DNA of 64,000 bases from an uncultured Flavobacteriaceae bacterium (GTDB lineage: Bacteria > Bacteroidota > Bacteroidia > Flavobacteriales > Flavobacteriaceae): positions 1,751,178-1,815,177 of the forward strand of contig CALSTP010000001.1 of the NCBI GenBank assembly GCA_943789305.1, in the 5' to 3' direction. Below the pieces are notes generated by a model, which was not told where the DNA came from, did not search any database, and saw nothing but the letters and a program-made list of their open reading frames with translations. Numbering within the stretch: the stretch's first letter is position 1; each line of letters begins with the position of its first letter. The position numbers and the translations under genes are program-made. Shown here piece after piece: positions 1-64,000 of this stretch.

Positions 1-1411
1 TCATTTCAAATGGGTCTGTATCTATTAACATATTAGTTGCCCCCCCTTTTTCAAGGGTTTCTACAATTCCATTGATTAGAGTTTGTACTTCCTCCTGGGT
101 TTGATCTTCTGTTTTCTTTTCTTTGGATTCTGAAGGAGGCAACTTTGTAAAACTCAACTGAACGAAAAAAGATTTCAACGGATCGCCCGATTTAAATACT
201 GTAACCCCTTTAGGAGTTTCTGCAGTTCTAACCAAAACATTAGGTGTTGAAATCAATAAGGGGGGGGTTCCATAATGACTTTGAACCCAGTTATTGTTCA
301 TCATAAGTTTTGTCGGATATTGAAAAACTGTATCTTTTACATTTTGATATCCGTAGGTAAAAATGGCAATAAGAATTCCAATTATTGCTGATCCTAAAAT
401 CCCAAGTCCGGCAATCATAAATCTTTGTTGGCGTTTTTTCTTGTTTAAGAATTTTTGATAAGCTTCGGTTGCTTCTATTTCTTCTTGGGTAGGTTCGGGA
501 AGAGCTTCCTGTGTTTTAATTACAACATCCTCCACAATATTTCTATCTCCTGTAGCTACCTCAAATTCTGGAGCTGAAAGTGCGAATTTAACTAAATCAG
601 CATTTTCCAATACGCGCTTTAATGACCGAAGAGTTTCATTATCTAAATCAAGTTTTCCAGAATCTTTAAGCAATTCTAATTTGTTAAGCAACTCTCTTGA
701 AGTACTTTCCAATGCAGTAACATTTGCCTCCTCTTCCAAATAGCGTCGGACTACATCGGTTAACTTAGAATAATAATCTTTGTATTCCTCTTGAAGTCTC
801 GGACGTACCTCTTCTAGTGCTTTTAATTCTAATAAAGCACGATCAAAAGGAGGAAGTTCTTTTCTTTTTTCTTCGAGTTTCTTGCGTAACCTAAAGAAAA
901 TAAATCCAAGTGCAACCAATAAAGCAACTACAAAAAAGGAAAAAGCAATTTGACGAACTAATTTCTTAAATCCGCGTTTCTGGGGGATTAGCGGCTTGAT
1001 GTCAAATAAGGGTTGTTTCAGAGTATCTACCAAGACAGTATTTATTCTTATTGAAATTGAATCCGTTATTTTGGGGACACCGTTTATGCTTATTTTCTGT
1101 TTTGGAATCCAGTAATTCCCTGAATCAAACTGAATTAAAGAATACTTTTTATTGAATAAGTAATGGGTTTGGGATCGAAGCGTATCCAATGGGAAATCTT
1201 CCAAAAGTTCAAAGGGAGCAAAATTAGGTTGTTCAGAAAATTGTACTTGAGACAAGCTATCTGCTTTGATTTGGATATGAAAATTGATTTGCTCTCCAAT
1301 TTTAAATTCCGTTGAATCTACAGCTACTTTTATCTCCTCAAAAGATTGGGCATCAATGCTTAGATTGAATAGCAATCCCAAACAAAAAAATAGTGTTATC
1401 GTCTTTCGCAT
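1..1411 (-). CDS. BatD-like membrane protein, partial (C-terminus beyond the left edge)
   Basis: The gene reads leftward and runs off the window edge, so about 470 residues are visible. Translation begins at the ATG complementary to 1409-1411, one base after the stop of the DUF58 gene, which implies translational coupling. Residues 1-21 look like a Sec signal peptide. A periplasmic domain follows, then a membrane segment near 152-175, a long Glu/Lys-rich cytoplasmic stretch, and a second membrane segment near 330-352. Position behind moxR and DUF58 is where Bacteroidota bat (aerotolerance) operons carry a BatD-type protein; that assignment rests on context and topology, not on a recognised motif. 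Its biochemical role is unknown. Confidence 0.7.
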   Translation of the reverse strand, partial: MRKTITLFFCLGLLFNLSIDAQSFEEIKVAVDSTEFKIGEQINFHIQIKADSLSQVQFSEQPNFAPFELLEDFPLDTLRSQTHYLFNKKYSLIQFDSGNYWIPKQKISINGVPKITDSISIRINTVLVDTLKQPLFDIKPLIPQKRGFKKLVRQIAFSFFVVALLVALGFIFFRLRKKLEEKRKELPPFDRALLELKALEEVRPRLQEEYKDYYSKLTDVVRRYLEEEANVTALESTSRELLNKLELLKDSGKLDLDNETLRSLKRVLENADLVKFALSAPEFEVATGDRNIVEDVVIKTQEALPEPTQEEIEATEAYQKFLNKKKRQQRFMIAGLGILGSAIIGILIAIFTYGYQNVKDTVFQYPTKLMMNNNWVQSHYGTPPLLISTPNVLVRTAETPKGVTVFKSGDPLKSFFVQLSFTKLPPSESKEKKTEDQTQEEVQTLINGIVETLEKGGATNMLIDTDPFEM

Positions 1412-1412
1412 T

Positions 1413-2279
1413 TTATATTCTGGCTTTAAAGTAGCCTAAAAGTTTTTTTACATAGCTTTCTTCTAAACTACAATGAAGTGTTCCTGCACCATTTTTTCTA
1501 AAAAGATTTTCGAATGTATCCACATGCTTCTGAAAGCTAGTGTGATATATATCTCTTACTGCTTTTAAGGAAGTATTGACCCACTGTGTTTTTTGAGTCT
1601 CACTATCAATCATTGGAACTAAACCTATGTTTGGCATCTCACCTTCCCGCTTATCATAAACTCGAATCCCCGTTAGATCATGTTTCTTAGCTGCGATTCG
1701 CAAGGTTTTTTCGTACGAATCATCAATAAAATCGGAAAGCAAAAATACAATCGCTTTCTTTTTTAAAATCCCTGATAAAAACTCCAAAGCTTTACCAATG
1801 TTTGTTCGTTTACTTTGAGGATGAAATTCCAGCAATTCTCTGATGATTCTTAAAATATGAGTTCTCCCTTTTTTTGGTGGAATAAATAACTCTACTTGAT
1901 CTGAAAACAACAGTAAGCCAACTTTATCATTATTTTGAAGAGCAGAGAAAGAGAGAGTAGCTGCAATTTCAGTCAAAACCTCTCTTTTGAATTGTTTTCC
2001 TGTTCCAAAGAATTCTGATCCGCTCACATCTACTAAGAGCATCAAAGTTAATTCTCGTTCTTCTTCAAACACTTTTACAAAAGGTTCATTGTAACGAGCA
2101 GTTACGTTCCAATCAATCGCGCGAACATCATCTCCATATTGATATTGGCGTACTTCACTAAAGGTCATACCCCTTCCCTTAAATGTACTGTGATATTCTC
2201 CACCAAAAACATTATCGCTCAAACGACGTGTCTTGATCTCAATCTTTCTAACTTTCTTTAAAAGTTCTTTGGTGTCCAT
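1413..2279 (-). CDS. DUF58 domain protein (vWA-like), bat operon
   Basis: A 288-residue soluble protein of the DUF58 family, which has a von Willebrand A-like fold and is nearly always encoded next to a MoxR ATPase. The family signature YQYGDDVRAIDW lies at residues 47-58, and a MIDAS-type metal site DVSGS at 84-88. No signal peptide or membrane segment is seen, so it is probably cytoplasmic and works with MoxR on membrane or periplasmic targets. It sits 43 bp downstream of moxR and directly ahead of the BatD-like gene, consistent with one leftward operon. Family membership is clear; the substrate is unknown. Confidence 0.92.
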   Translation of the reverse strand: MDTKELLKKVRKIEIKTRRLSDNVFGGEYHSTFKGRGMTFSEVRQYQYGDDVRAIDWNVTARYNEPFVKVFEEERELTLMLLVDVSGSEFFGTGKQFKREVLTEIAATLSFSALQNNDKVGLLLFSDQVELFIPPKKGRTHILRIIRELLEFHPQSKRTNIGKALEFLSGILKKKAIVFLLSDFIDDSYEKTLRIAAKKHDLTGIRVYDKREGEMPNIGLVPMIDSETQKTQWVNTSLKAVRDIYHTSFQKHVDTFENLFRKNGAGTLHCSLEESYVKKLLGYFKARI

Positions 2280-2322
2280 GGTAACAAATGTTCCTTTTTT
2301 AAAATCCTAAGAGGGCCATCTT

Positions 2323-3324
2323 CTAGGGTACTTCAACCTCGTTGATGATTTGGCTAATTAAATCTTCTGCTGTAACATTTTCGGCTTCAGCTTCGTAGGT
2401 TAGTCCTATTCGATGCCTAAGAACATCAAAAATCACAGCTCGAACATCTTCTGGAATTACATACCCCCTATGTCTAAGGAATGCATGACATTTTGCAGCA
2501 GTTGCTAAATTAATACTCCCACGCGGAGAGGCTCCAAAGCTAATTAAAGGCTTTATTTTTTCGAGACCATAACGATCTGGATATCGAGTCGCAAAAATCA
2601 GATCCAAAATGTATTTTTCTATTTTTTCATCCATATAAACCATTCGGACAGTGTCCTGAGCGGTAATAATTTGTTTTGGAGTCACAACAGGTTTTATTTT
2701 AGCTTGGGTGGCATTCATATTGGAACGAACAATCAGTTGTTCATCGTCAATTGTAGGGTAATCGATAACTGTTTTTAACATGAATCGATCTACTTGTGCT
2801 TCGGGTAAGGGATATGTACCTTCTTGCTCTACGGGATTTTGAGTTGCCATTACCAAAAAAGGTTGCTTCAATGGAAATGTGGTGTCTCCGATGGTAACCT
2901 GCTTTTCTTGCATCGCTTCTAATAGAGCCGATTGAACTTTAGCTGGAGCTCGGTTAATCTCATCTGCCAAAACAAAATTGGCGAAAATGGGCCCTTTTTT
3001 GATAGAAAAATCATTTTCTTTAATGTTGTAAATCATAGTTCCCACAACATCGGCAGGTAACAAATCGGGAGTAAATTGGATTCTACTAAAGTCAGCTTTT
3101 ACCGCTTTGCTCAATGTATTGATGGCTAAAGTCTTTGCTAAACCGGGAACTCCTTCTAATAATATATGACCTCGCCCCAAAAGACCAATCAATAAGCGTT
3201 CAACCATTTGTTTTTGACCTACAATTACTTTGTTAATTTCTAATGTAAGTAAATCAATAAAAGCACTTTCCTTTTCGATTTTCTCGTTGATAGCACTAAT
3301 GTCTATGTTTTTATTATTATCCAT
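2323..3324 (-). CDS. MoxR-family AAA+ ATPase
   Basis: A 333-residue AAA+ ATPase of the MoxR family, thought to act as a chaperone for the maturation of vWA-type partner proteins. The Walker A motif GVPGLAKT is at residues 58-65, Walker B with the adjoining MoxR signature (VLADEINRAPAKVQ) at 118-131, and sensor-1 ATQNP at 160-164. It is the first gene of the leftward bat operon, followed by DUF58 and the BatD-like gene, the standard Bacteroidota order. No clear TAnnTTTG promoter box was found upstream; a sequence close to it lies about 25 bp before the start. Confidence 0.95.
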   Translation of the reverse strand: MDNNKNIDISAINEKIEKESAFIDLLTLEINKVIVGQKQMVERLLIGLLGRGHILLEGVPGLAKTLAINTLSKAVKADFSRIQFTPDLLPADVVGTMIYNIKENDFSIKKGPIFANFVLADEINRAPAKVQSALLEAMQEKQVTIGDTTFPLKQPFLVMATQNPVEQEGTYPLPEAQVDRFMLKTVIDYPTIDDEQLIVRSNMNATQAKIKPVVTPKQIITAQDTVRMVYMDEKIEKYILDLIFATRYPDRYGLEKIKPLISFGASPRGSINLATAAKCHAFLRHRGYVIPEDVRAVIFDVLRHRIGLTYEAEAENVTAEDLISQIINEVEVP

Positions 3325-3436
3325 AAGGTTACATAAATATTTTAGGAATACAAAAATGTGAAAATTATCAGGGAAATCTTGTTAATAATTGGTTAAAAAT
3401 TGTAAGAAAAAAAACTCCTCTGAATTCACTAATAAA

Positions 3437-3448
3437 CCTAAATTTAGG
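3437..3448. promoter_or_regulatory. 12-bp perfect palindrome in a divergent promoter region
   Basis: CCTAAATTTAGG is perfectly self-complementary and lies between the divergent moxR and aldo/keto reductase genes, 24 bp before the latter. It could be a dimeric repressor site. A palindrome of this length and AT content can also arise by chance in such DNA, so this is weak. Confidence 0.25.
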
Positions 3449-3472
3449 AGGAATTATTGCAAAGATTAAAAT

Positions 3473-4339
3473 ATGAATTCATTTTCTAAAATAATTGCAG
3501 GTACAATGACTTGGGGTGTTTGGGGGGGGAATTATTCTACCGACCAAATGAGTGATCTAATTATTGAAGCCCTGTCAATGGGAATTAGCACTTTTGATCA
3601 TGCCGATATTTATGGAGGCTACACAACAGAAGCTGCCTTTGGTGCCGCATTTAAGCAAAGTCAGATAGAGCGATCTTCTGTTCAATTTATCAGCAAATGT
3701 GGAATCCAACTTCCAAGCACAGAACGACCGCTATCAGTAAAACATTACGATTACACTAAAGAATACATCCTAAAGTCGGTAGAATTATCACTTCAAAACC
3801 TTAAAACCGATTATCTTGATGTTCTGCTTTTGCACCGACCAAGCCCTTTAATGGATCCACATGAAATTGCACTTGCCCTTGAACAACTTAAAGTTCAAGG
3901 AAAAGTAAAAAGCTTTGGTGTTTCTAATTTTACTCCAGCTCAAAAAGATCTTTTACGTTCTGAAAATTTGATTGAATGGAATCAAATAGAATGTTCATTA
4001 ACCCAGCCTGAAGCTATGTTCAACGGAACGACCAATTATATGATGCATCACCAAATAGGTGCAATGGCATGGAGCCCACTGGGAAATTATTTTAAAAATG
4101 ACCATCCACAAAAAATAAGGTTAAAACCCTTGATGAATAAAATGTGTGAAATTTACAGTGCCACTGAGGATCAGGTTTTACTAGCTTGGTTACTCAAACA
4201 TCCAGCAGAAATTTATCCAGTTGTCGGAACAACACAAGCCACAAGACTAAAAAAGGCATCAGGGGCCTTAAAAATAAAATTAACCCTCCAAGACTGGTTT
4301 TTACTCTTAGAAGCTAGTTTGGGGCATGAAGTACCATAA
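3473..4339 (+). CDS. Aldo/keto reductase (YdhF-like)
   Basis: A 288-residue NAD(P)H-dependent oxidoreductase of the aldo/keto reductase family, cytoplasmic, TIM-barrel. The catalytic tetrad is visible: Asp42 and Tyr47 in FDHADIYGG, Lys75 in ISKCGI, and His121 in LLHRPSP. The C-terminal part contains the cofactor-binding segment (VVGTT). Overall character is closest to the YdhF-type reductases, whose natural substrate is poorly known. The stop is followed after two bases by an SDR gene, so the two reductases probably form a small operon and may act on related carbonyl substrates. Confidence 0.9.
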   Translation: MNSFSKIIAGTMTWGVWGGNYSTDQMSDLIIEALSMGISTFDHADIYGGYTTEAAFGAAFKQSQIERSSVQFISKCGIQLPSTERPLSVKHYDYTKEYILKSVELSLQNLKTDYLDVLLLHRPSPLMDPHEIALALEQLKVQGKVKSFGVSNFTPAQKDLLRSENLIEWNQIECSLTQPEAMFNGTTNYMMHHQIGAMAWSPLGNYFKNDHPQKIRLKPLMNKMCEIYSATEDQVLLAWLLKHPAEIYPVVGTTQATRLKKASGALKIKLTLQDWFLLLEASLGHEVP

Positions 4340-4341
4340 CC

Positions 4342-5091
4342 ATGAATAAAACCATACTCATTACTGGAGCTACAAGTGGCATAGGTAAAGCTACGGCAAT
4401 ACATTTTGCTGCACTCGGTGCCCGTCTAATTTTGTGCGGAAGAAGACAAGAACGATTAAATCAATTAAAAGAAGAACTTCCGACCGAAGTTCATACACTT
4501 AATTTCGATGTACGAGATAAAGCTTCAGTTTTCAAGGCAATTGATAGCCTCCCTGAAAGATTTAAAAACATCGATGTGCTCCTCAATAATGCAGGAAATG
4601 CCCATGGTCTTCACGATGTAATCGAGGCCAATTTAGATGACTGGGATGCAATGATTGATGGGAACGTGAAAGGAGTTATGTATGTAACCAAAGCCATCTT
4701 ACCTTTTATGACGGAAAGAAAATCAGGACACATCATTAATGTTGGTTCTATTGCAGGACTCGAGGTTTACCCGAAAGGAAATGTTTATTGTGCAAGTAAG
4801 TCCGCGCTTAACGCTTTTACTCAGGGGCTTCGAATCGATTTAAATCCCCTAGGAATCCGAGTAGGTGCAGTTCACCCAGGGCTCGTTGAAACTGAATTTT
4901 CTGAAGTTCGCTTTAAGGGTAATGTTAATCGTGCAAAAAGCGTTTACAGCCAATTAGAAGCCCTACAAGCTGAGGATATTGCCAATACAATAGCCTTTAT
5001 GGTTCATGCTCCTAAACATGTAACCATAGCCGACATAACTGTTTTACCAACCGATCAAGCCAATGCAACTGTTTTAAATAAAAAAAAGTGA
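4342..5091 (+). CDS. Short-chain dehydrogenase/reductase (YdfG-like)
   Basis: A 249-residue classical SDR with a Rossmann fold. The cofactor motif TGATSGIG is at residues 8-15, with CGRR following beta-2 (an arginine pattern that favours NADPH), the structural NNAG at 82-85, and the catalytic Ser136, Tyr149 and Lys153 (YCASK). The length and the motif set match YdfG-type NADP-dependent 3-hydroxy acid or serine dehydrogenases, but SDR substrates cannot be predicted reliably. It starts 3 bp after the aldo/keto reductase stop and is the last gene of that pair. Confidence 0.92.
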   Translation: MNKTILITGATSGIGKATAIHFAALGARLILCGRRQERLNQLKEELPTEVHTLNFDVRDKASVFKAIDSLPERFKNIDVLLNNAGNAHGLHDVIEANLDDWDAMIDGNVKGVMYVTKAILPFMTERKSGHIINVGSIAGLEVYPKGNVYCASKSALNAFTQGLRIDLNPLGIRVGAVHPGLVETEFSEVRFKGNVNRAKSVYSQLEALQAEDIANTIAFMVHAPKHVTIADITVLPTDQANATVLNKKK

Positions 5092-5101
5092 TCACACTTT
5101 T
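5084..5101 (+). terminator. Possible terminator hairpin after the SDR gene
   Basis: AAAAGTG (5084-5090), loop ATCA, and CACTTTT (5095-5101) form a 7-bp stem that overlaps the SDR stop codon. The T residues are inside the stem rather than after it, so termination strength is doubtful. The 240 bp that follow, up to the next gene end at 5344, hold nothing else I can support. Confidence 0.35.
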
Positions 5102-5343
5102 AGAATCAATTTTAATTCAAGGAATAACTAGATTTTTATTTTAGAAAAAAACCTGTTGATCTTTTAAGAATATATCATTTGAGTATAAATCTACTCCCGA
5201 TTGTTTTTGGATGAAAACTAAAAATTGAAATTGTTTGGGCGACTTCTTTCCTAAGAAAAATTAAGAAGTATTAAGTTGATAAGCTCAACAATTAATGCTA
5301 GTACTTTTTGAATAACATAAGACATAGTCTATAAATTTAAAAT

Positions 5344-6183
5344 TTATTTGTCAAAAATATGAAAATCATCCAATTCATAGGTGCCATCTTGAGAAGTTTT
5401 TCCACTTCCTGTATATTTAAATGCAAAAAACAATTCTCTTCCATAAAAATTTAGGCTTAAATTACCTGAATCAATAAATATTCTGGATTCATCATGTTTT
5501 GAGGCTATTACTGCTGAAAGCGAATTCCATGTTGCAGTTTCAAGGCCTTCAATCTGTCCATTCCAATCAGAAGATACCAAAGCCTCTAAAATACTCTCAT
5601 CAGGAAAACTTACAGAGGTTCGGAATGCAACTTGAGGGTTTTTAAGAGAGCTTAAATCCAGCTTAGGAGAAATGAGCCATGAAATCGTAGAAACATCGCC
5701 GGATCGATATGAACCTATATGAACAGACTGACCCAAAGAATTTTCATCTTCATAAACTTCCCAAAATTGTGTTCCCTCATGCGCATAGTTATACCAGCCA
5801 TTTTTATAAAACAACCCCAAACGATTGGCCTCAAAGTTTTCCTCAAAGAAGGGGTCACAACGGCTGTCAATAAATGTTATATCAGTTGGATTATTTATTT
5901 TTAAAATGTATCTGGAATTAAAATAGTTACGACTTAAAATTCCTTGAACAATACCTTTCTCCTGAGGTAAAACCATGGATTTAAAATCAGAAAAAGTGCT
6001 GCAGCTAAGCCACAGGGAATTATAGGTGTCACGTGAAACAATATTGCGTTCCCCATTAAAAGAATCATAGGCTTTTCCTGCAAAAGTTCTTCCTAATTCA
6101 GCTTTGGAAAATTGTACATTTGGAAAGGAAACAAATAAATTATTCAAATAACCGTAAAATAAAAGCATCAGGAGTTTCAGCAA
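5344..6183 (-). CDS. N-terminally truncated DUF5689 / choice-of-anchor J surface protein
   Basis: A 279-residue product resembling the C-terminal half of flavobacterial DUF5689 proteins: a segment typical of the end of DUF5689 (VQFSKAELGRTFAG near residues 23-36 and FIDSRCDPFFEENFE near 105-119), then a choice-of-anchor J-like beta-sandwich (about 115-279, with WLISPKLDLSS). Intact members start with a lipoprotein signal and a longer DUF5689 domain. Here the only ATG lies inside the last codons of the upstream hydrolase gene, in another frame (44-bp overlap). The hydrophobic start MLKLLMLLFYG is therefore probably an accident of that reading. I infer a deletion remnant, perhaps still expressed by coupling. 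Confidence 0.6.
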   Translation of the reverse strand: MLKLLMLLFYGYLNNLFVSFPNVQFSKAELGRTFAGKAYDSFNGERNIVSRDTYNSLWLSCSTFSDFKSMVLPQEKGIVQGILSRNYFNSRYILKINNPTDITFIDSRCDPFFEENFEANRLGLFYKNGWYNYAHEGTQFWEVYEDENSLGQSVHIGSYRSGDVSTISWLISPKLDLSSLKNPQVAFRTSVSFPDESILEALVSSDWNGQIEGLETATWNSLSAVIASKHDESRIFIDSGNLSLNFYGRELFFAFKYTGSGKTSQDGTYELDDFHIFDK

Positions 6184-7072
6184 AAGCCCCTGAAAATCCT
6201 AAACCTTCCTGAATTGCTCTTCCCCGCAAAGCATCGGAATGTAATACACTGTGATATAAAACATTTAAATCTATTTCTCCAGATGAAGTTAAAAATTGAC
6301 TCCCCGTATTGTTGTACAAATAAAGCTCTGGATCACTCGAATCAATAAATTCAATAAAATCAACAAGGTCTAGTTGTTCTTGAGTTGGTTTAGAACCCCC
6401 ATAAAAAAGGGAAAAAAGCAGTTGAAAGTCTGAATTATTTTGTGTCACAGCATCGATAGTGAGTCCCGAGAATAAATTTTCCCATGTGTACAAATTATAA
6501 CTGCTCTGAGTTTCAAGAGCCAATACTCCAAGAACCCCGTCATTATATTCTGCCTGCAGACCATTCCACAGAGCAATTCCTGCTCCTGATGACGCACCAC
6601 TTAAAACTATTTTATCAGCATTCAATGAAAGATCAGCTGCAATGGTTTTGAGATAATTCAACAATATGTTCCCCTCCGAAAGCGCTGTTATCACTCCTGT
6701 ACTATTAGTGCTATTCAAAAAACTGTAATTTGAATTAACCACTGCTACGTTTTGATTTAAAAGATCTTTTATAATCCCCACATAAGGTTCCTCGTAAACA
6801 TCACTTTTGTCGTTGTACAAAAAACTTCCACCGTGAAAAAAAACTACAATGCCCTTGGCGTTTTCATCTTGAGGAAGAAACAAATCAAATTTATTTCGGG
6901 TTTCGGGTCCATAAGAAATATCTTCAAAAAACAATGAAAATTCTTCAACTGGGTTTGAAGTTGGATCTTGATTTAATACCAATTGTACTTTTTCTAAATA
7001 GGTTTCTGAAGGGTCATCGGAACTACAACTAACAAATAAGTATAACAAAAAAAGTGTAACGATTTTTTTCAT
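6140..7072 (-). CDS. Alpha/beta-hydrolase lipoprotein (carboxylesterase-like)
   Basis: A 310-residue lipoprotein: residues 1-16 are a signal peptide with a lipobox ending at Cys16 (LFVSC), followed by SSDD. The esterase/lipase fold is shown by the oxyanion-hole motif HGG at 80-82 (VVFFHGGSF), the nucleophile elbow GASSG at 159-163 with Ser161, and a C-terminal histidine in LYHSVLHSD (274 or 278). It probably hydrolyses an ester at the cell envelope; the substrate is unknown. The gene overlaps the truncated DUF5689 gene at its 3' end, so it may have lost an original downstream neighbour. Confidence 0.85.
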   Translation of the reverse strand: MKKIVTLFLLYLFVSCSSDDPSETYLEKVQLVLNQDPTSNPVEEFSLFFEDISYGPETRNKFDLFLPQDENAKGIVVFFHGGSFLYNDKSDVYEEPYVGIIKDLLNQNVAVVNSNYSFLNSTNSTGVITALSEGNILLNYLKTIAADLSLNADKIVLSGASSGAGIALWNGLQAEYNDGVLGVLALETQSSYNLYTWENLFSGLTIDAVTQNNSDFQLLFSLFYGGSKPTQEQLDLVDFIEFIDSSDPELYLYNNTGSQFLTSSGEIDLNVLYHSVLHSDALRGRAIQEGLGFSGAFAETPDAFILRLFE

Positions 7073-7120
7073 GTGAGATAAATTTAGGGTTTATATACAT
7101 CTAATCTAGTGAATAATTAA

Positions 7121-8326
7121 CTATTCTAGTCCTTCTGGGTATAGGAAGTTATTGTAAGGAAAACGTTTAACATGAATGTCTCGTATGGCAGCATAGCTTT
7201 TTTTTCTGAAGTGCTCTATATTCTCTTTTTTTGTAGCAGAAATAAAGAGAGCATTACCATTCATTCGAGACATCCAAGTTTGTTCCCACTCATTTAAAGT
7301 AAAGTGCCTTGACGTTTTTTCGGTTACCAGATCGTCTTCTTCAATAATCAAGGGTTTATAGGCGTCAATTTTATTGAACACCATCAGGGTTGGCTTGTCT
7401 TGGCTTTTGATTTCAGATAAAATTAAATTCACAGATTCAATGTGCTCTTCAAAATTAGGATGAGAAATATCCACAACATGAAGCAATAAGTCAGCTTCTT
7501 GAACCTCATCCAAGGTGCTCTTGAAAGATTCGACTAATTGAGTGGGGAGTTTTCTAATGAACCCAACGGTATCACTTAACAGAAAAGGTAAATTTCCAAT
7601 TACTACTTTCCGGACAGTAGTATCTAGGGTTGCAAATAATTTGTTTTCAGCAAAAACTTGGCTTTTAGCAATTGTATTCATCAAAGTTGATTTTCCAACA
7701 TTGGTGTATCCAACCAAAGCAACTCGAATTAAGGCTCCTCTGTTTCCTCTTTGAGTTGACATTTGTTTATCAATTACTTGTAATTTCTTTTTTAGTAGCG
7801 CAATTTTGTCTCGAACAATACGTCTGTCTGTTTCAATTTCAGTTTCTCCAGGACCTCGCATTCCAATCCCACCTTTTTGACGTTCCAAGTGTGTCCATAA
7901 TCCTTTTAAACGGGGCATTAAATATTCATACTGTGCCAATTCAACTTGTGTTCTTGCATAACTGGTTTGTGCTCTTTGTGCAAATATGTCAAGGATTAGA
8001 CCAGTACGGTCTAGGATTTTACATTTTAAAAGTTCCTCAATGTTCCTCTGTTGAGCTGGGGTTAATTCGTCATCAAAAACAACTGTTGAAACCTCGTGTT
8101 TTTCAACAAAACTTTGAACTTCCATTAATTTACCACTTCCAATAAATGTTTTTGGATTTGGAAGTGTGATTTTTTGAGTGTACTGTTTAATAACTTCACC
8201 ACCTGCCGTATGAGCTAAGAAACCTAATTCTGCTAAATATTCAAGGGCTTGGTCTTCATCTTGTCGAGCAGAAATAACTCCTACCAAAACCGTTTTCTCG
8301 AATACTAGTTTTTTCTTTTCAATCAT
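7121..8326 (-). CDS. hflX: GTPase HflX
   Basis: A 401-residue ribosome-associated GTPase that in other bacteria rescues or splits stalled 70S ribosomes. The start chosen is the ATG at 8326, which overlaps the lpxH stop as ATGA; a longer reading from 8398 would lie inside lpxH. The N-terminal HflX domain includes the signature GPGETEIETDRR near residues 158-169. The G domain has G1 GYTNVGKS (206-213), G3 DTVG (252-255) and G4 NKID (318-321). Translational coupling with lpxH is likely. Confidence 0.95.
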   Translation of the reverse strand: MIEKKKLVFEKTVLVGVISARQDEDQALEYLAELGFLAHTAGGEVIKQYTQKITLPNPKTFIGSGKLMEVQSFVEKHEVSTVVFDDELTPAQQRNIEELLKCKILDRTGLILDIFAQRAQTSYARTQVELAQYEYLMPRLKGLWTHLERQKGGIGMRGPGETEIETDRRIVRDKIALLKKKLQVIDKQMSTQRGNRGALIRVALVGYTNVGKSTLMNTIAKSQVFAENKLFATLDTTVRKVVIGNLPFLLSDTVGFIRKLPTQLVESFKSTLDEVQEADLLLHVVDISHPNFEEHIESVNLILSEIKSQDKPTLMVFNKIDAYKPLIIEEDDLVTEKTSRHFTLNEWEQTWMSRMNGNALFISATKKENIEHFRKKSYAAIRDIHVKRFPYNNFLYPEGLE

Positions 8327-9105
8327 ATTTTGGGTTGCCACTTTTTTAATTCCAAATTTGTTCCATCGAAATCGGCATAAGTAAAATGAGTTATCCAATC
8401 CCCCAGATTTAGATAACGTGCTTGGCCATCAATAGCAATGTCTAAGGGTAAATGACGGTGTCCAAAAATAAAAAAGTCTCTCTTTTCTTCTGTTTGTTTC
8501 TTTTTAGAGTACTGAACCAACCATTCTTTATCCTCTCCCAAAAATACAATGTCTTCATCTCCAGAAATTATTTTGTTTTTTATCGATAAATACTGGCCCA
8601 AACGCATACCAATATCGGGATGTATCCATCGGAATAACCACTGAAAAAATTTATTGGTAAAAACCTTTTTCATTCTTTTAAAACCTTTGTCGTTAGGTCC
8701 CAATCCATCTCCGTGGGCTATAAAAAACTTTTTTTGGTTAATCGTAAATTCTTGTGCTGAGTGATGAACAATAAAACCCAATTCCTTTTGGAAATAATCT
8801 TGAACCCAAAGGTCGTGATTTCCGACAAAAAAATGAATTTTTGTACCCTGATCCGAAAGTTCTGCAAGTTTTCCAAGAACGCGCACAAAACCCTTTGGAA
8901 CAACTGTTTTGTATTCAAACCAAAAATCAAATAGGTCTCCCAGTAAAAATAAAATCCCTACATCTTGTTGAATATGATTCAACCAATCTAAAAAAACACG
9001 CTCCCGATGAGCACTGCTTTTAGGGTCTGGAGCACCCAAATGATTGTCGGAGGCGAAGTATATTTTTTTTCCCTTGGGAAGTTTCATAAACATCTGATAA
9101 TACAT
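8323..9105 (-). CDS. lpxH: UDP-2,3-diacylglucosamine diphosphatase (LpxH-type)
   Basis: A calcineurin-like metallophosphoesterase of about 260 residues that fits LpxH, the step of lipid A synthesis releasing UMP from UDP-2,3-diacylglucosamine at the inner face of the membrane. Metal-binding motifs appear in order: SDNHLG near residue 19, LLGDLFDFWFE near 55-65, VGNHD near 95, AHGDGLG near 130, and GHRHLP near 215. The downstream hflX start overlaps its stop. The ATG at 9105 is the longest reading; Met5 or Met7 (MKLPKG) could be the real start. A sequence one mismatch from the -7 consensus (TATCTTTA) lies just upstream. Confidence 0.9.
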   Translation of the reverse strand: MYYQMFMKLPKGKKIYFASDNHLGAPDPKSSAHRERVFLDWLNHIQQDVGILFLLGDLFDFWFEYKTVVPKGFVRVLGKLAELSDQGTKIHFFVGNHDLWVQDYFQKELGFIVHHSAQEFTINQKKFFIAHGDGLGPNDKGFKRMKKVFTNKFFQWLFRWIHPDIGMRLGQYLSIKNKIISGDEDIVFLGEDKEWLVQYSKKKQTEEKRDFFIFGHRHLPLDIAIDGQARYLNLGDWITHFTYADFDGTNLELKKWQPKI

Positions 9106-9123
9106 AAAGATACAGAAAACAGT

Positions 9124-10275
9124 TTATCCAATGGCTTGTTCTAAGTCTTCAATTAAATCTTGTGCATCTTCAATTCCAACACTCAGTCGAATTAGCGAAT
9201 CTACCACACCACTTTTTTCTCGTTCTATCTTAGGAATCGAAGCATGGGTCATACTGGCTGGATGTCCAGCCAAACTTTCTACTCCTCCTAAAGATTCAGC
9301 AAGAGTAAAGAGTTTTAGATTTTCTATTATCTTAATGGCGGCATCAAAATCTGCTCCTTCAGGTATAAAAGATAGCATCCCACCAAAATCTCTCATTTGA
9401 GTTTTGGCAATTAAGTGATTTGGATGGGTGTCAAATCCAGGCCAATATACTTTTTCAATTTTAGGATGGTTTTTTAAATATTCCGCTATGATCTTTCCAT
9501 TTTCACAATGTCGTTGCATACGAACATGTAGTGTTTTGATTCCCCTTAGAGTAAGAAAACTGTCCATAGGCCCACAAACTGCGCCACTTGCATTTTGAAT
9601 AAAAAATAAGCGTTCTGCTAAATCATCTTCGTTAACAATTAATGCTCCTAATACTACATCGCTATGACCACCAATGTATTTCGTTGCAGAATGCATTACG
9701 ATATCTGCACCAAAGTCTAGAGGTTGTTGAAGATAGGGTGAAGCAAAAGTATTGTCAACCGCTAAAAGGAGTTGATGTTTTTTAGCAATCGCTGATACTG
9801 CTTTAATGTCAACTACATTCATCATGGGATTGGTAGGAGTTTCTACCCAAATCAATTTGGTTTTTTTATTTATGACCTTGTTTACTTCGTTGACATTACT
9901 CATTCCTATAAAGTGAAATTTGATTCCAAAGTCTTCAAAAATTTTGGTAAATAAACGATAGGATCCTCCGTATAAATCGTTGGTAGATACAACCTCATCA
10001 CCAGGCTTTAACAACTTTAAAACAGCATCAATAGCTGCTAAACCTGAACCAAAGGCTAAACCGTGTTTTCCATTTTCAATGCTAGCTAAAGATTTCTCTA
10101 ACGCTTGTCGAGTGGGATTATGGGTTCTGCTGTATTCAAATCCTTTGTGTCCTCCAGGGGTAGTTTGAGCATAAGTAGAGGTTTGATATATGGGTGGCAT
10201 TACTGCTCCATAAGCCGGATCGTGCGACTGACCCCCGTGAATTGTAGCGGTATTAAAACGTAATTTATTTTTCAT
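9124..10275 (-). CDS. Cystathionine gamma-synthase/lyase family PLP enzyme
   Basis: A 383-residue PLP-dependent enzyme of the Cys/Met metabolism family. The cofactor lysine is Lys199 in SATKYIGGHSD. Other family landmarks are FEYSRTHNPTR (46-56), the glycine-rich GSGLAA (76-81) and VDNTFASPYL (173-182). Such enzymes form or split cystathionine or make homocysteine; members cannot be separated reliably by eye, so metB, metC and mccB all remain possible. It has its own upstream promoter-like box and ends 18 bp before lpxH. Confidence 0.9.
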   Translation of the reverse strand: MKNKLRFNTATIHGGQSHDPAYGAVMPPIYQTSTYAQTTPGGHKGFEYSRTHNPTRQALEKSLASIENGKHGLAFGSGLAAIDAVLKLLKPGDEVVSTNDLYGGSYRLFTKIFEDFGIKFHFIGMSNVNEVNKVINKKTKLIWVETPTNPMMNVVDIKAVSAIAKKHQLLLAVDNTFASPYLQQPLDFGADIVMHSATKYIGGHSDVVLGALIVNEDDLAERLFFIQNASGAVCGPMDSFLTLRGIKTLHVRMQRHCENGKIIAEYLKNHPKIEKVYWPGFDTHPNHLIAKTQMRDFGGMLSFIPEGADFDAAIKIIENLKLFTLAESLGGVESLAGHPASMTHASIPKIEREKSGVVDSLIRLSVGIEDAQDLIEDLEQAIG

Positions 10276-10298
10276 AAAACCAACTTAGTTATAGGTGT

Positions 10299-10306
10299 CA
10301 AAGGTA
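10299..10306 (-). promoter_or_regulatory. -7 promoter box (TACCTTTG) of the cystathionine gamma-synthase-type gene
   Basis: On the minus strand the sequence is TACCTTTG, an exact match to the Bacteroidota -7 consensus TAnnTTTG, 23 bp before the start codon at 10275. No convincing -33 TTG was seen. Confidence 0.5.
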
Positions 10307-10382
10307 ATTGATTCGAAGGATTTCTCCATATTTTAAATCCATTTAACGAAAATTGATTTTCTTTGTTCAAACAAAACTTGCT

Positions 10383-10736
10383 ATGGATATTTTTTACTAC
10401 CTAAAGACTTGTGATACTTGTAAGAGAATCATAAAAACTTTAAAACTCCCCGATTCAATCAAACAAATAAATATCAAAGAAAACCCAATTACTCCAGAGC
10501 AACTTGATGTGTTGTTTTCAAAAACCAAATCTTATTCCGCATTACTTAATTCTCATGCACAATTACTAAAAAAACGAGGAATAAAAGCCGCTGAGGTTTC
10601 AGAGAGAAAAAGTAAAGCACTTATTCTTGAGCATTATTCTTTTTTAAAACGTCCTGTATTAATTTACCAAGATGAGATTTTTATTGGCAATGCCGCTGTT
10701 ACAATTGAAGCTGCTCAAAAAGCGCTTCATGGGTAA
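10383..10736 (+). CDS. ArsC/Spx-family thioredoxin-fold protein
   Basis: A 117-residue protein of the ArsC/Spx/YffB thioredoxin-like family. The start chosen is the ATG at 10383 (MDIFYYLKTCDTCKR); a reading 10 codons longer adds only unconserved sequence. Cys10 and Cys13 form a CxxC motif where ArsC-family members have their redox-active cysteine, and the family's RPVLI segment lies near residue 90. Whether it reduces arsenate or has a regulatory thiol role is not clear. The stop overlaps the start of the EamA transporter gene by 8 bp. Confidence 0.85.
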   Translation: MDIFYYLKTCDTCKRIIKTLKLPDSIKQINIKENPITPEQLDVLFSKTKSYSALLNSHAQLLKKRGIKAAEVSERKSKALILEHYSFLKRPVLIYQDEIFIGNAAVTIEAAQKALHG

Positions 10737-11622
10737 ACAACGGTTTATTGCAATTTTATGTGCCTTGAGTGCAACTACTATTTATGGACTAAATCACACT
10801 ATCGCTAAAGTCATAATGCCCAAATATATTGGTGCATTGGGATTGGTACAACTTCGAGTTGTTGGTGCCGCAATTTTATTCTGGACAGTTAGTCTTCTTT
10901 TTCCAAAAGAGAATATCGATCGAAAAGATTTTATAAAAATTGGAATTGCAACTTTTTTTGGGATGTGTCTCAATATGCTAATGTTTATCAAAGGGCTCAG
11001 TTTATCAACCCCCATCAACAGTTCAGTAATTGTTACCCTTACCCCTATTATGGTTATGATTCTTTCCGTATTTTTCTTGAAAGAAAAAATAACAATAACT
11101 AAAGGAATCGGGATCTTCATTGGTTTTGGAGGAGCATTATTGCTTATTTTAAACGGAAGTAATTTTAGTGTTAATGCCCCAAACATTCCTTTAGGAAATT
11201 CAATGATGTTCATCAACGCCCTTTGCTATGGGACCTATTTGGTTTTAATAAAACCGATGACTCAAAAATACAGTTCCATAACTTTGATGAAATGGATGTT
11301 TTTGGGAGGTGTGTTTATGAATCTTCCCATTACTTTTAATGAATTTATCGAAGTAGAATGGTCTTCTCTTCCCTTTGAAGCAACTTGGCGAATGACTTTT
11401 GTAGTAGTTGGAACTACATTTTTAACCTATCTCTTCAATGTTTATGCACTCAAAACCTTATCGCCCACTTCTGTTGGCGCTTTTGTTTATTTACAGCCAT
11501 TTATAGGAATAATGTTCGCTTTATACACTGGAAATGATGCCATAGATTTTGTGAAAATTTTAGCGACAATTCTTGTTTTCTCAGGAGTATATTTAGTAAC
11601 TCAAAAGAAAAAATTGGCTTAG
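10729..11622 (+). CDS. EamA/DMT-family transporter
   Basis: A 297-residue inner-membrane permease with about ten hydrophobic segments arranged as two EamA repeats, typical of the drug/metabolite transporter superfamily (amino-acid or metabolite exporters). I place the start at the ATG at 10729 (MGKQRFIAILCALS), which overlaps the ArsC-like stop; a longer reading from 10672 adds a charged stretch lying inside that gene. The substrate is unknown. The 3' end shares four bases with the convergent HAD phosphatase gene, leaving no room for a terminator between them. Confidence 0.9.
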   Translation: MGKQRFIAILCALSATTIYGLNHTIAKVIMPKYIGALGLVQLRVVGAAILFWTVSLLFPKENIDRKDFIKIGIATFFGMCLNMLMFIKGLSLSTPINSSVIVTLTPIMVMILSVFFLKEKITITKGIGIFIGFGGALLLILNGSNFSVNAPNIPLGNSMMFINALCYGTYLVLIKPMTQKYSSITLMKWMFLGGVFMNLPITFNEFIEVEWSSLPFEATWRMTFVVVGTTFLTYLFNVYALKTLSPTSVGAFVYLQPFIGIMFALYTGNDAIDFVKILATILVFSGVYLVTQKKKLA

Positions 11623-12428
11623 CAGTATTGCCCTATAGCAAACGCCACTCCATGTTGATGGTTAGTCAGCGTATGAGTTTTGATTGAAAATAAAATCTCA
11701 GGTTTTGCATTAGCTACCGCAATACCCCAACCAACACTTTCGAGCATAGTTTGGTCGTTGTAATTATCCCCAAAAGCCATTACCTCATCCATAGATAAAT
11801 TAGGGTATTCTGCACTCAAAAGTTTTGCTAAAGCCGAAGCCTTGTCGAATTGATTGTTTGAAATTTCTAAATAGGTGTCTTTGGATCTATATGCATTTAC
11901 CTGATTAGAATAATTTTTAGAAATAAATTGTTCTACCCAATCTAAATGTTTAGAATCTCCCATTGCCATAATTTTATGAGATCCCTTTTGCTGCTTTTTC
12001 CACAAAGCGAGGGTATCAACTAATGGACTTAGCTTTGGAGATACTCGAGTGTTATTCATTTCACGTTCTGCCCAAAAATCCATTGTTGGCACTATCCATT
12101 CATCTTGGTGATACAAACTAAAGTGTAATTTAAATTCTGGGATACAATTACAAATTGCATGGGTTATCCAATAGGGGATCTCAGTACTTTGAATAATATT
12201 TCCTTTCGATCCGAAAACTAAAGCTCCATTATAGGCAATTAAAGGAGTTTCCATTGTACCCAATTCTGACTGAAGTAAACGCATGGATTTTGGCATACGA
12301 GATGAGATTAACAAAAAAGGAATTTTTGATTTTACTCGTTGAACTGCCGCTATGGTTTCTTTGGAAAGTTGTCGATTGGCATCCAATAAAGTTCCGTCTA
12401 TATCGGAGCAAATGAGTTTACACTCCAT
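11619..12428 (-). CDS. HAD-IIB (Cof-type) phosphatase
   Basis: A 269-residue haloacid-dehalogenase hydrolase of the Cof/type IIB group, which dephosphorylates sugar phosphates, flavin or PLP-type metabolites. The nucleophile motif SDIDGTLLD gives Asp9 and Asp11; the C-terminal metal motif FGDNYNDQTML is present near residue 219, with a C2-type cap between. Close to the 270-residue family norm. The stop codon interlocks with that of the EamA gene. A near-consensus -7 box (TATCTTTA) lies about 15 bp before the start. Confidence 0.88.
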   Translation of the reverse strand: MECKLICSDIDGTLLDANRQLSKETIAAVQRVKSKIPFLLISSRMPKSMRLLQSELGTMETPLIAYNGALVFGSKGNIIQSTEIPYWITHAICNCIPEFKLHFSLYHQDEWIVPTMDFWAEREMNNTRVSPKLSPLVDTLALWKKQQKGSHKIMAMGDSKHLDWVEQFISKNYSNQVNAYRSKDTYLEISNNQFDKASALAKLLSAEYPNLSMDEVMAFGDNYNDQTMLESVGWGIAVANAKPEILFSIKTHTLTNHQHGVAFAIGQYC

Positions 12429-12543
12429 GGATTGTTTTTTGATGTTATAAAGATATGGGGTTTTTTCTACTCAAGAAATCCTAATTCAAATTAAAACTAA
12501 ATGATTATGTCCATTTTTGAATTCGATTAAATAGAAAATCTAA

Positions 12544-12551
12544 TATCTTTG
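12544..12551 (+). promoter_or_regulatory. -7 promoter box (TATCTTTG) of the histidine phosphatase gene
   Basis: TATCTTTG matches TAnnTTTG exactly. A TTTG lies 24 bp upstream at 12516-12519, slightly further than usual. The expected transcript would have a leader of about 45 nt before the ATG at 12602. Confidence 0.5.
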
Positions 12552-12601
12552 GAAAGATTTAATTGCATTGCAATTTTGGCTAAAATTAAATTATTACTCT
12601 G

Positions 12602-13156
12602 ATGAACATCACCCTAAAAAATGACTTTTACATTGTTAGACATGGAAAGGCTAAAAATAATAAGTTGGGAATTGAGTCATGCAAAATGGAAACTCAAATC
12701 CAATATGGGCTTATTCCTGAAGGGAAAAAAACAGTTGAGCAAGAGGCAAAGCGATATTCTGACTTTGAGTTAATTTTCTCTTCTCCTTTTAGGAGAACAC
12801 AAGAAACTGCAGCTTATTTTGTAAAAACTTCTCAATGTGATTTTTTTTTAGACAAGAGATTAATTGATATTGATTTAGGTGACTTTGATCAATCAACATA
12901 TGAATCATCGAATGAGCATTTAAAAAACCATCCTGAAACCGACTACGTTTTCCCAAATGGAGAAAGTTTCCTGCAAGTGCTTGAGCGACTTAAAAAATTT
13001 ATACTTGAAGTCAACACAAAATACAATGGTAAGAAAATACTGATTGTAAGTCATGGCTTTCCTTGTGAAACACTTCTGGACTGGGTAGCAAATAAACCAC
13101 TTATAAATTGGGATTCCTGTATAGAAAAAGGGAAAGTTTTTCCTCTAAAACCTTAG
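12602..13156 (+). CDS. Histidine phosphatase family protein
   Basis: A 184-residue phosphoglycerate-mutase-like phosphatase. The catalytic motif is VRHGKAK with Arg13 and His14; SSPFRRTQETA near residues 60-70 and the second histidine in IVSHGF near 149 complete the active-site set. Members are broad-range phosphatases such as PhoE, CobC or SixA, and no closer assignment is possible. It stands alone between two stretches of non-coding DNA (12429-12601 and 13157-13395); in the second I see no gene, hairpin or clear promoter. Confidence 0.88.
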   Translation: MNITLKNDFYIVRHGKAKNNKLGIESCKMETQIQYGLIPEGKKTVEQEAKRYSDFELIFSSPFRRTQETAAYFVKTSQCDFFLDKRLIDIDLGDFDQSTYESSNEHLKNHPETDYVFPNGESFLQVLERLKKFILEVNTKYNGKKILIVSHGFPCETLLDWVANKPLINWDSCIEKGKVFPLKP

Positions 13157-13395
13157 TTTGCTAATAGAGACCGTTTATCAATTTGATGCAATATTGAAAA
13201 TAAAAATTATTGATGTAATGAATACATCAAATCAAAAAGGTTTGGAATCCTCAAAAAGAAAATAAATTTCGAAATCCGAAATTATACCTCGTCAAAAATG
13301 ATTATTTCGTAATTATTTTAAGGTTAATATAACACCTTGACACTTTATTTGAATAATTAATTACCTTCATTTTATTTTAAAATATTTTTATTAAG

Positions 13396-14652
13396 ATGAT
13401 GGAAGAATTAACAGAAATTATAAAAGACCAAAATAATCTATCGCTCGCTATTGATACTGTTTGGGTAGCCCTTTGTGCAGCATTAATCTTTTTTATGGAA
13501 GGAGGGTTTGCCTTGTTAGAAGCTGGCTTTGTTCGTTCAAAAAATGCAATGAGTATCATAGCTAAAGTCATCATTGATGTAATTTTTGGGGGAATTGCCT
13601 TTTTTGTGATCGGTTTTGGAATTGCCTACGGGGCATCAAACGGATGGTTTGCATTGGATTTTGGAATTATGAATAGTGACCTAGGTTTAGGTTTAAATGT
13701 TTCCAATAAGCTTTTTTGGTTCATCCAATTGGGCTTTGCAATAGCGGCAATATCAATCGTTTCTGGTGCCTTAGCCGAGCGAATGAAACTACTTTCTTAC
13801 ACCGTTTATGTAATTGTTTTTTGTGCAATCATTTACCCTTTAGTAGCAAATTGGGTTTGGAATCCAAATGGATGGTTAGCCTCAAGAGGATTTAATGATT
13901 TTGCAGGATCTGCTGCAGTTCATGCTATGGGTGGTTTTGCAGCCTTGGCTGCTGCTATTGTTTTGGGACCTCGAATCGGAAAATATCGAAAAGATGGAAC
14001 TACAAATACAATTCCAGGACATAACTTACCCTTAGCTGCCATTGGAGGATTTATACTCTGGTTTGGTTGGTTTGGATTTAATCCAGGCTCAACCTTGGGA
14101 GCTGTCGGAAATTGGGAATTGATTGGAACAGTAGTTGTCAATACCTTTTTAGCCTCTGCGGCTGGTGGAATTTCTACTATGATTTACACCTTTTACTCAT
14201 ACGGTAAAGTTGATATTACTATGGTAATCAACGGGATTTTGGCAGGTTTAGTAGCAATAACAGCTGGTTGTAATGTAGTAGAACCACTCTCAGCAATAAT
14301 TATCGGTACTGTTGCAGGGGTTCTAGTTGATGTAGCTGTAATTTATGTTGACAAATTTAAGGTCGATGATCCCGTAGGAGCAGTTGCAGTTCATGGAGTA
14401 AACGGTTTTTTTGGAACTCTTGCAGTTGGTCTATTTGCTGCTGACGGTGGTCTTTTCTTTGGAGGTGGGTCTTCACTTTTTCTAACTCAATTAATTGGAG
14501 TATTAACGATTATAGTCTTTTCTTTTGTTGTAACTTTCGTATTAATGAAATTAATAGACAAAACTCTTGGTATTCGAGTTTCTAGAGAAGAAGAAATCGC
14601 AGGAATAGATGCTGCTTCTTTTGGTGTAGAGTCTTATTCAACTTATGAATAA
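13396..14652 (+). CDS. amt: Ammonium transporter (Amt family)
   Basis: A 418-residue Amt/Mep/Rh channel protein with about 11 membrane segments. It conducts ammonium across the inner membrane. The pore twin histidines are visible at His176 (SAAVHAMGGFAA) and His333 (VAVHGVNGFFG), and the family signature region GGFILWFGWFGFNPGS spans 217-232. No P-II domain is fused, unlike some Bacteroidota Amt proteins; instead a separate P-II gene follows 25 bp downstream. Start Met1 or Met2 cannot be separated. The 240 bp upstream contain no exact -7 box, only one-mismatch versions. Confidence 0.95.
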   Translation: MMEELTEIIKDQNNLSLAIDTVWVALCAALIFFMEGGFALLEAGFVRSKNAMSIIAKVIIDVIFGGIAFFVIGFGIAYGASNGWFALDFGIMNSDLGLGLNVSNKLFWFIQLGFAIAAISIVSGALAERMKLLSYTVYVIVFCAIIYPLVANWVWNPNGWLASRGFNDFAGSAAVHAMGGFAALAAAIVLGPRIGKYRKDGTTNTIPGHNLPLAAIGGFILWFGWFGFNPGSTLGAVGNWELIGTVVVNTFLASAAGGISTMIYTFYSYGKVDITMVINGILAGLVAITAGCNVVEPLSAIIIGTVAGVLVDVAVIYVDKFKVDDPVGAVAVHGVNGFFGTLAVGLFAADGGLFFGGGSSLFLTQLIGVLTIIVFSFVVTFVLMKLIDKTLGIRVSREEEIAGIDAASFGVESYSTYE

Positions 14653-14677
14653 ATTGTAAACTTTAAAATCTTTGAAA

Positions 14678-15019
14678 ATGAAAAAAATTGAAGCTATCAT
14701 ACGTCCCTCAAAACTCAAAGCAATTCAACAAGGACTTAAAGATGTTGACATTCCTTGTTTAACTGTTTTACCGGCCTCTGGAACTGGACTTCAAAAAAGT
14801 TTTACTAAGATATACAGAGGGACAGAACAATCATTAACCCTGCAACAACGTACCATGATTATGTGTGTTGTAAGTGATGAAAATCTCGATAAGTGCGTAA
14901 ATGTAATTCTCAAATGTGGTTCTGATGGGGAGGTAGGTGATGGAAAAATATTCATTTACAATGTAGAGGACGCTATACGTATGAGTACTGGCGTTCGAGG
15001 ACATGAAGCTATTCATTAA
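14678..15019 (+). CDS. P-II nitrogen regulatory protein lacking Tyr51
   Basis: A 113-residue P-II signal protein, partner of the Amt upstream. The ATG at 14678 is preferred over an in-frame TTG two codons earlier. Conserved features are the N-terminal MKKIEAIIRP, the T-loop segment GLQKSFTKIYRG with Tyr46, the ATP-binding GDGKIF at 87-92, and the C-terminal TGVRG. Residue 51, tyrosine in canonical GlnB/GlnK and the site of uridylylation, is glutamine here. The protein therefore probably signals by effector binding alone. The T-loop still has the general form needed to plug Amt. Confidence 0.92.
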   Translation: MKKIEAIIRPSKLKAIQQGLKDVDIPCLTVLPASGTGLQKSFTKIYRGTEQSLTLQQRTMIMCVVSDENLDKCVNVILKCGSDGEVGDGKIFIYNVEDAIRMSTGVRGHEAIH

Positions 15020-15114
15020 GATAATTTAAAAAACCTGACCCTGAAAATCAGCCAACTAAAATTTTATTACATGATTTTGAAAAGTAGATAACCCTAATAA
15101 ATTATAAATAGTTA

Positions 15115-15600
15115 ATGAAAAAAATCATTTTACTCGCTTTTATTATAATTCTATCTGCCTGTGGTGGAAATGAAAAGAAAAAAAGTTTTAAATATAACCG
15201 TACTAAAAAAACAGAATCTAAGAAGCCCGTAAGTCAAAAAGGAACCACGCCTATTGATTTATCCAATAAAGGAATTGGACCAATAAGCAGTATGAATTTT
15301 GATGAAGATATTGATCAAGAAATGGCTGAAAAAGGTGCTGCAGCTTTTAAACAAAAATGTACTTCCTGTCATAAACCCAAAGCAAAACTTATTGGCCCAG
15401 GAATGAATGGAATTTATGAAAGACGCTCACCTGAATGGGTAATGAATCTGCTTTTAAATCCAACAGAAATGTTAAAAAAAGATCCTATTGCCATTGCACT
15501 ACTCAAAGAGTACAATAACATCCAAATGTTAAATCAGAATTTGAGTGAAGAAGAAGCTCGAGCAATTGCTGAGTACTTGCGCACTCTTTCAAAACAATAA
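15115..15600 (+). CDS. c-type cytochrome lipoprotein
   Basis: A 161-residue periplasmic lipoprotein: signal peptide ending in LSAC with Cys16, a Lys/Ser-rich linker (about 20-60), and a class I cytochrome c domain. The heme motif CTSCH lies at 82-86, and a methionine in NIQML near 137 is the likely sixth ligand. It is convergent with the GMC oxidoreductase pair and only 17 bp from it. In glucoside 3-dehydrogenase systems (LacABC) a cytochrome c accepts electrons from the GMC subunit, so this is a candidate for that role; an unrelated respiratory role is equally compatible with the sequence. Confidence 0.88.
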   Translation: MKKIILLAFIIILSACGGNEKKKSFKYNRTKKTESKKPVSQKGTTPIDLSNKGIGPISSMNFDEDIDQEMAEKGAAAFKQKCTSCHKPKAKLIGPGMNGIYERRSPEWVMNLLLNPTEMLKKDPIAIALLKEYNNIQMLNQNLSEEEARAIAEYLRTLSKQ

Positions 15601-15616
15601 AATTTGTATTATACTT

Positions 15617-16261
15617 TTATAAAGACCAAGCTCTGCCTCCAGTAGCTTCCTCTAAACTAATACATCCTTTTTGCTCTCCAGGGACAGGCGCATAAGCTAA
15701 TACTGTCTCTCCAATTATCTCGTTATTTTTATACGCATAAACGGCTAAACTTCTCAGACTATTAATCATTTCATGTGCCACCCCCTCTTCTGGAATTGAT
15801 GATGCTTCTACATTGGAGATAGCTTCAGACCAGGTGCCAAGTGCTTGTTGACGTGCTTCTTGAGTAGCTTTATCTGCTCTTAAAAAACGATTCAATTGCA
15901 CATCAACATCCTCATTGGAAATCTCAGTCACTTTTGCTTTACCAGAAGCTTCAAGAAATAATTTTGAAACAACAGGAATTGCTATTTGTGCGAACTCGCG
16001 ATCTTCCGGACTTACAACATGAGCCATAAAACCATCCATAAATTGTGAAATGTTTAGTTCTTTTGCTCCTGGAGTTTGGGTTTTAGGCAACATCACATCC
16101 ACAATTTTACTTACAAGTTGAGCTTGTTCGGATGTGAAAAATTCAGGAGTCCAATGAGCTTGAGAAGTTTGGCAACTTTCAAAAAGACTCACTACTGTTG
16201 AACTAAGCGTGATGGCTCCAAATGAGAGTCCTATATTTTTTAATGCGGTTCTTCTTTGCAT
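15617..16261 (-). CDS. Gluconate 2-dehydrogenase subunit 3 family protein (LacC-like)
   Basis: A 214-residue protein of the gluconate 2-dehydrogenase subunit 3 family. The N-terminus MQRRTALKNIG followed by a hydrophobic stretch looks like a Tat signal. In this family the small subunit carries the Tat signal and exports its folded flavin partner, which has none; that fits the adjacent GMC gene (11 bp upstream), whose product lacks a signal peptide. The pair therefore probably forms a periplasmic sugar dehydrogenase. The C-terminal segment (CISLEEATGGRAWSL) is typical of family ends. Confidence 0.88.
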   Translation of the reverse strand: MQRRTALKNIGLSFGAITLSSTVVSLFESCQTSQAHWTPEFFTSEQAQLVSKIVDVMLPKTQTPGAKELNISQFMDGFMAHVVSPEDREFAQIAIPVVSKLFLEASGKAKVTEISNEDVDVQLNRFLRADKATQEARQQALGTWSEAISNVEASSIPEEGVAHEMINSLRSLAVYAYKNNEIIGETVLAYAPVPGEQKGCISLEEATGGRAWSL

Positions 16262-16272
16262 GATAAAGGCTT

Positions 16273-17979
16273 TTAAAGGTTCATTTTTTTTAGTTCTTTT
16301 ACAGCAAAATCTACTGCCCTAGCAGTCAATGCCATATAGGTTAGGGATGGGTTTACATTCCCTGCGGAAGTCATTGCAGCTCCATCGGTAACAAATACAT
16401 TTGGCACCTCGTGCAATTGATTATTTCCATTCAAAACCGAAGTTTTGGGGTCACGTCCCATACGTGCAGTTCCCATTTCATGAATTCCTAGACCCAAATG
16501 ATAGTTATTATCATAGCCTTTTACATTCTTGAATCCTGCATTGTCTAGCATTTCCATGGCTTGTTCTTGCATATCTTTACGCATATTCCACTCGTTCTCA
16601 CCAAGGTTTGCATCAAAGGTAACCGTTGGAAGACCCCATTGATCAAGTTTATCATAATCCAAGGTCATTTTGTTATCATGATAGGGTAAAACTTCCCCAA
16701 AACCATTCAAGCCAATAGTCCAACCTCCTGGGTTAAGGATTGCCTCTTTGAATTCAGAACCATAAGCCATTTCTTTAACATTTTCTGTCCAAGAGCCTCT
16801 ACCTCCCCCTCCTTGATAACCATAGCCTCTCAAAAAGTCTTTTTGATTGGTTTTGCCTCCTAGATTTCTAAATCGTGGAATGAAAACTCCATTGGGTCTT
16901 CTACCCTTATAATATTGGTCCTCATAACCTTCAACATCAGCTCGTGCACCAACTTGGAAATGATGATCCATAATGTTATGTCCTAATTCGCCGGAAGCAT
17001 TTCCCATTCCGTTAGGAAAGGCTGCAGATTTTGATTGCATCAAAATTGCTGTACTAGCTACTGCGGAAGCACACAAGAAAATAACTTTAGCTTTGAATTC
17101 AATTGATTCTTTAGTATGAGCGTCAATTACTCGAACCCCTGTTGCCCTTTTAGTCTCGGGATTATAAAGCACTTCGTGTACTACAGAGTTAGCTCTCATT
17201 GTCATATTACCAGTGGCCTCTGCCATAGGAAGTGTAGAAGAATTACTACTGAAATATCCTCCAAATGGACATCCTCTTGAACAGCGATTTCGATATTGGC
17301 ATGAAATTCTTCCCGCACCCGGTTTCGTTCCCTCTGTAATGTGAGCAACACGACCTATGGTTAATAATCGGTCATCATATTTTTCAGCAATAGACCCTTT
17401 TAAGTGATCTTCAACACAAGACAATTCCATAGGTTTCAAAAACACACTATCAGGTAATTGAGGCAAGTTCAGACTCTCACCACTAATTCCTACATGACGT
17501 TCTACATAACTATACCAAGGTTCAATTTCTTTATATCTGATGGGCCAGTCTACCGCAATTCCTTCTTTAGCGTTGGCTTCAAAATCAACTTCGCCTCGAC
17601 GATAACTTTGTCTTCCCCACATCAAAGACCTTCCTCCAACGTGATATCCACGACACCAATCAAATTGCTGAGTCTCGTTGTACGGATGATCAATGTCGTC
17701 CACAAAAAAATGTTTGGTTGATTCTCTGGTAGTATATCCTGTTCTACTTTGTTTGGATTGACGTTCTTTGGTCTCTTGAGTGATAACATCACCGTGAGGA
17801 AAATCCCAAGGATCTTTATTCATTGTTGGGTAGTCATCAATATGTTTGACATCTCTTCCACGTTCAAGAACAAGGGTTTTTAATCCTTTTTCAGTCAGTT
17901 CTTTAGCTGCCCATCCTCCACTTATTCCTGTTCCAACGACTATGGCATCATACTCAGTGATATTATTATTTATGTTCAT
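16273..17979 (-). CDS. GMC-family flavin oxidoreductase (glucoside 3-dehydrogenase LacA-like)
   Basis: A 568-residue GMC-family flavoenzyme. The FAD-binding dinucleotide fold is at the N-terminus (VVGTGISGG, residues 14-22); the substrate domain fills the middle; the C-terminal signature includes GIHEMGTARMG with the catalytic-type histidine and SAGNVNPSLTYMAL. A cluster of cysteines (CQYRNRCSRGCPFGG near 227-241) is seen, as in the sugar-dehydrogenase branch of the family. No signal peptide, consistent with export by the Tat-carrying small subunit. The surrounding sugar genes suggest oxidation of a sugar or glycoside, possibly at C3. The exact substrate is inferred only. Confidence 0.9.
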   Translation of the reverse strand: MNINNNITEYDAIVVGTGISGGWAAKELTEKGLKTLVLERGRDVKHIDDYPTMNKDPWDFPHGDVITQETKERQSKQSRTGYTTRESTKHFFVDDIDHPYNETQQFDWCRGYHVGGRSLMWGRQSYRRGEVDFEANAKEGIAVDWPIRYKEIEPWYSYVERHVGISGESLNLPQLPDSVFLKPMELSCVEDHLKGSIAEKYDDRLLTIGRVAHITEGTKPGAGRISCQYRNRCSRGCPFGGYFSSNSSTLPMAEATGNMTMRANSVVHEVLYNPETKRATGVRVIDAHTKESIEFKAKVIFLCASAVASTAILMQSKSAAFPNGMGNASGELGHNIMDHHFQVGARADVEGYEDQYYKGRRPNGVFIPRFRNLGGKTNQKDFLRGYGYQGGGGRGSWTENVKEMAYGSEFKEAILNPGGWTIGLNGFGEVLPYHDNKMTLDYDKLDQWGLPTVTFDANLGENEWNMRKDMQEQAMEMLDNAGFKNVKGYDNNYHLGLGIHEMGTARMGRDPKTSVLNGNNQLHEVPNVFVTDGAAMTSAGNVNPSLTYMALTARAVDFAVKELKKMNL

Positions 17980-18062
17980 AACAAGATTTTTGAATTCACT
18001 AAATATAGAAACAATGATTGTGAATATGACATATTTTTGAATAGATTTAAATATAAAAACAA

Positions 18063-18084
18063 TTTAAAACGTTTTCGTTTTAAA
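18063..18084. promoter_or_regulatory. LacI-type palindromic operator candidate
   Basis: TTTAAAACG and CGTTTTAAA are perfect inverted 9-bp arms separated by TTTT. The left arm together with the spacer gives AAAACGTTTT, a CG-centred palindrome of the kind bound by LacI-family regulators. It lies in the 249-bp region between the divergent GMC and TIM-barrel genes, so it could control both arms of the sugar locus. No LacI-family gene is in the window. Confidence 0.45.
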
Positions 18085-18163
18085 AAAATGCACTCAATTG
18101 ACATATTAATACATTTTAAAAATGTTTAGTGTTAGATTGGATAATGATTTAGATGATAAAGAA

Positions 18164-18188
18164 TACAAACTGATTTAGATAGTTTGTA
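18164..18188. promoter_or_regulatory. 8-bp inverted repeat upstream of the TIM-barrel gene
   Basis: TACAAACT (18164-18171) and AGTTTGTA (18181-18188) are perfect inverted arms with a 9-nt spacer, 41 bp before the start at 18229. The right arm contains TAGTTTG, close to a -7 box (one spacer base short). It may be an operator overlapping the promoter, or chance. Confidence 0.3.
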
Positions 18189-18228
18189 AATCACTTAAAA
18201 ACAATTATCTAAAGTAAAAAGCTACCGT

Positions 18229-19215
18229 ATGAAAAGAAGAAATTTTATTGCTAAAAGTATATTTTCAGGATTAGGTTTAAGTACAGTGGGTGCTTTAGCA
18301 TTCGATAATCTAAACTTGGATTCAAATCCATCGGAATGGGCACTGAACTCCAAGCCATTTTTTAAATTGTCTTTAGCACAATGGTCCTTGAATAAAGCAA
18401 TTCGCTATGAAGGAATGAATCCTTATGGGTTTGCAACAAAAGCAAAAGAATATGGATTTGAAGGTCTGGAGTATGTAAATCAACTTTATACAGATGTTAC
18501 AAAATCAAAAAATCAAGCTGCTGCACTTAATAAGTTTATTCAAAAAAACAATAAACTGGCAGCAGAGCATGAGCTTAAAAATCTTTTAATCATGATTGAT
18601 GGGGAAGGAGATCTTTCTGTCTCTTCTGCTACTGAACGTAAAAAAGGGGTTGATAATCACCACAAATGGGTAGAAACAGCGGCAGCAATGGGTTGTCATT
18701 CCATACGAATCAATCTTTTTGGTGTAACTGATCGAGATGCTTGGGTAGAAAATTCTTCTGAGAGTTTAACTGCCCTAGGTACCTATGCTGCCCAATACAA
18801 CGTCAATATTATTGTTGAAAACCACGGGTATTTATCTTCTGACGCTGGACTTTTAATGCAAGTATTAAACAATGTAAATCTTACTAATTGTGGTTCACTT
18901 CCCGACTTTGGAAACTTTTGTCTAGAACGAGAAGGAGGAGCGCGCTGGGGTGCGAAATGTATCAAAGAATACGATCGATATCAAGGGGTAAAAGAATTAA
19001 TGCCCCGTGCCTTTGCAGTAAGTGCAAAATCACATGATTTTGATTCAAAAGGAAATGAAATCCACACCGATTATAAACGAATGCTTCAACTAGTCAAAAA
19101 TGCTGAATTTAATGGCTATATTGGAGTTGAATATGAAGGTAGCATTCTGAGTGAAGAAGCTGGGATAATTGCCACAAGAGACTTGTTAATCAAAACTGCT
19201 CAAGAATTAAGCTAA
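18229..19215 (+). CDS. Tat-exported sugar phosphate isomerase/epimerase family protein
   Basis: A 328-residue xylose-isomerase-like TIM barrel. The N-terminus MKRRNFIAKSIF plus a hydrophobic segment is a Tat-type signal, so the mature protein should be periplasmic. Conserved metal-site segments are VENHGYLSS, LPDFGNF, AKSHDFD and IGVEYEGS, giving the expected Glu/Asp/His/Glu set. It is the first gene of a rightward run of five (TIM barrel, MFS transporter, Gfo/Idh/MocA, second TIM barrel, DUF1080) with spacings of 2-15 bp. Within a 3-keto-sugar route it could isomerise or epimerise a keto-sugar; the actual reaction is not shown by the sequence. Confidence 0.85.
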   Translation: MKRRNFIAKSIFSGLGLSTVGALAFDNLNLDSNPSEWALNSKPFFKLSLAQWSLNKAIRYEGMNPYGFATKAKEYGFEGLEYVNQLYTDVTKSKNQAAALNKFIQKNNKLAAEHELKNLLIMIDGEGDLSVSSATERKKGVDNHHKWVETAAAMGCHSIRINLFGVTDRDAWVENSSESLTALGTYAAQYNVNIIVENHGYLSSDAGLLMQVLNNVNLTNCGSLPDFGNFCLEREGGARWGAKCIKEYDRYQGVKELMPRAFAVSAKSHDFDSKGNEIHTDYKRMLQLVKNAEFNGYIGVEYEGSILSEEAGIIATRDLLIKTAQELS

Positions 19216-19230
19216 CAAAATTTAAACTTT

Positions 19231-20463
19231 ATGAATATTAAAACAAAATTTCAACTATCTCTTATGATGTTTCTCCAATTTTTTATTTGGGGAGGTTGGT
19301 TTGTAACCCTTGGGACTTTTTTAGGAAATAATTTAGGAGCCTCAGGAGCCGAAACTGGGATGGCTTTTTCAACGCAATCATGGGGTGCAATAATTGCTCC
19401 TTTTTTTATTGGTTTAATTGCGGATCGCTATTTTAATGCAGAAAAAATACTAGGAACTTTACATCTTATAGGTGCAGCCTTAATGTATTTTATGTCACAA
19501 GCAACATCTTTTGAGGCTTTCTATCCATTAGTTTTTGGCTATATGGTTGCCTATATGCCTACTCTTGCTTTGGTTAATTCGGTATCCTTTTTTCAAATGA
19601 AAGACCCAGCAAAAGAATTTTCATTCATTCGAGTTTTTGGAACCATAGGATGGATTGTTGCTGGATTGGTAATCAGCTACATATTCCATTGGGACTCTTC
19701 AACAGCTATTGATGAAGGGGCTTTGAGTAACACTTTCACTATGGTTGCAATTGCTTCTTTAACTTTAGGATTGATAAGTTTTACACTTCCAAAAACTCCC
19801 CCTTCTAAACCTGAGGGAAATGCTGTAAATATTTCCGATATTCTGGGATTAGATGCCCTTAAACTTTTAAAAGATCGTAATTTCTTAATGTTCTTTACAA
19901 CATCTATTCTAATCTGTATTCCTTTGGCTTTTTATTACCAACAAGCCAATCCTTTCTTGGTTGAATTAGGCATGGAAAACCCTACCGGGAAAATGACCTT
20001 AGGTCAAGTAAGTGAGGTACTCTTTATGCTTTTACTTCCTTTTTTCTTCAAAAAATTTGGATTCAAAAAAACACTCCTGGTAGGAATGTTGGCTTGGGCA
20101 GTTCGATATAGCTTATTCGCATACGGAAACGCAGGAGAACTTACATTTATGTTAATTATTGGAATAGCACTACACGGAATTTGTTACGACTTTTTCTTTG
20201 TTTCTGGGCAAATTTACACAGACTTCAAGGCAGGTGAAAAAATAAAGAGTGCGGCTCAAGGTTTGATTACCTTAGCAACTTATGGTGTTGGAATGTTAAT
20301 TGGATTTTGGGTCGCTGGAAAAATATCAGATCAATACATCCTTGAAGATGGAATGCATGACTGGGAAATTATTTGGATGCTCCCTGCTGCATTTGCAGTT
20401 GGAGTTATGGTACTGTTTATGCTGATATTTAAAAATGAAATTATTGAACTTAAAGAAGAATAA
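19231..20463 (+). CDS. MFS transporter, nucleoside:H+ symporter (NHS)-like
   Basis: A 410-residue inner-membrane protein with about 12 membrane segments, resembling the NHS family (NupG/XapB type) of the major facilitator superfamily; the N-terminal segment FIWGGWFVTLGTFLG is characteristic. NHS-type transporters are common in Bacteroidota sugar loci next to TIM-barrel and Gfo/Idh/MocA genes, so a sugar or oxidised sugar is more likely here than a nucleoside. It starts 15 bp after the first TIM-barrel gene and is followed after two bases by the dehydrogenase gene. Substrate identity is inferred from context only. Confidence 0.85.
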   Translation: MNIKTKFQLSLMMFLQFFIWGGWFVTLGTFLGNNLGASGAETGMAFSTQSWGAIIAPFFIGLIADRYFNAEKILGTLHLIGAALMYFMSQATSFEAFYPLVFGYMVAYMPTLALVNSVSFFQMKDPAKEFSFIRVFGTIGWIVAGLVISYIFHWDSSTAIDEGALSNTFTMVAIASLTLGLISFTLPKTPPSKPEGNAVNISDILGLDALKLLKDRNFLMFFTTSILICIPLAFYYQQANPFLVELGMENPTGKMTLGQVSEVLFMLLLPFFFKKFGFKKTLLVGMLAWAVRYSLFAYGNAGELTFMLIIGIALHGICYDFFFVSGQIYTDFKAGEKIKSAAQGLITLATYGVGMLIGFWVAGKISDQYILEDGMHDWEIIWMLPAAFAVGVMVLFMLIFKNEIIELKEE

Positions 20464-20465
20464 AA

Positions 20466-21599
20466 TTGAGTGATAAAATACGTTTAGGAATTTTAGGAGG
20501 GGGCGGAGACTCTTTGATAGGAGTTGTTCATCGAATTGCATCAAACATGTTTGATCGCTATCAATTGGTAGGAGGGTGTTTCAATCCAAACCCAAAGGAA
20601 AATAACACTTTTGCAGATCACATTGGAGTTCCGCTGAATCGAACTTATGATAGTTTTGACATCCTTATCGAAGAAGAGCTTAAACTTCCTATTGAAGAAC
20701 GCATGGAAGTAATTTCGATCTTGACGCCAAATTTTTTGCATTTCCCTATGGCAAAAAAACTCTTGGAAAATGGATTTAATGTAATTTGTGAAAAACCATT
20801 GACTACAACCTATTCAGAAGCATTAGAGTTGGAGGCCTTACAAAAAGAAAAACAAACTGTTTTTGCTGTAACCTACACCTACACCGGGTACCCCATGGTT
20901 CGTCAGATGAAAGACATGATTCGAAGAGAGGTTTTGGGTCCCATCCAAAAAGTAGACCTTCAATATTACCAAGGATGGATCAATCCTGTAATTCACGACC
21001 TCGAAGAACGGGCTAAGGTATGGCGTTTGGATCCCGAAAAAGGAGGAGCCAGTTGTTGTATTGGAGACATCGGAACACATGCTTTTGACATGCTCGAATA
21101 TGTAACCGGAATGGAAGTACAACAACTTCTTGCAGATTTAAATACACTTTACGACAACAACCCTTTGGATGTTGATGGAACCGTTTTAGTAAGAATGTCA
21201 AAACATTGTAAAGGGGTTATTCGAGCAAGCCAAATTGCTACGGCTGAAGAAAACAATTTTAGTGTTCAAATTTATGGAAGCAAAGGCAGTTTGAAGTGGC
21301 AACAAGAGAACCCAAATAGACTTATCTATCTTACAGAAGATAAACCGATGCAAGTTTTAAAACCCAGTCAAGCTTACCTTTCAGAATTTGCTCTGGAAAG
21401 CAGTAAAATTCCACCTGGTCATCCAGAAGGAATTTTTGATTCGATGGGGAATATTTACAACGGGGTTGCCAAAGCTTTACGAAACGAAAATCACGATGAA
21501 GGTGCTTACCCGACACTACATGAAGGAGTTCGAGGAATGCTCTTCATAGAAAAAGTTTTGGAGTCCCATTCAAAGGACAATACATGGGTGAATTTATAA
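20466..21599 (+). CDS. Gfo/Idh/MocA-family oxidoreductase (TTG start)
   Basis: A 377-residue NAD(P)-dependent dehydrogenase. The N-terminal Rossmann fold is marked by GILGGGGDS, the family signature CEKPLTTTYSEA lies near residues 98-109, and DIGTHAFDMLEY near 197-208 carries the conserved histidine. The only suitable start is TTG at 20466, two bases after the transporter stop. Enzymes of this family reduce or oxidise sugar hydroxyls, including C3 in 3-keto-glucoside metabolism, which fits the DUF1080 and GMC genes nearby. No signal peptide, so cytoplasmic. Confidence 0.9.
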   Translation: MSDKIRLGILGGGGDSLIGVVHRIASNMFDRYQLVGGCFNPNPKENNTFADHIGVPLNRTYDSFDILIEEELKLPIEERMEVISILTPNFLHFPMAKKLLENGFNVICEKPLTTTYSEALELEALQKEKQTVFAVTYTYTGYPMVRQMKDMIRREVLGPIQKVDLQYYQGWINPVIHDLEERAKVWRLDPEKGGASCCIGDIGTHAFDMLEYVTGMEVQQLLADLNTLYDNNPLDVDGTVLVRMSKHCKGVIRASQIATAEENNFSVQIYGSKGSLKWQQENPNRLIYLTEDKPMQVLKPSQAYLSEFALESSKIPPGHPEGIFDSMGNIYNGVAKALRNENHDEGAYPTLHEGVRGMLFIEKVLESHSKDNTWVNL

Positions 21600-21610
21600 A
21601 ATACTAATTC

Positions 21611-22663
21611 ATGAAAACAGTTAAAGGACCCGCTATCTTTTTAGCACAATTTGTAGACCAAGAAGCACCTTTTAACTCCCTTGATGGGATGTGCAAATGG
21701 GCTGCAAACCTAGGTTATAAAGGAATACAAATCCCAACATGGGAAACCTTTCTAATAGATTTAGACCAAGCTGCCGAGAGTCAAACATACTGTGATGAGC
21801 TTAAAGGAAAAGTCAATTCTTATGGGCTAGAAATTACCGAACTTTCCACCCACTTACAAGGACAGTTAGTAGCCGTTCACTCGGCTTATGACCTAATGTT
21901 TGATAACTTTGCGCCTGATGCTTATAAAAATAATCCGAAAGCAAGGACGCAGTGGGCTATTGAAACCGTTAAAAAAGCAGCCATTGCAAGTCGACGTTTA
22001 GGACTCGATGTTTCGGCTACTTTTTCGGGTTCACTTCTTTGGCACACGTGGCACCCTTGGCCTCAAAGACCAAAAGGTTTAGTTGAAATGGGTTTTGAAG
22101 AACTCGCAAAGCGTTGGTTACCCATCTTAAACGTATACGAAGACAATGGTGTAGATTTATGTTACGAAATTCATCCAGGTGAAGATTTACACGATGGGGT
22201 TACTTTTGAACGCTTTTTAAAAGCTACGGGAAATCATAAAAGGGTAAATATACTTTACGACCCTAGTCATTTTGTACTACAGCAACTCGACTACATTACT
22301 TACATCGACCATTACCATGAGTTTATAAAATCCTTTCACGTAAAAGATTCAGAATTTAAACCCAACGGTAAAAAAGGTGCTTTTGGTGGTTATGGAGACT
22401 GGATCGATAGAGCTGGAAGGTATCGATCGCCTGGAGATGGACAAATCGATTTCAAAACAATATTTTCCAAACTGACCGAATACGGTTGCGATGTTTGGGC
22501 AGTAATGGAATGGGAATGTTGTATCAAAAGCCCAGAGCAAGGTGCCCGTGAGGGAGCTCCGTTCATAAAGAACCATATCATTGAAGCTACCCAAAAAGTT
22601 TTTGATGACTTTGCAGGAGGATCTACAGATCCTGAATTTCTTAAAAAAATACTTAACCTTTAA
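21611..22663 (+). CDS. Sugar phosphate isomerase/epimerase (TIM barrel), cytoplasmic
   Basis: A 350-residue xylose-isomerase-like TIM barrel without a signal peptide. Metal-binding segments are CYEIHPGEDLHDG (Glu), YDPSHFVLQ (Asp/His), FHVKDSE (His) and VMEWECC (Glu). It lies 11 bp after the Gfo/Idh/MocA gene and 9 bp before the DUF1080 gene. Cytoplasmic barrels of this kind often sit beside Gfo/Idh/MocA enzymes and complete isomerisation or epimerisation of an imported keto-sugar. It differs from the exported barrel at 18229, so the locus seems to have one barrel on each side of the inner membrane. Confidence 0.9.
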   Translation: MKTVKGPAIFLAQFVDQEAPFNSLDGMCKWAANLGYKGIQIPTWETFLIDLDQAAESQTYCDELKGKVNSYGLEITELSTHLQGQLVAVHSAYDLMFDNFAPDAYKNNPKARTQWAIETVKKAAIASRRLGLDVSATFSGSLLWHTWHPWPQRPKGLVEMGFEELAKRWLPILNVYEDNGVDLCYEIHPGEDLHDGVTFERFLKATGNHKRVNILYDPSHFVLQQLDYITYIDHYHEFIKSFHVKDSEFKPNGKKGAFGGYGDWIDRAGRYRSPGDGQIDFKTIFSKLTEYGCDVWAVMEWECCIKSPEQGAREGAPFIKNHIIEATQKVFDDFAGGSTDPEFLKKILNL

Positions 22664-22672
22664 TCATTATTT

Positions 22673-23446
22673 ATGAAAAAATTGGTCTCAGTCCTATGTC
22701 TATCTTTTGGTCTAATTTCTTGTCAAGGAAATCCGAACAAGAAAAAAAATATAGAATCACAAAAAGTAAAAACCTCAAACGTAACTGAAGAATGGACTTC
22801 CCTGTTTGATGGTAAAACCTTTAATGGATGGCACCAGTACAATGGAGGAAGTATTGGTATGGAATGGGCAGTTGAAAAAGGTATAATGGTATTTAATCCA
22901 GAAGGAAACAGAGACTACGGTGATGGAGGTAGAAACATCGTTACGGATAATGAGTTCACTAATTTTATTTTATCGATAGAATGGAAGGTTTCAGAAGCAG
23001 GGAATAGTGGTATTTTTTGGGGTGTTAAAGAAGGAAAAGAATTTGGAGAACCTTATCTAACTGGTCCTGAAATCCAAATACTCGATAATGAACGACATCC
23101 TGATGCTTTGGAAAATCCCAAATACCATCAAGCTGGAGCGCTTTATGATATGGTCCAACCCACATCGGATGTATGTAATCCAGCAGGAGAATGGAATCAT
23201 GTATTACTGACGGTAGATCATAACAGTAACAAAGGAAGTGTAGTGTTGAATGGAACAGAAATTGTTACTTTTGCAGTGCATGGACCTGAATGGGATTCTC
23301 TAATTAAAGCTTCTAAATTTGGAAATAAAGAAGCTTCAAACTATGAAGAGGCTCCAAAGTTCGGGACATTTCGAACTGGAAAAATTGGTCTACAAGATCA
23401 TGAAGATCAAGTTTCTTTCCGCAACATAAAAATTAAAGAATTATAG
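22673..23446 (+). CDS. DUF1080 (3-keto-disaccharide hydrolase family) lipoprotein
   Basis: A 257-residue lipoprotein: signal peptide with lipobox LISC and Cys17, then a single DUF1080 concanavalin-like beta-sandwich starting at WTSLFDGKTFNGW. Inside are IEWKVSEAGNSGIFWG and GPEIQILDNERHPD, both standard for the family. DUF1080 proteins of Bacteroidota have been shown to cleave 3-keto-glycosides, the products of C3 oxidation. With the GMC/LacC-like pair and cytochrome c nearby, a periplasmic or surface 3-keto-glycoside hydrolase is the most economical reading. It is the last gene of the sugar operon, 7 bp ahead of yicC. Confidence 0.9.
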   Translation: MKKLVSVLCLSFGLISCQGNPNKKKNIESQKVKTSNVTEEWTSLFDGKTFNGWHQYNGGSIGMEWAVEKGIMVFNPEGNRDYGDGGRNIVTDNEFTNFILSIEWKVSEAGNSGIFWGVKEGKEFGEPYLTGPEIQILDNERHPDALENPKYHQAGALYDMVQPTSDVCNPAGEWNHVLLTVDHNSNKGSVVLNGTEIVTFAVHGPEWDSLIKASKFGNKEASNYEEAPKFGTFRTGKIGLQDHEDQVSFRNIKIKEL

Positions 23447-23453
23447 TAACTGC

Positions 23454-24311
23454 ATGATTACATCAATGACTGGGTTTGGAAAAAGTGAAACCTCAATTTT
23501 AAATAAAAAAATTGTGGTTGAAATCAGAACTCTTAACAGTAAAAATATTGATCTAAATTTTAGAGTCCCTCACATCTTTAGAGAATTAGAACCTCAACTC
23601 AGAGGTACTATCAGTGAACAATTGAATCGTGGAAAAGTAGATGTATCTGTTTACATAGAAACTGATAGCGGTTCCAATACCAAACACCTAAACAAAGAGG
23701 TTGTGAATGATTATATTAAACAATTGAATCAAATTCATCAAGGAGATCGTACGGAGCTTCTTAAAATAGCTGTTCGTTTACCAGATGCCCTTAGAACAGA
23801 AAAAGAAGATTTAAAAAAAGAAGAGAAAGAGGCACTAATAGAAGTTTTTTCATCAGCACTTGTACAAGTTAATAATTACAGAAAAAATGAAGGAGCCGCA
23901 TTAGAAAAGGATTTTAATCAACGTTTGGAGGTTTTGGAGAAACTGTTAAGAGAAGTTATCCAAATTGATCCTGAACGGAAAGAAAAAGTAAGTTTAAAGC
24001 TCCGAAACTCATTGAAACAATTGACTGTTGACATCGATCAAAATCGAATGGAGCAAGAGTTGATTTATTATTTAGAAAAATATGATATTACTGAAGAAAA
24101 AGTCCGGTTAGATAATCATCTTTCATACTTTAAAGAAATTATGAATCAAGATCAACCCAATGGGAAAAAACTCGGTTTTATCTCTCAGGAAATTGGACGT
24201 GAAATCAATACCATTGGATCGAAAGCAAATCATTCTGGACTTCAAAAAATTGTGGTTGAGATGAAAGACGAGCTCGAAAAAATAAAAGAACAACTCCTCA
24301 ATGTGCTCTAA
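23454..24311 (+). CDS. yicC: YicC family protein (endoribonuclease-like)
   Basis: A 285-residue protein of the YicC family, recognised by the N-terminal MITSMTGFGKSE and the C-terminal region with GKKLGFISQEIGREINTIGSKAN. Members have been linked to RNA turnover as endoribonucleases. It is followed immediately by gmk without intergenic bases, the common bacterial yicC-gmk pairing. Only 7 bp separate it from the DUF1080 gene, so it may be partly co-transcribed with the sugar operon; I see no promoter box in the gap. Confidence 0.95.
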   Translation: MITSMTGFGKSETSILNKKIVVEIRTLNSKNIDLNFRVPHIFRELEPQLRGTISEQLNRGKVDVSVYIETDSGSNTKHLNKEVVNDYIKQLNQIHQGDRTELLKIAVRLPDALRTEKEDLKKEEKEALIEVFSSALVQVNNYRKNEGAALEKDFNQRLEVLEKLLREVIQIDPERKEKVSLKLRNSLKQLTVDIDQNRMEQELIYYLEKYDITEEKVRLDNHLSYFKEIMNQDQPNGKKLGFISQEIGREINTIGSKANHSGLQKIVVEMKDELEKIKEQLLNVL

Positions 24312-24881
24312 ATGAAAGAAGGTAAGTTATTTGTTTTTTCTGCACCCTCTGGTTCCGGTAAAACAACCCTTGTGAAACACCTCCTTTCTGAAAACTTACC
24401 CCTTGGATTTTCTATTTCTGCTACCTCTCGAAAACCTCGTGGGGAAGAAAAAAATGGTGTGGACTATCATTTTCTATCCACTTCTGATTTTCAACACAAG
24501 ATTAAAGAAAACGCATTTATTGAATACGAAGAAGTATATAATGGGGTTTTTTATGGGACCTTAAAATCAGAGATTGAACGCTTATGGAGTTTGGGAAAAC
24601 ATGTTCTTTTTGATATTGATGTAAAAGGAGGTATAAATATTAAAAAACAATATCCTCGAAACACTTTAGCTATATTTATTCAATCTCCCTCCAAAAAAGT
24701 GTTGGAAGAACGCCTTCGAGGAAGAAAAACGGAAAATGAACAAAACATTCAAATGCGATTGGCTCGTGCAGAAGAAGAAATGAATTTCTCAGTTAAATTT
24801 GATTCTGTCATCATAAATGATAATCTTGAAAAAGCCAAAAAAGAAGTAGTTCGTCAAGTTCGAAAGTTTATCGATTCCTAG
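24312..24881 (+). CDS. gmk: Guanylate kinase
   Basis: A 189-residue guanylate kinase converting GMP to GDP with ATP. The P-loop FSAPSGSGKTT lies at residues 9-19, the GMP-binding segment SATSRKPRGEEKNGVDYHF at 36-54, and the lid region RLRGRKTEN near 137-145. Length matches the family. The ATG directly follows the yicC stop codon, so translation is probably coupled. nadD follows 21 bp downstream but has its own promoter box. Confidence 0.96.
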   Translation: MKEGKLFVFSAPSGSGKTTLVKHLLSENLPLGFSISATSRKPRGEEKNGVDYHFLSTSDFQHKIKENAFIEYEEVYNGVFYGTLKSEIERLWSLGKHVLFDIDVKGGINIKKQYPRNTLAIFIQSPSKKVLEERLRGRKTENEQNIQMRLARAEEEMNFSVKFDSVIINDNLEKAKKEVVRQVRKFIDS

Positions 24882-24890
24882 CCAAATCAC

Positions 24891-24898
24891 TATCTTTG
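24891..24898 (+). promoter_or_regulatory. -7 promoter box (TATCTTTG) of nadD, leaderless spacing
   Basis: Exact TAnnTTTG match ending four bases before the nadD ATG at 24903. If used, transcription would begin at or within a base or so of the ATG. No -33 TTG is visible at the usual distance. Confidence 0.5.
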
Positions 24899-24902
24899 AT
24901 GT

Positions 24903-25484
24903 ATGAAAAAAATTGGGCTCTATTTTGGAACCTTCAATCCTATTCACATTGGTCATTTAATTCTTGCAAATAATTTTGTTGAAACAACTGATTTGGATGA
25001 AGTTTGGATGGTTATAACTCCCCAAAATCCGTTCAAAAAAAAAGATTCAATTTTAGATAATTATCACCGTTTGGAAATGGTTTACAAAGCCACTTTCGAC
25101 TATCCAAAACTAAAACCTTCGAATATTGAATTTGGTCTTCCTACTCCCAACTACACCATCAATTCACTGGTTCATTTGGTAGAAAAACACCCTGAACATG
25201 TTTATGTACTCCTTATGGGAGAAGATAATTTAGTGAGTTTTCCAAAATGGAAAAATTACGAACTCATTTTGAAGCACCATGAACTTTATGTTTACCCCAG
25301 AAAAATAAATCGATCAATTCCAGACCAATTCAAAAATCATCCTAAGATTAATTTAATAGATGCTCCATTGATGGAATTATCATCCTCTGCTATTAGAAGA
25401 GCGATCAAAAATGGACAAAACGTGCGTCCTCTTTTACCTCCGGAAAGTTGGGTTTACTTGGACGAGATGAATTTTTATAAATAA
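24903..25484 (+). CDS. nadD: Nicotinate-nucleotide adenylyltransferase
   Basis: A 193-residue nucleotidyltransferase of NAD synthesis that adenylylates nicotinate mononucleotide. The HxGH-type motif is GTFNPIHIGHL at residues 9-19, and the second family motif SSSAIRRAIKNG is at 159-170. The family length is about 190-215. It follows yicC and gmk, a usual flavobacterial order. The downstream glycosyltransferase is convergent, 9 bp away, with no terminator hairpin between the two. Confidence 0.95.
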   Translation: MKKIGLYFGTFNPIHIGHLILANNFVETTDLDEVWMVITPQNPFKKKDSILDNYHRLEMVYKATFDYPKLKPSNIEFGLPTPNYTINSLVHLVEKHPEHVYVLLMGEDNLVSFPKWKNYELILKHHELYVYPRKINRSIPDQFKNHPKINLIDAPLMELSSSAIRRAIKNGQNVRPLLPPESWVYLDEMNFYK

Positions 25485-25493
25485 TATATAACC

Positions 25494-26777
25494 TCAATCA
25501 AGGCATTTTTTAATCAAATCTTTAGTAAGACTCTCCCTACTCCACTTTTCAATTTCTGGGAACCCATTAAATAGTGTCTCCTTCTGCTCAATTATACGAT
25601 TAATAAAAGAAGTTATCCCCTCCAAATCATTTGAATTCAACATGATTGCACAACTCCCTTTTTCAATTAATTTTGCTGCTTCTGAATTTGTAGCTCCCAA
25701 AGAAAGTATAGGTCTTTGTGATGCAATATATTCCAATAACTTTCCAGAAATCATTTGCGTGTTGGCTCCCTCAAAGATAAAGTTCAACAAAAGATGGGCC
25801 CTTTTCATTAATATTATTGCCTCTTTGTGGTTCAAATAGCCGTGATAAATTAATTCTACTTTAGGTAAGGCTGCACGAATCTCTTCTATTATCTGTTTAG
25901 GAATATTCCCTGCAAGAGAAAAACGAATAAGATAATTCCCTTCTAGATTTTGCAATGCCTTTATTATCGAAGGATAGGATTGTTGATGTGTGAGCAAGCC
26001 AGTATAGACTATATGGAAAACATCTTCTGGAGGGTCAGATTTTATGCCGACCATAAGCTCAGCATCAAAACCATTTGCTATGGCAATAAATCTTTGGTTT
26101 GGTGCTTTTTGTTTTAAACTTCGATGCAAATCCCCACCTACAGTTGTTATAACGCCATTCGCTTTTTGGAGAACGTTTTTTTCTAATTGGGTATCCTTAG
26201 CTTGACTGCTTTGGGTTCTTTGCATTTGTTTGTTGTAAAAAATATCCGTCCAAGGATCTCTAAAATCTACCCACCATTTTATTTCAAATTGATCCCGAAG
26301 TTGTAATCCTGCCAAATGAGTGGAATGTGGGGGTCCTGTGGTAATTAAGTGGCTTATATTTTCTTCAGTTAATACTTTTTGTGCAGCCTTAATTGCGAAG
26401 GGCATCCATCCTTTTCGAGCATCAGGAATAAAAAAATTACCACGGACATAAGCAGCAAATTTCCCGAAAATACTTTTTGTTGGTACTTCTGCCTGAGGGA
26501 TACCTTCTTGAGCACTTCCAGAACTCAACCAAGAATATAAACGCAAGGGTTCACGTGTGCTGGTTTTGATAACCCTAATCTTATTAACTTCGTCTAATAA
26601 ACTAAGGTCAATTAGTGGATAAGATGCCTGCTTTTCATCTACGGTAATGACAATAGGTTCCCAGCCCAACCGCTGTAAATGTCTAGCAAAATACATCCAG
26701 CGTTGAACACCCGAACCTCCTGAGGGAGGCCAATAATAGCTTAAAATCAAAATTTTCTTCTGACTATCCAAATGCAA
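25494..26777 (-). CDS. GT4-type glycosyltransferase (TTG start)
   Basis: A 427-residue glycosyltransferase with the GT-B fold. The N-terminal segment ILSYYWPPSGGSGVQRW (residues 11-27) carries the Gly-rich acceptor-side loop of GT4-like enzymes, and the C-terminal half contains the nucleotide-sugar domain (GKLLEYIASQRPILSLG, about 342-358). No ATG is available near the N-terminus: an in-frame stop lies two codons upstream of the TTG at 26777, so TTG is the likely start. It stands alone, with a decayed lipoprotein gene upstream. The sugar and acceptor are unknown. Confidence 0.85.
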   Translation of the reverse strand: MHLDSQKKILILSYYWPPSGGSGVQRWMYFARHLQRLGWEPIVITVDEKQASYPLIDLSLLDEVNKIRVIKTSTREPLRLYSWLSSGSAQEGIPQAEVPTKSIFGKFAAYVRGNFFIPDARKGWMPFAIKAAQKVLTEENISHLITTGPPHSTHLAGLQLRDQFEIKWWVDFRDPWTDIFYNKQMQRTQSSQAKDTQLEKNVLQKANGVITTVGGDLHRSLKQKAPNQRFIAIANGFDAELMVGIKSDPPEDVFHIVYTGLLTHQQSYPSIIKALQNLEGNYLIRFSLAGNIPKQIIEEIRAALPKVELIYHGYLNHKEAIILMKRAHLLLNFIFEGANTQMISGKLLEYIASQRPILSLGATNSEAAKLIEKGSCAIMLNSNDLEGITSFINRIIEQKETLFNGFPEIEKWSRESLTKDLIKKCLD

Positions 26778-26814
26778 TTTTTATTGCAACAAGATACTAA
26801 AACTTTTAGGTTGC

Positions 26815-27327
26815 TCAGTTTTGAATTCTTTGATGTCGAATATAAGAGGATGAATAAACTCGATCCTCAAACAGCGGTTCATCGGGTAGATTTAAATGGG
26901 TTATAAACTCATCAGGGGGTCGAATAATCAGTTCAACTGAATCATCAATTAATGGAATATCAGTGTTGTCTATCTGATCTACTTGGATTGTTGTTAGATC
27001 GAATCAATCGATTTGAAATAAGTATGTAAGCTCTATCATTTTTTGTGAGTGCTCATAGGCAGTAACGTAATAAAATTGATCTTGACAAGAATTTCCGCCA
27101 AAAAAATCTATTTCAAACTCATCGGCTCGAAAGATAAAATTTGTTTTTCTATTGCAGCCTCCTCCAGAGCTTATTTGACTTTATGAGGGAGCATCAAATT
27201 AGTGAAATTTTTGATTGTAATCCCAAATCCCTATACAACTAAAAGGTTATTCCTCAGTAATATTGTTTGGAGGGGTACAACACAAAAGAAAATAAAAAGT
27301 GAAAAAATACAAATAACGAATTTTGTA
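26815..27327 (-). pseudogene. Decayed lipoprotein gene
   Basis: This stretch between two genes reads leftward as remains of a lipoprotein. The 5' end gives a signal peptide-like KIRYLYFFTFYFLLCC followed by TPPNN and then stops. After a frame change near 27170 a long reading follows, SSGGGCNRKTNFIFRADEF, rich in Asp, Phe and Tyr, interrupted by one in-frame TGA at 27004-27006 and ending at 26815. Three or more stops and one frameshift make it non-functional. I do not recognise the family; about 160 residues would be restored. This explains most of the 600-bp gap between 26778 and 27381. Confidence 0.6.
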
Positions 27328-27381
27328 CGATTAAGACTTTAAATATAAACTATAAGACTGACTTATATAACATATTATAAT

Positions 27382-27885
27382 CTAGCTTTTATAAAGAGGG
27401 ACTGACGAACAGGCCTCCCCATAAAACAAACTTTTAACAACAGGTTGAAGCTTTTGAATGAGTTCCACAAATGCAGCCTCTGGAACTTCTTTTTCAGAAC
27501 AACCTTTAACAATAACAGGTTTTCCTTCAAACGAGGTCAAATCAAGATTTGTTATTGCTTGGCTAAAAAGTTGTTTTTCTAAATCTTTGATGGTGCCCCA
27601 AACGATTTGCTCAGCTACTTTGCTTAATTGAGATGTAATTAACAAGCTGGCCCAAGCTGGAAGAATGGCATCTGTTTTACAATTTAAAGCAATATAATTG
27701 CCGCTGTATTGATCCCAATCGTGGTTTTTAATCGCTTTCCTAAATTCTTTTTCGCGTAAAATAAAACCTTGATCCAACCATTGACTTAAATCGACTTCTA
27801 AAAGAACCCCACTGGGATAAAGCTCTTCTAAATCAAAAGTTACAAGAGCACTTTGTGCAACTTTATTTACGATTTCATCTTCCAT
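27382..27885 (-). CDS. DUF2480 family protein
   Basis: A 167-residue protein of the DUF2480 family, found in Bacteroidota at the end of the suf operon. It begins MEDEIVNKVAQSALVTFDLE and contains the family segments ALNCKTDAILPAWA (near 67-80) and KGCSEKEVPEAAF (near 127-139); Cys69 and Cys129 are candidate functional residues. It has no signal peptide. The start is 10 bp after the DUF59 gene stop, so it belongs to the operon. No biochemical function is known to me; a role in iron-sulfur assembly or delivery is inferred from context. Confidence 0.88.
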   Translation of the reverse strand: MEDEIVNKVAQSALVTFDLEELYPSGVLLEVDLSQWLDQGFILREKEFRKAIKNHDWDQYSGNYIALNCKTDAILPAWASLLITSQLSKVAEQIVWGTIKDLEKQLFSQAITNLDLTSFEGKPVIVKGCSEKEVPEAAFVELIQKLQPVVKSLFYGEACSSVPLYKS

Positions 27886-27895
27886 TATTTGTCAA

Positions 27896-28222
27896 TTAAA
27901 GAAACCCCAGTTCTAATTTTGCTTCTTCACTCATCAGATCTTGTGTCCAAGGAGGGTCAAAGGTAATTTCAACCTCTGCATCATTAACTTCATCAAGAGA
28001 TTTTACTTTTTCTTCTACCTCAACTGGAAGTGTTTCTGCGACCGGACAGTTTGGTGTGGTCAAAGTCATCAATATCTTTACATCTTGATCTTCATTTACA
28101 AAAACATCATAGATCAATCCCAATTCATAAATGTCTACTGGAATTTCAGGATCAAAAATGGTTTTGAGAACATTCACGATTTTTTCTCCTAACTCTTGAT
28201 TATCTGGTGTGTTTTCTGACAT
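27896..28222 (-). CDS. SufT-like DUF59/MIP18 iron-sulfur assembly protein
   Basis: A 108-residue DUF59 (MIP18) domain protein. The family core FDPEIPVDIYELGLIYDV is at residues 18-35, and the conserved cysteine lies in TTPNCPVAETLP near 60, followed by DPPW. Such proteins help deliver iron-sulfur clusters to targets (SufT, MIP18, ApbC-associated). It sits between sufE and DUF2480 in the suf operon with gaps of 2-10 bp. Confidence 0.92.
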   Translation of the reverse strand: MSENTPDNQELGEKIVNVLKTIFDPEIPVDIYELGLIYDVFVNEDQDVKILMTLTTPNCPVAETLPVEVEEKVKSLDEVNDAEVEITFDPPWTQDLMSEEAKLELGFL

Positions 28223-28224
28223 AA

Positions 28225-28647
28225 TTAATTGAGTTGTGTTTGAAACGCAATAGCGTACATTTTTATTTGCTTAATCATCGAAACTAAACCATTTGCACGT
28301 GTTGGAGATAAGTGTTCTTTCAATCCAATTTGATCGATGAAATCAGTTTCTGCTGCCAAAATATCTTTTGGATGCTGATTTGAAAATACTCGAATCAAAA
28401 TTGCAATAATTCCTTTGGTAATGATTGCATCGCTATCGGCTGTAAATTCTAATTGATCATTTTTTAACTCAGCATGCACCCATACTTTACTTTGACATCC
28501 TTTGATGATGTTGTCTTCAGTTTTAAACTCATCTGCAATCAAAGGAAGGGATTTTCCTAGATCAATCATGTGTTCGTAACGTTGCATCCAATCTTCGAAT
28601 ATTCCGAACTCTTCAATAACTTCTTCTTGTATTTCTTGTATGCTCAT
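28225..28647 (-). CDS. sufE: SufE sulfur acceptor protein
   Basis: A 140-residue SufE-family protein, which accepts persulfide sulfur from SufS and passes it to SufBCD. The conserved cysteine is Cys51 in IIKGCQSKVW. The ATG at 28647 (MSIQEIQEEV) is preferred; a TTG three codons upstream lies within the promoter-like box and is unlikely. It is 21 bp after sufS and three bases before the DUF59 gene. An exact -7 box directly ahead of the ATG suggests that it can also be transcribed separately from the rest of the operon. Confidence 0.94.
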   Translation of the reverse strand: MSIQEIQEEVIEEFGIFEDWMQRYEHMIDLGKSLPLIADEFKTEDNIIKGCQSKVWVHAELKNDQLEFTADSDAIITKGIIAILIRVFSNQHPKDILAAETDFIDQIGLKEHLSPTRANGLVSMIKQIKMYAIAFQTQLN

Positions 28648-28653
28648 AATACT

Positions 28654-28661
28654 CAAAGATA
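28654..28661 (-). promoter_or_regulatory. Internal -7 promoter box (TATCTTTG) before sufE
   Basis: Minus-strand TATCTTTG, an exact TAnnTTTG match, lies in the 21-bp gap between sufS and sufE and ends six bases before the sufE ATG. An mRNA from it would be almost leaderless. Confidence 0.45.
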
Positions 28662-28668
28662 AACTATA

Positions 28669-29883
28669 TTATTTCAACATTAGGATTGCTTTTTTCAATC
28701 CCTTTATCAGGGTGTCAATTTCTTTCTCAGTGTTGTAGAAAGAAAATGAAATCCGAATAGTTCCAGGAATTTTATAAAAATCCATGATGGGTTGTGCACA
28801 ATGATGTCCAGTTCGAACTGCTATTCCCATTTTATCCAAAATACTTCCAATGTCATAAGGGTGTATTTCATCTACATTAAAAGATATTACCGCAGTTTTT
28901 TGGGGAGCTTCTCCATAAATCTTTACCCCATCAATTTCTTTCAATTGTTCTGTTGCATAAATCAAAAGTTCTTGCTCATAGGCTGCGATTGTTTCAAAGC
29001 CTATGGCATTCATATAGTCTAATGCTGCTCCAAAAGCAATTCCTCCAGCTATGTTAGGAGTCCCCGCTTCAAACTTGTGTGGTAAATCTGCATAAGTAGT
29101 TTTTTCGAAACTAACTTCTGCAATCATTTCACCCCCACCTTGATAGGGTGGGAGTTGACTTAGTAGTTCTTCTTTTCCATATAACATTCCTACCCCAGTT
29201 GGTCCACACAATTTGTGTGCAGAAGTAACATAATAATCAACTTCCAGGGCTTGTACATCAGCTTTTATGTGGGGAGAGGCTTGTGCTCCATCGATCAGAA
29301 CTTTTGCTCCGCTTATATGAGCAAGTTTGATGATTTCTTCAATCGGATTTACTGTTCCCAAAGCATTGGAAACATGATTTACAAAAACTAGTTTGGTTTT
29401 TTTTGAAAGTAAATCCTTGTAGGCATCGATGTCTAAAACACCTGCTTGATCCATTGGTATTACTTTCAAAATTGCTCCCGTTCGGTCACAAAGCATTTGC
29501 CAGGGAACAATATTAGAATGATGCTCCATTGCCGAAACAATTAATTCGTCTCCAGCTTGAAGAAGTTTACTGTAACCCGAAGCGACAATATTGATGCTGT
29601 GGGTTGTTCCTGAAGTAAAGATTATTTCATGAGCTCTAGCCGCATTGAAATGATGCTGGATTTTTTGCCTTGCATTTTCATATACATCAGTTGCTTCTTG
29701 ACTTAGAGCGTGAACTCCTCTATGAATATTGGAGTTATAATTTCGGTAGTAATTTGAGATAACCTCAATTACCTGATTGGGGGTTTGAGAAGTTGCCGCA
29801 TTATCAAAATAAATTAGAGGTTGCCCGTTAACGGTTCGCTCTAATATTGGAAAATCTTTTCGTATTTCGTTTACGTCAAACAT
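28669..29883 (-). CDS. sufS: Cysteine desulfurase SufS
   Basis: A 404-residue PLP-dependent desulfurase that takes sulfur from cysteine for cluster assembly. The Schiff-base lysine is Lys224 in TSAHKLCGP, and the persulfide cysteine is Cys362 in RTGHHCAQP; the spacing and short active-site loop mark group II (SufS). It lies 3 bp after sufD and before sufE, the expected partner. The N-terminal YFDNAATSQ and the family length agree. Confidence 0.96.
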   Translation of the reverse strand: MFDVNEIRKDFPILERTVNGQPLIYFDNAATSQTPNQVIEVISNYYRNYNSNIHRGVHALSQEATDVYENARQKIQHHFNAARAHEIIFTSGTTHSINIVASGYSKLLQAGDELIVSAMEHHSNIVPWQMLCDRTGAILKVIPMDQAGVLDIDAYKDLLSKKTKLVFVNHVSNALGTVNPIEEIIKLAHISGAKVLIDGAQASPHIKADVQALEVDYYVTSAHKLCGPTGVGMLYGKEELLSQLPPYQGGGEMIAEVSFEKTTYADLPHKFEAGTPNIAGGIAFGAALDYMNAIGFETIAAYEQELLIYATEQLKEIDGVKIYGEAPQKTAVISFNVDEIHPYDIGSILDKMGIAVRTGHHCAQPIMDFYKIPGTIRISFSFYNTEKEIDTLIKGLKKAILMLK

Positions 29884-29886
29884 TCT

Positions 29887-31203
29887 TTATAAATCGTGTC
29901 CTATGTTAACTCCCAATTTGTTGGCAATTAACTTGTTGATTCTTGCTTTAAGAGTTGGAATTTTAACAGATTCCAAAACATTATTTGCAAATGCATAGGT
30001 CAATAATCCTTTAGCTTCTTTCTTTGGAATTCCTCTAGATCTTAAGTAAAATAATGCATCTTCGTCCAATTGTCCTATGGTACATCCGTGCGAGCATTTT
30101 ACATCATCAGCAAAAATCTCTAGTTGGGGTTTGGTGTTGATGGTAGCTGTATCGTCCAACAAAATGTTATTGTTTTTTTGGAATGCGTTTGTTTTTTGAG
30201 CAATTCGATTTACATAAATTTTACCGTTAAAAACACCTACTGATTTGTCTGAATAAATTCCTTTATAGTCTTGATGACTTTCACAATTGGGTTGTGCATG
30301 ATCTACCAATGTAAAATGATCTACGTGTTGTTGATCTCCAATAATAGTAACCCCTTTCATGATTGAATCAATATACTCTCCTTTTTGGTAAAAGTTTAAG
30401 TTATTCCGAGTCAGTTTTCCTCCAAAGGAAAATGTATGAACACTTACATTGCTTTTCGTCTTTTGAGCAACATAAGTGTTGTCAATTAGAGAAGCTTCGT
30501 CTAAGTCATTTTGAACCTTATAATAATCAATCACTGCTTTTTTAGCAGCAAAAATTTCGGTTACAGAATTTGACATAATTTGATGGGGGACCAAACTTTG
30601 ATGACGCTCAACAATTTGCACTTGGGCATTCTCCTCAACAACAATCAAATTTCTTGGTTGTAATAAAATTGGGCCTTGCGTTCCAGTGGCAAAATGTAAT
30701 ATCTGAATAGGTTTTTCTGCTACGACTGATTTGGGAATAAAAATATAAGCTCCTTCTTTGGTGAAAGATGTATTCAATGCGGTAAGGTTATCATCTTTTT
30801 TTGCAATGGTATTGAAAAACGCTGTTATGGTTGCCTTGTATTTATCCTTAGAAAGCGCAGCAGATAAAAGACAAACATCAATGCCATCGTGTGTCGTATC
30901 GGACAAAAATGGGGTATATACTCCATCGATAAAAACAATTTTGTAGGTATCGATATCAGATAAAAAATATTTTTTTACATCTTTTAACTCAATTGTAGTT
31001 TCCTCTTTTGGAAAAATTGAATAATCGTTTTTAATCAATTTTGCCAAGGAGGTATACTTCCATGCTTCATCTTTCTTGGAAGGAAATCCATTTTCCTCAA
31101 AATGTTTCAAACTTTCGGTTCGGATTTCATGAACTGGTGAAGAAAGATCTAGCTGTTCTTCAAAAGCCATAAAAGAGGAAATTAATTTTTCTTTCAACTC
31201 CAT
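29887..31203 (-). CDS. sufD: Fe-S cluster assembly scaffold subunit SufD
   Basis: A 438-residue SufD, partner of SufB and SufC in the SufBC2D scaffold. The C-terminal half contains the SufBD beta-helix core with ADDVKCSHGCTIGQLDEDA near residues 365-383, whose histidine and cysteine belong to the cluster-building interface, and the end region YLRSRGIPKKEAKGLLTYAF. The N-terminal part is helical, as in the family. It starts 2 bp after sufC ends. Confidence 0.95.
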   Translation of the reverse strand: MELKEKLISSFMAFEEQLDLSSPVHEIRTESLKHFEENGFPSKKDEAWKYTSLAKLIKNDYSIFPKEETTIELKDVKKYFLSDIDTYKIVFIDGVYTPFLSDTTHDGIDVCLLSAALSKDKYKATITAFFNTIAKKDDNLTALNTSFTKEGAYIFIPKSVVAEKPIQILHFATGTQGPILLQPRNLIVVEENAQVQIVERHQSLVPHQIMSNSVTEIFAAKKAVIDYYKVQNDLDEASLIDNTYVAQKTKSNVSVHTFSFGGKLTRNNLNFYQKGEYIDSIMKGVTIIGDQQHVDHFTLVDHAQPNCESHQDYKGIYSDKSVGVFNGKIYVNRIAQKTNAFQKNNNILLDDTATINTKPQLEIFADDVKCSHGCTIGQLDEDALFYLRSRGIPKKEAKGLLTYAFANNVLESVKIPTLKARINKLIANKLGVNIGHDL

Positions 31204-31205
31204 AA

Positions 31206-31955
31206 CTAGTCGACTAATTGTTTAATCCAATCGTATCCTTTTGCCTCCAACTCGTGAGCAAGTTCTTTAGTTCCTGACTTTACAATTTTACCGTCGTGAA
31301 GTACATGAACAAAATCGGGTATGATGTAATCCAACAAACGCTGGTAGTGAGTAATTACCACAACAGCATTTTTTTTGCTTTTTAATTTATTTACTCCGTT
31401 TGCAACAATCTTAAGGGCATCGATATCTAAACCAGAATCGGTCTCGTCTAAAATAGCCAGTTTTGGTTCCAACATGGCCATTTGAAAAATTTCGTTGCGT
31501 TTCTTTTCTCCACCTGAAAAACCTTCGTTCAAAGAACGAGACAAAAACTTCGAGTCAATTTCTAAAAGAGCTGCTTTTTCACGAATATTTTTCAACATAT
31601 CCTTTGCGGGCATATCTTCTAAACCTTGTGCTTTTCGCGAAGCATTGATTGCTGTTTTGATGAAATTAGTTACCGTAACTCCGGGGATTTCAACAGGATA
31701 TTGAAAGGAAAGAAAAATTCCTTTGTGGGCGCGTTCCTCAGCATCAATGTCCTCCAGATTTTCACCACTGAGAGAAATTGTACCTTTCTCAACTTCATAA
31801 TCTTCATTTCCTGCAATTACTGAGGAAAGAGTACTTTTACCTGATCCATTAGGACCCATAATTGCATGAACTTCTCCAGCTTTTACTTGAAGATTAATTC
31901 CTTTTAAAATTTCCTTACCTTCTACACTTGCATGTAGATCATCTATTAATAACAT
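31206..31955 (-). CDS. sufC: SufC ATPase of the SufBCD complex
   Basis: A 249-residue ABC-type ATPase. Walker [10 protein letters not shown] is at residues 34-42, the Q-loop lies in [13 protein letters not shown] (about 82-94), the signature is in [11 protein letters not shown] near 143-153, and Walker B is [16 protein letters not shown]. The SGGEKKR signature variant and length are specific to SufC. It drives conformational changes in SufB-SufD and is placed between their genes as usual. Confidence 0.97.
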
Positions 31956-31968
31956 ATTTTATGTAATC

Positions 31969-33414
31969 TTAACCCACCGAACCTTCGAGGGAAATTTCTA
32001 ATAATTTTTGTGCCTCTACGGCAAATTCCATAGGAAGCTTGTTTAAAACTTCTTTGCTAAACCCATTTACAATAAGCGCAATTGCTTTCTCGGCATCAAT
32101 TCCTCGTTGATTGCAATAAAAAATTTGATCTTCTCCAATTTTGCTTGTAGTAGCTTCATGTTCTATTTGAGCTGAATTGTTTTTTGCCTCAATGTATGGA
32201 AAAGTATGTGCCCCACATAAATCACCCATTAGTAAAGAATCACATTGAGAAAAATTTCTAGCATTAACTGCCCTGGGCTGGACTTGCACTAATCCTCGAT
32301 AACTGTTTTGAGAATGACCTGCAGAAATTCCTTTGGATATAATTGTACTTTTTGTGTTTTTCCCTAAGTGAACCATTTTAGTTCCCGTGTCTGCTTGCTG
32401 AAAATTATTGGTTACTGCTATTGAATAAAACTCCCCAATAGAATTGTCTCCTTTTAAAATACAAGAAGGATATTTCCATGTTACAGCTGAGCCAGTTTCT
32501 ACTTGAGTCCATGAAATTTTTGCTCGATTATGACAAATTCCTCTTTTGGTTACAAAGTTGAAAACTCCACCTTTACCTTCTTTGTCACCAGGATACCAGT
32601 TTTGTACTGTTGAATATTTAATTTCTGCATCATCCATTGCCACCAACTCTACAACCGCAGCGTGCAATTGATTTTCGTCCCGAGATGGTGCTGTACATCC
32701 CTCTAAATAGCTTACATAACTCGATTCATCAGCAACAACAAGCGTACGTTCGAATTGTCCTGTTCCAGCTTGGTTTATCCTGAAATAAGTGGATAATTCC
32801 ATAGGACAACGAACGCCTTTAGGAATGTAACAGAACGATCCATCTGAAAAAACAGCTGAATTAAGAGCAGCATAAAAATTGTCTTTGACAGGAACAACAG
32901 TACCAATATATTTTTTTACCAATTCGGGATGTTCTTTTATTGCCTCAGAAATAGAACAAAATATGATTCCTTTTTCTGCTAGTGTATCCCGAAATGTAGT
33001 GGCTACAGAAACGGAATCTACAACAATATCAACAGCAACACCAGCCAATTTTTTTTGTTCATCTATTGAAATTCCTAATTTTTTGAAAGTATCTAATAAT
33101 TCTGGATCAACTTCATCAAGACTTTCATATTTATCTTTCTTTTTAGGTGCAGAATAATATGAAATTGCTTGAAAATCAGGTTTTGTATATTGAACGTTAT
33201 GCCACTCTGGCTCCGTCATTTCAACCCAAGATCGGTAAGCGTTTAAACGCCATTCTGTCATCCATTCTGGTTCCTCTTTCCGTTTAGAAATAGCACGAAT
33301 AATGTTTTCATTCAGACCAATTGGGAAAGTATCCGAGTCAATATCTGTGTAAAAACCGTATTCATATTCTTTAGTTTCTAACTCTTTCTTAAGTTCTTCT
33401 TCTGTGTATGCCAT
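31969..33414 (-). CDS. sufB: Fe-S cluster assembly scaffold subunit SufB
   Basis: A 481-residue SufB, the main scaffold subunit. It shows the family segments [13 protein letters not shown] (55-67), [35 protein letters not shown] and the C-terminal [20 protein letters not shown] with cysteines near the cluster site, then [17 protein letters not shown]. It lies 12 bp after the SufA-like gene and 13 bp before sufC. The length matches other Bacteroidota SufB proteins. Confidence 0.97.
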
Positions 33415-33426
33415 GGCATTTATATT

Positions 33427-33756
33427 TTATAATGAAAAGCTTTCTCCACAACCACAAGTCCTGTTTGCATTGGGATTGTTGAATATAAATCCTTTTCCAT
33501 TCAAACCTCCTGAATATTCAAGTGTTGTTCCTGCTAAATACAAAAGACTTTTCTTATCTACAACAATCCTAACACTATTGTCTTCAAAAAGACGGTCTTC
33601 ATCAAGTTGTTTTTTATCAAAATTCAGGTCATAAGAAAGTCCCGAACACCCACCGCTTTTTACTCCTACACGGACAAAGTCATATGCAGGATCAAAGCCT
33701 TCTTCTTGCATCAAAACGGATACTTTTATTTTTGCTGATTCAGATACCTTAATCAT
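33427..33756 (-). CDS. sufA: SufA/IscA-type iron-sulfur carrier
   Basis: A 109-residue A-type carrier of the HesB/IscA family, first gene of the suf operon. The three cluster-binding cysteines are Cys37 (SGGCSGLSY) and Cys101 and Cys103 (CGCGESF near the C-terminus). It receives clusters from SufBCD and passes them to apo-proteins. An exact -7 box lies 30 bp upstream of the start and probably drives the whole sufABCDSE-DUF59-DUF2480 run. Confidence 0.93.
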   Translation of the reverse strand: MIKVSESAKIKVSVLMQEEGFDPAYDFVRVGVKSGGCSGLSYDLNFDKKQLDEDRLFEDNSVRIVVDKKSLLYLAGTTLEYSGGLNGKGFIFNNPNANRTCGCGESFSL

Positions 33757-33785
33757 AACTATTTAAACTTTTTTTTAATTAAATT

Positions 33786-33793
33786 CAAAGATA
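33786..33793 (-). promoter_or_regulatory. -7 promoter box (TATCTTTG) of the suf operon
   Basis: Minus-strand TATCTTTG matches TAnnTTTG exactly and would give a leader of about 25 nt before the sufA-like ATG at 33756. No -33 element is evident, and I did not recognise an operator for an iron or redox regulator in the 100-bp region. Confidence 0.5.
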
Positions 33794-33857
33794 GGATATT
33801 TAGTCCACTAAGTCCTATAATCTAATATAGATATACTTAATAAAGAAATATAAAATA

Positions 33858-35189
33858 CTAATGAATTTGAACTATGACCAAATCCTTGTTGCCTTGATTT
33901 TGTGTAAAAATTCCGTCAGTGCTTTCTGTTTCACCAACAACGATTATTTTTCCTGAAGATAATTCAATAATATCATGGGCTAGATCGAGTCCAGAACCTC
34001 CAAAAGAAATGCTATTAACGGCAATATTGTCAGGAGATATTCGCAGAACCAACATATCATTATCTCCATTATTTTGGGAGACATCACCATTCTTGCTTCT
34101 AGAATAACCTGCAGCCCATAAAAATCCTCCAGAACCTTTTGTAAGTCCTCTCCCTAAGTCAAAGTCTGAGCCGCCAAATGAGGCTTCTGAAAGTAATTCT
34201 CCATTAAAATCTAGGGTAATAATCCAAAAATCTGAACTTCCTTTGGAGTAACTTATATCTCCATCAGAACTAAAACTATTCCCAAAAACAACAATATTAC
34301 CGTTTTGATCCTCTAAAACAGCATTAGCTCTATCTACCTGAGTCCCCCCAAAAGATTTTTCCCAAAGAAGCTGTCCCTTACTATCAAGGGTAACTACCCA
34401 AATATCATAGCTCCCCTTTGGGTTAGTTATATCAACATCAGCACTCTCTGACGTTCCGACTAAAACAAAGTTTCCATTTTCTAATTCAACTGAATCGTAA
34501 GATCTGTCGTTACTTGTTCCTCCAAAATAATTTCGCCACTCTAAGGTCCCTTGAGCATCAATTTTATGGCACCAAAATTCTCCTACACCATGACGAGAAG
34601 ATGATTTATCATCAGCCTTATTCCCTGCTCCATTCGATGCAGTGACATCAAGAAAACCATTAAACAAAAAACCTCCATCTGAGGTTTGAATTATATTGTA
34701 AGCATGATCATGTCCCAAAAAACCAAAACTCCGTTCCCACATAAAGACTCCCAGGTCATCAACTCGAATGATCCAATTATCGTGTTGTCCTTGGTTATTA
34801 CTTGCAATTCCATCTGAACTTTTACTGTATCCCAACAACATATACCCACCATCTGTTGTTTGAACTAAAGAATGACCTCGATCATCTCCAGATCCACCAT
34901 AGGTTTTGCTCCACTCCAGTTCTGCATCAGCATTAAATTTAAGCAACCAAAGATCACTTCCTTCATAAATCTTATCAGTAATATCACCGTCATTACTTTT
35001 TGTATTTCCAAAAACTGCAAATCCTCCATCTTGAGTTTGAATAATTGCATGGGCAATATCTTCATCAGTTCCTCCAAAAATTTTTACCCACGATAATTCT
35101 CCCTGAAATTTGGGGTACAAGTATGTATTGAGATCTGTTTTTTCACAACTCAAAAGGAATAAAGTTACAATCAGAAATATAAAACGCAT
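33858..35189 (-). CDS. Lipoprotein with seven FGG-type repeats (predicted beta-propeller)
   Basis: A 443-residue lipoprotein: signal peptide ending LLSC with Cys15, then seven repeats of about 50-65 residues, each beginning near (F/Y)GG(S/T)xxD and including an xxDGGF/G-type turn, a G-x-S-x-S/N-D-G segment and a final W-x-x-x-L-D-x-x-G-x-x-x-W strand. Seven such repeats predict a seven-bladed beta-propeller. The family is common in surface proteins of Bacteroidota. No sorting domain follows, so it is anchored by lipid. It lies 6 bp after the choice-of-anchor B gene, in the same operon. Function is unknown; binding of protein or glycan is a guess. Confidence 0.85.
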   Translation of the reverse strand: MRFIFLIVTLFLLSCEKTDLNTYLYPKFQGELSWVKIFGGTDEDIAHAIIQTQDGGFAVFGNTKSNDGDITDKIYEGSDLWLLKFNADAELEWSKTYGGSGDDRGHSLVQTTDGGYMLLGYSKSSDGIASNNQGQHDNWIIRVDDLGVFMWERSFGFLGHDHAYNIIQTSDGGFLFNGFLDVTASNGAGNKADDKSSSRHGVGEFWCHKIDAQGTLEWRNYFGGTSNDRSYDSVELENGNFVLVGTSESADVDITNPKGSYDIWVVTLDSKGQLLWEKSFGGTQVDRANAVLEDQNGNIVVFGNSFSSDGDISYSKGSSDFWIITLDFNGELLSEASFGGSDFDLGRGLTKGSGGFLWAAGYSRSKNGDVSQNNGDNDMLVLRISPDNIAVNSISFGGSGLDLAHDIIELSSGKIIVVGETESTDGIFTQNQGNKDLVIVQIH

Positions 35190-35195
35190 ATGATT

Positions 35196-36467
35196 TTATT
35201 GACTTGCTTTAACCAAAAAAAGTCCAGAATTGGAATCGCTTATTACAATTACTCCACTTTCAAAATATGGATATACATTCCAAACAGCGTCAAAAGTAGG
35301 ATTGTCATGGTTTGGGAAAGTATCAAAAAAACCTACTTCTTCCATTTCTCTTGAACCTATGTTTTGAATGTCTATTTCACGAAAGCCAGCAGTATAGTTT
35401 GCTAAAAAAAAAGAATCTCCCCTAGTATACCCATTGTGATCAATTGCAGCTGTGGTTCCCAAGTAAGTATGATGTAAGATTGGATTGTCTAAATCCTCTA
35501 GGTCAAAAACCAATGTTTTAGAAAGGTTTCCATATCGATATTCATCCAGTTCATCTCCTAAATAAAAATACCGGAAATCTTCTGCCAACCAACCTTGATG
35601 AGTATATCCCCCACTACTATAGGTGATATTTGAAATCAGTTTGGGTGCTGTTTTATCACTAACATCAACAATAATAAGCTGATTGTTTTCTCCTCCATCA
35701 CTGTTACTACCAAACAAGATTTCTTTTCCTTGATATTCAGTATCAGGGCCCTCATAAGTTATAATATGAGCATCATGGGTGTAGGATTCGTCTCCAAAAC
35801 CTCCAACTAAAGTTGGGTTCGTTGGATCATTGATGTCTATAAATGCAGGGCCTCCTTGATAAAGATCGCTTCCAACAACATAAGCATATCCACTTACTTC
35901 GTTGATGGCTATGTTATGAGCATTCCCAAATCCAGTCATTCGAACATCAGCAGTAAACTTTTGTTCTTCTGTTATATCACGCAAGCGTGTCAAATCAAAA
36001 ACTTGTAAACCGTGATTTTGAGCTTCACTTACAATAAATGCATGATCTTGAAAAACTTTTATATCCCTCCAAATGCTCGAGACACTAGCAGAATTTAATT
36101 TTCCTAAAAAAACAGGTTGATCTGGTTTGCTAATATCAATAAAAGCGGTGCCATTATCTAATCCCATCAGAACGTATTCTTTCCCAGATTGTGAATCAGT
36201 CCATCCCCAACTGTCATTCCCCGCGGTTGCCCCCATTACAGATAAAGAAACTATGGATTGAAGATCATATCCCAAACAAGGATAATCTCCTGCCAAACCT
36301 CCATTACATAAAACCAATCCACTTGGAGGAACTATCAGTGGTTTTGGTTCAGGTACAGGATTGTAAGAATCTGGATCAACCGGATCATCTGCTTCTTTAA
36401 CAGCATCTTTCGAACATCCGATCAAAAATAGAAAAGATAAAAAAAGAAGCTCAATAAACTTTTTCAT
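35196..36467 (-). CDS. Choice-of-anchor B family lipoprotein (LVIVD-type repeats)
   Basis: A 423-residue lipoprotein: signal peptide with a lipobox ending at Cys18 (LIGC), a Pro/Asp-rich linker to about residue 50, then a choice-of-anchor B domain. Family hallmarks are ATAGNDSWGWTDSQSGKEY (near 80-98), MGLDNGTAFIDISKPDQPV, FGNAHNIAINEVSGYAYVVG and DHNGYTRGDSFFLANY. The repeats probably fold as a beta-propeller. It has a strong promoter and is followed by a second predicted propeller lipoprotein. It should be exposed on the cell surface or in the periplasm. Ligand unknown. Confidence 0.88.
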   Translation of the reverse strand: MKKFIELLFLSFLFLIGCSKDAVKEADDPVDPDSYNPVPEPKPLIVPPSGLVLCNGGLAGDYPCLGYDLQSIVSLSVMGATAGNDSWGWTDSQSGKEYVLMGLDNGTAFIDISKPDQPVFLGKLNSASVSSIWRDIKVFQDHAFIVSEAQNHGLQVFDLTRLRDITEEQKFTADVRMTGFGNAHNIAINEVSGYAYVVGSDLYQGGPAFIDINDPTNPTLVGGFGDESYTHDAHIITYEGPDTEYQGKEILFGSNSDGGENNQLIIVDVSDKTAPKLISNITYSSGGYTHQGWLAEDFRYFYLGDELDEYRYGNLSKTLVFDLEDLDNPILHHTYLGTTAAIDHNGYTRGDSFFLANYTAGFREIDIQNIGSREMEEVGFFDTFPNHDNPTFDAVWNVYPYFESGVIVISDSNSGLFLVKASQ

Positions 36468-36486
36468 TAATTAATCAATTAGCAAT

Positions 36487-36494
36487 CAAATATA
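36487..36494 (-). promoter_or_regulatory. Promoter of the choice-of-anchor B operon (TTTG-N19-TATATTTG)
   Basis: Minus-strand TATATTTG is an exact -7 box 20 bp before the start at 36467. TTTG lies 19 bp upstream of it (36514-36517), so both consensus elements are present at the standard distance; this is the best promoter match in the window. Confidence 0.65.
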
Positions 36495-36545
36495 AACTAT
36501 CCAAGAACCTTGCCAAAACCTATGGATTTATTTGTATAAACCTCT

Positions 36546-36553
36546 TATTTTTG
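36546..36553 (+). promoter_or_regulatory. -7 promoter box (TATTTTTG) of thiL, leaderless spacing
   Basis: Exact TAnnTTTG match whose last base is four positions before the thiL ATG at 36558. The transcript would begin at or next to the ATG. No -33 element is seen at normal spacing. Confidence 0.45.
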
Positions 36554-36557
36554 CAGC

Positions 36558-37616
36558 ATGCTAGAAGATAAAAACATTCCCAAAACTCCGATTGCCACCT
36601 TAGGTGAATTTGCATTAATTGAAACTCTTACAAAAAGCTTTGAAATCAAAGACTCATCCACACAATTCGGTATTGGTGATGACGCAGCTGTAATTCAACA
36701 CGGCAAAGATGAAACATTAGTTTCAACAGATTTACTAATCGAAGGGGTTCATTTTGACCTGAGCTATATGCCTCTCAAACACTTGGGTTACAAAGCAGTA
36801 ATGGTAAATCTCTCCGATATTTATGCAATGAATGCTGTTGCAACACAGATTACAGTCTCCATTGCTGTTTCCAATAGATTTCCCTTGGAAGCACTTGAAG
36901 AATTCTATCTGGGAATCCATTTGGCATGTAAGAATTACAAGGTGGATTTGGTTGGTGGAGACACAACAAGTTCTACTAAAGGCCTGATGATTTCAGTTAC
37001 TGCAATTGGAAAAGCAAGTAAAGATGAGATTGCTTTTAGAAATGGAGCAAAAGAAGGAAATCTTGTTGTAGTTACTGGTGATCTGGGAGCAGCGTACATG
37101 GGACTTCAAGTTTTGGAACGTGAAAAAGCAGTTTTTCAAGTTAATCCTCAGTCTCAACCCGACCTATCCGAATACAGTTACTGTATTGAAAGACAACTCA
37201 AGCCTGAGTCTAGAGTTGACATCAAAGCTCTTCTCAAGGATTTAGAAGTAAAACCAACTGCTATGATTGATGTTAGCGATGGACTTTCCTCAGAAATTTT
37301 GCACCTTTCAAAAGCTTCAAAATTAGGGTGTCAAATTTATGAGGATAAAATTCCTGTCGATCCAGAAGTTTTAAAAAGCTGTGAAGAATTCAAAATAAAT
37401 AGTACAACCGCTGCCCTCAATGGTGGGGAGGATTACGAACTTTTATTTACGATAGAACAAAGTGATTTTGAAAAGATAAAGGGTCATCCACATCTAAGTA
37501 TTATTGGTCACATGACAGAAGTTGCTTCTGGATACAATATGGTTACTGGACTGGGCCAACAAATTGAATTAACTGCACAAGGTTGGAATGGAATTGAAAA
37601 TAAAGAAAACGACTAA
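36558..37616 (+). CDS. thiL: Thiamine-monophosphate kinase
   Basis: A 352-residue ThiL, which phosphorylates thiamine monophosphate to the diphosphate cofactor. Diagnostic segments are GIGDDAAVI (residues 35-43), STDLLIEGVHFDLSY (54-68), VNLSDIYAMNA (83-93), VGGDTTSS near 134 and the C-terminal MIDVSDGLSSEI and LNGGEDYELLF, all typical of the PurM-like fold. It does not sit in a thiamine operon. The stop codon interlocks by four bases with that of the convergent ZIP transporter gene. Confidence 0.95.
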   Translation: MLEDKNIPKTPIATLGEFALIETLTKSFEIKDSSTQFGIGDDAAVIQHGKDETLVSTDLLIEGVHFDLSYMPLKHLGYKAVMVNLSDIYAMNAVATQITVSIAVSNRFPLEALEEFYLGIHLACKNYKVDLVGGDTTSSTKGLMISVTAIGKASKDEIAFRNGAKEGNLVVVTGDLGAAYMGLQVLEREKAVFQVNPQSQPDLSEYSYCIERQLKPESRVDIKALLKDLEVKPTAMIDVSDGLSSEILHLSKASKLGCQIYEDKIPVDPEVLKSCEEFKINSTTAALNGGEDYELLFTIEQSDFEKIKGHPHLSIIGHMTEVASGYNMVTGLGQQIELTAQGWNGIENKEND

Positions 37617-38428
37617 CCCAAGGCAACATCTAAAGACATCATCACAATAAATCCTCCGATAAATCCAAGAGTTGCGATGTCGGTATACTTGTCTTGTTGG
37701 GTTTCGGGGATTACCTCTTCAACCACCACGAAAATCATTGCTCCAGCTGCAAAAGCCAAAGCATAAGGAAGTATGGGAGTAAAAAAAGTAACTGCAACTG
37801 CCCCTATAACTGCTGCAATAGGCTCTACTACAGCTGACAATTGTCCGTACCAAAAACTTTTGAAACGACTTATTCCTTGGCGTCTAAGTGGCATCGATAC
37901 AGCAATACCCTCTGGGAAATTTTGTATTCCAATACCAAGTGCCAAAACTACGGCGCCAGCGATTGATGCTTCTGGTAATCCAGCTGCTACCCCTCCAAAA
38001 AGTACACCTACTGCTAGACCTTCGGGAATATTGTGAAGAGTAATTGCTAATACCAACAAAGTGGTTCTATGCCAAGGAGTTTTGATCCCCTCGCTCTCTT
38101 TAAAGTTGATGTGTATGTGTGGCAAAATTTTATCTAAGGCAAAAATAAATAGAGCCCCCAATCCAAAACCTATTGCGGCTGGCATTACTTTAAGAAAACC
38201 TTCGCCTGGACTCATTTCGATTCCTGGAGCCAATAAACTCCAAAAACTTGCAGCAACCATTACCCCACCTGTAAAACCAAGCATTCCGTCTAAAACAGCT
38301 CGATTCATAGTTTTAAAAAAGAAAACAAATGAAGCTCCAAAAGCAGTCAATCCCCACGTAAATATGGTAGCGTACAAAGCTCCCAATACGGGGTCAGTTT
38401 TTTCAAAAAATGCTATCACGGTTTCCAT
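37613..38428 (-). CDS. ZIP-family metal transporter
   Basis: A 271-residue inner-membrane protein with about eight hydrophobic segments. The ZIP signature in the fourth segment is HNIPEGLAVGVLFG, with the metal-binding His/Asn/Glu, and the fifth segment has the paired QNFPEGIAVSMPL. Family members (ZupT, YkgB and GufA-like) import zinc and other divalent metals. The long GufA-like central region suggests a broad-range importer. A -7 box lies 27 bp upstream; the 3' end overlaps thiL. Confidence 0.9.
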   Translation of the reverse strand: METVIAFFEKTDPVLGALYATIFTWGLTAFGASFVFFFKTMNRAVLDGMLGFTGGVMVAASFWSLLAPGIEMSPGEGFLKVMPAAIGFGLGALFIFALDKILPHIHINFKESEGIKTPWHRTTLLVLAITLHNIPEGLAVGVLFGGVAAGLPEASIAGAVVLALGIGIQNFPEGIAVSMPLRRQGISRFKSFWYGQLSAVVEPIAAVIGAVAVTFFTPILPYALAFAAGAMIFVVVEEVIPETQQDKYTDIATLGFIGGFIVMMSLDVALG

Positions 38429-38454
38429 TTGGACTTGATTTTAAAAATATTTTT

Positions 38455-38462
38455 CAAAAATA
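38455..38462 (-). promoter_or_regulatory. -7 promoter box (TATTTTTG) of the ZIP transporter
   Basis: Minus-strand TATTTTTG, an exact match to TAnnTTTG, 27 bp before the start at 38428 and within the divergent region shared with the lycopene cyclase gene. AT-rich surroundings raise the chance of a random hit. Confidence 0.35.
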
Positions 38463-38512
38463 GTCAAATAACTCTGTGTATCCATTTGAAATCTTTATTT
38501 TTAGGTAATATT

Positions 38513-39661
38513 ATGGAAAACCAAAACCATTATGACTATATTATTTGTGGGGGTGGAGCGTCGGGTTTGATTCTTGCTCAAATGTTTGGAAATGACCCCT
38601 ACTTTCAAAATAAAAAGGTTCTGATTCTTGAAAAGGGAATCAAAAGTCAAAACGATAGAACTTGGTGTTTTTGGGAAGCAAAAAATTCTGTTTGGAATCC
38701 TATTACTCACAAAGTTTGGAACTCTGCAGAATTCAAGGCAGCTCACTTTAAAAAAAAAATAGATCTCAATCCGTTCCAATACAAAATGATTCGTGGGGAA
38801 GATTTTTATAAAAAATCGCACGAAATCCTTGAAAAGAAATCGAACATAACATTTTTAGTGGAAGAAGTCTTATCATTAAACGATAAGGGAAAAGAGGTTC
38901 ATGTATTGGGGAAAAAAAAATCCTACAGGGCAAAAAAAGTGTTTTCGAGTATCCCTCCCTCAACTCACATTAGTAAAAACCAAAAATACCCCCTCTTACA
39001 CCAACATTTTATTGGTTGGTTTGTAAATACAGAGCATCCAATTTTTGACCCTGAAACCATTCAATTCATGGACTTTGATCTTCCCCAAAAAGGAAATACC
39101 CGTTTTATTTATGTTCTTCCTTTTTCCAAAAATAAAGCCTTGATAGAATACACGCTTTTCTCTGCAGAACTTTTAGAGGATAAAGAATATGAAGAAGCTA
39201 TTTTGGAGTATTTAAACAGAAAAAATGCAGGGAAAATAGTTGTAGAAGATCGGGAACAAGGAAGTATTCCAATGACAGCATATCCTTTTTGGAAAAATAA
39301 TACGGCCAATATCATGCATATAGGAACTGCTGGGGGTTGGACTAAAAGCAGTACGGGGTATACTTTTAAAAAAACGATTCGTAAAGCAAAAAAAACCATA
39401 TCCTTTTTAAAAACAGGAAAACCTCTAAATCAAATGAAGCAAAAAAATCGTTTTTGGTTTTATGATCTTTTATTTTTAGATGTTTTGAACAGACACAATG
39501 AGAAAGGTTACCTGCTTTTTTCAATCATGTTCAAAAAAAATAATCCAGAACTAATTTTTAAATTTTTGGATGAGAAGACTACTTTTTTAGAAGAACTCAA
39601 AATCATGCTTAGTTTTCCAGTTGGACTTTTTATTAGCGCTCTTTGGAAACGCATATTTTAA
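38513..39661 (+). CDS. crtY: Lycopene beta-cyclase
   Basis: A 382-residue lycopene cyclase of the CrtY type, which closes the beta-ionone rings of lycopene. The start chosen is the ATG at 38513, which puts the FAD/NAD-binding fold right at the N-terminus (YDYIICGGGASGL, residues 7-19); a reading 28 codons longer begins in unconserved sequence. The cyclase signature NDRTWCFWE is at about 45-53. The C-terminal GTAGGWTKSSTGYTF is also conserved. No other carotenoid gene is adjacent, but the convergent neighbour makes polyprenyl diphosphates. Confidence 0.9.
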   Translation: MENQNHYDYIICGGGASGLILAQMFGNDPYFQNKKVLILEKGIKSQNDRTWCFWEAKNSVWNPITHKVWNSAEFKAAHFKKKIDLNPFQYKMIRGEDFYKKSHEILEKKSNITFLVEEVLSLNDKGKEVHVLGKKKSYRAKKVFSSIPPSTHISKNQKYPLLHQHFIGWFVNTEHPIFDPETIQFMDFDLPQKGNTRFIYVLPFSKNKALIEYTLFSAELLEDKEYEEAILEYLNRKNAGKIVVEDREQGSIPMTAYPFWKNNTANIMHIGTAGGWTKSSTGYTFKKTIRKAKKTISFLKTGKPLNQMKQKNRFWFYDLLFLDVLNRHNEKGYLLFSIMFKKNNPELIFKFLDEKTTFLEELKIMLSFPVGLFISALWKRIF

Positions 39662-40630
39662 TTACAGTTTTCTTTGCATCAATTGCTTAGAAAAGGTTTT
39701 AAAAATTTCTTTCTTTTTGTTCTCAATAGGAAAGTGGTCTAATCGATCCAATGCTTTTTGGTTGTAATCACTTATAATATGTTGAATTTGATCAGCAGCT
39801 CCTGTTGCTAGAAACAAGGTTTTAACTTGTTCTATTTTTTGAGACGGATTGGTAGGGTTAGTTCCAAATAAACTTTCTAAAACCATTTTGTTTTCAGCAT
39901 TACTTTTTTCTAGCGCAAGAAGATAAAGCATTGTTTTTTTGTTTTCAATAATATCACCTCCAACCTGTTTTCCAAATGTTCTAGGATCCCCAAATGCATC
40001 CAAATAATCGTCTTGTAATTGAAAAGCTATACCCAAATCAATACCAAAATCATAGAAAGGCTGACTTGCAGCTTTGGAAACACCACCACATAAAGCCCCC
40101 ATCTGAAGAGAACAACCCAAAAGTTCGGCTGTTTTGTATCGAATCATTTCAATATATTCCTCTTGAGACACTAACAATTGAGTTGGAAAATCCATATCGT
40201 ACTGCTGTCCCTCACAAACTTTTCGAGCAGTCATACTCAACAAAGTGGTCAATTCTTTGAATAGATCTCCTGAATAAACATTGAGGCACTCATAAGCCCA
40301 AACCAACATAACATCCCCTGAAAGAATAGCAGTGTTGACATTCCATTTTTGGTGAACGGTATCTTTACCTCTCCTCAGTGGAGCTTCATCCATAATATCA
40401 TCATGAATCAAACTAAAATTATGAAAAACCTCAACAGATAATGCTGCTGGGAGTGCCTGTTCAAAAGAGTCATTGACTGCATCGGCGGCCAATAAGGCCA
40501 AAACAGGACGTATTCGCTTCCCCCCTATTTCCATAATATAAGATGTAGGTTCATATAAAGTTTCAGGCTTTGGATTGGTTAATTGCTTTTTCATGAATTT
40601 TAAAAAAGCAGATTGATAGTGTATCAGCAC
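39662..40630 (-). CDS. Polyprenyl (geranylgeranyl/farnesyl-type) diphosphate synthase
   Basis: A 322-residue trans-prenyltransferase that extends allylic diphosphates with isopentenyl diphosphate. The first aspartate-rich motif is in HDDIMDEAPLRRG (about residues 96-108) and the second in FQLQDDYLDAFGDP (about 219-232). The residues before the first motif (LIHD) give no strong chain-length clue. The product may feed quinone, carotenoid or undecaprenyl synthesis. The convergent lycopene cyclase ends on the neighbouring base, so the two genes abut with no spacer. Met13 is a possible alternative start. Confidence 0.92.
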   Translation of the reverse strand: MLIHYQSAFLKFMKKQLTNPKPETLYEPTSYIMEIGGKRIRPVLALLAADAVNDSFEQALPAALSVEVFHNFSLIHDDIMDEAPLRRGKDTVHQKWNVNTAILSGDVMLVWAYECLNVYSGDLFKELTTLLSMTARKVCEGQQYDMDFPTQLLVSQEEYIEMIRYKTAELLGCSLQMGALCGGVSKAASQPFYDFGIDLGIAFQLQDDYLDAFGDPRTFGKQVGGDIIENKKTMLYLLALEKSNAENKMVLESLFGTNPTNPSQKIEQVKTLFLATGAADQIQHIISDYNQKALDRLDHFPIENKKKEIFKTFSKQLMQRKL

Positions 40631-40645
40631 AGTAATTTTTTTTTA

Positions 40646-40653
40646 CAAAATTA
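40646..40653 (-). promoter_or_regulatory. -7 promoter box (TAATTTTG) of the polyprenyl synthase
   Basis: Minus-strand TAATTTTG matches TAnnTTTG, 16 bp before the start at 40630. It lies 33 bp from the long palindrome of the divergent region, so a regulator bound there could affect it. Confidence 0.4.
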
Positions 40654-40685
40654 ATCTTTTTTATCTCATTAAAAATGGAATAAAA

Positions 40686-40727
40686 ATACTTAGGAAACTA
40701 TTTTGGTTTTTATAGTTTCCTAAGTAT
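40686..40727. promoter_or_regulatory. Long perfect inverted repeat (16-bp arms), probable TetR-family operator
   Basis: ATACTTAGGAAACTAT at 40686-40701 is exactly complementary, in reverse, to ATAGTTTCCTAAGTAT at 40712-40727; a 10-nt spacer separates the arms. It lies in the divergent region upstream of a TetR-family gene and an RND efflux operon. The right arm runs into TATATTTA, one mismatch from a -7 box, so a bound repressor would cover the promoter. Autoregulation by the neighbouring TetR protein is the simplest reading. Confidence 0.6.
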
Positions 40728-40792
40728 ATTTACAAAAAAAATTATTTAACAATACTTAATGAATTTTTGAACCTACTACAATTTTCCCTTCA

Positions 40793-41392
40793 ATGAAAAA
40801 TTCTATAATTGAACAAGCATCCAAACTTTTTCTACAATTAGGTTTTAAAAGTGTAACCATGGATGACCTTGCAGTCTCGATGGGGATTTCAAAAAAAACA
40901 TTATATATTCATTTTGAAAATAAACACCAATTGGTTAGCGTGGTTGCCAATTCCATTTTTGAAAAAGTTACCCAAGACATTATTGACATTAAAAGAAAGG
41001 CTGCAAATCCCATTGTAGAGCTCCATCATGTAAAAATGGAAGCTATGAAGTATATCAGAAACGAAAAGAGCTCTCCTAATTATCAACTACAAAAATACTA
41101 TCCCAAAATTTATGATGAATTGAGAAGAAAAGAATATCAATATTTAGGAGAAATGGTAAAAACAAGTCTTCAATTAGGAGTTGATTCCGGATTATTTAGA
41201 AATGAAATCGATGTTGAATTTATTTCACGTCTATATTTAAACGGTATGCGAGGAATACGAGACATTGAAATGTTCCCCATTGAAAAATTTAAAATTGAAA
41301 CCTTATTTGAAAACTACTTGGATTATCATCTTAGAGCCCTTGTAACACAAAAAGGATTAAAAACATTAATCGACTTCAAATCTACTAGCTAA
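40793..41392 (+). CDS. TetR/AcrR-family transcriptional regulator
   Basis: A 199-residue regulator with an N-terminal TetR helix-turn-helix (residues about 5-50; the recognition region is VTMDDLAVSMGISKKTLYIHF) and a ligand-binding C-terminal domain of the usual length. It is the first gene of a run with TolC-like, adaptor and RND pump genes, separated from the next by 7 bp, so it probably represses its own operon until an efflux substrate binds. The 42-bp palindrome about 65 bp upstream is the likely operator. Confidence 0.93.
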   Translation: MKNSIIEQASKLFLQLGFKSVTMDDLAVSMGISKKTLYIHFENKHQLVSVVANSIFEKVTQDIIDIKRKAANPIVELHHVKMEAMKYIRNEKSSPNYQLQKYYPKIYDELRRKEYQYLGEMVKTSLQLGVDSGLFRNEIDVEFISRLYLNGMRGIRDIEMFPIEKFKIETLFENYLDYHLRALVTQKGLKTLIDFKSTS

Positions 41393-41399
41393 AATCATT

Positions 41400-42734
41400 A
41401 TGAAAAAAACACTTCTCTACCTTCTTTTAAGTTGGGGTACAACCACCCTGTCAGCTCAGGAAACTCCTGAAGCAATATCACTTCAAGAGGCTGTCGAATG
41501 GGGAATGCAGCATAATCTAACCTTGCAAAATGCTGATCGGGAGTTTCAAAAAGCCCATAAAAAAAAATGGGAAACTCTTTCAATAGGATTTCCTCAGATA
41601 AGGGCTAATCTCAATTATCAAAACAATATTGAGCTACCGGTTTCTTTAATCCCTGCAGAAATATTTGGTGGTCCTGTTGGGGAGTTTTCGGAAATTACTT
41701 TTGGAACAAAACAATCTGCAGTGGGTTCTGTTGAACTCAATCAACTTTTATTTGACGGGAGTTATGTGGTTGGAGTAATGGGAATTAAGCATTTCATAGA
41801 AGTTGCCGAAAATTTTCTTGAAAAAACACAATTAGAGGTACGTCGTGCAATTGTTGAGGCCTATTTAAATGCAATTACAGTTCAACAAAGTGTTAATTTA
41901 TTAGAAAAAAATATTGAAACCACTTCACAAAATATTGAAGAAGTTCATCAACTCTTCCGTGCGGGTTTTGTAGAAGAAGAAAGTGTTGAACAGCTTCAAC
42001 TCACTCTTGCTTCTCTAAACAGTCAACTCGATTACAATCAAAACACTTTGGAACTTTCCCAAAAAATATTAAAACTACTACTTGGTCTTGAACTCGATTC
42101 TTTTCTAAAACTAACCGATGATTTAGAGAGATTATCTCTAACCCATCTCATTCTAAAACAAGAGAATCTAGGCTATGAAAATAACATTGATTTGCGAATC
42201 GCTGAGGGTCAAATTACTTCCGAAAAGTTGCTATACAAACTCGAGCGAGCAAAATCACTTCCAAGTTTTGAAGCTTTTATAAACGGAATGTATGTGGGAA
42301 ATAATGACAGCTTTGGTTTTACGGATAAAGATCAAAAATGGTTTGGATCCTCGGCCTTTGGGGTAAGGGTACGTATTCCCATTTTCAGTTCCTTTGGAAG
42401 AACCGCCTCCACTCAAAAAGCTAAAATTTCTTTTGAGCAGGCTAAAACATCTTTTAAAGAAACAAAAAGTGAAGTTTTTGTAGAATATGAACAGGCAAAA
42501 AACAATTATCAACTGTCCATAAGAAACTACAACAACGCAAAAAATCAATTGGACCTTGCGACTCGTATTGAAAAGAAAAATAAAACTAAATTTTTTGAGG
42601 GACTGGCGAGCAGTTTCGAACTCCGCCAAGCACAACTCCAATTATTCAACAGACAGCAAAATTACATTCTATCCATGAAAGAGATCATATCCAAAAAAAC
42701 AGCCCTAGACATCATAATCAATAACCCTAAGTAA
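41400..42734 (+). CDS. TolC-family outer membrane efflux protein
   Basis: A 444-residue outer membrane channel of the TolC family. Residues 1-20 are a Sec signal peptide ending TLSAQ. The mature part has the two-repeat helical pattern of OEP proteins: ISLQEAVEWGMQHNLTLQNA (about 26-45) in the first repeat and a long coiled-coil-like C-terminal segment (YEQAKNNYQLSIRNYNN). It is the outlet of the tripartite pump encoded with the two following genes. Confidence 0.93.
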   Translation: MKKTLLYLLLSWGTTTLSAQETPEAISLQEAVEWGMQHNLTLQNADREFQKAHKKKWETLSIGFPQIRANLNYQNNIELPVSLIPAEIFGGPVGEFSEITFGTKQSAVGSVELNQLLFDGSYVVGVMGIKHFIEVAENFLEKTQLEVRRAIVEAYLNAITVQQSVNLLEKNIETTSQNIEEVHQLFRAGFVEEESVEQLQLTLASLNSQLDYNQNTLELSQKILKLLLGLELDSFLKLTDDLERLSLTHLILKQENLGYENNIDLRIAEGQITSEKLLYKLERAKSLPSFEAFINGMYVGNNDSFGFTDKDQKWFGSSAFGVRVRIPIFSSFGRTASTQKAKISFEQAKTSFKETKSEVFVEYEQAKNNYQLSIRNYNNAKNQLDLATRIEKKNKTKFFEGLASSFELRQAQLQLFNRQQNYILSMKEIISKKTALDIIINNPK

Positions 42735-42741
42735 AAACGTA

Positions 42742-43905
42742 ATGAAAAAATTAATTTCACTCCTAACCCTGATGAGTTTTATCCAATGTGGATCAACCGA
42801 TAAAAAAAGTGTTTCAGAAATTATAGACCAAGGTACTTTAGAAGAAATTCAAGTTCAAAAAACAACTCATGTAAAAACCATCAATCGATTACAGAAAGAA
42901 TTGGAGTTATTGAACAAATCTTTGGCTGATAAAGACATTAGACAAAAGTTTGCTTTGGTAGGCTCGATAGAACTTCAGAATGAGTCCTTTAAACACTTCG
43001 TTTCATTTCAAGGGTCACTCGAAACTGACAAAAATGTTATCATTTATCCGGAGATCCCCGGATTACTCAAAAAAATTCATGTTAGTGAAGGACAAAAAAT
43101 AGAAAAAGGAGCTTTAATTGCTGAATTGTCTGATGGGGGATTAAAGGATCAATTGGAACAAATGAAGCTTCAGTTAAAACTTGCCCAAACTACTTTTGCC
43201 AGACAAAAACGCCTTTGGGATAAAAAAATAGGCTCCGAAATTCAGTTTTTACAAGCCAAAACTCAATACCTAAGCCTCAAAAAAGGGGTTTCTCAGATGA
43301 ACGATCAAGTAGCAAAAACTAAAATAGTTGCTCCTTTCAGCGGAATCATTGATCATATCATCGCTGATAGTGGAAGTAACCTTATCCCAGGATCAACACC
43401 TATTATTAGAATTATTAACCTCAATCAAATGAAAGCTACTGCTGAAATACCTGAAAAGCATCTTCCAAATATTCAAAAAGACATAGCTGTTAGAATTTTT
43501 GTTCCCGTTTTGGGAATACAGATTGAGGAAAAAATAAGTGCAGTCGGAAATTTTATAAATCCAAACAACCGCTCTTTCAGAATAGAAATTTCGTTAGACA
43601 ATACAAATAGAAAATTGAAACCCAATATGTCTGTTGAAATTGAAGTTAATAATTACTCAAATCCTGAGGCCATACTTGTTCCCATAAAAAACATTTTAGA
43701 AAATCAAAAAGGAGAAAGTTATGTTTACAAACTACAAGTTGAGGATCAAGCCCAAAATACTTTCAAAGTGATAAAAACTTTTGTGAAGCTGGGGAAAACA
43801 TCAAACAATAAAGTTGAAATTCTTGAAGGACTTGAACCCGGAGATCGTGTTGTGGAAGATGGAATTCGCTTGATCAAAGATCAACAATTAGTAAAAAACA
43901 TTTAA
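42742..43905 (+). CDS. RND efflux periplasmic adaptor (membrane fusion) lipoprotein
   Basis: A 387-residue membrane fusion protein with a lipoprotein signal (MSFIQC, Cys16). After an extra N-terminal coiled coil (about 30-70) come the lipoyl half-motifs (IYPEIPGLLKKIHVSEGQKI and APFSGIIDHIIADSGSNLIPG), the helical hairpin, a beta-barrel domain and a membrane-proximal C-terminal domain. It links the RND pump to the TolC-like channel. It starts 7 bp after the channel gene. Confidence 0.93.
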   Translation: MKKLISLLTLMSFIQCGSTDKKSVSEIIDQGTLEEIQVQKTTHVKTINRLQKELELLNKSLADKDIRQKFALVGSIELQNESFKHFVSFQGSLETDKNVIIYPEIPGLLKKIHVSEGQKIEKGALIAELSDGGLKDQLEQMKLQLKLAQTTFARQKRLWDKKIGSEIQFLQAKTQYLSLKKGVSQMNDQVAKTKIVAPFSGIIDHIIADSGSNLIPGSTPIIRIINLNQMKATAEIPEKHLPNIQKDIAVRIFVPVLGIQIEEKISAVGNFINPNNRSFRIEISLDNTNRKLKPNMSVEIEVNNYSNPEAILVPIKNILENQKGESYVYKLQVEDQAQNTFKVIKTFVKLGKTSNNKVEILEGLEPGDRVVEDGIRLIKDQQLVKNI

Positions 43906-43941
43906 AAGAAATAACACAAAGGACTCAAACAAAACAGACCC

Positions 43942-46900
43942 ATGAAAAAATCATCCGAATTAAAAGAATTTTCACTCTCCTCTTGGGCAATAGATCACAG
44001 TACTGTGATTTATGTTATTATTTCTTTATTCTTTTTCTTGGGAGTCGCATCCTACTTGAGCATGCCAAGAGAAAACTATCCAGAAATAAATACCAACGAA
44101 GTATTTGTTAGTTCTGTATTTCCAGGAAATACTGCAGAAGACATTGAACGCCTAATTACAGATCCTTTGGAAGAAGAATTAAAAGGCGTTCCTAACCTGG
44201 TTAAAATAACCTCAACTTCTTTAGAAAACGTATCTCTAATTACAGTAGAGTTTGATGAAAACATAACAAAAGAGAGTGCTAAAATAAAGGTAAAAGATAA
44301 AATTGATGCTGTTACCTCAAGTGCAGACTGGCCTACTTTTAATAATGCTAAAGTCGAACCCACTGCATTTGAATTTAGTTTGTCTGAGGAAATCCCTATC
44401 CTTAACATAGGCCTTAGTGGTGACCTTCCCATAGAAGAAATGAAATTTTATGGAGAATTCCTTCAAGAAAAGATCGAACAAATGTCCGAAATCAAAGAAG
44501 TGGCTCTTCGCGGAGTACAAGACTTTGAAGTAGAAGTCTCTTTAGATCTTCTGAAAATGAATGCTGCAACCGTATCTTTTGATGACGTCATTAATGCAAT
44601 TTCTCGGGGAAACAGAACCATATCGGCAGGAAATATTGTTGGGGACGGTCTGCGTCGAAACATCCGAGTCCTAGGAGAAATTGAAAGCCCAGAAGAACTC
44701 GAAAAGTTTGTTATTAAAACACAAAATGGAGTACTTTACCTCGGAGATGTTGCTTCGATCACCTTTAAAGAAAAAGAAAAAAATTCATTTGCTAGACTTG
44801 ATGGTCAAGCTGCAATTGTTCTTGATGTAAAAAAGCGAAGCGGCAAAAACTTAATCCGATCTGTTGAAAAAATCAGAGACATTTTAGGTGAAGTTGTTGC
44901 AAACGATTTTCCATCCTACATCCAAGTTGACATTTCTAATGATCAATCAAATACTACAAAAAATATTGTAAGCGACTTGGCAAACAACATCATTTTTGGG
45001 GTAATATTAGTAATAACGGTCTTGATGTTTTTCCTTGGGTTTCGCAACGCCCTATTTGTTGGTTTTGCAATTCCAATGTCAATGTTTATGTCTTTTATGA
45101 TTTTAGGTTTTTTGGGACAAACCATAAACACCATGGTGCTTTTTGGTCTCATTATGGGACTCGGAATGTTGGTTGATAATGGTATTGTAGTTGTAGAAAA
45201 CGCTTACCGTTTGATGGAAAAAGAGGGTATGACAGCGATTGAAGCAGCTAAAAAAGGAATAGGTGAAATCGCTTATCCAATCATCATATCTACTGCAACA
45301 ACTATAGCGGCATTTGTACCTCTTGGATTCTGGCCAGGCACCATTGGTAAATTCATGGTCTTCTTCCCCATAACACTTTCAATTGTTTTAGGGTCTTCTT
45401 TGATTGTAGCCATATTTTTCAATTCCATGTTGGTCTCTAAATTTATGGAAGTTGAAGATCGCGAGATTAGTCAAAAAAGTCTTTGGCGACTAACTTTTAT
45501 ATTAGGAGGTTTAGGTCTTATTTTGGTTTTTAATACAGGAACAATTAGAGGGTTAGGAACTTTGATGATCTTAACTACTTTATTGTTTTGGACTTATAAG
45601 TTTTTAATTAAAAATTGGGCCGTTTATTTTCAAAACGTAACTCTAGTTAAATTAGAAAAAGCATACACTAAAGTTTTGCGATTTGCTTTAACAGGAAAGA
45701 TGCCTTATGTGTTTTTATTTTCAACGATTGGGCTTCTTTTTTCGTCTTTTATTATTCTGGGGCTAGCCTCTCCAAAAGTTGAATTTTTCCCTGAAAATCA
45801 ACCTCAACAAATTTTTATTTACATAGAATATCCTGAAGGAACCTCAATAAATAAAACCAACAAGACCACTAAATTAGTAGAGGCAGAAGTTTTAAAGGTA
45901 ATTTCTCAAGACAAATACATTGATGAAATTTCAGGTTCAAACTTTATGATTGATTCGAATGTATCCATGGTTGGTGCTGGAGCACAGAATCCAGAAACTG
46001 ATAAAGGAGGAGATCAAGACATGCCACATAAAGGTAAAATCACCCTTACCATGTCTGAATTCAAACTTAGAAAAGGATTCTCAAGCGAAGATTTAAGAAC
46101 CGAGATTCAAGCAAAGCTTCACGATCGTTTTGCAGGACTATCTGTTTCTGTCGAAAAAGAAGCTGCAGGACCTCCTGTAGGTTATCCCGTAAACATTGAA
46201 CTCAAAGGAGATGACTATGATGAGTTAATTACGGTTGCAGAACAATTAAAAATTTACTTAGGAAATGAAAATATTTTAGGAGTAGAGGAAATTAAAATTG
46301 ACGTTAACAAAAGTAAACCAGGCTTAGCCATTAATATCGACAGAAAAAAGTCTGGTGCTCTTGGAGTAGCAGGTGGACAAATTGGTCAACAATTAAGACG
46401 ATCAATATTCGGTGAAAAGGCTGGAATCTATAAAAAGGATGGAGAAGATTACGACATTAATGTCCGCTTTGATGAATCCGACAGAAGTAACACCACCGCA
46501 TTGTTGGATCAATATATTGTGTTTAGAGATCAAGCAACCGGTAGAATTAAAGAAATTCCAATAAGTGCTATTGTGGAAATGGATAATTCAGTTTCTTTCA
46601 GTGCCATAAAACACAAAGAGCTAAGACGAGTAGTTACTGTTTATTCGGCTGTACTTGCAGGGTATAATGCTAATGAAGTGGTAGATCACGTCAAAGAAAG
46701 TATAGAAGGGTTCAAAGGTTTCCCCAAGGGAATTGATTTTGAATTTACTGGAGAGGTTGCAGAACAAGAAGCCAATATGAATTTCTTATTAGGAGCCTTG
46801 GTTACTGCTTTAGGTTTTATTTTATTTTTATTGGTACTTCAATTCAATTCCATATCCAATCCACTAATCATACTTCTTTCAATCTTTTTGAGTTTTACAG

Positions 46901-47394
46901 GAGTATTGTATGGAATCAGTTTGTTCGGAATGCCCTTTGTAATTATGATGACTATGATGGGAATCATTTCTCTCTCTGGAATTGTAGTAAACAATGGAGT
47001 GGTACTAATTGATTACACCCAACTCTTAATTGCTCGAAAAAAAGAAGAATTGGGTATACCCTTTGAACAAATGCTGCCCAGAATCGAGGCAAGAGAAGCA
47101 ATTGTATTGGGAGGAGCAGCCCGTTTACGTCCTGTACTTCTAACTGCAATAACAACCATCTTAGGGCTTATTCCACTTGCTACAGGGCTTAATATTGATT
47201 TCTTTTCCTTAGTAACCGAATGGGATTCAAAAATTTACATTGGAGGTGACAACGTAATTTTCTGGGGACCACTAGCATGGACAGTAATTTTTGGTTTAAC
47301 CTTTGCTACCTTTTTGACATTAGTAATTGTTCCGGCTTGTTTTTACCTCGTTTATCGATTTAAATTGAAGATTAAAGCGTTTCGTTCCTCATAA
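43942..47394 (+). CDS. RND-family efflux pump permease
   Basis: A 1150-residue AcrB-like permease with 12 membrane segments and two large periplasmic loops, the proton-driven part of the tripartite pump. The segment-4 signature is MGLGMLVDNGIVVVENAYR, with a single proton-relay aspartate where HAE-1 pumps have two. It is about 100 residues longer than AcrB; the extra length lies mainly between segments 6 and 7, where an added hydrophobic stretch (about 510-550) is seen. Final gene of the operon. The substrate is not predictable. Confidence 0.95.
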   Translation: MKKSSELKEFSLSSWAIDHSTVIYVIISLFFFLGVASYLSMPRENYPEINTNEVFVSSVFPGNTAEDIERLITDPLEEELKGVPNLVKITSTSLENVSLITVEFDENITKESAKIKVKDKIDAVTSSADWPTFNNAKVEPTAFEFSLSEEIPILNIGLSGDLPIEEMKFYGEFLQEKIEQMSEIKEVALRGVQDFEVEVSLDLLKMNAATVSFDDVINAISRGNRTISAGNIVGDGLRRNIRVLGEIESPEELEKFVIKTQNGVLYLGDVASITFKEKEKNSFARLDGQAAIVLDVKKRSGKNLIRSVEKIRDILGEVVANDFPSYIQVDISNDQSNTTKNIVSDLANNIIFGVILVITVLMFFLGFRNALFVGFAIPMSMFMSFMILGFLGQTINTMVLFGLIMGLGMLVDNGIVVVENAYRLMEKEGMTAIEAAKKGIGEIAYPIIISTATTIAAFVPLGFWPGTIGKFMVFFPITLSIVLGSSLIVAIFFNSMLVSKFMEVEDREISQKSLWRLTFILGGLGLILVFNTGTIRGLGTLMILTTLLFWTYKFLIKNWAVYFQNVTLVKLEKAYTKVLRFALTGKMPYVFLFSTIGLLFSSFIILGLASPKVEFFPENQPQQIFIYIEYPEGTSINKTNKTTKLVEAEVLKVISQDKYIDEISGSNFMIDSNVSMVGAGAQNPETDKGGDQDMPHKGKITLTMSEFKLRKGFSSEDLRTEIQAKLHDRFAGLSVSVEKEAAGPPVGYPVNIELKGDDYDELITVAEQLKIYLGNENILGVEEIKIDVNKSKPGLAINIDRKKSGALGVAGGQIGQQLRRSIFGEKAGIYKKDGEDYDINVRFDESDRSNTTALLDQYIVFRDQATGRIKEIPISAIVEMDNSVSFSAIKHKELRRVVTVYSAVLAGYNANEVVDHVKESIEGFKGFPKGIDFEFTGEVAEQEANMNFLLGALVTALGFILFLLVLQFNSISNPLIILLSIFLSFTGVLYGISLFGMPFVIMMTMMGIISLSGIVVNNGVVLIDYTQLLIARKKEELGIPFEQMLPRIEAREAIVLGGAARLRPVLLTAITTILGLIPLATGLNIDFFSLVTEWDSKIYIGGDNVIFWGPLAWTVIFGLTFATFLTLVIVPACFYLVYRFKLKIKAFRSS

Positions 47395-47409
47395 AGAAGC
47401 TTAACTTAA

Positions 47410-47417
47410 TATCTTTG
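47410..47417 (+). promoter_or_regulatory. -7 promoter box (TATCTTTG) of aspS
   Basis: Exact TAnnTTTG match 17 bp before the aspS ATG at 47435, giving a leader of about 13 nt. It is part of the small palindrome CTTTGCAAAG. Confidence 0.5.
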
Positions 47418-47434
47418 CAAAGAATTATTGAATT

Positions 47435-49189
47435 ATGTTAAGAACAAATAATTGTGGAGAGTTGAATCTCTCTGATGTAGGCAATAGAGTTACCCTTGCA
47501 GGTTGGGTACAAAAAATACGGAACCAAGGCTTTGTAATATGGATAGATCTTAGAGATCGATACGGAATTACTCAAATCATTTTCGATGAAGAACGTACCG
47601 ACAAAAAAATGTTGGAAAAAGCACAAAATCTGGGTCGTGAATTTGTAATACAAGTTCAGGGAACGGTAATCGAAAGAGTGTCAAAAAACCCGAAAATTAA
47701 TACGGGTTCTATCGAAATTTTAGCAGAAGATTTTCAAATCCTTAACGCTTCAAAAACTCCACCCTTTACCATTGAAAACGAGACAGATGGTGGAGAGGAA
47801 TTGCGCATGCAATACCGATATCTTGATATTAGAAGAAACCCTGTACGGGAAAATTTGATTTTTCGCTCAAAAGTAAGTTTAGCCATTCGAAATTATTTAT
47901 CTGCACATAATTTTATTGATGTAGAAACACCCTACTTAATCAAATCTACTCCAGAGGGAGCTCGAGATTTTGTGGTACCCTCTCGAATAAATTCAGGCGA
48001 ATTCTATGCTTTACCTCAATCTCCTCAAACTTTCAAGCAACTTCTTATGGTTGGAGGATTGGATCAGTATTTTCAAATTGTTAAATGCTTTCGTGACGAA
48101 GACTTACGCGCAGATAGACAACCCGAATTTACGCAGATTGATTGTGAAATGACTTTTGTAGAACAAGAAGATATTCTAAATCGTTTTGAAGGTCTTTTAA
48201 AACACTTACTCCAAGAAATTAAAGGAATAACCATTGATGAAATTCCTCGGATAACCTACAGCGAAGCTATTAAAAAATACGGGAACGACAAGCCAGATAT
48301 CCGTTTTGGAATGGAGTTTTGTGAGCTCACAGAACGGGCAAAAGGAAAAGGCTTTCAAGTTTTTGATCAAAAAGAATTAATCGTTGGAATTGCAGTCCCT
48401 GGAGCTGCATCCTTCACACGGAAACAAATTGATGCTTTAATTGATTGGGTAAAGCGACCTCAAATTGGAGCCAGTGGTCTGATTTGGGTTAAATGTAATG
48501 AGGATGGAAGTTATAAATCTTCTGTAGATAAATTTTATTCCCAAAGTGACCTAGAGGACTGGGCAACTGCAACACAAGCTTCAGCTGGAGACCTCATTTT
48601 GATAATGGCAGGAGAAACCAATGACACACGCTCACAACTTTCAGCACTCAGAATGGAATTAGCCGAACAACTTGGACTTCGAGACCCAGAAGTATTTGCG
48701 CCACTATGGGTGATAGATTTCCCTCTCTTAGAATGGGATGAAGAAAATAACTGTTTTCATGCCATGCATCACCCCTTTACAGCTCCAAAACCAGAGCAAA
48801 TTGAACTGCTGGCAACAAAGCCTGAAGCAGTAAATGCAAATGCATATGATTTGGTTTTAAACGGAAATGAAATTGGTGGAGGTTCTATTCGGATACACGA
48901 TAAAAAAACTCAGGAAATCATGTTTGATTTACTTGGTTTTACAAAAGAAGAAGCTCAAGCACAATTTGGGTTTTTAATGGAGGCTTTCCAATACGGTGCC
49001 CCTCCCCATGGTGGAATCGCACTAGGATTAGATCGATTGGTTGCCCTCCTAGGAGGACAAGAAACCATTCGAGATTTTATTGCTTTCCCAAAAAATAACA
49101 GCGGCCGTGATTTGATGATTAATGCACCAGCCACTATTGATCCAGATCAATTAGACGAACTTAATCTCAAACTTAAACCCAAAAAATAA
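47435..49189 (+). CDS. aspS: Aspartyl-tRNA synthetase
   Basis: A 584-residue class II aminoacyl-tRNA synthetase that charges tRNA-Asp. It has the N-terminal OB fold ([20 protein letters not shown]), the motif 2 region [19 protein letters not shown], the bacterial GAD insertion in the middle, and motif 3 [19 protein letters not shown] near the C-terminus. The bacterial length of about 580-590 agrees. Its stop codon overlaps the ATG of the chloride channel gene by one base. Confidence 0.97.
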
Positions 49190-50982
49190 TGTCATTTCAG
49201 TGGAATTTGAGATTAAAAAAATTCCTGATTTGGAGGATCAAAAACATTCCGAATAAACAATTCATTCACTTTATCAGTATTGTTGTTGGCGTAACTTCTG
49301 GTTTGTTCGCTGCAGCAATGAAAAATAGCACCTATTTTTTTAAAGAATTAATTACGAATTTAAATCTTGGGTATCAATCCCTGTTTTATTTTATTTTTCC
49401 TACGATCGGAATTATTATAACCCTGGGAATTATTCGGTTTGGAATAAAAAAACCCGTAAATCATGGAATCCCATCCGTTTTATATTCTTTGTCAAAGAGG
49501 AAAGGAATCATTCCTGCATATCAAATGTTTTCCTCAATCTTGACAGCCCCAATTACGATTGGATTTGGGGGATCAGCCGGATTAGAAGGTCCTACGGTTT
49601 CGGGAGGTGCAAGTATTGCATCTAATTTATCTCGACTACTGCACCTCAATCAAGCCTCTCGGAGCTTGCTGATTGGTTGTGCCGCAGCAGGAGCAATGTC
49701 TGCAATTTTTAAGGCTCCAATTGCCGCAATAATATTTGCAATTGAAGTATTCAGTTTGGATTTGACATTAGCTTCTTTACTCCCATTACTTTTTGCATCG
49801 GTATCCGCGCTTTTGACAACCTATTCCTTTTTTGGATCAACGCAACTTTTACCCTTCGAACTGATTGATTTTTTCAATCTCAATCACATTGGATATTACA
49901 TGATTTTTGGCTTAATCGCTGGCCTAAGTGCAATCTATTTCACTAAAGTTTATTTGTGGATTGAACAATTTTTTGAAGCCAAGCTCAAAGGTTTTCAGCG
50001 GATATTAGTCGGTGGTTTTTTATTGAGTTTACTAATTGTTGCCATTCCCCCTTTGTATGGAGAAGGTTTTACCACCATAAATAATTTGCTAAGAGAAGAT
50101 TACAATGCCGCAATAGGAACCTCGTTTTTGATTGAAGATTTTGATCAAACTTGGACGATTATTTTCTTACTCATCGGTCTTGTCATTTTTAAAGTAATTG
50201 CTACAAGTCTTACTTTTGGTGCTGGAGGAAAAGGAGGTGTGTTTGCCCCTGCCTTATTTATGGGGAGTGCCCTTGGACACTCTTTTGCGAAAATCATTAA
50301 TGCTTTTGGAATCTCAAATGTTCCCATTTCAGTAAGTAACTTTACTCTGGTTGGAATGGCAGGAATGATTGCAGGTATTCTCCATGCTCCACTTACTGCA
50401 ATATTTCTGATAGCAGAACTTACTGGAGGCTACGCCTTATTTTTACCCTTAATGATAACGGCTTCATTAGCCTTTGCGCTTTCTAAATATTTTGTACCCA
50501 CAACCGTTTACACCAAAGAATTGGTGCAAAAAGATGCTTTGCTGACCCACGACAAAGATGACAACGTACTTTTGTTGATGCAATTGGACAAACTAATTGA
50601 AAAAGATTTCTGCACGCTTAATCCATCAATGACTTTTGGGGCTATGCTCAATGAAGGCGTAGCTAAATCAAAGAGAAACTTATTCCCTGTTTTAAACGAA
50701 GAAAAAGCACTTATTGGAATCGTTCTGCTTGATGATGTAAGAGAATTTATGTTCGATAGCTCATTATACGAAACTTTATATGTTCGCTCCATAATGCACA
50801 GCCCCCCAAATGTAATCCATTATGAAAAAGACAGTATAAAAATAATTATGCGTAAATTTCAAGACAGCAGCGCATGGAATTTACCCGTTTTAAAAAATGG
50901 AACCTTCTTGGGGTTTGTATCGAAGTCTAAATTATTATCCGTCTACCGGAGAGAATTAATTCGAATTAGTGAATTGACTTGA
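49189..50982 (+). CDS. ClC-family chloride channel/transporter with CBS domains
   Basis: A 597-residue ClC protein: the membrane domain with about 18 helices occupies residues 25-430, and two CBS domains follow (about 445-590). The anion-filter motifs are GFGGSAGLEGP (126-136, with gating Glu133) and GAGGKGGVFAPALFMG. In the segment IIFAIEVFSLDL, Glu186 is kept but the next position, aligned with the proton glutamate E203 of the E. coli antiporter, is Val187. That may mean channel-like rather than H+-coupled conduction. It is translationally coupled to aspS. Confidence 0.92.
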   Translation: MSFQWNLRLKKFLIWRIKNIPNKQFIHFISIVVGVTSGLFAAAMKNSTYFFKELITNLNLGYQSLFYFIFPTIGIIITLGIIRFGIKKPVNHGIPSVLYSLSKRKGIIPAYQMFSSILTAPITIGFGGSAGLEGPTVSGGASIASNLSRLLHLNQASRSLLIGCAAAGAMSAIFKAPIAAIIFAIEVFSLDLTLASLLPLLFASVSALLTTYSFFGSTQLLPFELIDFFNLNHIGYYMIFGLIAGLSAIYFTKVYLWIEQFFEAKLKGFQRILVGGFLLSLLIVAIPPLYGEGFTTINNLLREDYNAAIGTSFLIEDFDQTWTIIFLLIGLVIFKVIATSLTFGAGGKGGVFAPALFMGSALGHSFAKIINAFGISNVPISVSNFTLVGMAGMIAGILHAPLTAIFLIAELTGGYALFLPLMITASLAFALSKYFVPTTVYTKELVQKDALLTHDKDDNVLLLMQLDKLIEKDFCTLNPSMTFGAMLNEGVAKSKRNLFPVLNEEKALIGIVLLDDVREFMFDSSLYETLYVRSIMHSPPNVIHYEKDSIKIIMRKFQDSSAWNLPVLKNGTFLGFVSKSKLLSVYRRELIRISELT

Positions 50983-51007
50983 AGAATAAGCGTTTTTAAA
51001 AAATTTT

Positions 51008-51253
51008 ATGAAATACGTACTCAGAATTTTATTTATTACCTTTTTGGCTGTTCTGTTTAGAGGATACTATGTTAAAGAAACACTTAATTATAACCAAGGT
51101 GAAAAAATAATTGGAATGGGAGTTTTATTTGGAGCTTTTATTTATTTACCCCTATTTCTTTATCATCGTTGGAAAGACAAAAAAATATCAGATTATACCC
51201 TAACCAATGAAAATTTAAGCAAAATGAATGTGAAAAAAAATAAAAAAAAATGA
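51008..51253 (+). CDS. Small membrane protein, unknown function
   Basis: An 81-residue protein with two predicted membrane helices (residues about 4-20 and 35-52), a short loop between them and a Lys/Asn-rich C-terminal tail ending MNVKKNKKK. Similar small proteins of this layout occur in Flavobacteria, but I know no function. It lies between the ClC gene and the cold-shock gene on the same strand. The coding frame ends just before an AT-rich stretch with the cold-shock promoter. Confidence 0.6.
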   Translation: MKYVLRILFITFLAVLFRGYYVKETLNYNQGEKIIGMGVLFGAFIYLPLFLYHRWKDKKISDYTLTNENLSKMNVKKNKKK

Positions 51254-51301
51254 GTTTTTGTTTTTTTGGCAAATTTAATGTTTGATTTTCAAACAAATAC
51301 G

Positions 51302-51309
51302 TAAATTTG
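51302..51309 (+). promoter_or_regulatory. Promoter of the cold-shock gene (TTTG-N17-TAAATTTG)
   Basis: TAAATTTG is an exact -7 box, and TTTG lies 17 bp upstream at 51281-51284, so both Bacteroidota promoter elements are present. The leader before the ATG at 51339 would be about 25 nt. Confidence 0.6.
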
Positions 51310-51338
51310 TATTTTCACTAATTATCGTTATCATTATC

Positions 51339-51530
51339 ATGACAGGCACAGTAAAGTTTTTTAATCCATCAAAAGGTTATGGTTTCATAACTAATGATGA
51401 AACAGGTGAGGACATTTTTGTCCATGTAACGTCTCTTGACGGGGTAACTCTCAATGAGGGCGACAAAGTAGAATATGTTGAAGAAGAAGGTAGAAAAGGA
51501 AAAGTTGCAGGACAAATTCAGGTTCTATAG
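51339..51530 (+). CDS. Cold-shock protein (CspA family)
   Basis: A 63-residue cold-shock domain protein that binds single-stranded RNA and DNA. The start is the ATG at 51339 (MTGTVKFFNPSKGYGF), which gives the standard size; a longer in-frame reading adds a hydrophobic stretch without family support. RNP1 is KGYGFI and RNP2 is DIFVHV. A strong hairpin terminator follows, so it is a single-gene unit. The upstream promoter has both consensus elements. Confidence 0.95.
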   Translation: MTGTVKFFNPSKGYGFITNDETGEDIFVHVTSLDGVTLNEGDKVEYVEEEGRKGKVAGQIQVL

Positions 51531-51552
51531 AAACATTTTATTTTGATTATTT

Positions 51553-51582
51553 AAAAAGCACCTTGATCGGGTGCTTTTTTTT
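51553..51582. terminator. Bidirectional intrinsic terminator between csp and tadA
   Basis: AAAAAGCACC (51553-51562) pairs with GGTGCTTTTT (51570-51579) around a 7-nt loop, and the T run continues to 51582. The A run on the other arm gives the reverse strand a T run too, so it can serve both convergent genes. Confidence 0.85.
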
Positions 51583-52015
51583 ATCTCTTTTTTTTAAAAA
51601 AATCTTCTAAAACAAATGCAGAAGCCTCCGCCAAAATCCCCCCTTGGACTTTGGTTTTGGGGTGGGCTTGGATTCCTTTCGCAACAAAACCTCTCTTAGG
51701 ATCTGCTGCACCAAAAACAATTCGATCCAATTGACTCCAGTACAATGCTCCCATACACATTACACATGGCTCAAGAGTAACGTAGAGTGTGCACCCTTTT
51801 AAATACTTCCCGTTTAAAAAATGAGCAGCAGCGGTAATGGCCTGCATTTCGGCATGAGCAGTAACATCTTTTAAACGTTCGGTGAGATTATGTGCCCTAG
51901 CTATAATTCGCTGACCAACTACTACAACAGCCCCAACAGGAACCTCATCCAACTCAAAAGCCATTTCTGCTTGTTCAAGGGCTTTCTTCATAAAGTACTC
52001 ATCATTCAAATCCAT
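51581..52015 (-). CDS. tadA: tRNA-specific adenosine deaminase
   Basis: A 144-residue zinc deaminase that converts A34 to inosine in tRNA-Arg. The active site is AHAEMQAI with the zinc histidine and catalytic glutamate, and PCVMCMGALYWS with the two zinc cysteines. The ATG at 52015 (MDLNDEYFMKKAL) with AAGG just upstream is preferred over a GTG seven codons earlier. It is convergent with the cold-shock gene and divergent from dxs, whose start is only 57 bp away. Confidence 0.93.
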   Translation of the reverse strand: MDLNDEYFMKKALEQAEMAFELDEVPVGAVVVVGQRIIARAHNLTERLKDVTAHAEMQAITAAAHFLNGKYLKGCTLYVTLEPCVMCMGALYWSQLDRIVFGAADPKRGFVAKGIQAHPKTKVQGGILAEASAFVLEDFFKKKR

Positions 52016-52060
52016 CCTTAAAAGTAAGCATTTCACAATTCATAATCCTGAATTTACTCC

Positions 52061-52068
52061 TACCTTTG
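52061..52068 (+). promoter_or_regulatory. -7 promoter box (TACCTTTG) of dxs, leaderless spacing
   Basis: Exact TAnnTTTG match ending four bases before the GTG start of dxs at 52073. The transcript would start at or beside the GTG. No -33 TTG is visible. Confidence 0.45.
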
Positions 52069-52072
52069 CTTT

Positions 52073-53848
52073 GTGAAGAAAGAATCCATTTTAAAAAAAA
52101 TCGATACTCCTGAAGAACTTCGAAAGCTTAATGTTGAGGATTTAACTCAACTAGCAAATGAGTTACGCCAAGAAATTATTGATGTTGTATCAACTAAACA
52201 AGGACACTTAGGAGCCAGCCTAGGTGTGGTTGAACTTACGCTTGCACTTCACTATGTTTTTAAAACTCCGATCGATCAACTCATATGGGATGTTGGTCAC
52301 CAAGCTTATGGTCATAAAATCATCACGGGAAGAAGAAATCAATTTTCAACAAACCGCCGATTTGGTGGACTCAGTGGATTTCCGAGTCGAGAAGAAAGTA
52401 TTTTCGATGCTTTTGGAACGGGTCATGCATCAACTTCAATATCGGCAGCTTTGGGGATGGCCTTGGCAAATCAACAAAACAATTCTCAAACTCATATTGC
52501 AGTAATTGGTGATGCTTCTATTGCTGGTGGAATGGCATTAGAGGCACTCAATCACGCAGGAGTATCAGATGCTAATTTAATTATTGTTCTTAACGATAAT
52601 GCCATTGGTATTGATCCTAGTGTAGGAGCTCTTAAATATTATTTTGAGAAAGTCCAAAAGGAATTATCTGATTCCAACAATGTTTTTCAAGCCCTTAACA
52701 TTCCATATAATGGCCCCATCGATGGTCACGACCTGAAAAATCTAATTTCTGCTTTTAAAAAGATAAAAAAACAAAAAGGCCCTCGTCTGCTTCATGTGGT
52801 AACAACCAAAGGAAAAGGTCTTGAACCAGCAGAATTGGATCAGGTAACCTATCATGCTCCAGGAAAATTCGATCGCAAAACTGGAATTCTAATTCCAAAA
52901 ACAGAGCGCCCAACCTCTAAATATCAAGATGTTTTTGGAGAAACTTTAGTAGAACTGGCAAGTCAAAATGAATTCATTGTTGGGATTACTCCAGCAATGC
53001 CAACTGGAAGTTCTATGAAATTAATGATGGAAACATTTCCAAAACGTGCTTATGATGTTGGTATTGCAGAGCAACATGCAATAACTTTAGCAGCTGGCAT
53101 GGCGACCAAAGGAATTCTACCCTTTTGTGCCATTTATTCAACTTTTTTACAGCGTGCCTACGATCAAGTTATTCATGATGTTGCCCTTCAAAACTTGGGA
53201 GTTGTCTTTTGCTTGGATCGTGCAGGTTTGGTTGGAGAAGATGGCCCAACGCACCACGGGGTTTTTGATATTACAATGTTAAGAGCAATACCCAACATTC
53301 GAATTCTAGCTCCAAGAAATGAAATTCAGCTCAGACAAACCCTATACACCTTACAATTGGGTATTAATGGCCCTGTTGCAATCCGATATCCTCGAGGATA
53401 TGGTAAAATATCGGACTGGAAAGTTCCTTTTCAAAAAATCTCATTGTTTCAAGGGAGCTGCCTCAAAAAAGGAAAACAGATTGCAGTTATTTCTGTAGGA
53501 ACAATGGCTGACAATGTAAAGGAAGCATTGGACATCATTGAGGAAGAATGTACACCTGGTCACTATGACCTTGGAAGTATCAAACCTTTAGACCAAAAAC
53601 TTCTACATGATATTTTTGAAAATCACTCTGCAATTATTACAATAGAAGATGGAGCATTAGCAGGGGGAGCAGGAAGTGCAATTTTAGAATGGGCAAACGA
53701 AAACGAACAGCAACATCGAATAAAAAGAATAGGTATTCCAGATCGTTTTATTTCTCATGGAACCACAGCTGAACTTCAAAAAGAAATTGGCATGGATTCA
53801 ATTGGAATCGCATCCTCAATATTAGCTCTTCATCAAAAAATCTCTTAA
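52073..53848 (+). CDS. dxs: 1-deoxy-D-xylulose-5-phosphate synthase (GTG start)
   Basis: A 591-residue thiamine diphosphate enzyme that condenses pyruvate and glyceraldehyde 3-phosphate, the first step of the MEP isoprenoid route. Landmarks are DVGHQAYGHKIITGR (residues 74-88), the ThDP/Mg motif starting GDASIAGGM and ending at NDN, and the transketolase segment GIAEQHAITLAAGMA. The start is GTG, directly after the -7 box. Isoprenoid supply links it to the polyprenyl synthase and lycopene cyclase of this window. The stop interlocks with the convergent Rieske-like gene. Confidence 0.96.
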   Translation: MKKESILKKIDTPEELRKLNVEDLTQLANELRQEIIDVVSTKQGHLGASLGVVELTLALHYVFKTPIDQLIWDVGHQAYGHKIITGRRNQFSTNRRFGGLSGFPSREESIFDAFGTGHASTSISAALGMALANQQNNSQTHIAVIGDASIAGGMALEALNHAGVSDANLIIVLNDNAIGIDPSVGALKYYFEKVQKELSDSNNVFQALNIPYNGPIDGHDLKNLISAFKKIKKQKGPRLLHVVTTKGKGLEPAELDQVTYHAPGKFDRKTGILIPKTERPTSKYQDVFGETLVELASQNEFIVGITPAMPTGSSMKLMMETFPKRAYDVGIAEQHAITLAAGMATKGILPFCAIYSTFLQRAYDQVIHDVALQNLGVVFCLDRAGLVGEDGPTHHGVFDITMLRAIPNIRILAPRNEIQLRQTLYTLQLGINGPVAIRYPRGYGKISDWKVPFQKISLFQGSCLKKGKQIAVISVGTMADNVKEALDIIEEECTPGHYDLGSIKPLDQKLLHDIFENHSAIITIEDGALAGGAGSAILEWANENEQQHRIKRIGIPDRFISHGTTAELQKEIGMDSIGIASSILALHQKIS

Positions 53849-54306
53849 TTCGAAATTATTACAGAATTTCCTCTGTTTTCTGCTTGATAAAAAAGCAAAG
53901 GATAACCTTTTTCAAAATCCTCCTCTGATGGATTAAGTAACTGACCTGTCGCTAAACTGTATTGGAATTTTTCGCATGAACACTCAGCCAACACTCCTTT
54001 GATTTGAGTTTGAGAACAGCTGTTAGGAGGATGATTCGGACAACTAGCTTCCCATGCAAAAAAATTATTACCATTTAAATTAAAAACCAAAACACCTTTG
54101 TGGCCCAATTGGGGAATCAAAACCGATCCACCGGCATATCTCAAGTCATCATATTCGGGTAAATTCAAATTGACTTGAAACCGAAAGGAAAATTCAGGTA
54201 AATAAGGATTTCGTTCCAAATCCGAGCTTGAACAAGAAGTCAAAAAAACAAGAATCCTAAAAGCATTGAAGAACTTCTTTTTTAAAAATAGGGTTAAATC
54301 ACTCAA
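53845..54306 (-). CDS. Rieske-like lipoprotein with atypical cluster ligands
   Basis: A 153-residue product with a lipoprotein-type N-terminus (ILVFLTSC, Cys25) and a Rieske-type fold beginning near residue 60. The ligand region reads CPNHPPNSC followed by CSCEKFQYS. A true Rieske site has CxH then CxxH; here the second histidine is replaced by lysine/phenylalanine, so a classical 2Fe-2S site is unlikely. No ATG is available; TTG at 54306 is the best start. Related proteins of unknown function are seen in Flavobacteria. The promoter region is shared with divergent greA. Confidence 0.75.
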   Translation of the reverse strand: MSDLTLFLKKKFFNAFRILVFLTSCSSSDLERNPYLPEFSFRFQVNLNLPEYDDLRYAGGSVLIPQLGHKGVLVFNLNGNNFFAWEASCPNHPPNSCSQTQIKGVLAECSCEKFQYSLATGQLLNPSEEDFEKGYPLLFYQAENRGNSVIISN

Positions 54307-54311
54307 ATTCT

Positions 54312-54319
54312 TATATTTG
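54312..54319 (+). promoter_or_regulatory. -7 promoter box (TATATTTG) of greA
   Basis: Exact TAnnTTTG match. Transcription would begin near 54324, directly before the hairpin at 54326-54347, and 50 nt before the greA ATG. No -33 TTG is visible. Confidence 0.5.
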
Positions 54320-54325
54320 TATTAC

Positions 54326-54351
54326 AACCCTTCCTTATGGCAGGGTTTTTT
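54326..54351 (+). terminator. Terminator-like hairpin (attenuator candidate) in the greA leader
   Basis: AACCCT (54326-54331) pairs with AGGGTT (54342-54347); inside, CC pairs with GG around a TTAT loop after one mismatch. A run of T follows (54346-54351). It lies between the greA promoter box and the greA start, on the greA strand only; the reverse strand has no T run after the stem. Reading through it is required to make greA mRNA. Confidence 0.65.
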
Positions 54352-54374
54352 ATTAGTAATAAAACTAAGTAAAA

Positions 54375-54851
54375 ATGAGTAAAACTTCATACTATACCGA
54401 AGAAGGTTTAAAAAAATTAAAAGAAGAGCTCAATCATTTGAAAGATATTGAACGCCCCAAGGCGTCTCAAGCCATAGCGGAAGCCAGAGATAAAGGAGAT
54501 TTGAGTGAAAATGCAGAATATGACGCTGCCAAAGAGGCGCAAGGTATGCTCGAAATGCGGATTGCCAAAATGGAAGAGAATTATGCAAATGCTAGGCTCA
54601 TCGATGAGTCCCAATTGGATGTCTCAAAAGTTTTGGTATTATCCACCGTCGAATTAATTAATAAAAGTAATGGGATGAAAATGACCTACACATTAGTTGC
54701 CCAAAGTGAAGCCGATCTAAAAACTGGGAAGATATCAGTAAACTCTCCTATTGGCAAAGGATTATTAGGTAAAAAAGTAGGCGAAATGGCAGAGATAAAT
54801 GTTCCCAATGGAACTATTCAACTCGAGATTACCAAAATAAGTAGAACTTAA
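54375..54851 (+). CDS. greA: Transcription elongation factor GreA
   Basis: A 158-residue GreA that rescues backtracked RNA polymerase by stimulating transcript cleavage. The N-terminal coiled coil carries at its tip GDLSENAEYDAAKEAQ (about 41-56), with the acidic residues that reach the polymerase active site; the C-terminal FKBP-like domain ends VPNGTIQLEITKI. Full length and normal. The leader holds a terminator-like hairpin, suggesting that greA is regulated by premature termination. The HIT gene begins directly after its stop. Confidence 0.96.
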   Translation: MSKTSYYTEEGLKKLKEELNHLKDIERPKASQAIAEARDKGDLSENAEYDAAKEAQGMLEMRIAKMEENYANARLIDESQLDVSKVLVLSTVELINKSNGMKMTYTLVAQSEADLKTGKISVNSPIGKGLLGKKVGEMAEINVPNGTIQLEITKISRT

Positions 54852-55244
54852 ATGTCAAGTATTTTTTCAAAAATTATTGCCAGAGAAATCCCTTGCTACA
54901 AAGTTGCTGAAGATCAAAACCACATTGCCTTTTTAGACGTTAATCCAAATGCCAAAGGACATACTTTATGTGTTCCAAAAAAAGAAGTTGACAAACTTTT
55001 TGACCTTGATGCTCAAACCTATTCTGAATTGATGGAATTTTCAAGAACCGTTGCCCTTGGGCTCAGAAAAGCAGTTCCTTGCAAACGTATCGGAATGACG
55101 GTTATCGGACTAGAAGTTCCTCATGTTCACGTACATCTAATCCCTTTAAAGGACATGAAAGATGCTACTTTTACCAAAAAAGAGTTGTTGGATGAAATCC
55201 AAATGACAGAACTTGCACAACATATTGCAACTGAAATTAAATAA
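54852..55244 (+). CDS. HIT family nucleotide hydrolase
   Basis: A 130-residue histidine-triad protein, which hydrolyses nucleoside phosphoramidates or related nucleotides. The triad motif is HVHVHLIPL near residues 95-103, and the N-terminal segment SIFSKIIAREIPCYKVAED is characteristic. It starts at the base after the greA stop, a frequent Bacteroidota pairing, so the two are co-transcribed. The 3' end faces the histidine kinase gene with a gap of 2 bp. Confidence 0.93.
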   Translation: MSSIFSKIIAREIPCYKVAEDQNHIAFLDVNPNAKGHTLCVPKKEVDKLFDLDAQTYSELMEFSRTVALGLRKAVPCKRIGMTVIGLEVPHVHVHLIPLKDMKDATFTKKELLDEIQMTELAQHIATEIK

Positions 55245-55246
55245 GT

Positions 55247-56410
55247 TTAAGTAGATTTTTTTAAGCTTATTTGAAAGCTTGTACCTTTCCCCAATTCTGT
55301 TTTTAAAACTTCAATGTTTCCTTGATGATAATCCATAATAATCCTTCGAACTAACGATAACCCGAGCCCCCAACCTCTTTGCTTTGTGGTAAAACCTGGG
55401 CTAAAAATACGCTTTATGTTTTTAGGCGAGATTCCACTTCCGCTATCCGAAATACGAATCAATACTTTTTTTTCAAGTTCCAATAGTTCAAGTGTTAATT
55501 TTCCTTGACCTTTCATTGCATCGATTCCGTTTTTAATCAAATTTTCAAGGGTCCAACTGTACAAGGGAAGGTTAATCGGAATCAATATTTCTTTTTGTGG
55601 AAGTTCCCAATTCCATTCGATCAACTGCGAACTTCTTTTCTTGAGATACATCAATGCGTCTTCAGTTGCTTTTACAAGGTCATATTCTTGTAATTCAGGC
55701 AAAGAACCAACCTTAGAAAAACGTTCAGTTATAACGGACAACCGCTCAACATCTTTTTCCATTTCTTCCACTGAAGCAGGAGCAATGTTTTGTTCTTTGA
55801 GTAGAGTAATCCATCCCATCAAGGAGCTTAAAGGGGTCCCTATTTGGTGTGCTGTTTCTTTTGCCATCCCCGCCCACAAACGATTTTGCTCTGAAGCGCG
55901 TGAAGTTTTAAAAAAGAAAAAAAGCACCCCTCCAAACAAGGTGATAATCAGCAAAAGTGCCAAAGGATAATATTGTAATTTTTTCAAAAGTATAGAATCC
56001 CCATAGTACAAGGTTTGATTAACAATGTCTTTATATTGAATAGAAATCGGATCATTCTCCTGTTTCAATTGATTGAGCAAAGCATATAATTTTAAAGAAT
56101 CTGGGTTTTGACTCCAATTCCAACTGATGTTTTTAAAATCTTTGATGTAGCCCGAAGAATTTACACTTATAATAGGAGTGTTCCCGATTTTTTGAAGAAC
56201 ATCAAAAGTCAAAACTCCATAATCGCGACTCAAATCCGAACTTTTGATTAACTCTTGTTGCGCAGTGGCCCATAATTCCATTTTAATTCGTTCTTCTTTT
56301 TTTAAAATTTGAAAAAGAACATTCGTATTCCACAAAATCAAAGCAACAATCCCAAAGATGCAAATCAACATCCATGGTTTAATCTTTGTTTGAGAAAAAA
56401 ACGTAAACAT
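55247..56410 (-). CDS. Sensor histidine kinase (orphan)
   Basis: A 387-residue membrane kinase: membrane segments at about 14-34 and 148-167 enclose a periplasmic sensor domain of about 110 residues that I do not recognise. The phospho-acceptor region has His188 in AKETAHQIGTPLSSLMGW, and the ATPase domain carries the N box (ENLIKNGIDAM), G1 (DSGSGI) and G2 (GWGLGLSLV). No response regulator is adjacent on either side, so its partner lies elsewhere. It is convergent with the HIT gene. Confidence 0.92.
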   Translation of the reverse strand: MFTFFSQTKIKPWMLICIFGIVALILWNTNVLFQILKKEERIKMELWATAQQELIKSSDLSRDYGVLTFDVLQKIGNTPIISVNSSGYIKDFKNISWNWSQNPDSLKLYALLNQLKQENDPISIQYKDIVNQTLYYGDSILLKKLQYYPLALLLIITLFGGVLFFFFKTSRASEQNRLWAGMAKETAHQIGTPLSSLMGWITLLKEQNIAPASVEEMEKDVERLSVITERFSKVGSLPELQEYDLVKATEDALMYLKKRSSQLIEWNWELPQKEILIPINLPLYSWTLENLIKNGIDAMKGQGKLTLELLELEKKVLIRISDSGSGISPKNIKRIFSPGFTTKQRGWGLGLSLVRRIIMDYHQGNIEVLKTELGKGTSFQISLKKST

Positions 56411-56485
56411 AAATAGAATTCTAAAAGACTAAGATAAGACAAAAAGGAAAAAGACATTGTGTAGGGTTAGCTCTCTAAATTTTTA

Positions 56486-56493
56486 TATTTTTG
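56486..56493 (+). promoter_or_regulatory. -7 promoter box (TATTTTTG) of the DUF3127 gene
   Basis: Exact TAnnTTTG match 24 bp before the ATG at 56518, giving a leader of about 20 nt. Confidence 0.5.
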
Positions 56494-56517
56494 TACTTTC
56501 AAAATCTAAAAAAACTT

Positions 56518-56892
56518 ATGGAAGTATTAGGGAAAATAAAATGGTTAGACGAAACGAAAACATACGGGAGTAATGGTTTCAGAAAACGCGAAGTAGTAAT
56601 CACTACTGAAGAACAGTATCCTCAACATATTTTGATAGAATTTGTTCAAGACAAGTGTGATTTATTAAATTCTTTTAATGTAGGTCAGCCCGTAAAAATA
56701 GGAATCAATCTTAGAGGAAGAGAATGGGTAAATCCACAAGGAGAAACCAAGTATTTTAATTCCCTTCAAGGGTGGAGAATTGAAGGGCAAGCTACTGCCA
56801 CATCCACAGAGATGCCACCAATGCCTCCAGCGTCCTCTTTTGAAGCCTCAGATAAAAATGACAAAGAAGTAGAGGACGACCTTCCCTTCTAA
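56518..56892 (+). CDS. DUF3127 domain protein
   Basis: A 124-residue protein of the DUF3127 family, a Bacteroidota family with an OB-fold-like character resembling single-stranded DNA-binding proteins. The start is the ATG at 56518 (MEVLGKIKWLDETKTYG); nine codons of an earlier in-frame reading overlap the promoter box. Family segments are GFRKREVVITTEEQYPQ and NLRGREWVNPQGETKYFNS. The C-terminal tail is Pro/Ser-rich and ends in acidic residues plus DDLPF, like the SSB tip that recruits partner proteins. Function is not established. Confidence 0.9.
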   Translation: MEVLGKIKWLDETKTYGSNGFRKREVVITTEEQYPQHILIEFVQDKCDLLNSFNVGQPVKIGINLRGREWVNPQGETKYFNSLQGWRIEGQATATSTEMPPMPPASSFEASDKNDKEVEDDLPF

Positions 56893-57000
56893 AAACTGTT
56901 CTTGGTCCTATAAAGTCTTTGTCATTGAGAACGAAGCAGCTGCTAGTCAACTTTTCTTAAAAAAAACTCTTTCCCTATTGTCAAAAAAAAATTAATGTGG

Positions 57001-57008
57001 TACATTTG
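57001..57008 (+). promoter_or_regulatory. Promoter of the rplM-rpsI operon (TTG-N20-TACATTTG)
   Basis: TACATTTG is an exact -7 box with TTG 20 bp upstream (56978-56980). The leader before the GTG of rplM at 57052 would be about 40 nt. Confidence 0.6.
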
Positions 57009-57051
57009 CAGCCCTTTAATACGGGAAAATTAAGTATAAAAAACATATATT

Positions 57052-57507
57052 GTGGATACACTAAGTTACAAAACCATCTCTGCTAATAGCAACACCGTTG
57101 ACAAACAATGGGTTGTAGTAGACGTTGCAGGAATGCCTTTAGGAAGAATGGCTTCTGAAGTTGCCAAAATCATAAGAGGTAAAAATAAGCCCAATTTTAC
57201 TCCTCATGTTGATTGTGGAGACAACGTGATTGTTATAAATTCTGATAAAATTGAATTATCAGGAGATAAGTGGAGACAAAAAGAATACATTCGCCACACA
57301 GGTTATCCAGGTGGTCAACGTAAATTGACTGCTGAACAGTTGTACAAAAAAAGCTCTACACGTCTAGTTGAAAATGCAGTGCGTGGAATGTTGCCAAAAA
57401 ACAAATTAGGAGCTGTTTTATACAGAAATCTTAAAGTCTTTAGTGGTGCAGAACATACTCACGAGGGACTAAATCCTACCACAATCAAACTAAGTAAACT
57501 CAAATAA
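57052..57507 (+). CDS. rplM: 50S ribosomal protein L13 (GTG start)
   Basis: A 151-residue L13 of the Bacteroidota type, beginning [12 protein letters not shown], with [20 protein letters not shown] (61-80), [19 protein letters not shown] and GMLPKNKLG. The start codon is GTG, as the conserved N-terminus shows. The stop TAA shares its last base with the ATG of rpsI, so the two are coupled as usual. Confidence 0.97.
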
Positions 57508-57893
57508 TGGAGGTAATACACACAATCGGACGTCGAAAGACTTCAGTAGCTCGGATATTTATTTCTGAAGGAAAAGGAGCAATTTCCGTTAATAAAAAAG
57601 ACTACGCAGAATATTTTCCAACATCTACTTTGCAATACAAAGTTGTTCAACCTTTTGCACTTACTGGTACAGAAGGAGCATATGATGTAAAAGTAACTGT
57701 CGTAGGTGGAGGAACAAACGGACAAGCGGAAGCTGTTCGTCTCGCTATTTCAAGAGCTTTATGTCAAATCAACGAAGAAAACCGTGAATCGCTCAAACCC
57801 GAAGGTTTATTGACACGTGATCCTCGAATGGTTGAGCGTAAAAAATTCGGTCAAAAGAAAGCTCGTAAGAAATTCCAGTTCTCTAAACGTTAA
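57507..57893 (+). CDS. rpsI: 30S ribosomal protein S9
   Basis: A 128-residue S9. It begins [18 protein letters not shown], includes [23 protein letters not shown] in the core and ends with the basic tail [14 protein letters not shown] that reaches the decoding site. It overlaps rplM by one base. Downstream a hairpin-containing leader precedes rpsB. Confidence 0.97.
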
Positions 57894-58049
57894 TATTTTT
57901 TGCCCTTTTCAAAAAGGGTTTGTTCATATTTTTTAATTAATCCCGTTGCCCACTCGTGAAAGCGAGAATTAGTTTAGCATCTAAATGGTCGAGGCCTTTT
58001 ATAAAAAGCCACTTTACTATTGCTAACTACGGAACGTAAACTAACAACA
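57894..58049 (+). promoter_or_regulatory. rpsB leader with three stem-loops
   Basis: The 156 bp between rpsI and rpsB hold three short stem-loops: CCCTTTT/AAAAGGG near 57903-57918 followed by a T-rich stretch (possible weak terminator after rpsI), CTCG/CGAG near 57953-57966, and GGCCTTTT/AAAAAGCC near 57992-58009. Ribosomal operons are often regulated by such leaders. No exact -7 box was found inside. A protein-binding leader for S2 is a guess. Confidence 0.35.
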
Positions 58050-59141
58050 ATGGCAAACATCGACGTAAAAGACCTGCTAAATGCAGGCGTACATTTCGGT
58101 CATTTAACTCGAAAATGGAATCCCAACATGGCTCCTTATATCTATATGGAGCGCAATGGTATCCACATCATTAATCTTTACAAAACTGCAGCTAAAATTG
58201 AAGAAGCTTCAGAAGCAATGAAAAAAATTGCAGCTTCTGGTCGAAAAATCTTATTTGTTGCAACCAAAAAACAAGCCAAAGACATCGTTGCCGAGAAAGC
58301 AGCTGCGGTTAAAATGCCTTATATCACTGAGCGCTGGCCTGGAGGAATGCTAACAAATTTTGTTACCATTCGTAAGGCAGTTAAAAAAATGGCTTCAATT
58401 GATCGCATGAAAAAAGACGGTACTTTTGAAACCCTTTCTAAAAAAGAAAAATTACAGGTTAATCGCTTGAGAGCTAAACTCGAGAAAAATTTAGGCTCAA
58501 TTTCAGAAATGACTCGTCTTCCAGGAGCACTTTTTGTAGTTGATATCAAGCGTGAACACATTGCAATCAAAGAGGCTCAAAAATTAAAAATACCCATTTT
58601 TGCAATGGTAGACACAAACTCTGATCCTAGAGATGTTGATTTTGTAATTCCTGCAAACGATGATGCTTCAAAGTCTATTGATAAAATATTAACTCTTGTA
58701 GCTGAAGCAGTAGGAAGTGGACTTCAACAACGTCAATCTGAAAAAGATGCCGCAAACAAAGGCCAAGAGGAAACCTCACCAAAAGTAGATGCTGCTCCTG
58801 TTGAGGAAGCTAAACCAAAAGTAGAAGCTGCTCCTGTTGAAGATGCTGCTCCTGTTGAGGAAGCTGAACCAAAAGTAGATGCTGCTCCTGTTGAGGAAGC
58901 TAAACCAAAAGTAGAAGCTGCTCCTGTTGAAGATGCTGCTCCTGTTGAGGAAGCTGAACCAAAAGTAGATGCTGCTCCTGTTGAGGAAGCTAAACCAAAA
59001 GTAGAAGCTGCTCCTGTTGAAGATGCTAAATCAAAAGAAAAAGCTGCACCAAAAAAGAAAGCTGCACCAAAAAAGAAAAAAACAGCCGCTAAAACTTCTT
59101 CTAAAAAAGAAGACAAAGCAGCTGATGAAGCTAAATCTTAA
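58050..59141 (+). CDS. rpsB: 30S ribosomal protein S2 with repeated C-terminal extension
   Basis: A 363-residue S2. The start is the ATG at 58050 (MANIDVKDLLNAGVHFGH); an earlier in-frame reading adds only leader sequence. The normal S2 domain ends near residue 228. An extension of about 130 residues follows: an Ala/Pro/Glu/Val-rich part made of an exact 30-residue repeat (2.8 copies), then a Lys/Ala-rich tail (KKKAAPKKKKTAAKTSSKK). Extensions on S2 occur in Bacteroidota, but the exact repetition is unusual. tsf follows 22 bp downstream, the standard arrangement. Confidence 0.95.
   Translation: MANIDVKDLLNAGVHFGHLTRKWNPNMAPYIYMERNGIHIINLYKTAAKIEEASEAMKKIAASGRKILFVATKKQAKDIVAEKAAAVKMPYITERWPGGMLTNFVTIRKAVKKMASIDRMKKDGTFETLSKKEKLQVNRLRAKLEKNLGSISEMTRLPGALFVVDIKREHIAIKEAQKLKIPIFAMVDTNSDPRDVDFVIPANDDASKSIDKILTLVAEAVGSGLQQRQSEKDAANKGQEETSPKVDAAPVEEAKPKVEAAPVEDAAPVEEAEPKVDAAPVEEAKPKVEAAPVEDAAPVEEAEPKVDAAPVEEAKPKVEAAPVEDAKSKEKAAPKKKAAPKKKKTAAKTSSKKEDKAADEAKS
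58779..59027 (+). repeat. Exact 90-bp tandem repeat in the rpsB tail (2.8 copies)
   Basis: Copies start at 58779, 58869 and 58959, the last one cut at 69 bp. The unit encodes PKVDAAPVEEAKPKVEAAPV plus ten further residues. The copies appear identical by eye, which points to recent expansion. Because 90 is a multiple of three, gain or loss of a copy keeps the frame. Confidence 0.9.
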
Positions 59142-59163
59142 TTGATTTTAAATAATTAAACCG

Positions 59164-59985
59164 ATGAAAATTACTGCATCAGAAGTAAATAAATTACGTC
59201 AGGCCACAGGAGCTGGAATGATGGATTGTAAAAAAGCGCTTGTACAAGCGGAAGGTGATTTTGACCTAGCAGTCGAAAACCTTAGAAAAAAAGGACAAAA
59301 AGTAGCTGCAAACCGTGCTGACCGTGATTCAGCAGAAGGTGCTGTACTTGCCAAAGTAAATGCAGATAATACTGCTGCAGTTGTCGTTTCTGTAAACTGC
59401 GAAACAGACTTCGTAGCCAAAAACGACAGCTACCTTGCCCTTGCTAACAAAATTCTTGATTTAGCACTTGAACAAACTTCACTAGAAGGTCTTTTAGCTG
59501 CGGATTTTGATGGAATGTCAGTAGCCGATAAATTAACTGAACAAACAGGAGTAATCGGTGAAAAAATAGAAATTGGAGGCTTCGAACGTATCGAAGGATC
59601 TTTTGTAGGACATTACATTCACGCAGGAAACAGAATTGCAACAATTGTTGGCCTTTCTAATGCTGTTGAAGGAGCTGCTGATGCCGCAAAAAATGTAGCC
59701 ATGCAAGCTGCTGCAATGAATCCGATTGCCTTGAATGAAGACGGAGTAGACGCATCTGTAATCGAAAAAGAAATTGAAATTGCAAAAGATCAACTTCGTC
59801 AAGAAGGAAAACCAGAAGCCATGCTAGACAACATTGCCAAAGGAAAAATAAAGCGTTTCTTCAAAGATAATACCCTAGTAAATCAAGCCTACATCAAAGA
59901 CGGTAAACAAAGTGTTGCACAATATGTGCAGTCTGTTAATGCAGATCTAACAGTTACAAGTTTTAAGCGTTTGGCTTTAGGTTAA
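59164..59985 (+). CDS. tsf: Translation elongation factor Ts
   Basis: A 273-residue EF-Ts, the guanine nucleotide exchange factor of EF-Tu. The UBA-like N-terminus has LRQATGAGMMDCKKAL (about 11-26), followed by the core NCETDFVAKND (about 79-89) and the C-terminal helix with GKQSVAQYVQS. The length is normal. It is the last gene of the rpsB-tsf operon and is followed by an intrinsic terminator. Confidence 0.97.
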   Translation: MKITASEVNKLRQATGAGMMDCKKALVQAEGDFDLAVENLRKKGQKVAANRADRDSAEGAVLAKVNADNTAAVVVSVNCETDFVAKNDSYLALANKILDLALEQTSLEGLLAADFDGMSVADKLTEQTGVIGEKIEIGGFERIEGSFVGHYIHAGNRIATIVGLSNAVEGAADAAKNVAMQAAAMNPIALNEDGVDASVIEKEIEIAKDQLRQEGKPEAMLDNIAKGKIKRFFKDNTLVNQAYIKDGKQSVAQYVQSVNADLTVTSFKRLALG

Positions 59986-60011
59986 AAATACCTTTTTTCA
60001 AATACCTCTTA

Positions 60012-60039
60012 AAATCGCTCTTCGGGGTGATTTTTTTTT
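60012..60039 (+). terminator. Intrinsic terminator after tsf
   Basis: AAATCGCTC (60012-60020), a stable TTCG tetraloop, and GGGTGATTT (60025-60033) form a 9-bp stem with two G-T pairs, followed by T to 60039. It closes the ribosomal operon. Confidence 0.85.
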
Positions 60040-60056
60040 GGAATGATTGGACTTGA

Positions 60057-60215
60057 TCTCGATACAATCCTCCTTCGTTGGATCACTCGAAGTGACTTTA
60101 GGAATGTTTTTTCTTAGTGGATTACTTGGGTGTATCAAACCAAATTCTCATCAAAATCAGGCTGGGTATACTCAAGGTCAGGTCGAGTGTTTCACTTCAG
60201 TGAAACGTATCGAGA
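60057..60215. repeat. Dispersed intergenic repeat, copy 1 (upstream of polA)
   Basis: About 159 bp bounded by perfect 9-bp inverted ends, TCTCGATAC and GTATCGAGA. Inside are further hairpins: TCACT/AGTGA near 60083-60095 and GTTTCACT/AGTGAAAC near 60189-60206. A related sequence lies downstream of polA. No real gene is present; one 63-codon frame across it is accidental. Short palindromic intergenic repeats of this kind are common in Flavobacteria. Confidence 0.7.
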
Positions 60216-60304
60216 CCGACCGCACTCACTCAAAATGAATCTTTGAATCAAGATTTTGAGTTCCGAATTCATTTTGTATCTTTTTGCCATAAAACAACTT
60301 TAAA

Positions 60305-63142
60305 ATGCCTGCACCAAAACGCCTTTTTTTACTAGATGCTTTTGCCTTAATTTTTAGAGGTTACTACGCTTTCATCAAAAACCCAAGAATCAATTCTACT
60401 GGGATGGATACCTCAGCTATATTTGGGTTTATGAACTCTTTACTGGATGTCATTAAAAGGGAGAAACCTGATCATCTGGCAGTTTGCTTCGACAAAGGGG
60501 GATCTGTCTTTAGAACTGAACTTTATGGGGAGTACAAAGCGAATCGAGATGAAACACCAGAAGCCATTAAAATTGCTGTTCCTTACATTCAAAAAATTCT
60601 TGCAGGAATGAATATACCAGTAATTGAAAAAGCTGGTTATGAAGCCGATGATATCATTGGGACTTTAGCTAAACAAGCCGAAAAAGAAGGTTTTCAAACA
60701 TTTATGGTTACGCCAGACAAAGACTTTGCTCAATTGGTTTCAGAAAACATATTTATGTATCGCCCCGCGAGAATGGGTAATGGCATTGAAATATGGGGGA
60801 TTCCAGAAGTACAAGAGAAGTTTGCAATTGAGCGCCCCGAACAAGTTGTAGATTATTTGGGAATGATGGGGGATGCTGCAGACAATATCCCTGGGCTGCC
60901 AGGTGTAGGAGACAAAACAGCTAAAAAATTCCTGAAAGAGTATGGAAGTATGGAGGGACTCCTAGAAAACACACATCAGTTGAATGGCAAAATGAAAGAG
61001 AAAGTTGAAGCCAATAAAGAATTGGGAATGTTGTCCAAAGAACTGGCGAAAATTCTGTTGGATGTCCCAGTAACTTTCGAAGCAGCTTCATATCAATTAA
61101 GCAATCCTGATTATGGTTCTGTTCAAGCCATCTTTGAGGAATTAGAATTCAGAAGGATGCAAGAAACCCTTCAACGCATTTTTAATCCTGCTCCCAAAAC
61201 AGAAATAGAACCCGCTAAAAAGAATGAAGAAAGTAAACCTATCTCCACTTCAAATACAGGTCAAATGGATTTATTTGCAACCGCAGGTTCAGGGTCAATT
61301 TCCAACGCAACCGAGAGTTTTTCGACCAAAAGTAATTTATCCAATACCAAACACGCCTATCAGTTTGTAGATTCTAAACTGGCGCTAAAATTATTCTTAG
61401 AAAAATTGACTGCTCAAAGCAGTGTTTGTTTTGATACCGAAACGACAAGTTTAAATGCTCTAAAAGCCGAATTGGTCGGAATCGCTTTCAGTTGGGAAAA
61501 GAACAAAGGGTATTACCTCCCCTTTCCGGAAGACCAAAAAGCTGCACAAGAATTGATTGAAAAAATTCACCCTTTCTTCGAAAATACAGCTGTTGAAAAA
61601 ATTGGCCACAATCTCAAATACGACCTTAAAGTTTTATCGAATTATGAGCTCGAAGTTAAAGGCCCCTTTTACGATACCCTAATTGCCCATTATATTATCA
61701 ATCCAGATCGAAGACACGCTCTAGACATTTTGGCTTCAAATTACCTAAACTATGAACCAAAACCCATTACAGAATTGATTGGTAAAAAAGGTAAAAACCA
61801 GGGTACTATGCGTGATGTTGCATTGAAAGATCAAACACAATACGCCGTTGAAGATGCCGATATTACTTGGCAATTAAAACAACATTTTGAAAAAGAATTG
61901 ACCGCAGCAGATAATCAAGATTTGTTTAGAACTGTAGAGCTTCCTCTGGTTCCTGTTCTTACCTCCATGGAGAAAGAGGGAATCAATCTCAATGTTGCTT
62001 TTTTAAATGAATTCGCTGTTGAACTTGAACAGGATAGTTCCCGTCTTCAATCTAAAATTTTTGAACAGGCAGGTGAAGAGTTCAATTTGGCTTCACCTAA
62101 ACAATTGGGGCCTATTTTATTTGATAAGCTCAAACTGGTTGATAAACCCAAAAAAACCAAAACAGGACAGTATTCAACCGCCGAGGATGTCTTGTCTTAT
62201 TTAGCTAAGGATCATAAAATAGTAGCCGACATTCTCAATTGGCGTTCTACTCAAAAACTTTTGAGTACCTATGTAAATGCTTTGCCTGAAGAAATTCATC
62301 CAAAAACGGGACGGATTCATACCGTATACAACCAAGCTGTTGCAGCAACTGGGCGTTTGAGTAGTAATGCTCCCAATTTACAGAATATACCCATCCGAAC
62401 AGAACGAGGTCAACAAGTACGAAAAGCTTTTATTCCGCGAGATTCAGATCATGTTTTACTTGCTGCAGATTACTCTCAAATCGAGTTGCGAATCATTGCT
62501 GCACTAAGTAAAGACCCTTCAATGGTTGCTGCTTTTAAGAACAAAGAGGATATTCATGCTACTACAGCTGCAAAAGTGTTTAATATTCCCTTAGATAAGG
62601 TTACTCGCTCTCAAAGAAGTAATGCTAAAACAGTCAATTTCGGCATTATTTATGGAGTATCTGCCTTTGGTTTAAGTCAGCAAACCGATTTAAGCCGGTC
62701 GGAGTCCAAAGAGTTAATTGACACTTATTACGCCAGCTATCCAAAACTTAAAGCATACATGAGTTCTCAGATAGATTTTGCCCGAGAAAACGGCTATGTT
62801 ACAACTGTATTGGGACGCAGACGATACCTCAAAGATATTCTTTCTCAAAATGCAATTGTTCGTGGAGCTGCAGAGCGAAATGCCATCAACGCCCCTATTC
62901 AAGGAAGTGCTGCTGATATTATTAAGATCGCAATGATCAATATTCATGATAAGATAAAAAAAGGGAATTGGAATGCTAAAATGCTTCTGCAAGTTCACGA
63001 TGAATTGGTTTTTGATGTTCCAAAAACTGAAGTCGATTCACTCAGTGCAATGGTCAAAGAAGAAATGGAAAATGCCTTTAAATTGGAAGTCCCTCTTGTG
63101 GTTGATATTGGAATAGGAAATAATTGGCTAGAAGCACATTAA
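60305..63142 (+). CDS. polA: DNA polymerase I
   Basis: A 945-residue DNA polymerase I for repair and primer removal, with all three activities. The 5'-3' exonuclease occupies about residues 1-290 (YEADDIIGT, TPDKDFAQLV). A variable linker (about 295-345) follows. The 3'-5' exonuclease looks active: FDTETTSL near 376, GHNLKYDL near 437 and YAVEDADITW near 515. The polymerase domain has motif A DYSQIELR near 722, motif B RSNAKTVNFGIIYG near 768 and motif C QVHDELVFD near 895. It is a single-gene unit between two repeat copies. Confidence 0.97.
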   Translation: MPAPKRLFLLDAFALIFRGYYAFIKNPRINSTGMDTSAIFGFMNSLLDVIKREKPDHLAVCFDKGGSVFRTELYGEYKANRDETPEAIKIAVPYIQKILAGMNIPVIEKAGYEADDIIGTLAKQAEKEGFQTFMVTPDKDFAQLVSENIFMYRPARMGNGIEIWGIPEVQEKFAIERPEQVVDYLGMMGDAADNIPGLPGVGDKTAKKFLKEYGSMEGLLENTHQLNGKMKEKVEANKELGMLSKELAKILLDVPVTFEAASYQLSNPDYGSVQAIFEELEFRRMQETLQRIFNPAPKTEIEPAKKNEESKPISTSNTGQMDLFATAGSGSISNATESFSTKSNLSNTKHAYQFVDSKLALKLFLEKLTAQSSVCFDTETTSLNALKAELVGIAFSWEKNKGYYLPFPEDQKAAQELIEKIHPFFENTAVEKIGHNLKYDLKVLSNYELEVKGPFYDTLIAHYIINPDRRHALDILASNYLNYEPKPITELIGKKGKNQGTMRDVALKDQTQYAVEDADITWQLKQHFEKELTAADNQDLFRTVELPLVPVLTSMEKEGINLNVAFLNEFAVELEQDSSRLQSKIFEQAGEEFNLASPKQLGPILFDKLKLVDKPKKTKTGQYSTAEDVLSYLAKDHKIVADILNWRSTQKLLSTYVNALPEEIHPKTGRIHTVYNQAVAATGRLSSNAPNLQNIPIRTERGQQVRKAFIPRDSDHVLLAADYSQIELRIIAALSKDPSMVAAFKNKEDIHATTAAKVFNIPLDKVTRSQRSNAKTVNFGIIYGVSAFGLSQQTDLSRSESKELIDTYYASYPKLKAYMSSQIDFARENGYVTTVLGRRRYLKDILSQNAIVRGAAERNAINAPIQGSAADIIKIAMINIHDKIKKGNWNAKMLLQVHDELVFDVPKTEVDSLSAMVKEEMENAFKLEVPLVVDIGIGNNWLEAH

Positions 63143-63162
63143 TTTAAAGGAGTAAGTACATT

Positions 63163-63301
63163 CCTCAATACAATCTGCGTTCCGCGGATCACTCGAAATG
63201 ACTTAAGTAATGTTTTTCCCTTAGCGGATTACTTCGGCGTATAAAACCAAATCCTCATCAAAATCAGCTCGAATGTTTTACCTCAGTGTAACGTATCGAG
63301 A
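63163..63301. repeat. Dispersed intergenic repeat, copy 2 (downstream of polA)
   Basis: About 139 bp related to the repeat at 60057-60215 in the same orientation. Shared blocks, in order, are GGATCACTCGAA, GGATTACTT, AAACCAAAT, CATCAAAATCAG and CGTATCGAGA. The left inverted end is degraded to CTCAATAC, and about 20 bp are missing internally, so it looks like an older copy. It lies between polA and the convergent TonB-receptor gene. Confidence 0.65.
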
Positions 63302-63332
63302 TTGGACTTTTTTTGTAATAAATTATACTTTT

Positions 63333-64000
63333 TTAAAATTTAAAAGTGGCGCCCATCAAAAAATTAGTTCCTGCTTGAGGATAATACCCAACTCCTTCTA
63401 TTGTAGTAACTACACCTGGTGTAGAATAGTCATCGTCGTAGGTGTAGAAATATCCATCAGAACTGTATTTTTTATCGAATATGTTGTTGATTAACAATGA
63501 AAACTGCACTTCTTCAACCCATGAATTGGGAATCCAAACATAACTAATGTTAAGATCATTTGTAAAATAAGATTTCAGTTTGGAAAGCTCTGAATCAATA
63601 TTTCCCATATACTGGTCCCCCACATATTTGGTTAATAATGCCGTTCGAAATACCGTATTGGGACTGTACACCAAATTACTTGCTGCCACCACGCTAGGAG
63701 CATAAGAAATGTTGGTTGTACCTAAATTTTGTTGAACACCATTTTTTCGAAAATAAAAATTTTTGTTTTTATTGGTGCTCAAAGCCATGTTGGATTGCCA
63801 TACCCATTGATCACTCAATTGAACAGCGGCATCAACTTCCAATCCAAAACGGTAACTGTCTCCACTGTTGGTCCGAATGGCCTCGCCTACTGCATCAAGT
63901 GCCCCAGTAAGTACCAGTTGATTTTTATAATCCATATAATAAAGGTTTGCAGATAGCTGAATTTTTGGTTTCTTAAATCGCCATCCCGCTTCGAAATCAT
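63333..64000 (-). CDS. TonB-dependent receptor, partial (C-terminal part)
   Basis: The gene reads leftward from beyond the right edge; the last 222 codons or so are visible. The frame is open to the edge, so the Met at 63935 is internal. The sequence has the alternating polar/aromatic strands of a TonB-dependent outer membrane barrel (DFEAGWRFKKPKIQLSANLY, LINNIFDKKYSSDGY) and ends in phenylalanine (GATFKF), as outer membrane proteins usually do. Short periplasmic turns and INNIFDKKY mark the FhuA/FecA/BtuB-like group. The ligand (siderophore, cobalamin or other) cannot be told. It is convergent with polA. Confidence 0.88.
   Translation of the reverse strand, partial: DFEAGWRFKKPKIQLSANLYYMDYKNQLVLTGALDAVGEAIRTNSGDSYRFGLEVDAAVQLSDQWVWQSNMALSTNKNKNFYFRKNGVQQNLGTTNISYAPSVVAASNLVYSPNTVFRTALLTKYVGDQYMGNIDSELSKLKSYFTNDLNISYVWIPNSWVEEVQFSLLINNIFDKKYSSDGYFYTYDDDYSTPGVVTTIEGVGYYPQAGTNFLMGATFKF

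Follow-up and report, generated by a model that had tools for sequence, protein, structure and literature searches.

The greA gene of this 2.08-Mb flavobacterial genome is preceded by a compact hairpin and T run that lie directly past its promoter. We read this leader as a promoter-proximal intrinsic terminator that would act as an attenuator answering to the state of RNA polymerase, probably as negative feedback by GreA on its own gene, and put the probability of this reading at about 0.6. A leader terminator with attenuation of greA was the core of the original prediction, which is now strongly supported by a conserved, covarying stem and by the lack of a sigma-A box downstream of it; the feedback half of that prediction is an analogy with E. 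coli GraL (PMC6829880), and termination in the cell and the start site are inferred as well.

The features are as follows, with positions counted in the window, that is, the whole 64-kb stretch of DNA that was analysed:

54312-54319, plus strand: sigma-A -7 box of the greA promoter, TATATTTG, an exact TAnnTTTG (from the sequence; spacing kept in relatives)
54324, plus strand: predicted greA +1, 5 nt past the -7 box (from the F. psychrophilum map)
54326-54347, plus strand: putative greA leader terminator hairpin, AACCCT-t-CC TTAT GG-c-AGGGTT (folding, covariation, model match)
54346-54354, plus strand: T-rich tract TTTTTTATT after the hairpin (from the sequence; T run conserved in relatives)
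54352-54374, plus strand: rest of the greA 5' UTR, without a second TAnnTTTG box (from the sequence)
54375-54851, plus strand: greA, transcription elongation factor GreA, ATG at 54375 (NCBIfam NF001263.0, motif)
53845-54306, minus strand: divergent neighbour, a Rieske-type lipoprotein-like ORF (named from sequence motifs)

The greA leader and its chance background

The GreA ORF matches NCBIfam NF001263.0 at 184 bits (cut-off 145) and carries the catalytic-loop motif GDLSENAEY, read from the sequence. In its leader, 6 nt separate the box from the stem, the stem has one internal T/C mismatch, and six T stand at 54346-54351, the first two of which pair with the stem's AA; a further 23 nt lie between this run and the ATG. 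The promoter map of F. psychrophilum has the -7 box at -12 to -5 (PMC9723704), which would place the greA +1 at about 54324 and the beginning of the stem at about +3. A terminated RNA of some 25-30 nt (about 28) is expected, with its 3' end near 54349-54353; the same 25-30 nt had been predicted, and this is right if the +1 lies 5 nt past the box, as in that map. The hairpin also points only towards greA, as had been noted, for the reverse strand has no T run past the stem. The divergent Rieske-like ORF, for which NCBIfam gave no match, has a possible TTG start at 54304-54306 (minus strand) that adjoins the greA -7 box, so that a very short promoter region would be common to both genes.

The leader from 54324 to 54374 folds with -13.7 kcal/mol (z -2.65), and the hairpin by itself with -9.9 kcal/mol. 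Its absence from the list of a simple terminator scanner is explained by the limits of that scanner, which tolerates no internal mismatch and no more than 8 unpaired bases in the loop. Rfam gave no match at gathering score in the window, and the best permissive matches are far below their gathering scores.

As genome background we used 400 kb of spaced stretches together with the 64-kb window (464 kb), which hold 699 TAnnTTTG boxes on both strands. Seven of these boxes, greA among them, have a hairpin of -9 kcal/mol or lower with a T tract, starting at most 12 nt past the box. The other six hairpins are long and irregular, and a compact stem with a T run directly past the box is found at greA only. 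When the T tract is not required, a hairpin of -6 kcal/mol or lower lies within 10 nt of 15.6% of the 699 boxes, and at least four T directly past the stem occur in only 3/109 of the background box-hairpins. Dinucleotide shuffling of the family's leaders leaves a hairpin with a T tract in 23% at -6 kcal/mol and in 11% at -8; the real leaders reach these values in 100/115 and 90/115. Background boxes and shuffles thus rule out a chance hairpin before greA and, together with its conservation in the family, bear out the claim that the hairpin is real. A repeat element is ruled out as well, since the covariance model has one strong match in its own genome: greA is best at 53.9 bits, and the next place reaches 26.9 bits.

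Conservation in the family and across the phylum

Within the family, 109/111 greA leaders have a hairpin of -6 kcal/mol or lower within 10 nt of an exact box (17/19 in the genus and 92/92 elsewhere), and at least four T follow the stem directly in 79/92 of the leaders from outside the genus. The arms of the stem vary by genus yet pair: AACCCT..AGGGTT, AATCCTC..GAGGATT, AATCTCG..CGAGATT and AATCCCGT..ATGGGATT. In an alignment of 23 leaders, 96.7% of cells are paired, compared with 35-59% in slid registers, and 0/500 shuffles match its covariation score, so the stem does covary in relatives, as the original prediction had implied that it should. A larger alignment of 118 distinct rows has 97.5% of its cells pairing and changes on both sides in seven of eight pairs; the 23-sequence alignment is the cleaner test because the larger one was fitted to the covariance model, and some of its rows are matches from outside the leader that score low or lie on the reverse strand. 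By these sequence comparisons the stem is strongly conserved and covarying.

It is the promoter, and not the ATG, from which the hairpin stands at a steady distance. Spacing from box to stem has a median of 6 nt (sd 1.9) in the family leaders, while the stem lies 17-172 nt from the ATG, which points to a role at transcription start or at the 5' end of the RNA and rules out translational control by masking of the start codon. A second TAnnTTTG between hairpin and ATG is present in 0/109 family leaders, and a downstream sigma-A promoter is rejected on this ground. Transcripts of greA must therefore cross the hairpin, as had been claimed, unless an unusual promoter exists. Neither of the two refutations named with the prediction has thus come about, for the stem is kept in relatives and no sigma-A box lies past the hairpin. 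In the comparison with relatives, then, the hairpin, its T run, its fixed promoter spacing and its linkage to greA all hold.

Two smaller features of the family leaders lie closer to the gene. Several members have a second stem-loop past the leader terminator and before the ATG, in many cases with T-rich sequence after it; it reads ATGCTGAA..TTCAGCAT in L079, L080, L092, L095-L098 and L103, and GTCCCGA..TCGGGA in L035, L064, L086 and L089, and looks as if a second terminator or a repeat element had been added in tandem. Many leaders (L021-L113) also have a conserved AAACGATGAAGTT in the last 13 nt before the greA ATG, without a Shine-Dalgarno sequence. This is possibly a translation signal; the genus of the window departs from the pattern.

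Beyond the family, a hairpin with a T tract (-6 kcal/mol or lower, 150 nt) precedes greA in 35/41 leaders from other families of the order and in 43/48 from other orders of the class. Stem and T run are also found in 14/16 further greA leaders, 12 of the 16 being from other classes of the phylum. In one 0.6-Mb genome (L181) the hairpin is not recognisable, as expected of decayed regulation, and one case proves little.

Gene order bears on a further explanation, by which the hairpin would terminate the upstream gene and would have come to stand behind the greA promoter by accident. In most loci outside the family the upstream gene runs in the same direction as greA and ends about 70-140 nt before it, so the hairpin there could also serve that gene. 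The upstream gene is, however, divergent in the window and in 53/53 family loci tested (those with enough sequence, by a longest-ORF rule), and thus no upstream transcript in the family needs termination there; even outside the family, the hairpin is kept beside divergent neighbours in L115, L128, L129 and L138. The divergent order refutes this explanation for the present genome, and we consider it extremely improbable.

Termination or protection of the 5' end

The leader has the make-up of an intrinsic terminator: a GC-containing stem with a T run immediately behind it, both on the transcribed strand. At -9.9 kcal/mol it equals the stability of the gene-end terminators of its genome (20 found at 118 gene ends, median -9.85 kcal/mol), its shape is in their range, and one of them, AAACCCTGTTTCGGCAGGGTTT, is close to it in sequence. 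In relatives, those model matches outside greA that were inspected are mostly gene-end terminators, 7-31 nt past stop codons, and with no gene recurring among them a regulon with a shared leader is rejected.

A stem so near the 5' end may have another use. In E. coli, mRNAs such as that of ompA owe stability to a stem-loop at their 5' end. The greA stem likewise lies a few nucleotides from the predicted 5' end in nearly all family members, at a fixed spacing, and could shield the greA mRNA from 5'-end-dependent decay, in which case its T run would be incidental. Unlike the greA leader, however, stem-loops of the ompA type need no conserved T run, and here the run is kept directly past the stem (79/92 leaders, against 3/109 background box-hairpins). 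A related family has four leaders (L175-L177, L182) whose hairpin lies as far as 26-32 nt past the box and yet keeps its T-rich tail. These shifted hairpins with their T tail, and the likeness to gene-end terminators in stability and shape, favour a terminator over 5' protection, which we regard as quite unlikely. The fixed position near +3 keeps it alive nonetheless, and both roles could hold for the read-through mRNA.

Proposed mechanism and known systems

By the attenuator reading, RNA polymerase would initiate at about 54324, the stem would fold once clear of the enzyme, and at the T run some polymerases would release an RNA of about 28 nt, with the remainder continuing into greA. Given the predicted start, the RNA has no more than about 2 nt before the stem, in which the leader differs from a classical attenuator or riboswitch. 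With no RNA upstream from which an antiterminator or a ligand sensor could form, any switch would have to lie in the behaviour of the polymerase itself, through pausing, backtracking or bound factors. GreA would be the most likely regulator, with more active GreA giving more termination and hence less greA mRNA; this dependence is borrowed from E. coli. It should be kept in mind that a terminated RNA this short is unusual, and that its fixed place close to the 5' end is compatible with a protecting stem-loop too.

The main rival to an attenuator that senses the polymerase is an unregulated damper, a terminator that removes a fixed share of the transcripts from a strong promoter and responds neither to GreA nor to anything else. 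All of the anatomical evidence fits it equally well, and neither a sensor nor an antiterminator can be drawn for this leader. A weaker promoter would do the same work, however, so that deep conservation of a terminator at this single gene suggests control, and the greA leader of E. coli does respond to GreA (PMC6829880). We consider constitutive damping somewhat unlikely.

The closest parallel to the proposed attenuator is GraL of E. coli, which terminates about two thirds of greA transcripts (PMC6829880). GreA reduces the expression of its own gene through GraL in cis, provided that it is catalytically active, since its cleavage activity is needed; the segment from +1 to +18, upstream of the hairpin, contributes to this feedback (PMC6829880). 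The effect of GreA was seen in vivo and was not reproduced in vitro, and an extra factor is assumed (PMC6829880). As a positive control, the hairpin finder used here recovers the GraL hairpin in E. coli MG1655. Like GraL, the flavobacterial leader places an intrinsic terminator between promoter and ATG, on the same strand and for the same gene, next to a divergent upstream gene, and its hairpin shows the compensatory changes in relatives that belong to the GraL type. The GraL hairpin, however, extends from about +19 to +48, past the 18-nt segment, and ends 102 nt before the ATG, whereas the flavobacterial stem would begin at about +3 and give an RNA of about 28 nt, and the upstream 18-nt segment is missing. 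No sequence similarity between the two leaders was seen. We therefore take the flavobacterial leader to work like GraL without classing it as a member, because it lacks GraL's upstream segment.

E. coli GraL acts in trans too (PMC6829880), and the terminated flavobacterial RNA might in the same way be a trans-acting small regulatory RNA, with control of greA secondary. Little of the transcribed sequence is conserved beyond the stem, however, the loop and arms vary between genera, and about 28 nt leave almost no seed, all of which makes such a role very unlikely.

Terminators before greA have been met elsewhere. In the survey of 302 species by Naville and Gautheret (2010), greA/rnk came seventh among the gene families with 5' terminators; the leaders were from Proteobacteria, bacilli and Clostridia, and an antiterminator was drawn for each (PMC2965389). 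The main text of that article names no Bacteroidetes, and the flavobacterial leader has no room for an upstream antiterminator. In F. psychrophilum, structured 5' elements, some of them conserved in the family, are listed for pheA, hisG, ftsY, acsA, alaS and rimP (PMC9723704); the greA leader resembles these as a flavobacterial leader with a regulatory structure, and greA is unnamed in the main text of that paper. Our literature search, which covered the main texts of papers readable without subscription, found no published description of a greA leader in Bacteroidota.

In the feedback of E. coli GreA on its own gene, hairpin and upstream sequence both matter, next to the assumed extra factor (PMC6829880). 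With the leader pared down to little more than promoter and terminator, as in this phylum, these requirements come apart and become testable. A terminator before greA also appears to be recurrent in bacteria, in Proteobacteria, Firmicutes and now Bacteroidota, and this recurrence suggests that the gene, and not a shared sequence, selects for it. We offer more tentatively the wider proposal that GreA limits itself throughout Bacteroidota by means of a minimal, start-locked attenuator that has no leader RNA for sensing, with the state of the promoter-proximal polymerase as the sole signal.

Four other places in these genomes stood out as well. A pheA-like gene of the window's own genome (L222:13399, minus strand), judged by eye to encode prephenate dehydratase, has GAAAGTCCTGATTTAATCGGGACTTTTTTTTT 18 nt before its ATG; pheA is among the genes with a conserved leader in F. 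psychrophilum (PMC9723704). A tyrosine-recombinase-like gene at L266:1211-1256 (minus strand) has the same layout as the greA leader, with TATATTTG, a perfect ACAAACCCAAACTA..TAGTTTGGGTTT stem and a T run close before the ATG. In the window, a polyprenyl-synthase-like gene with a divergent neighbour has a strong hairpin with a T run (-18.7 kcal/mol) about 91 nt upstream, at 40594 on the minus strand, and the ribosomal protein S2-like ORF at 58020-59141 is extended at its C-terminus by a long series of AAPVEEAKPKVEAAPVEDAAPVEEAEPKVD repeats.
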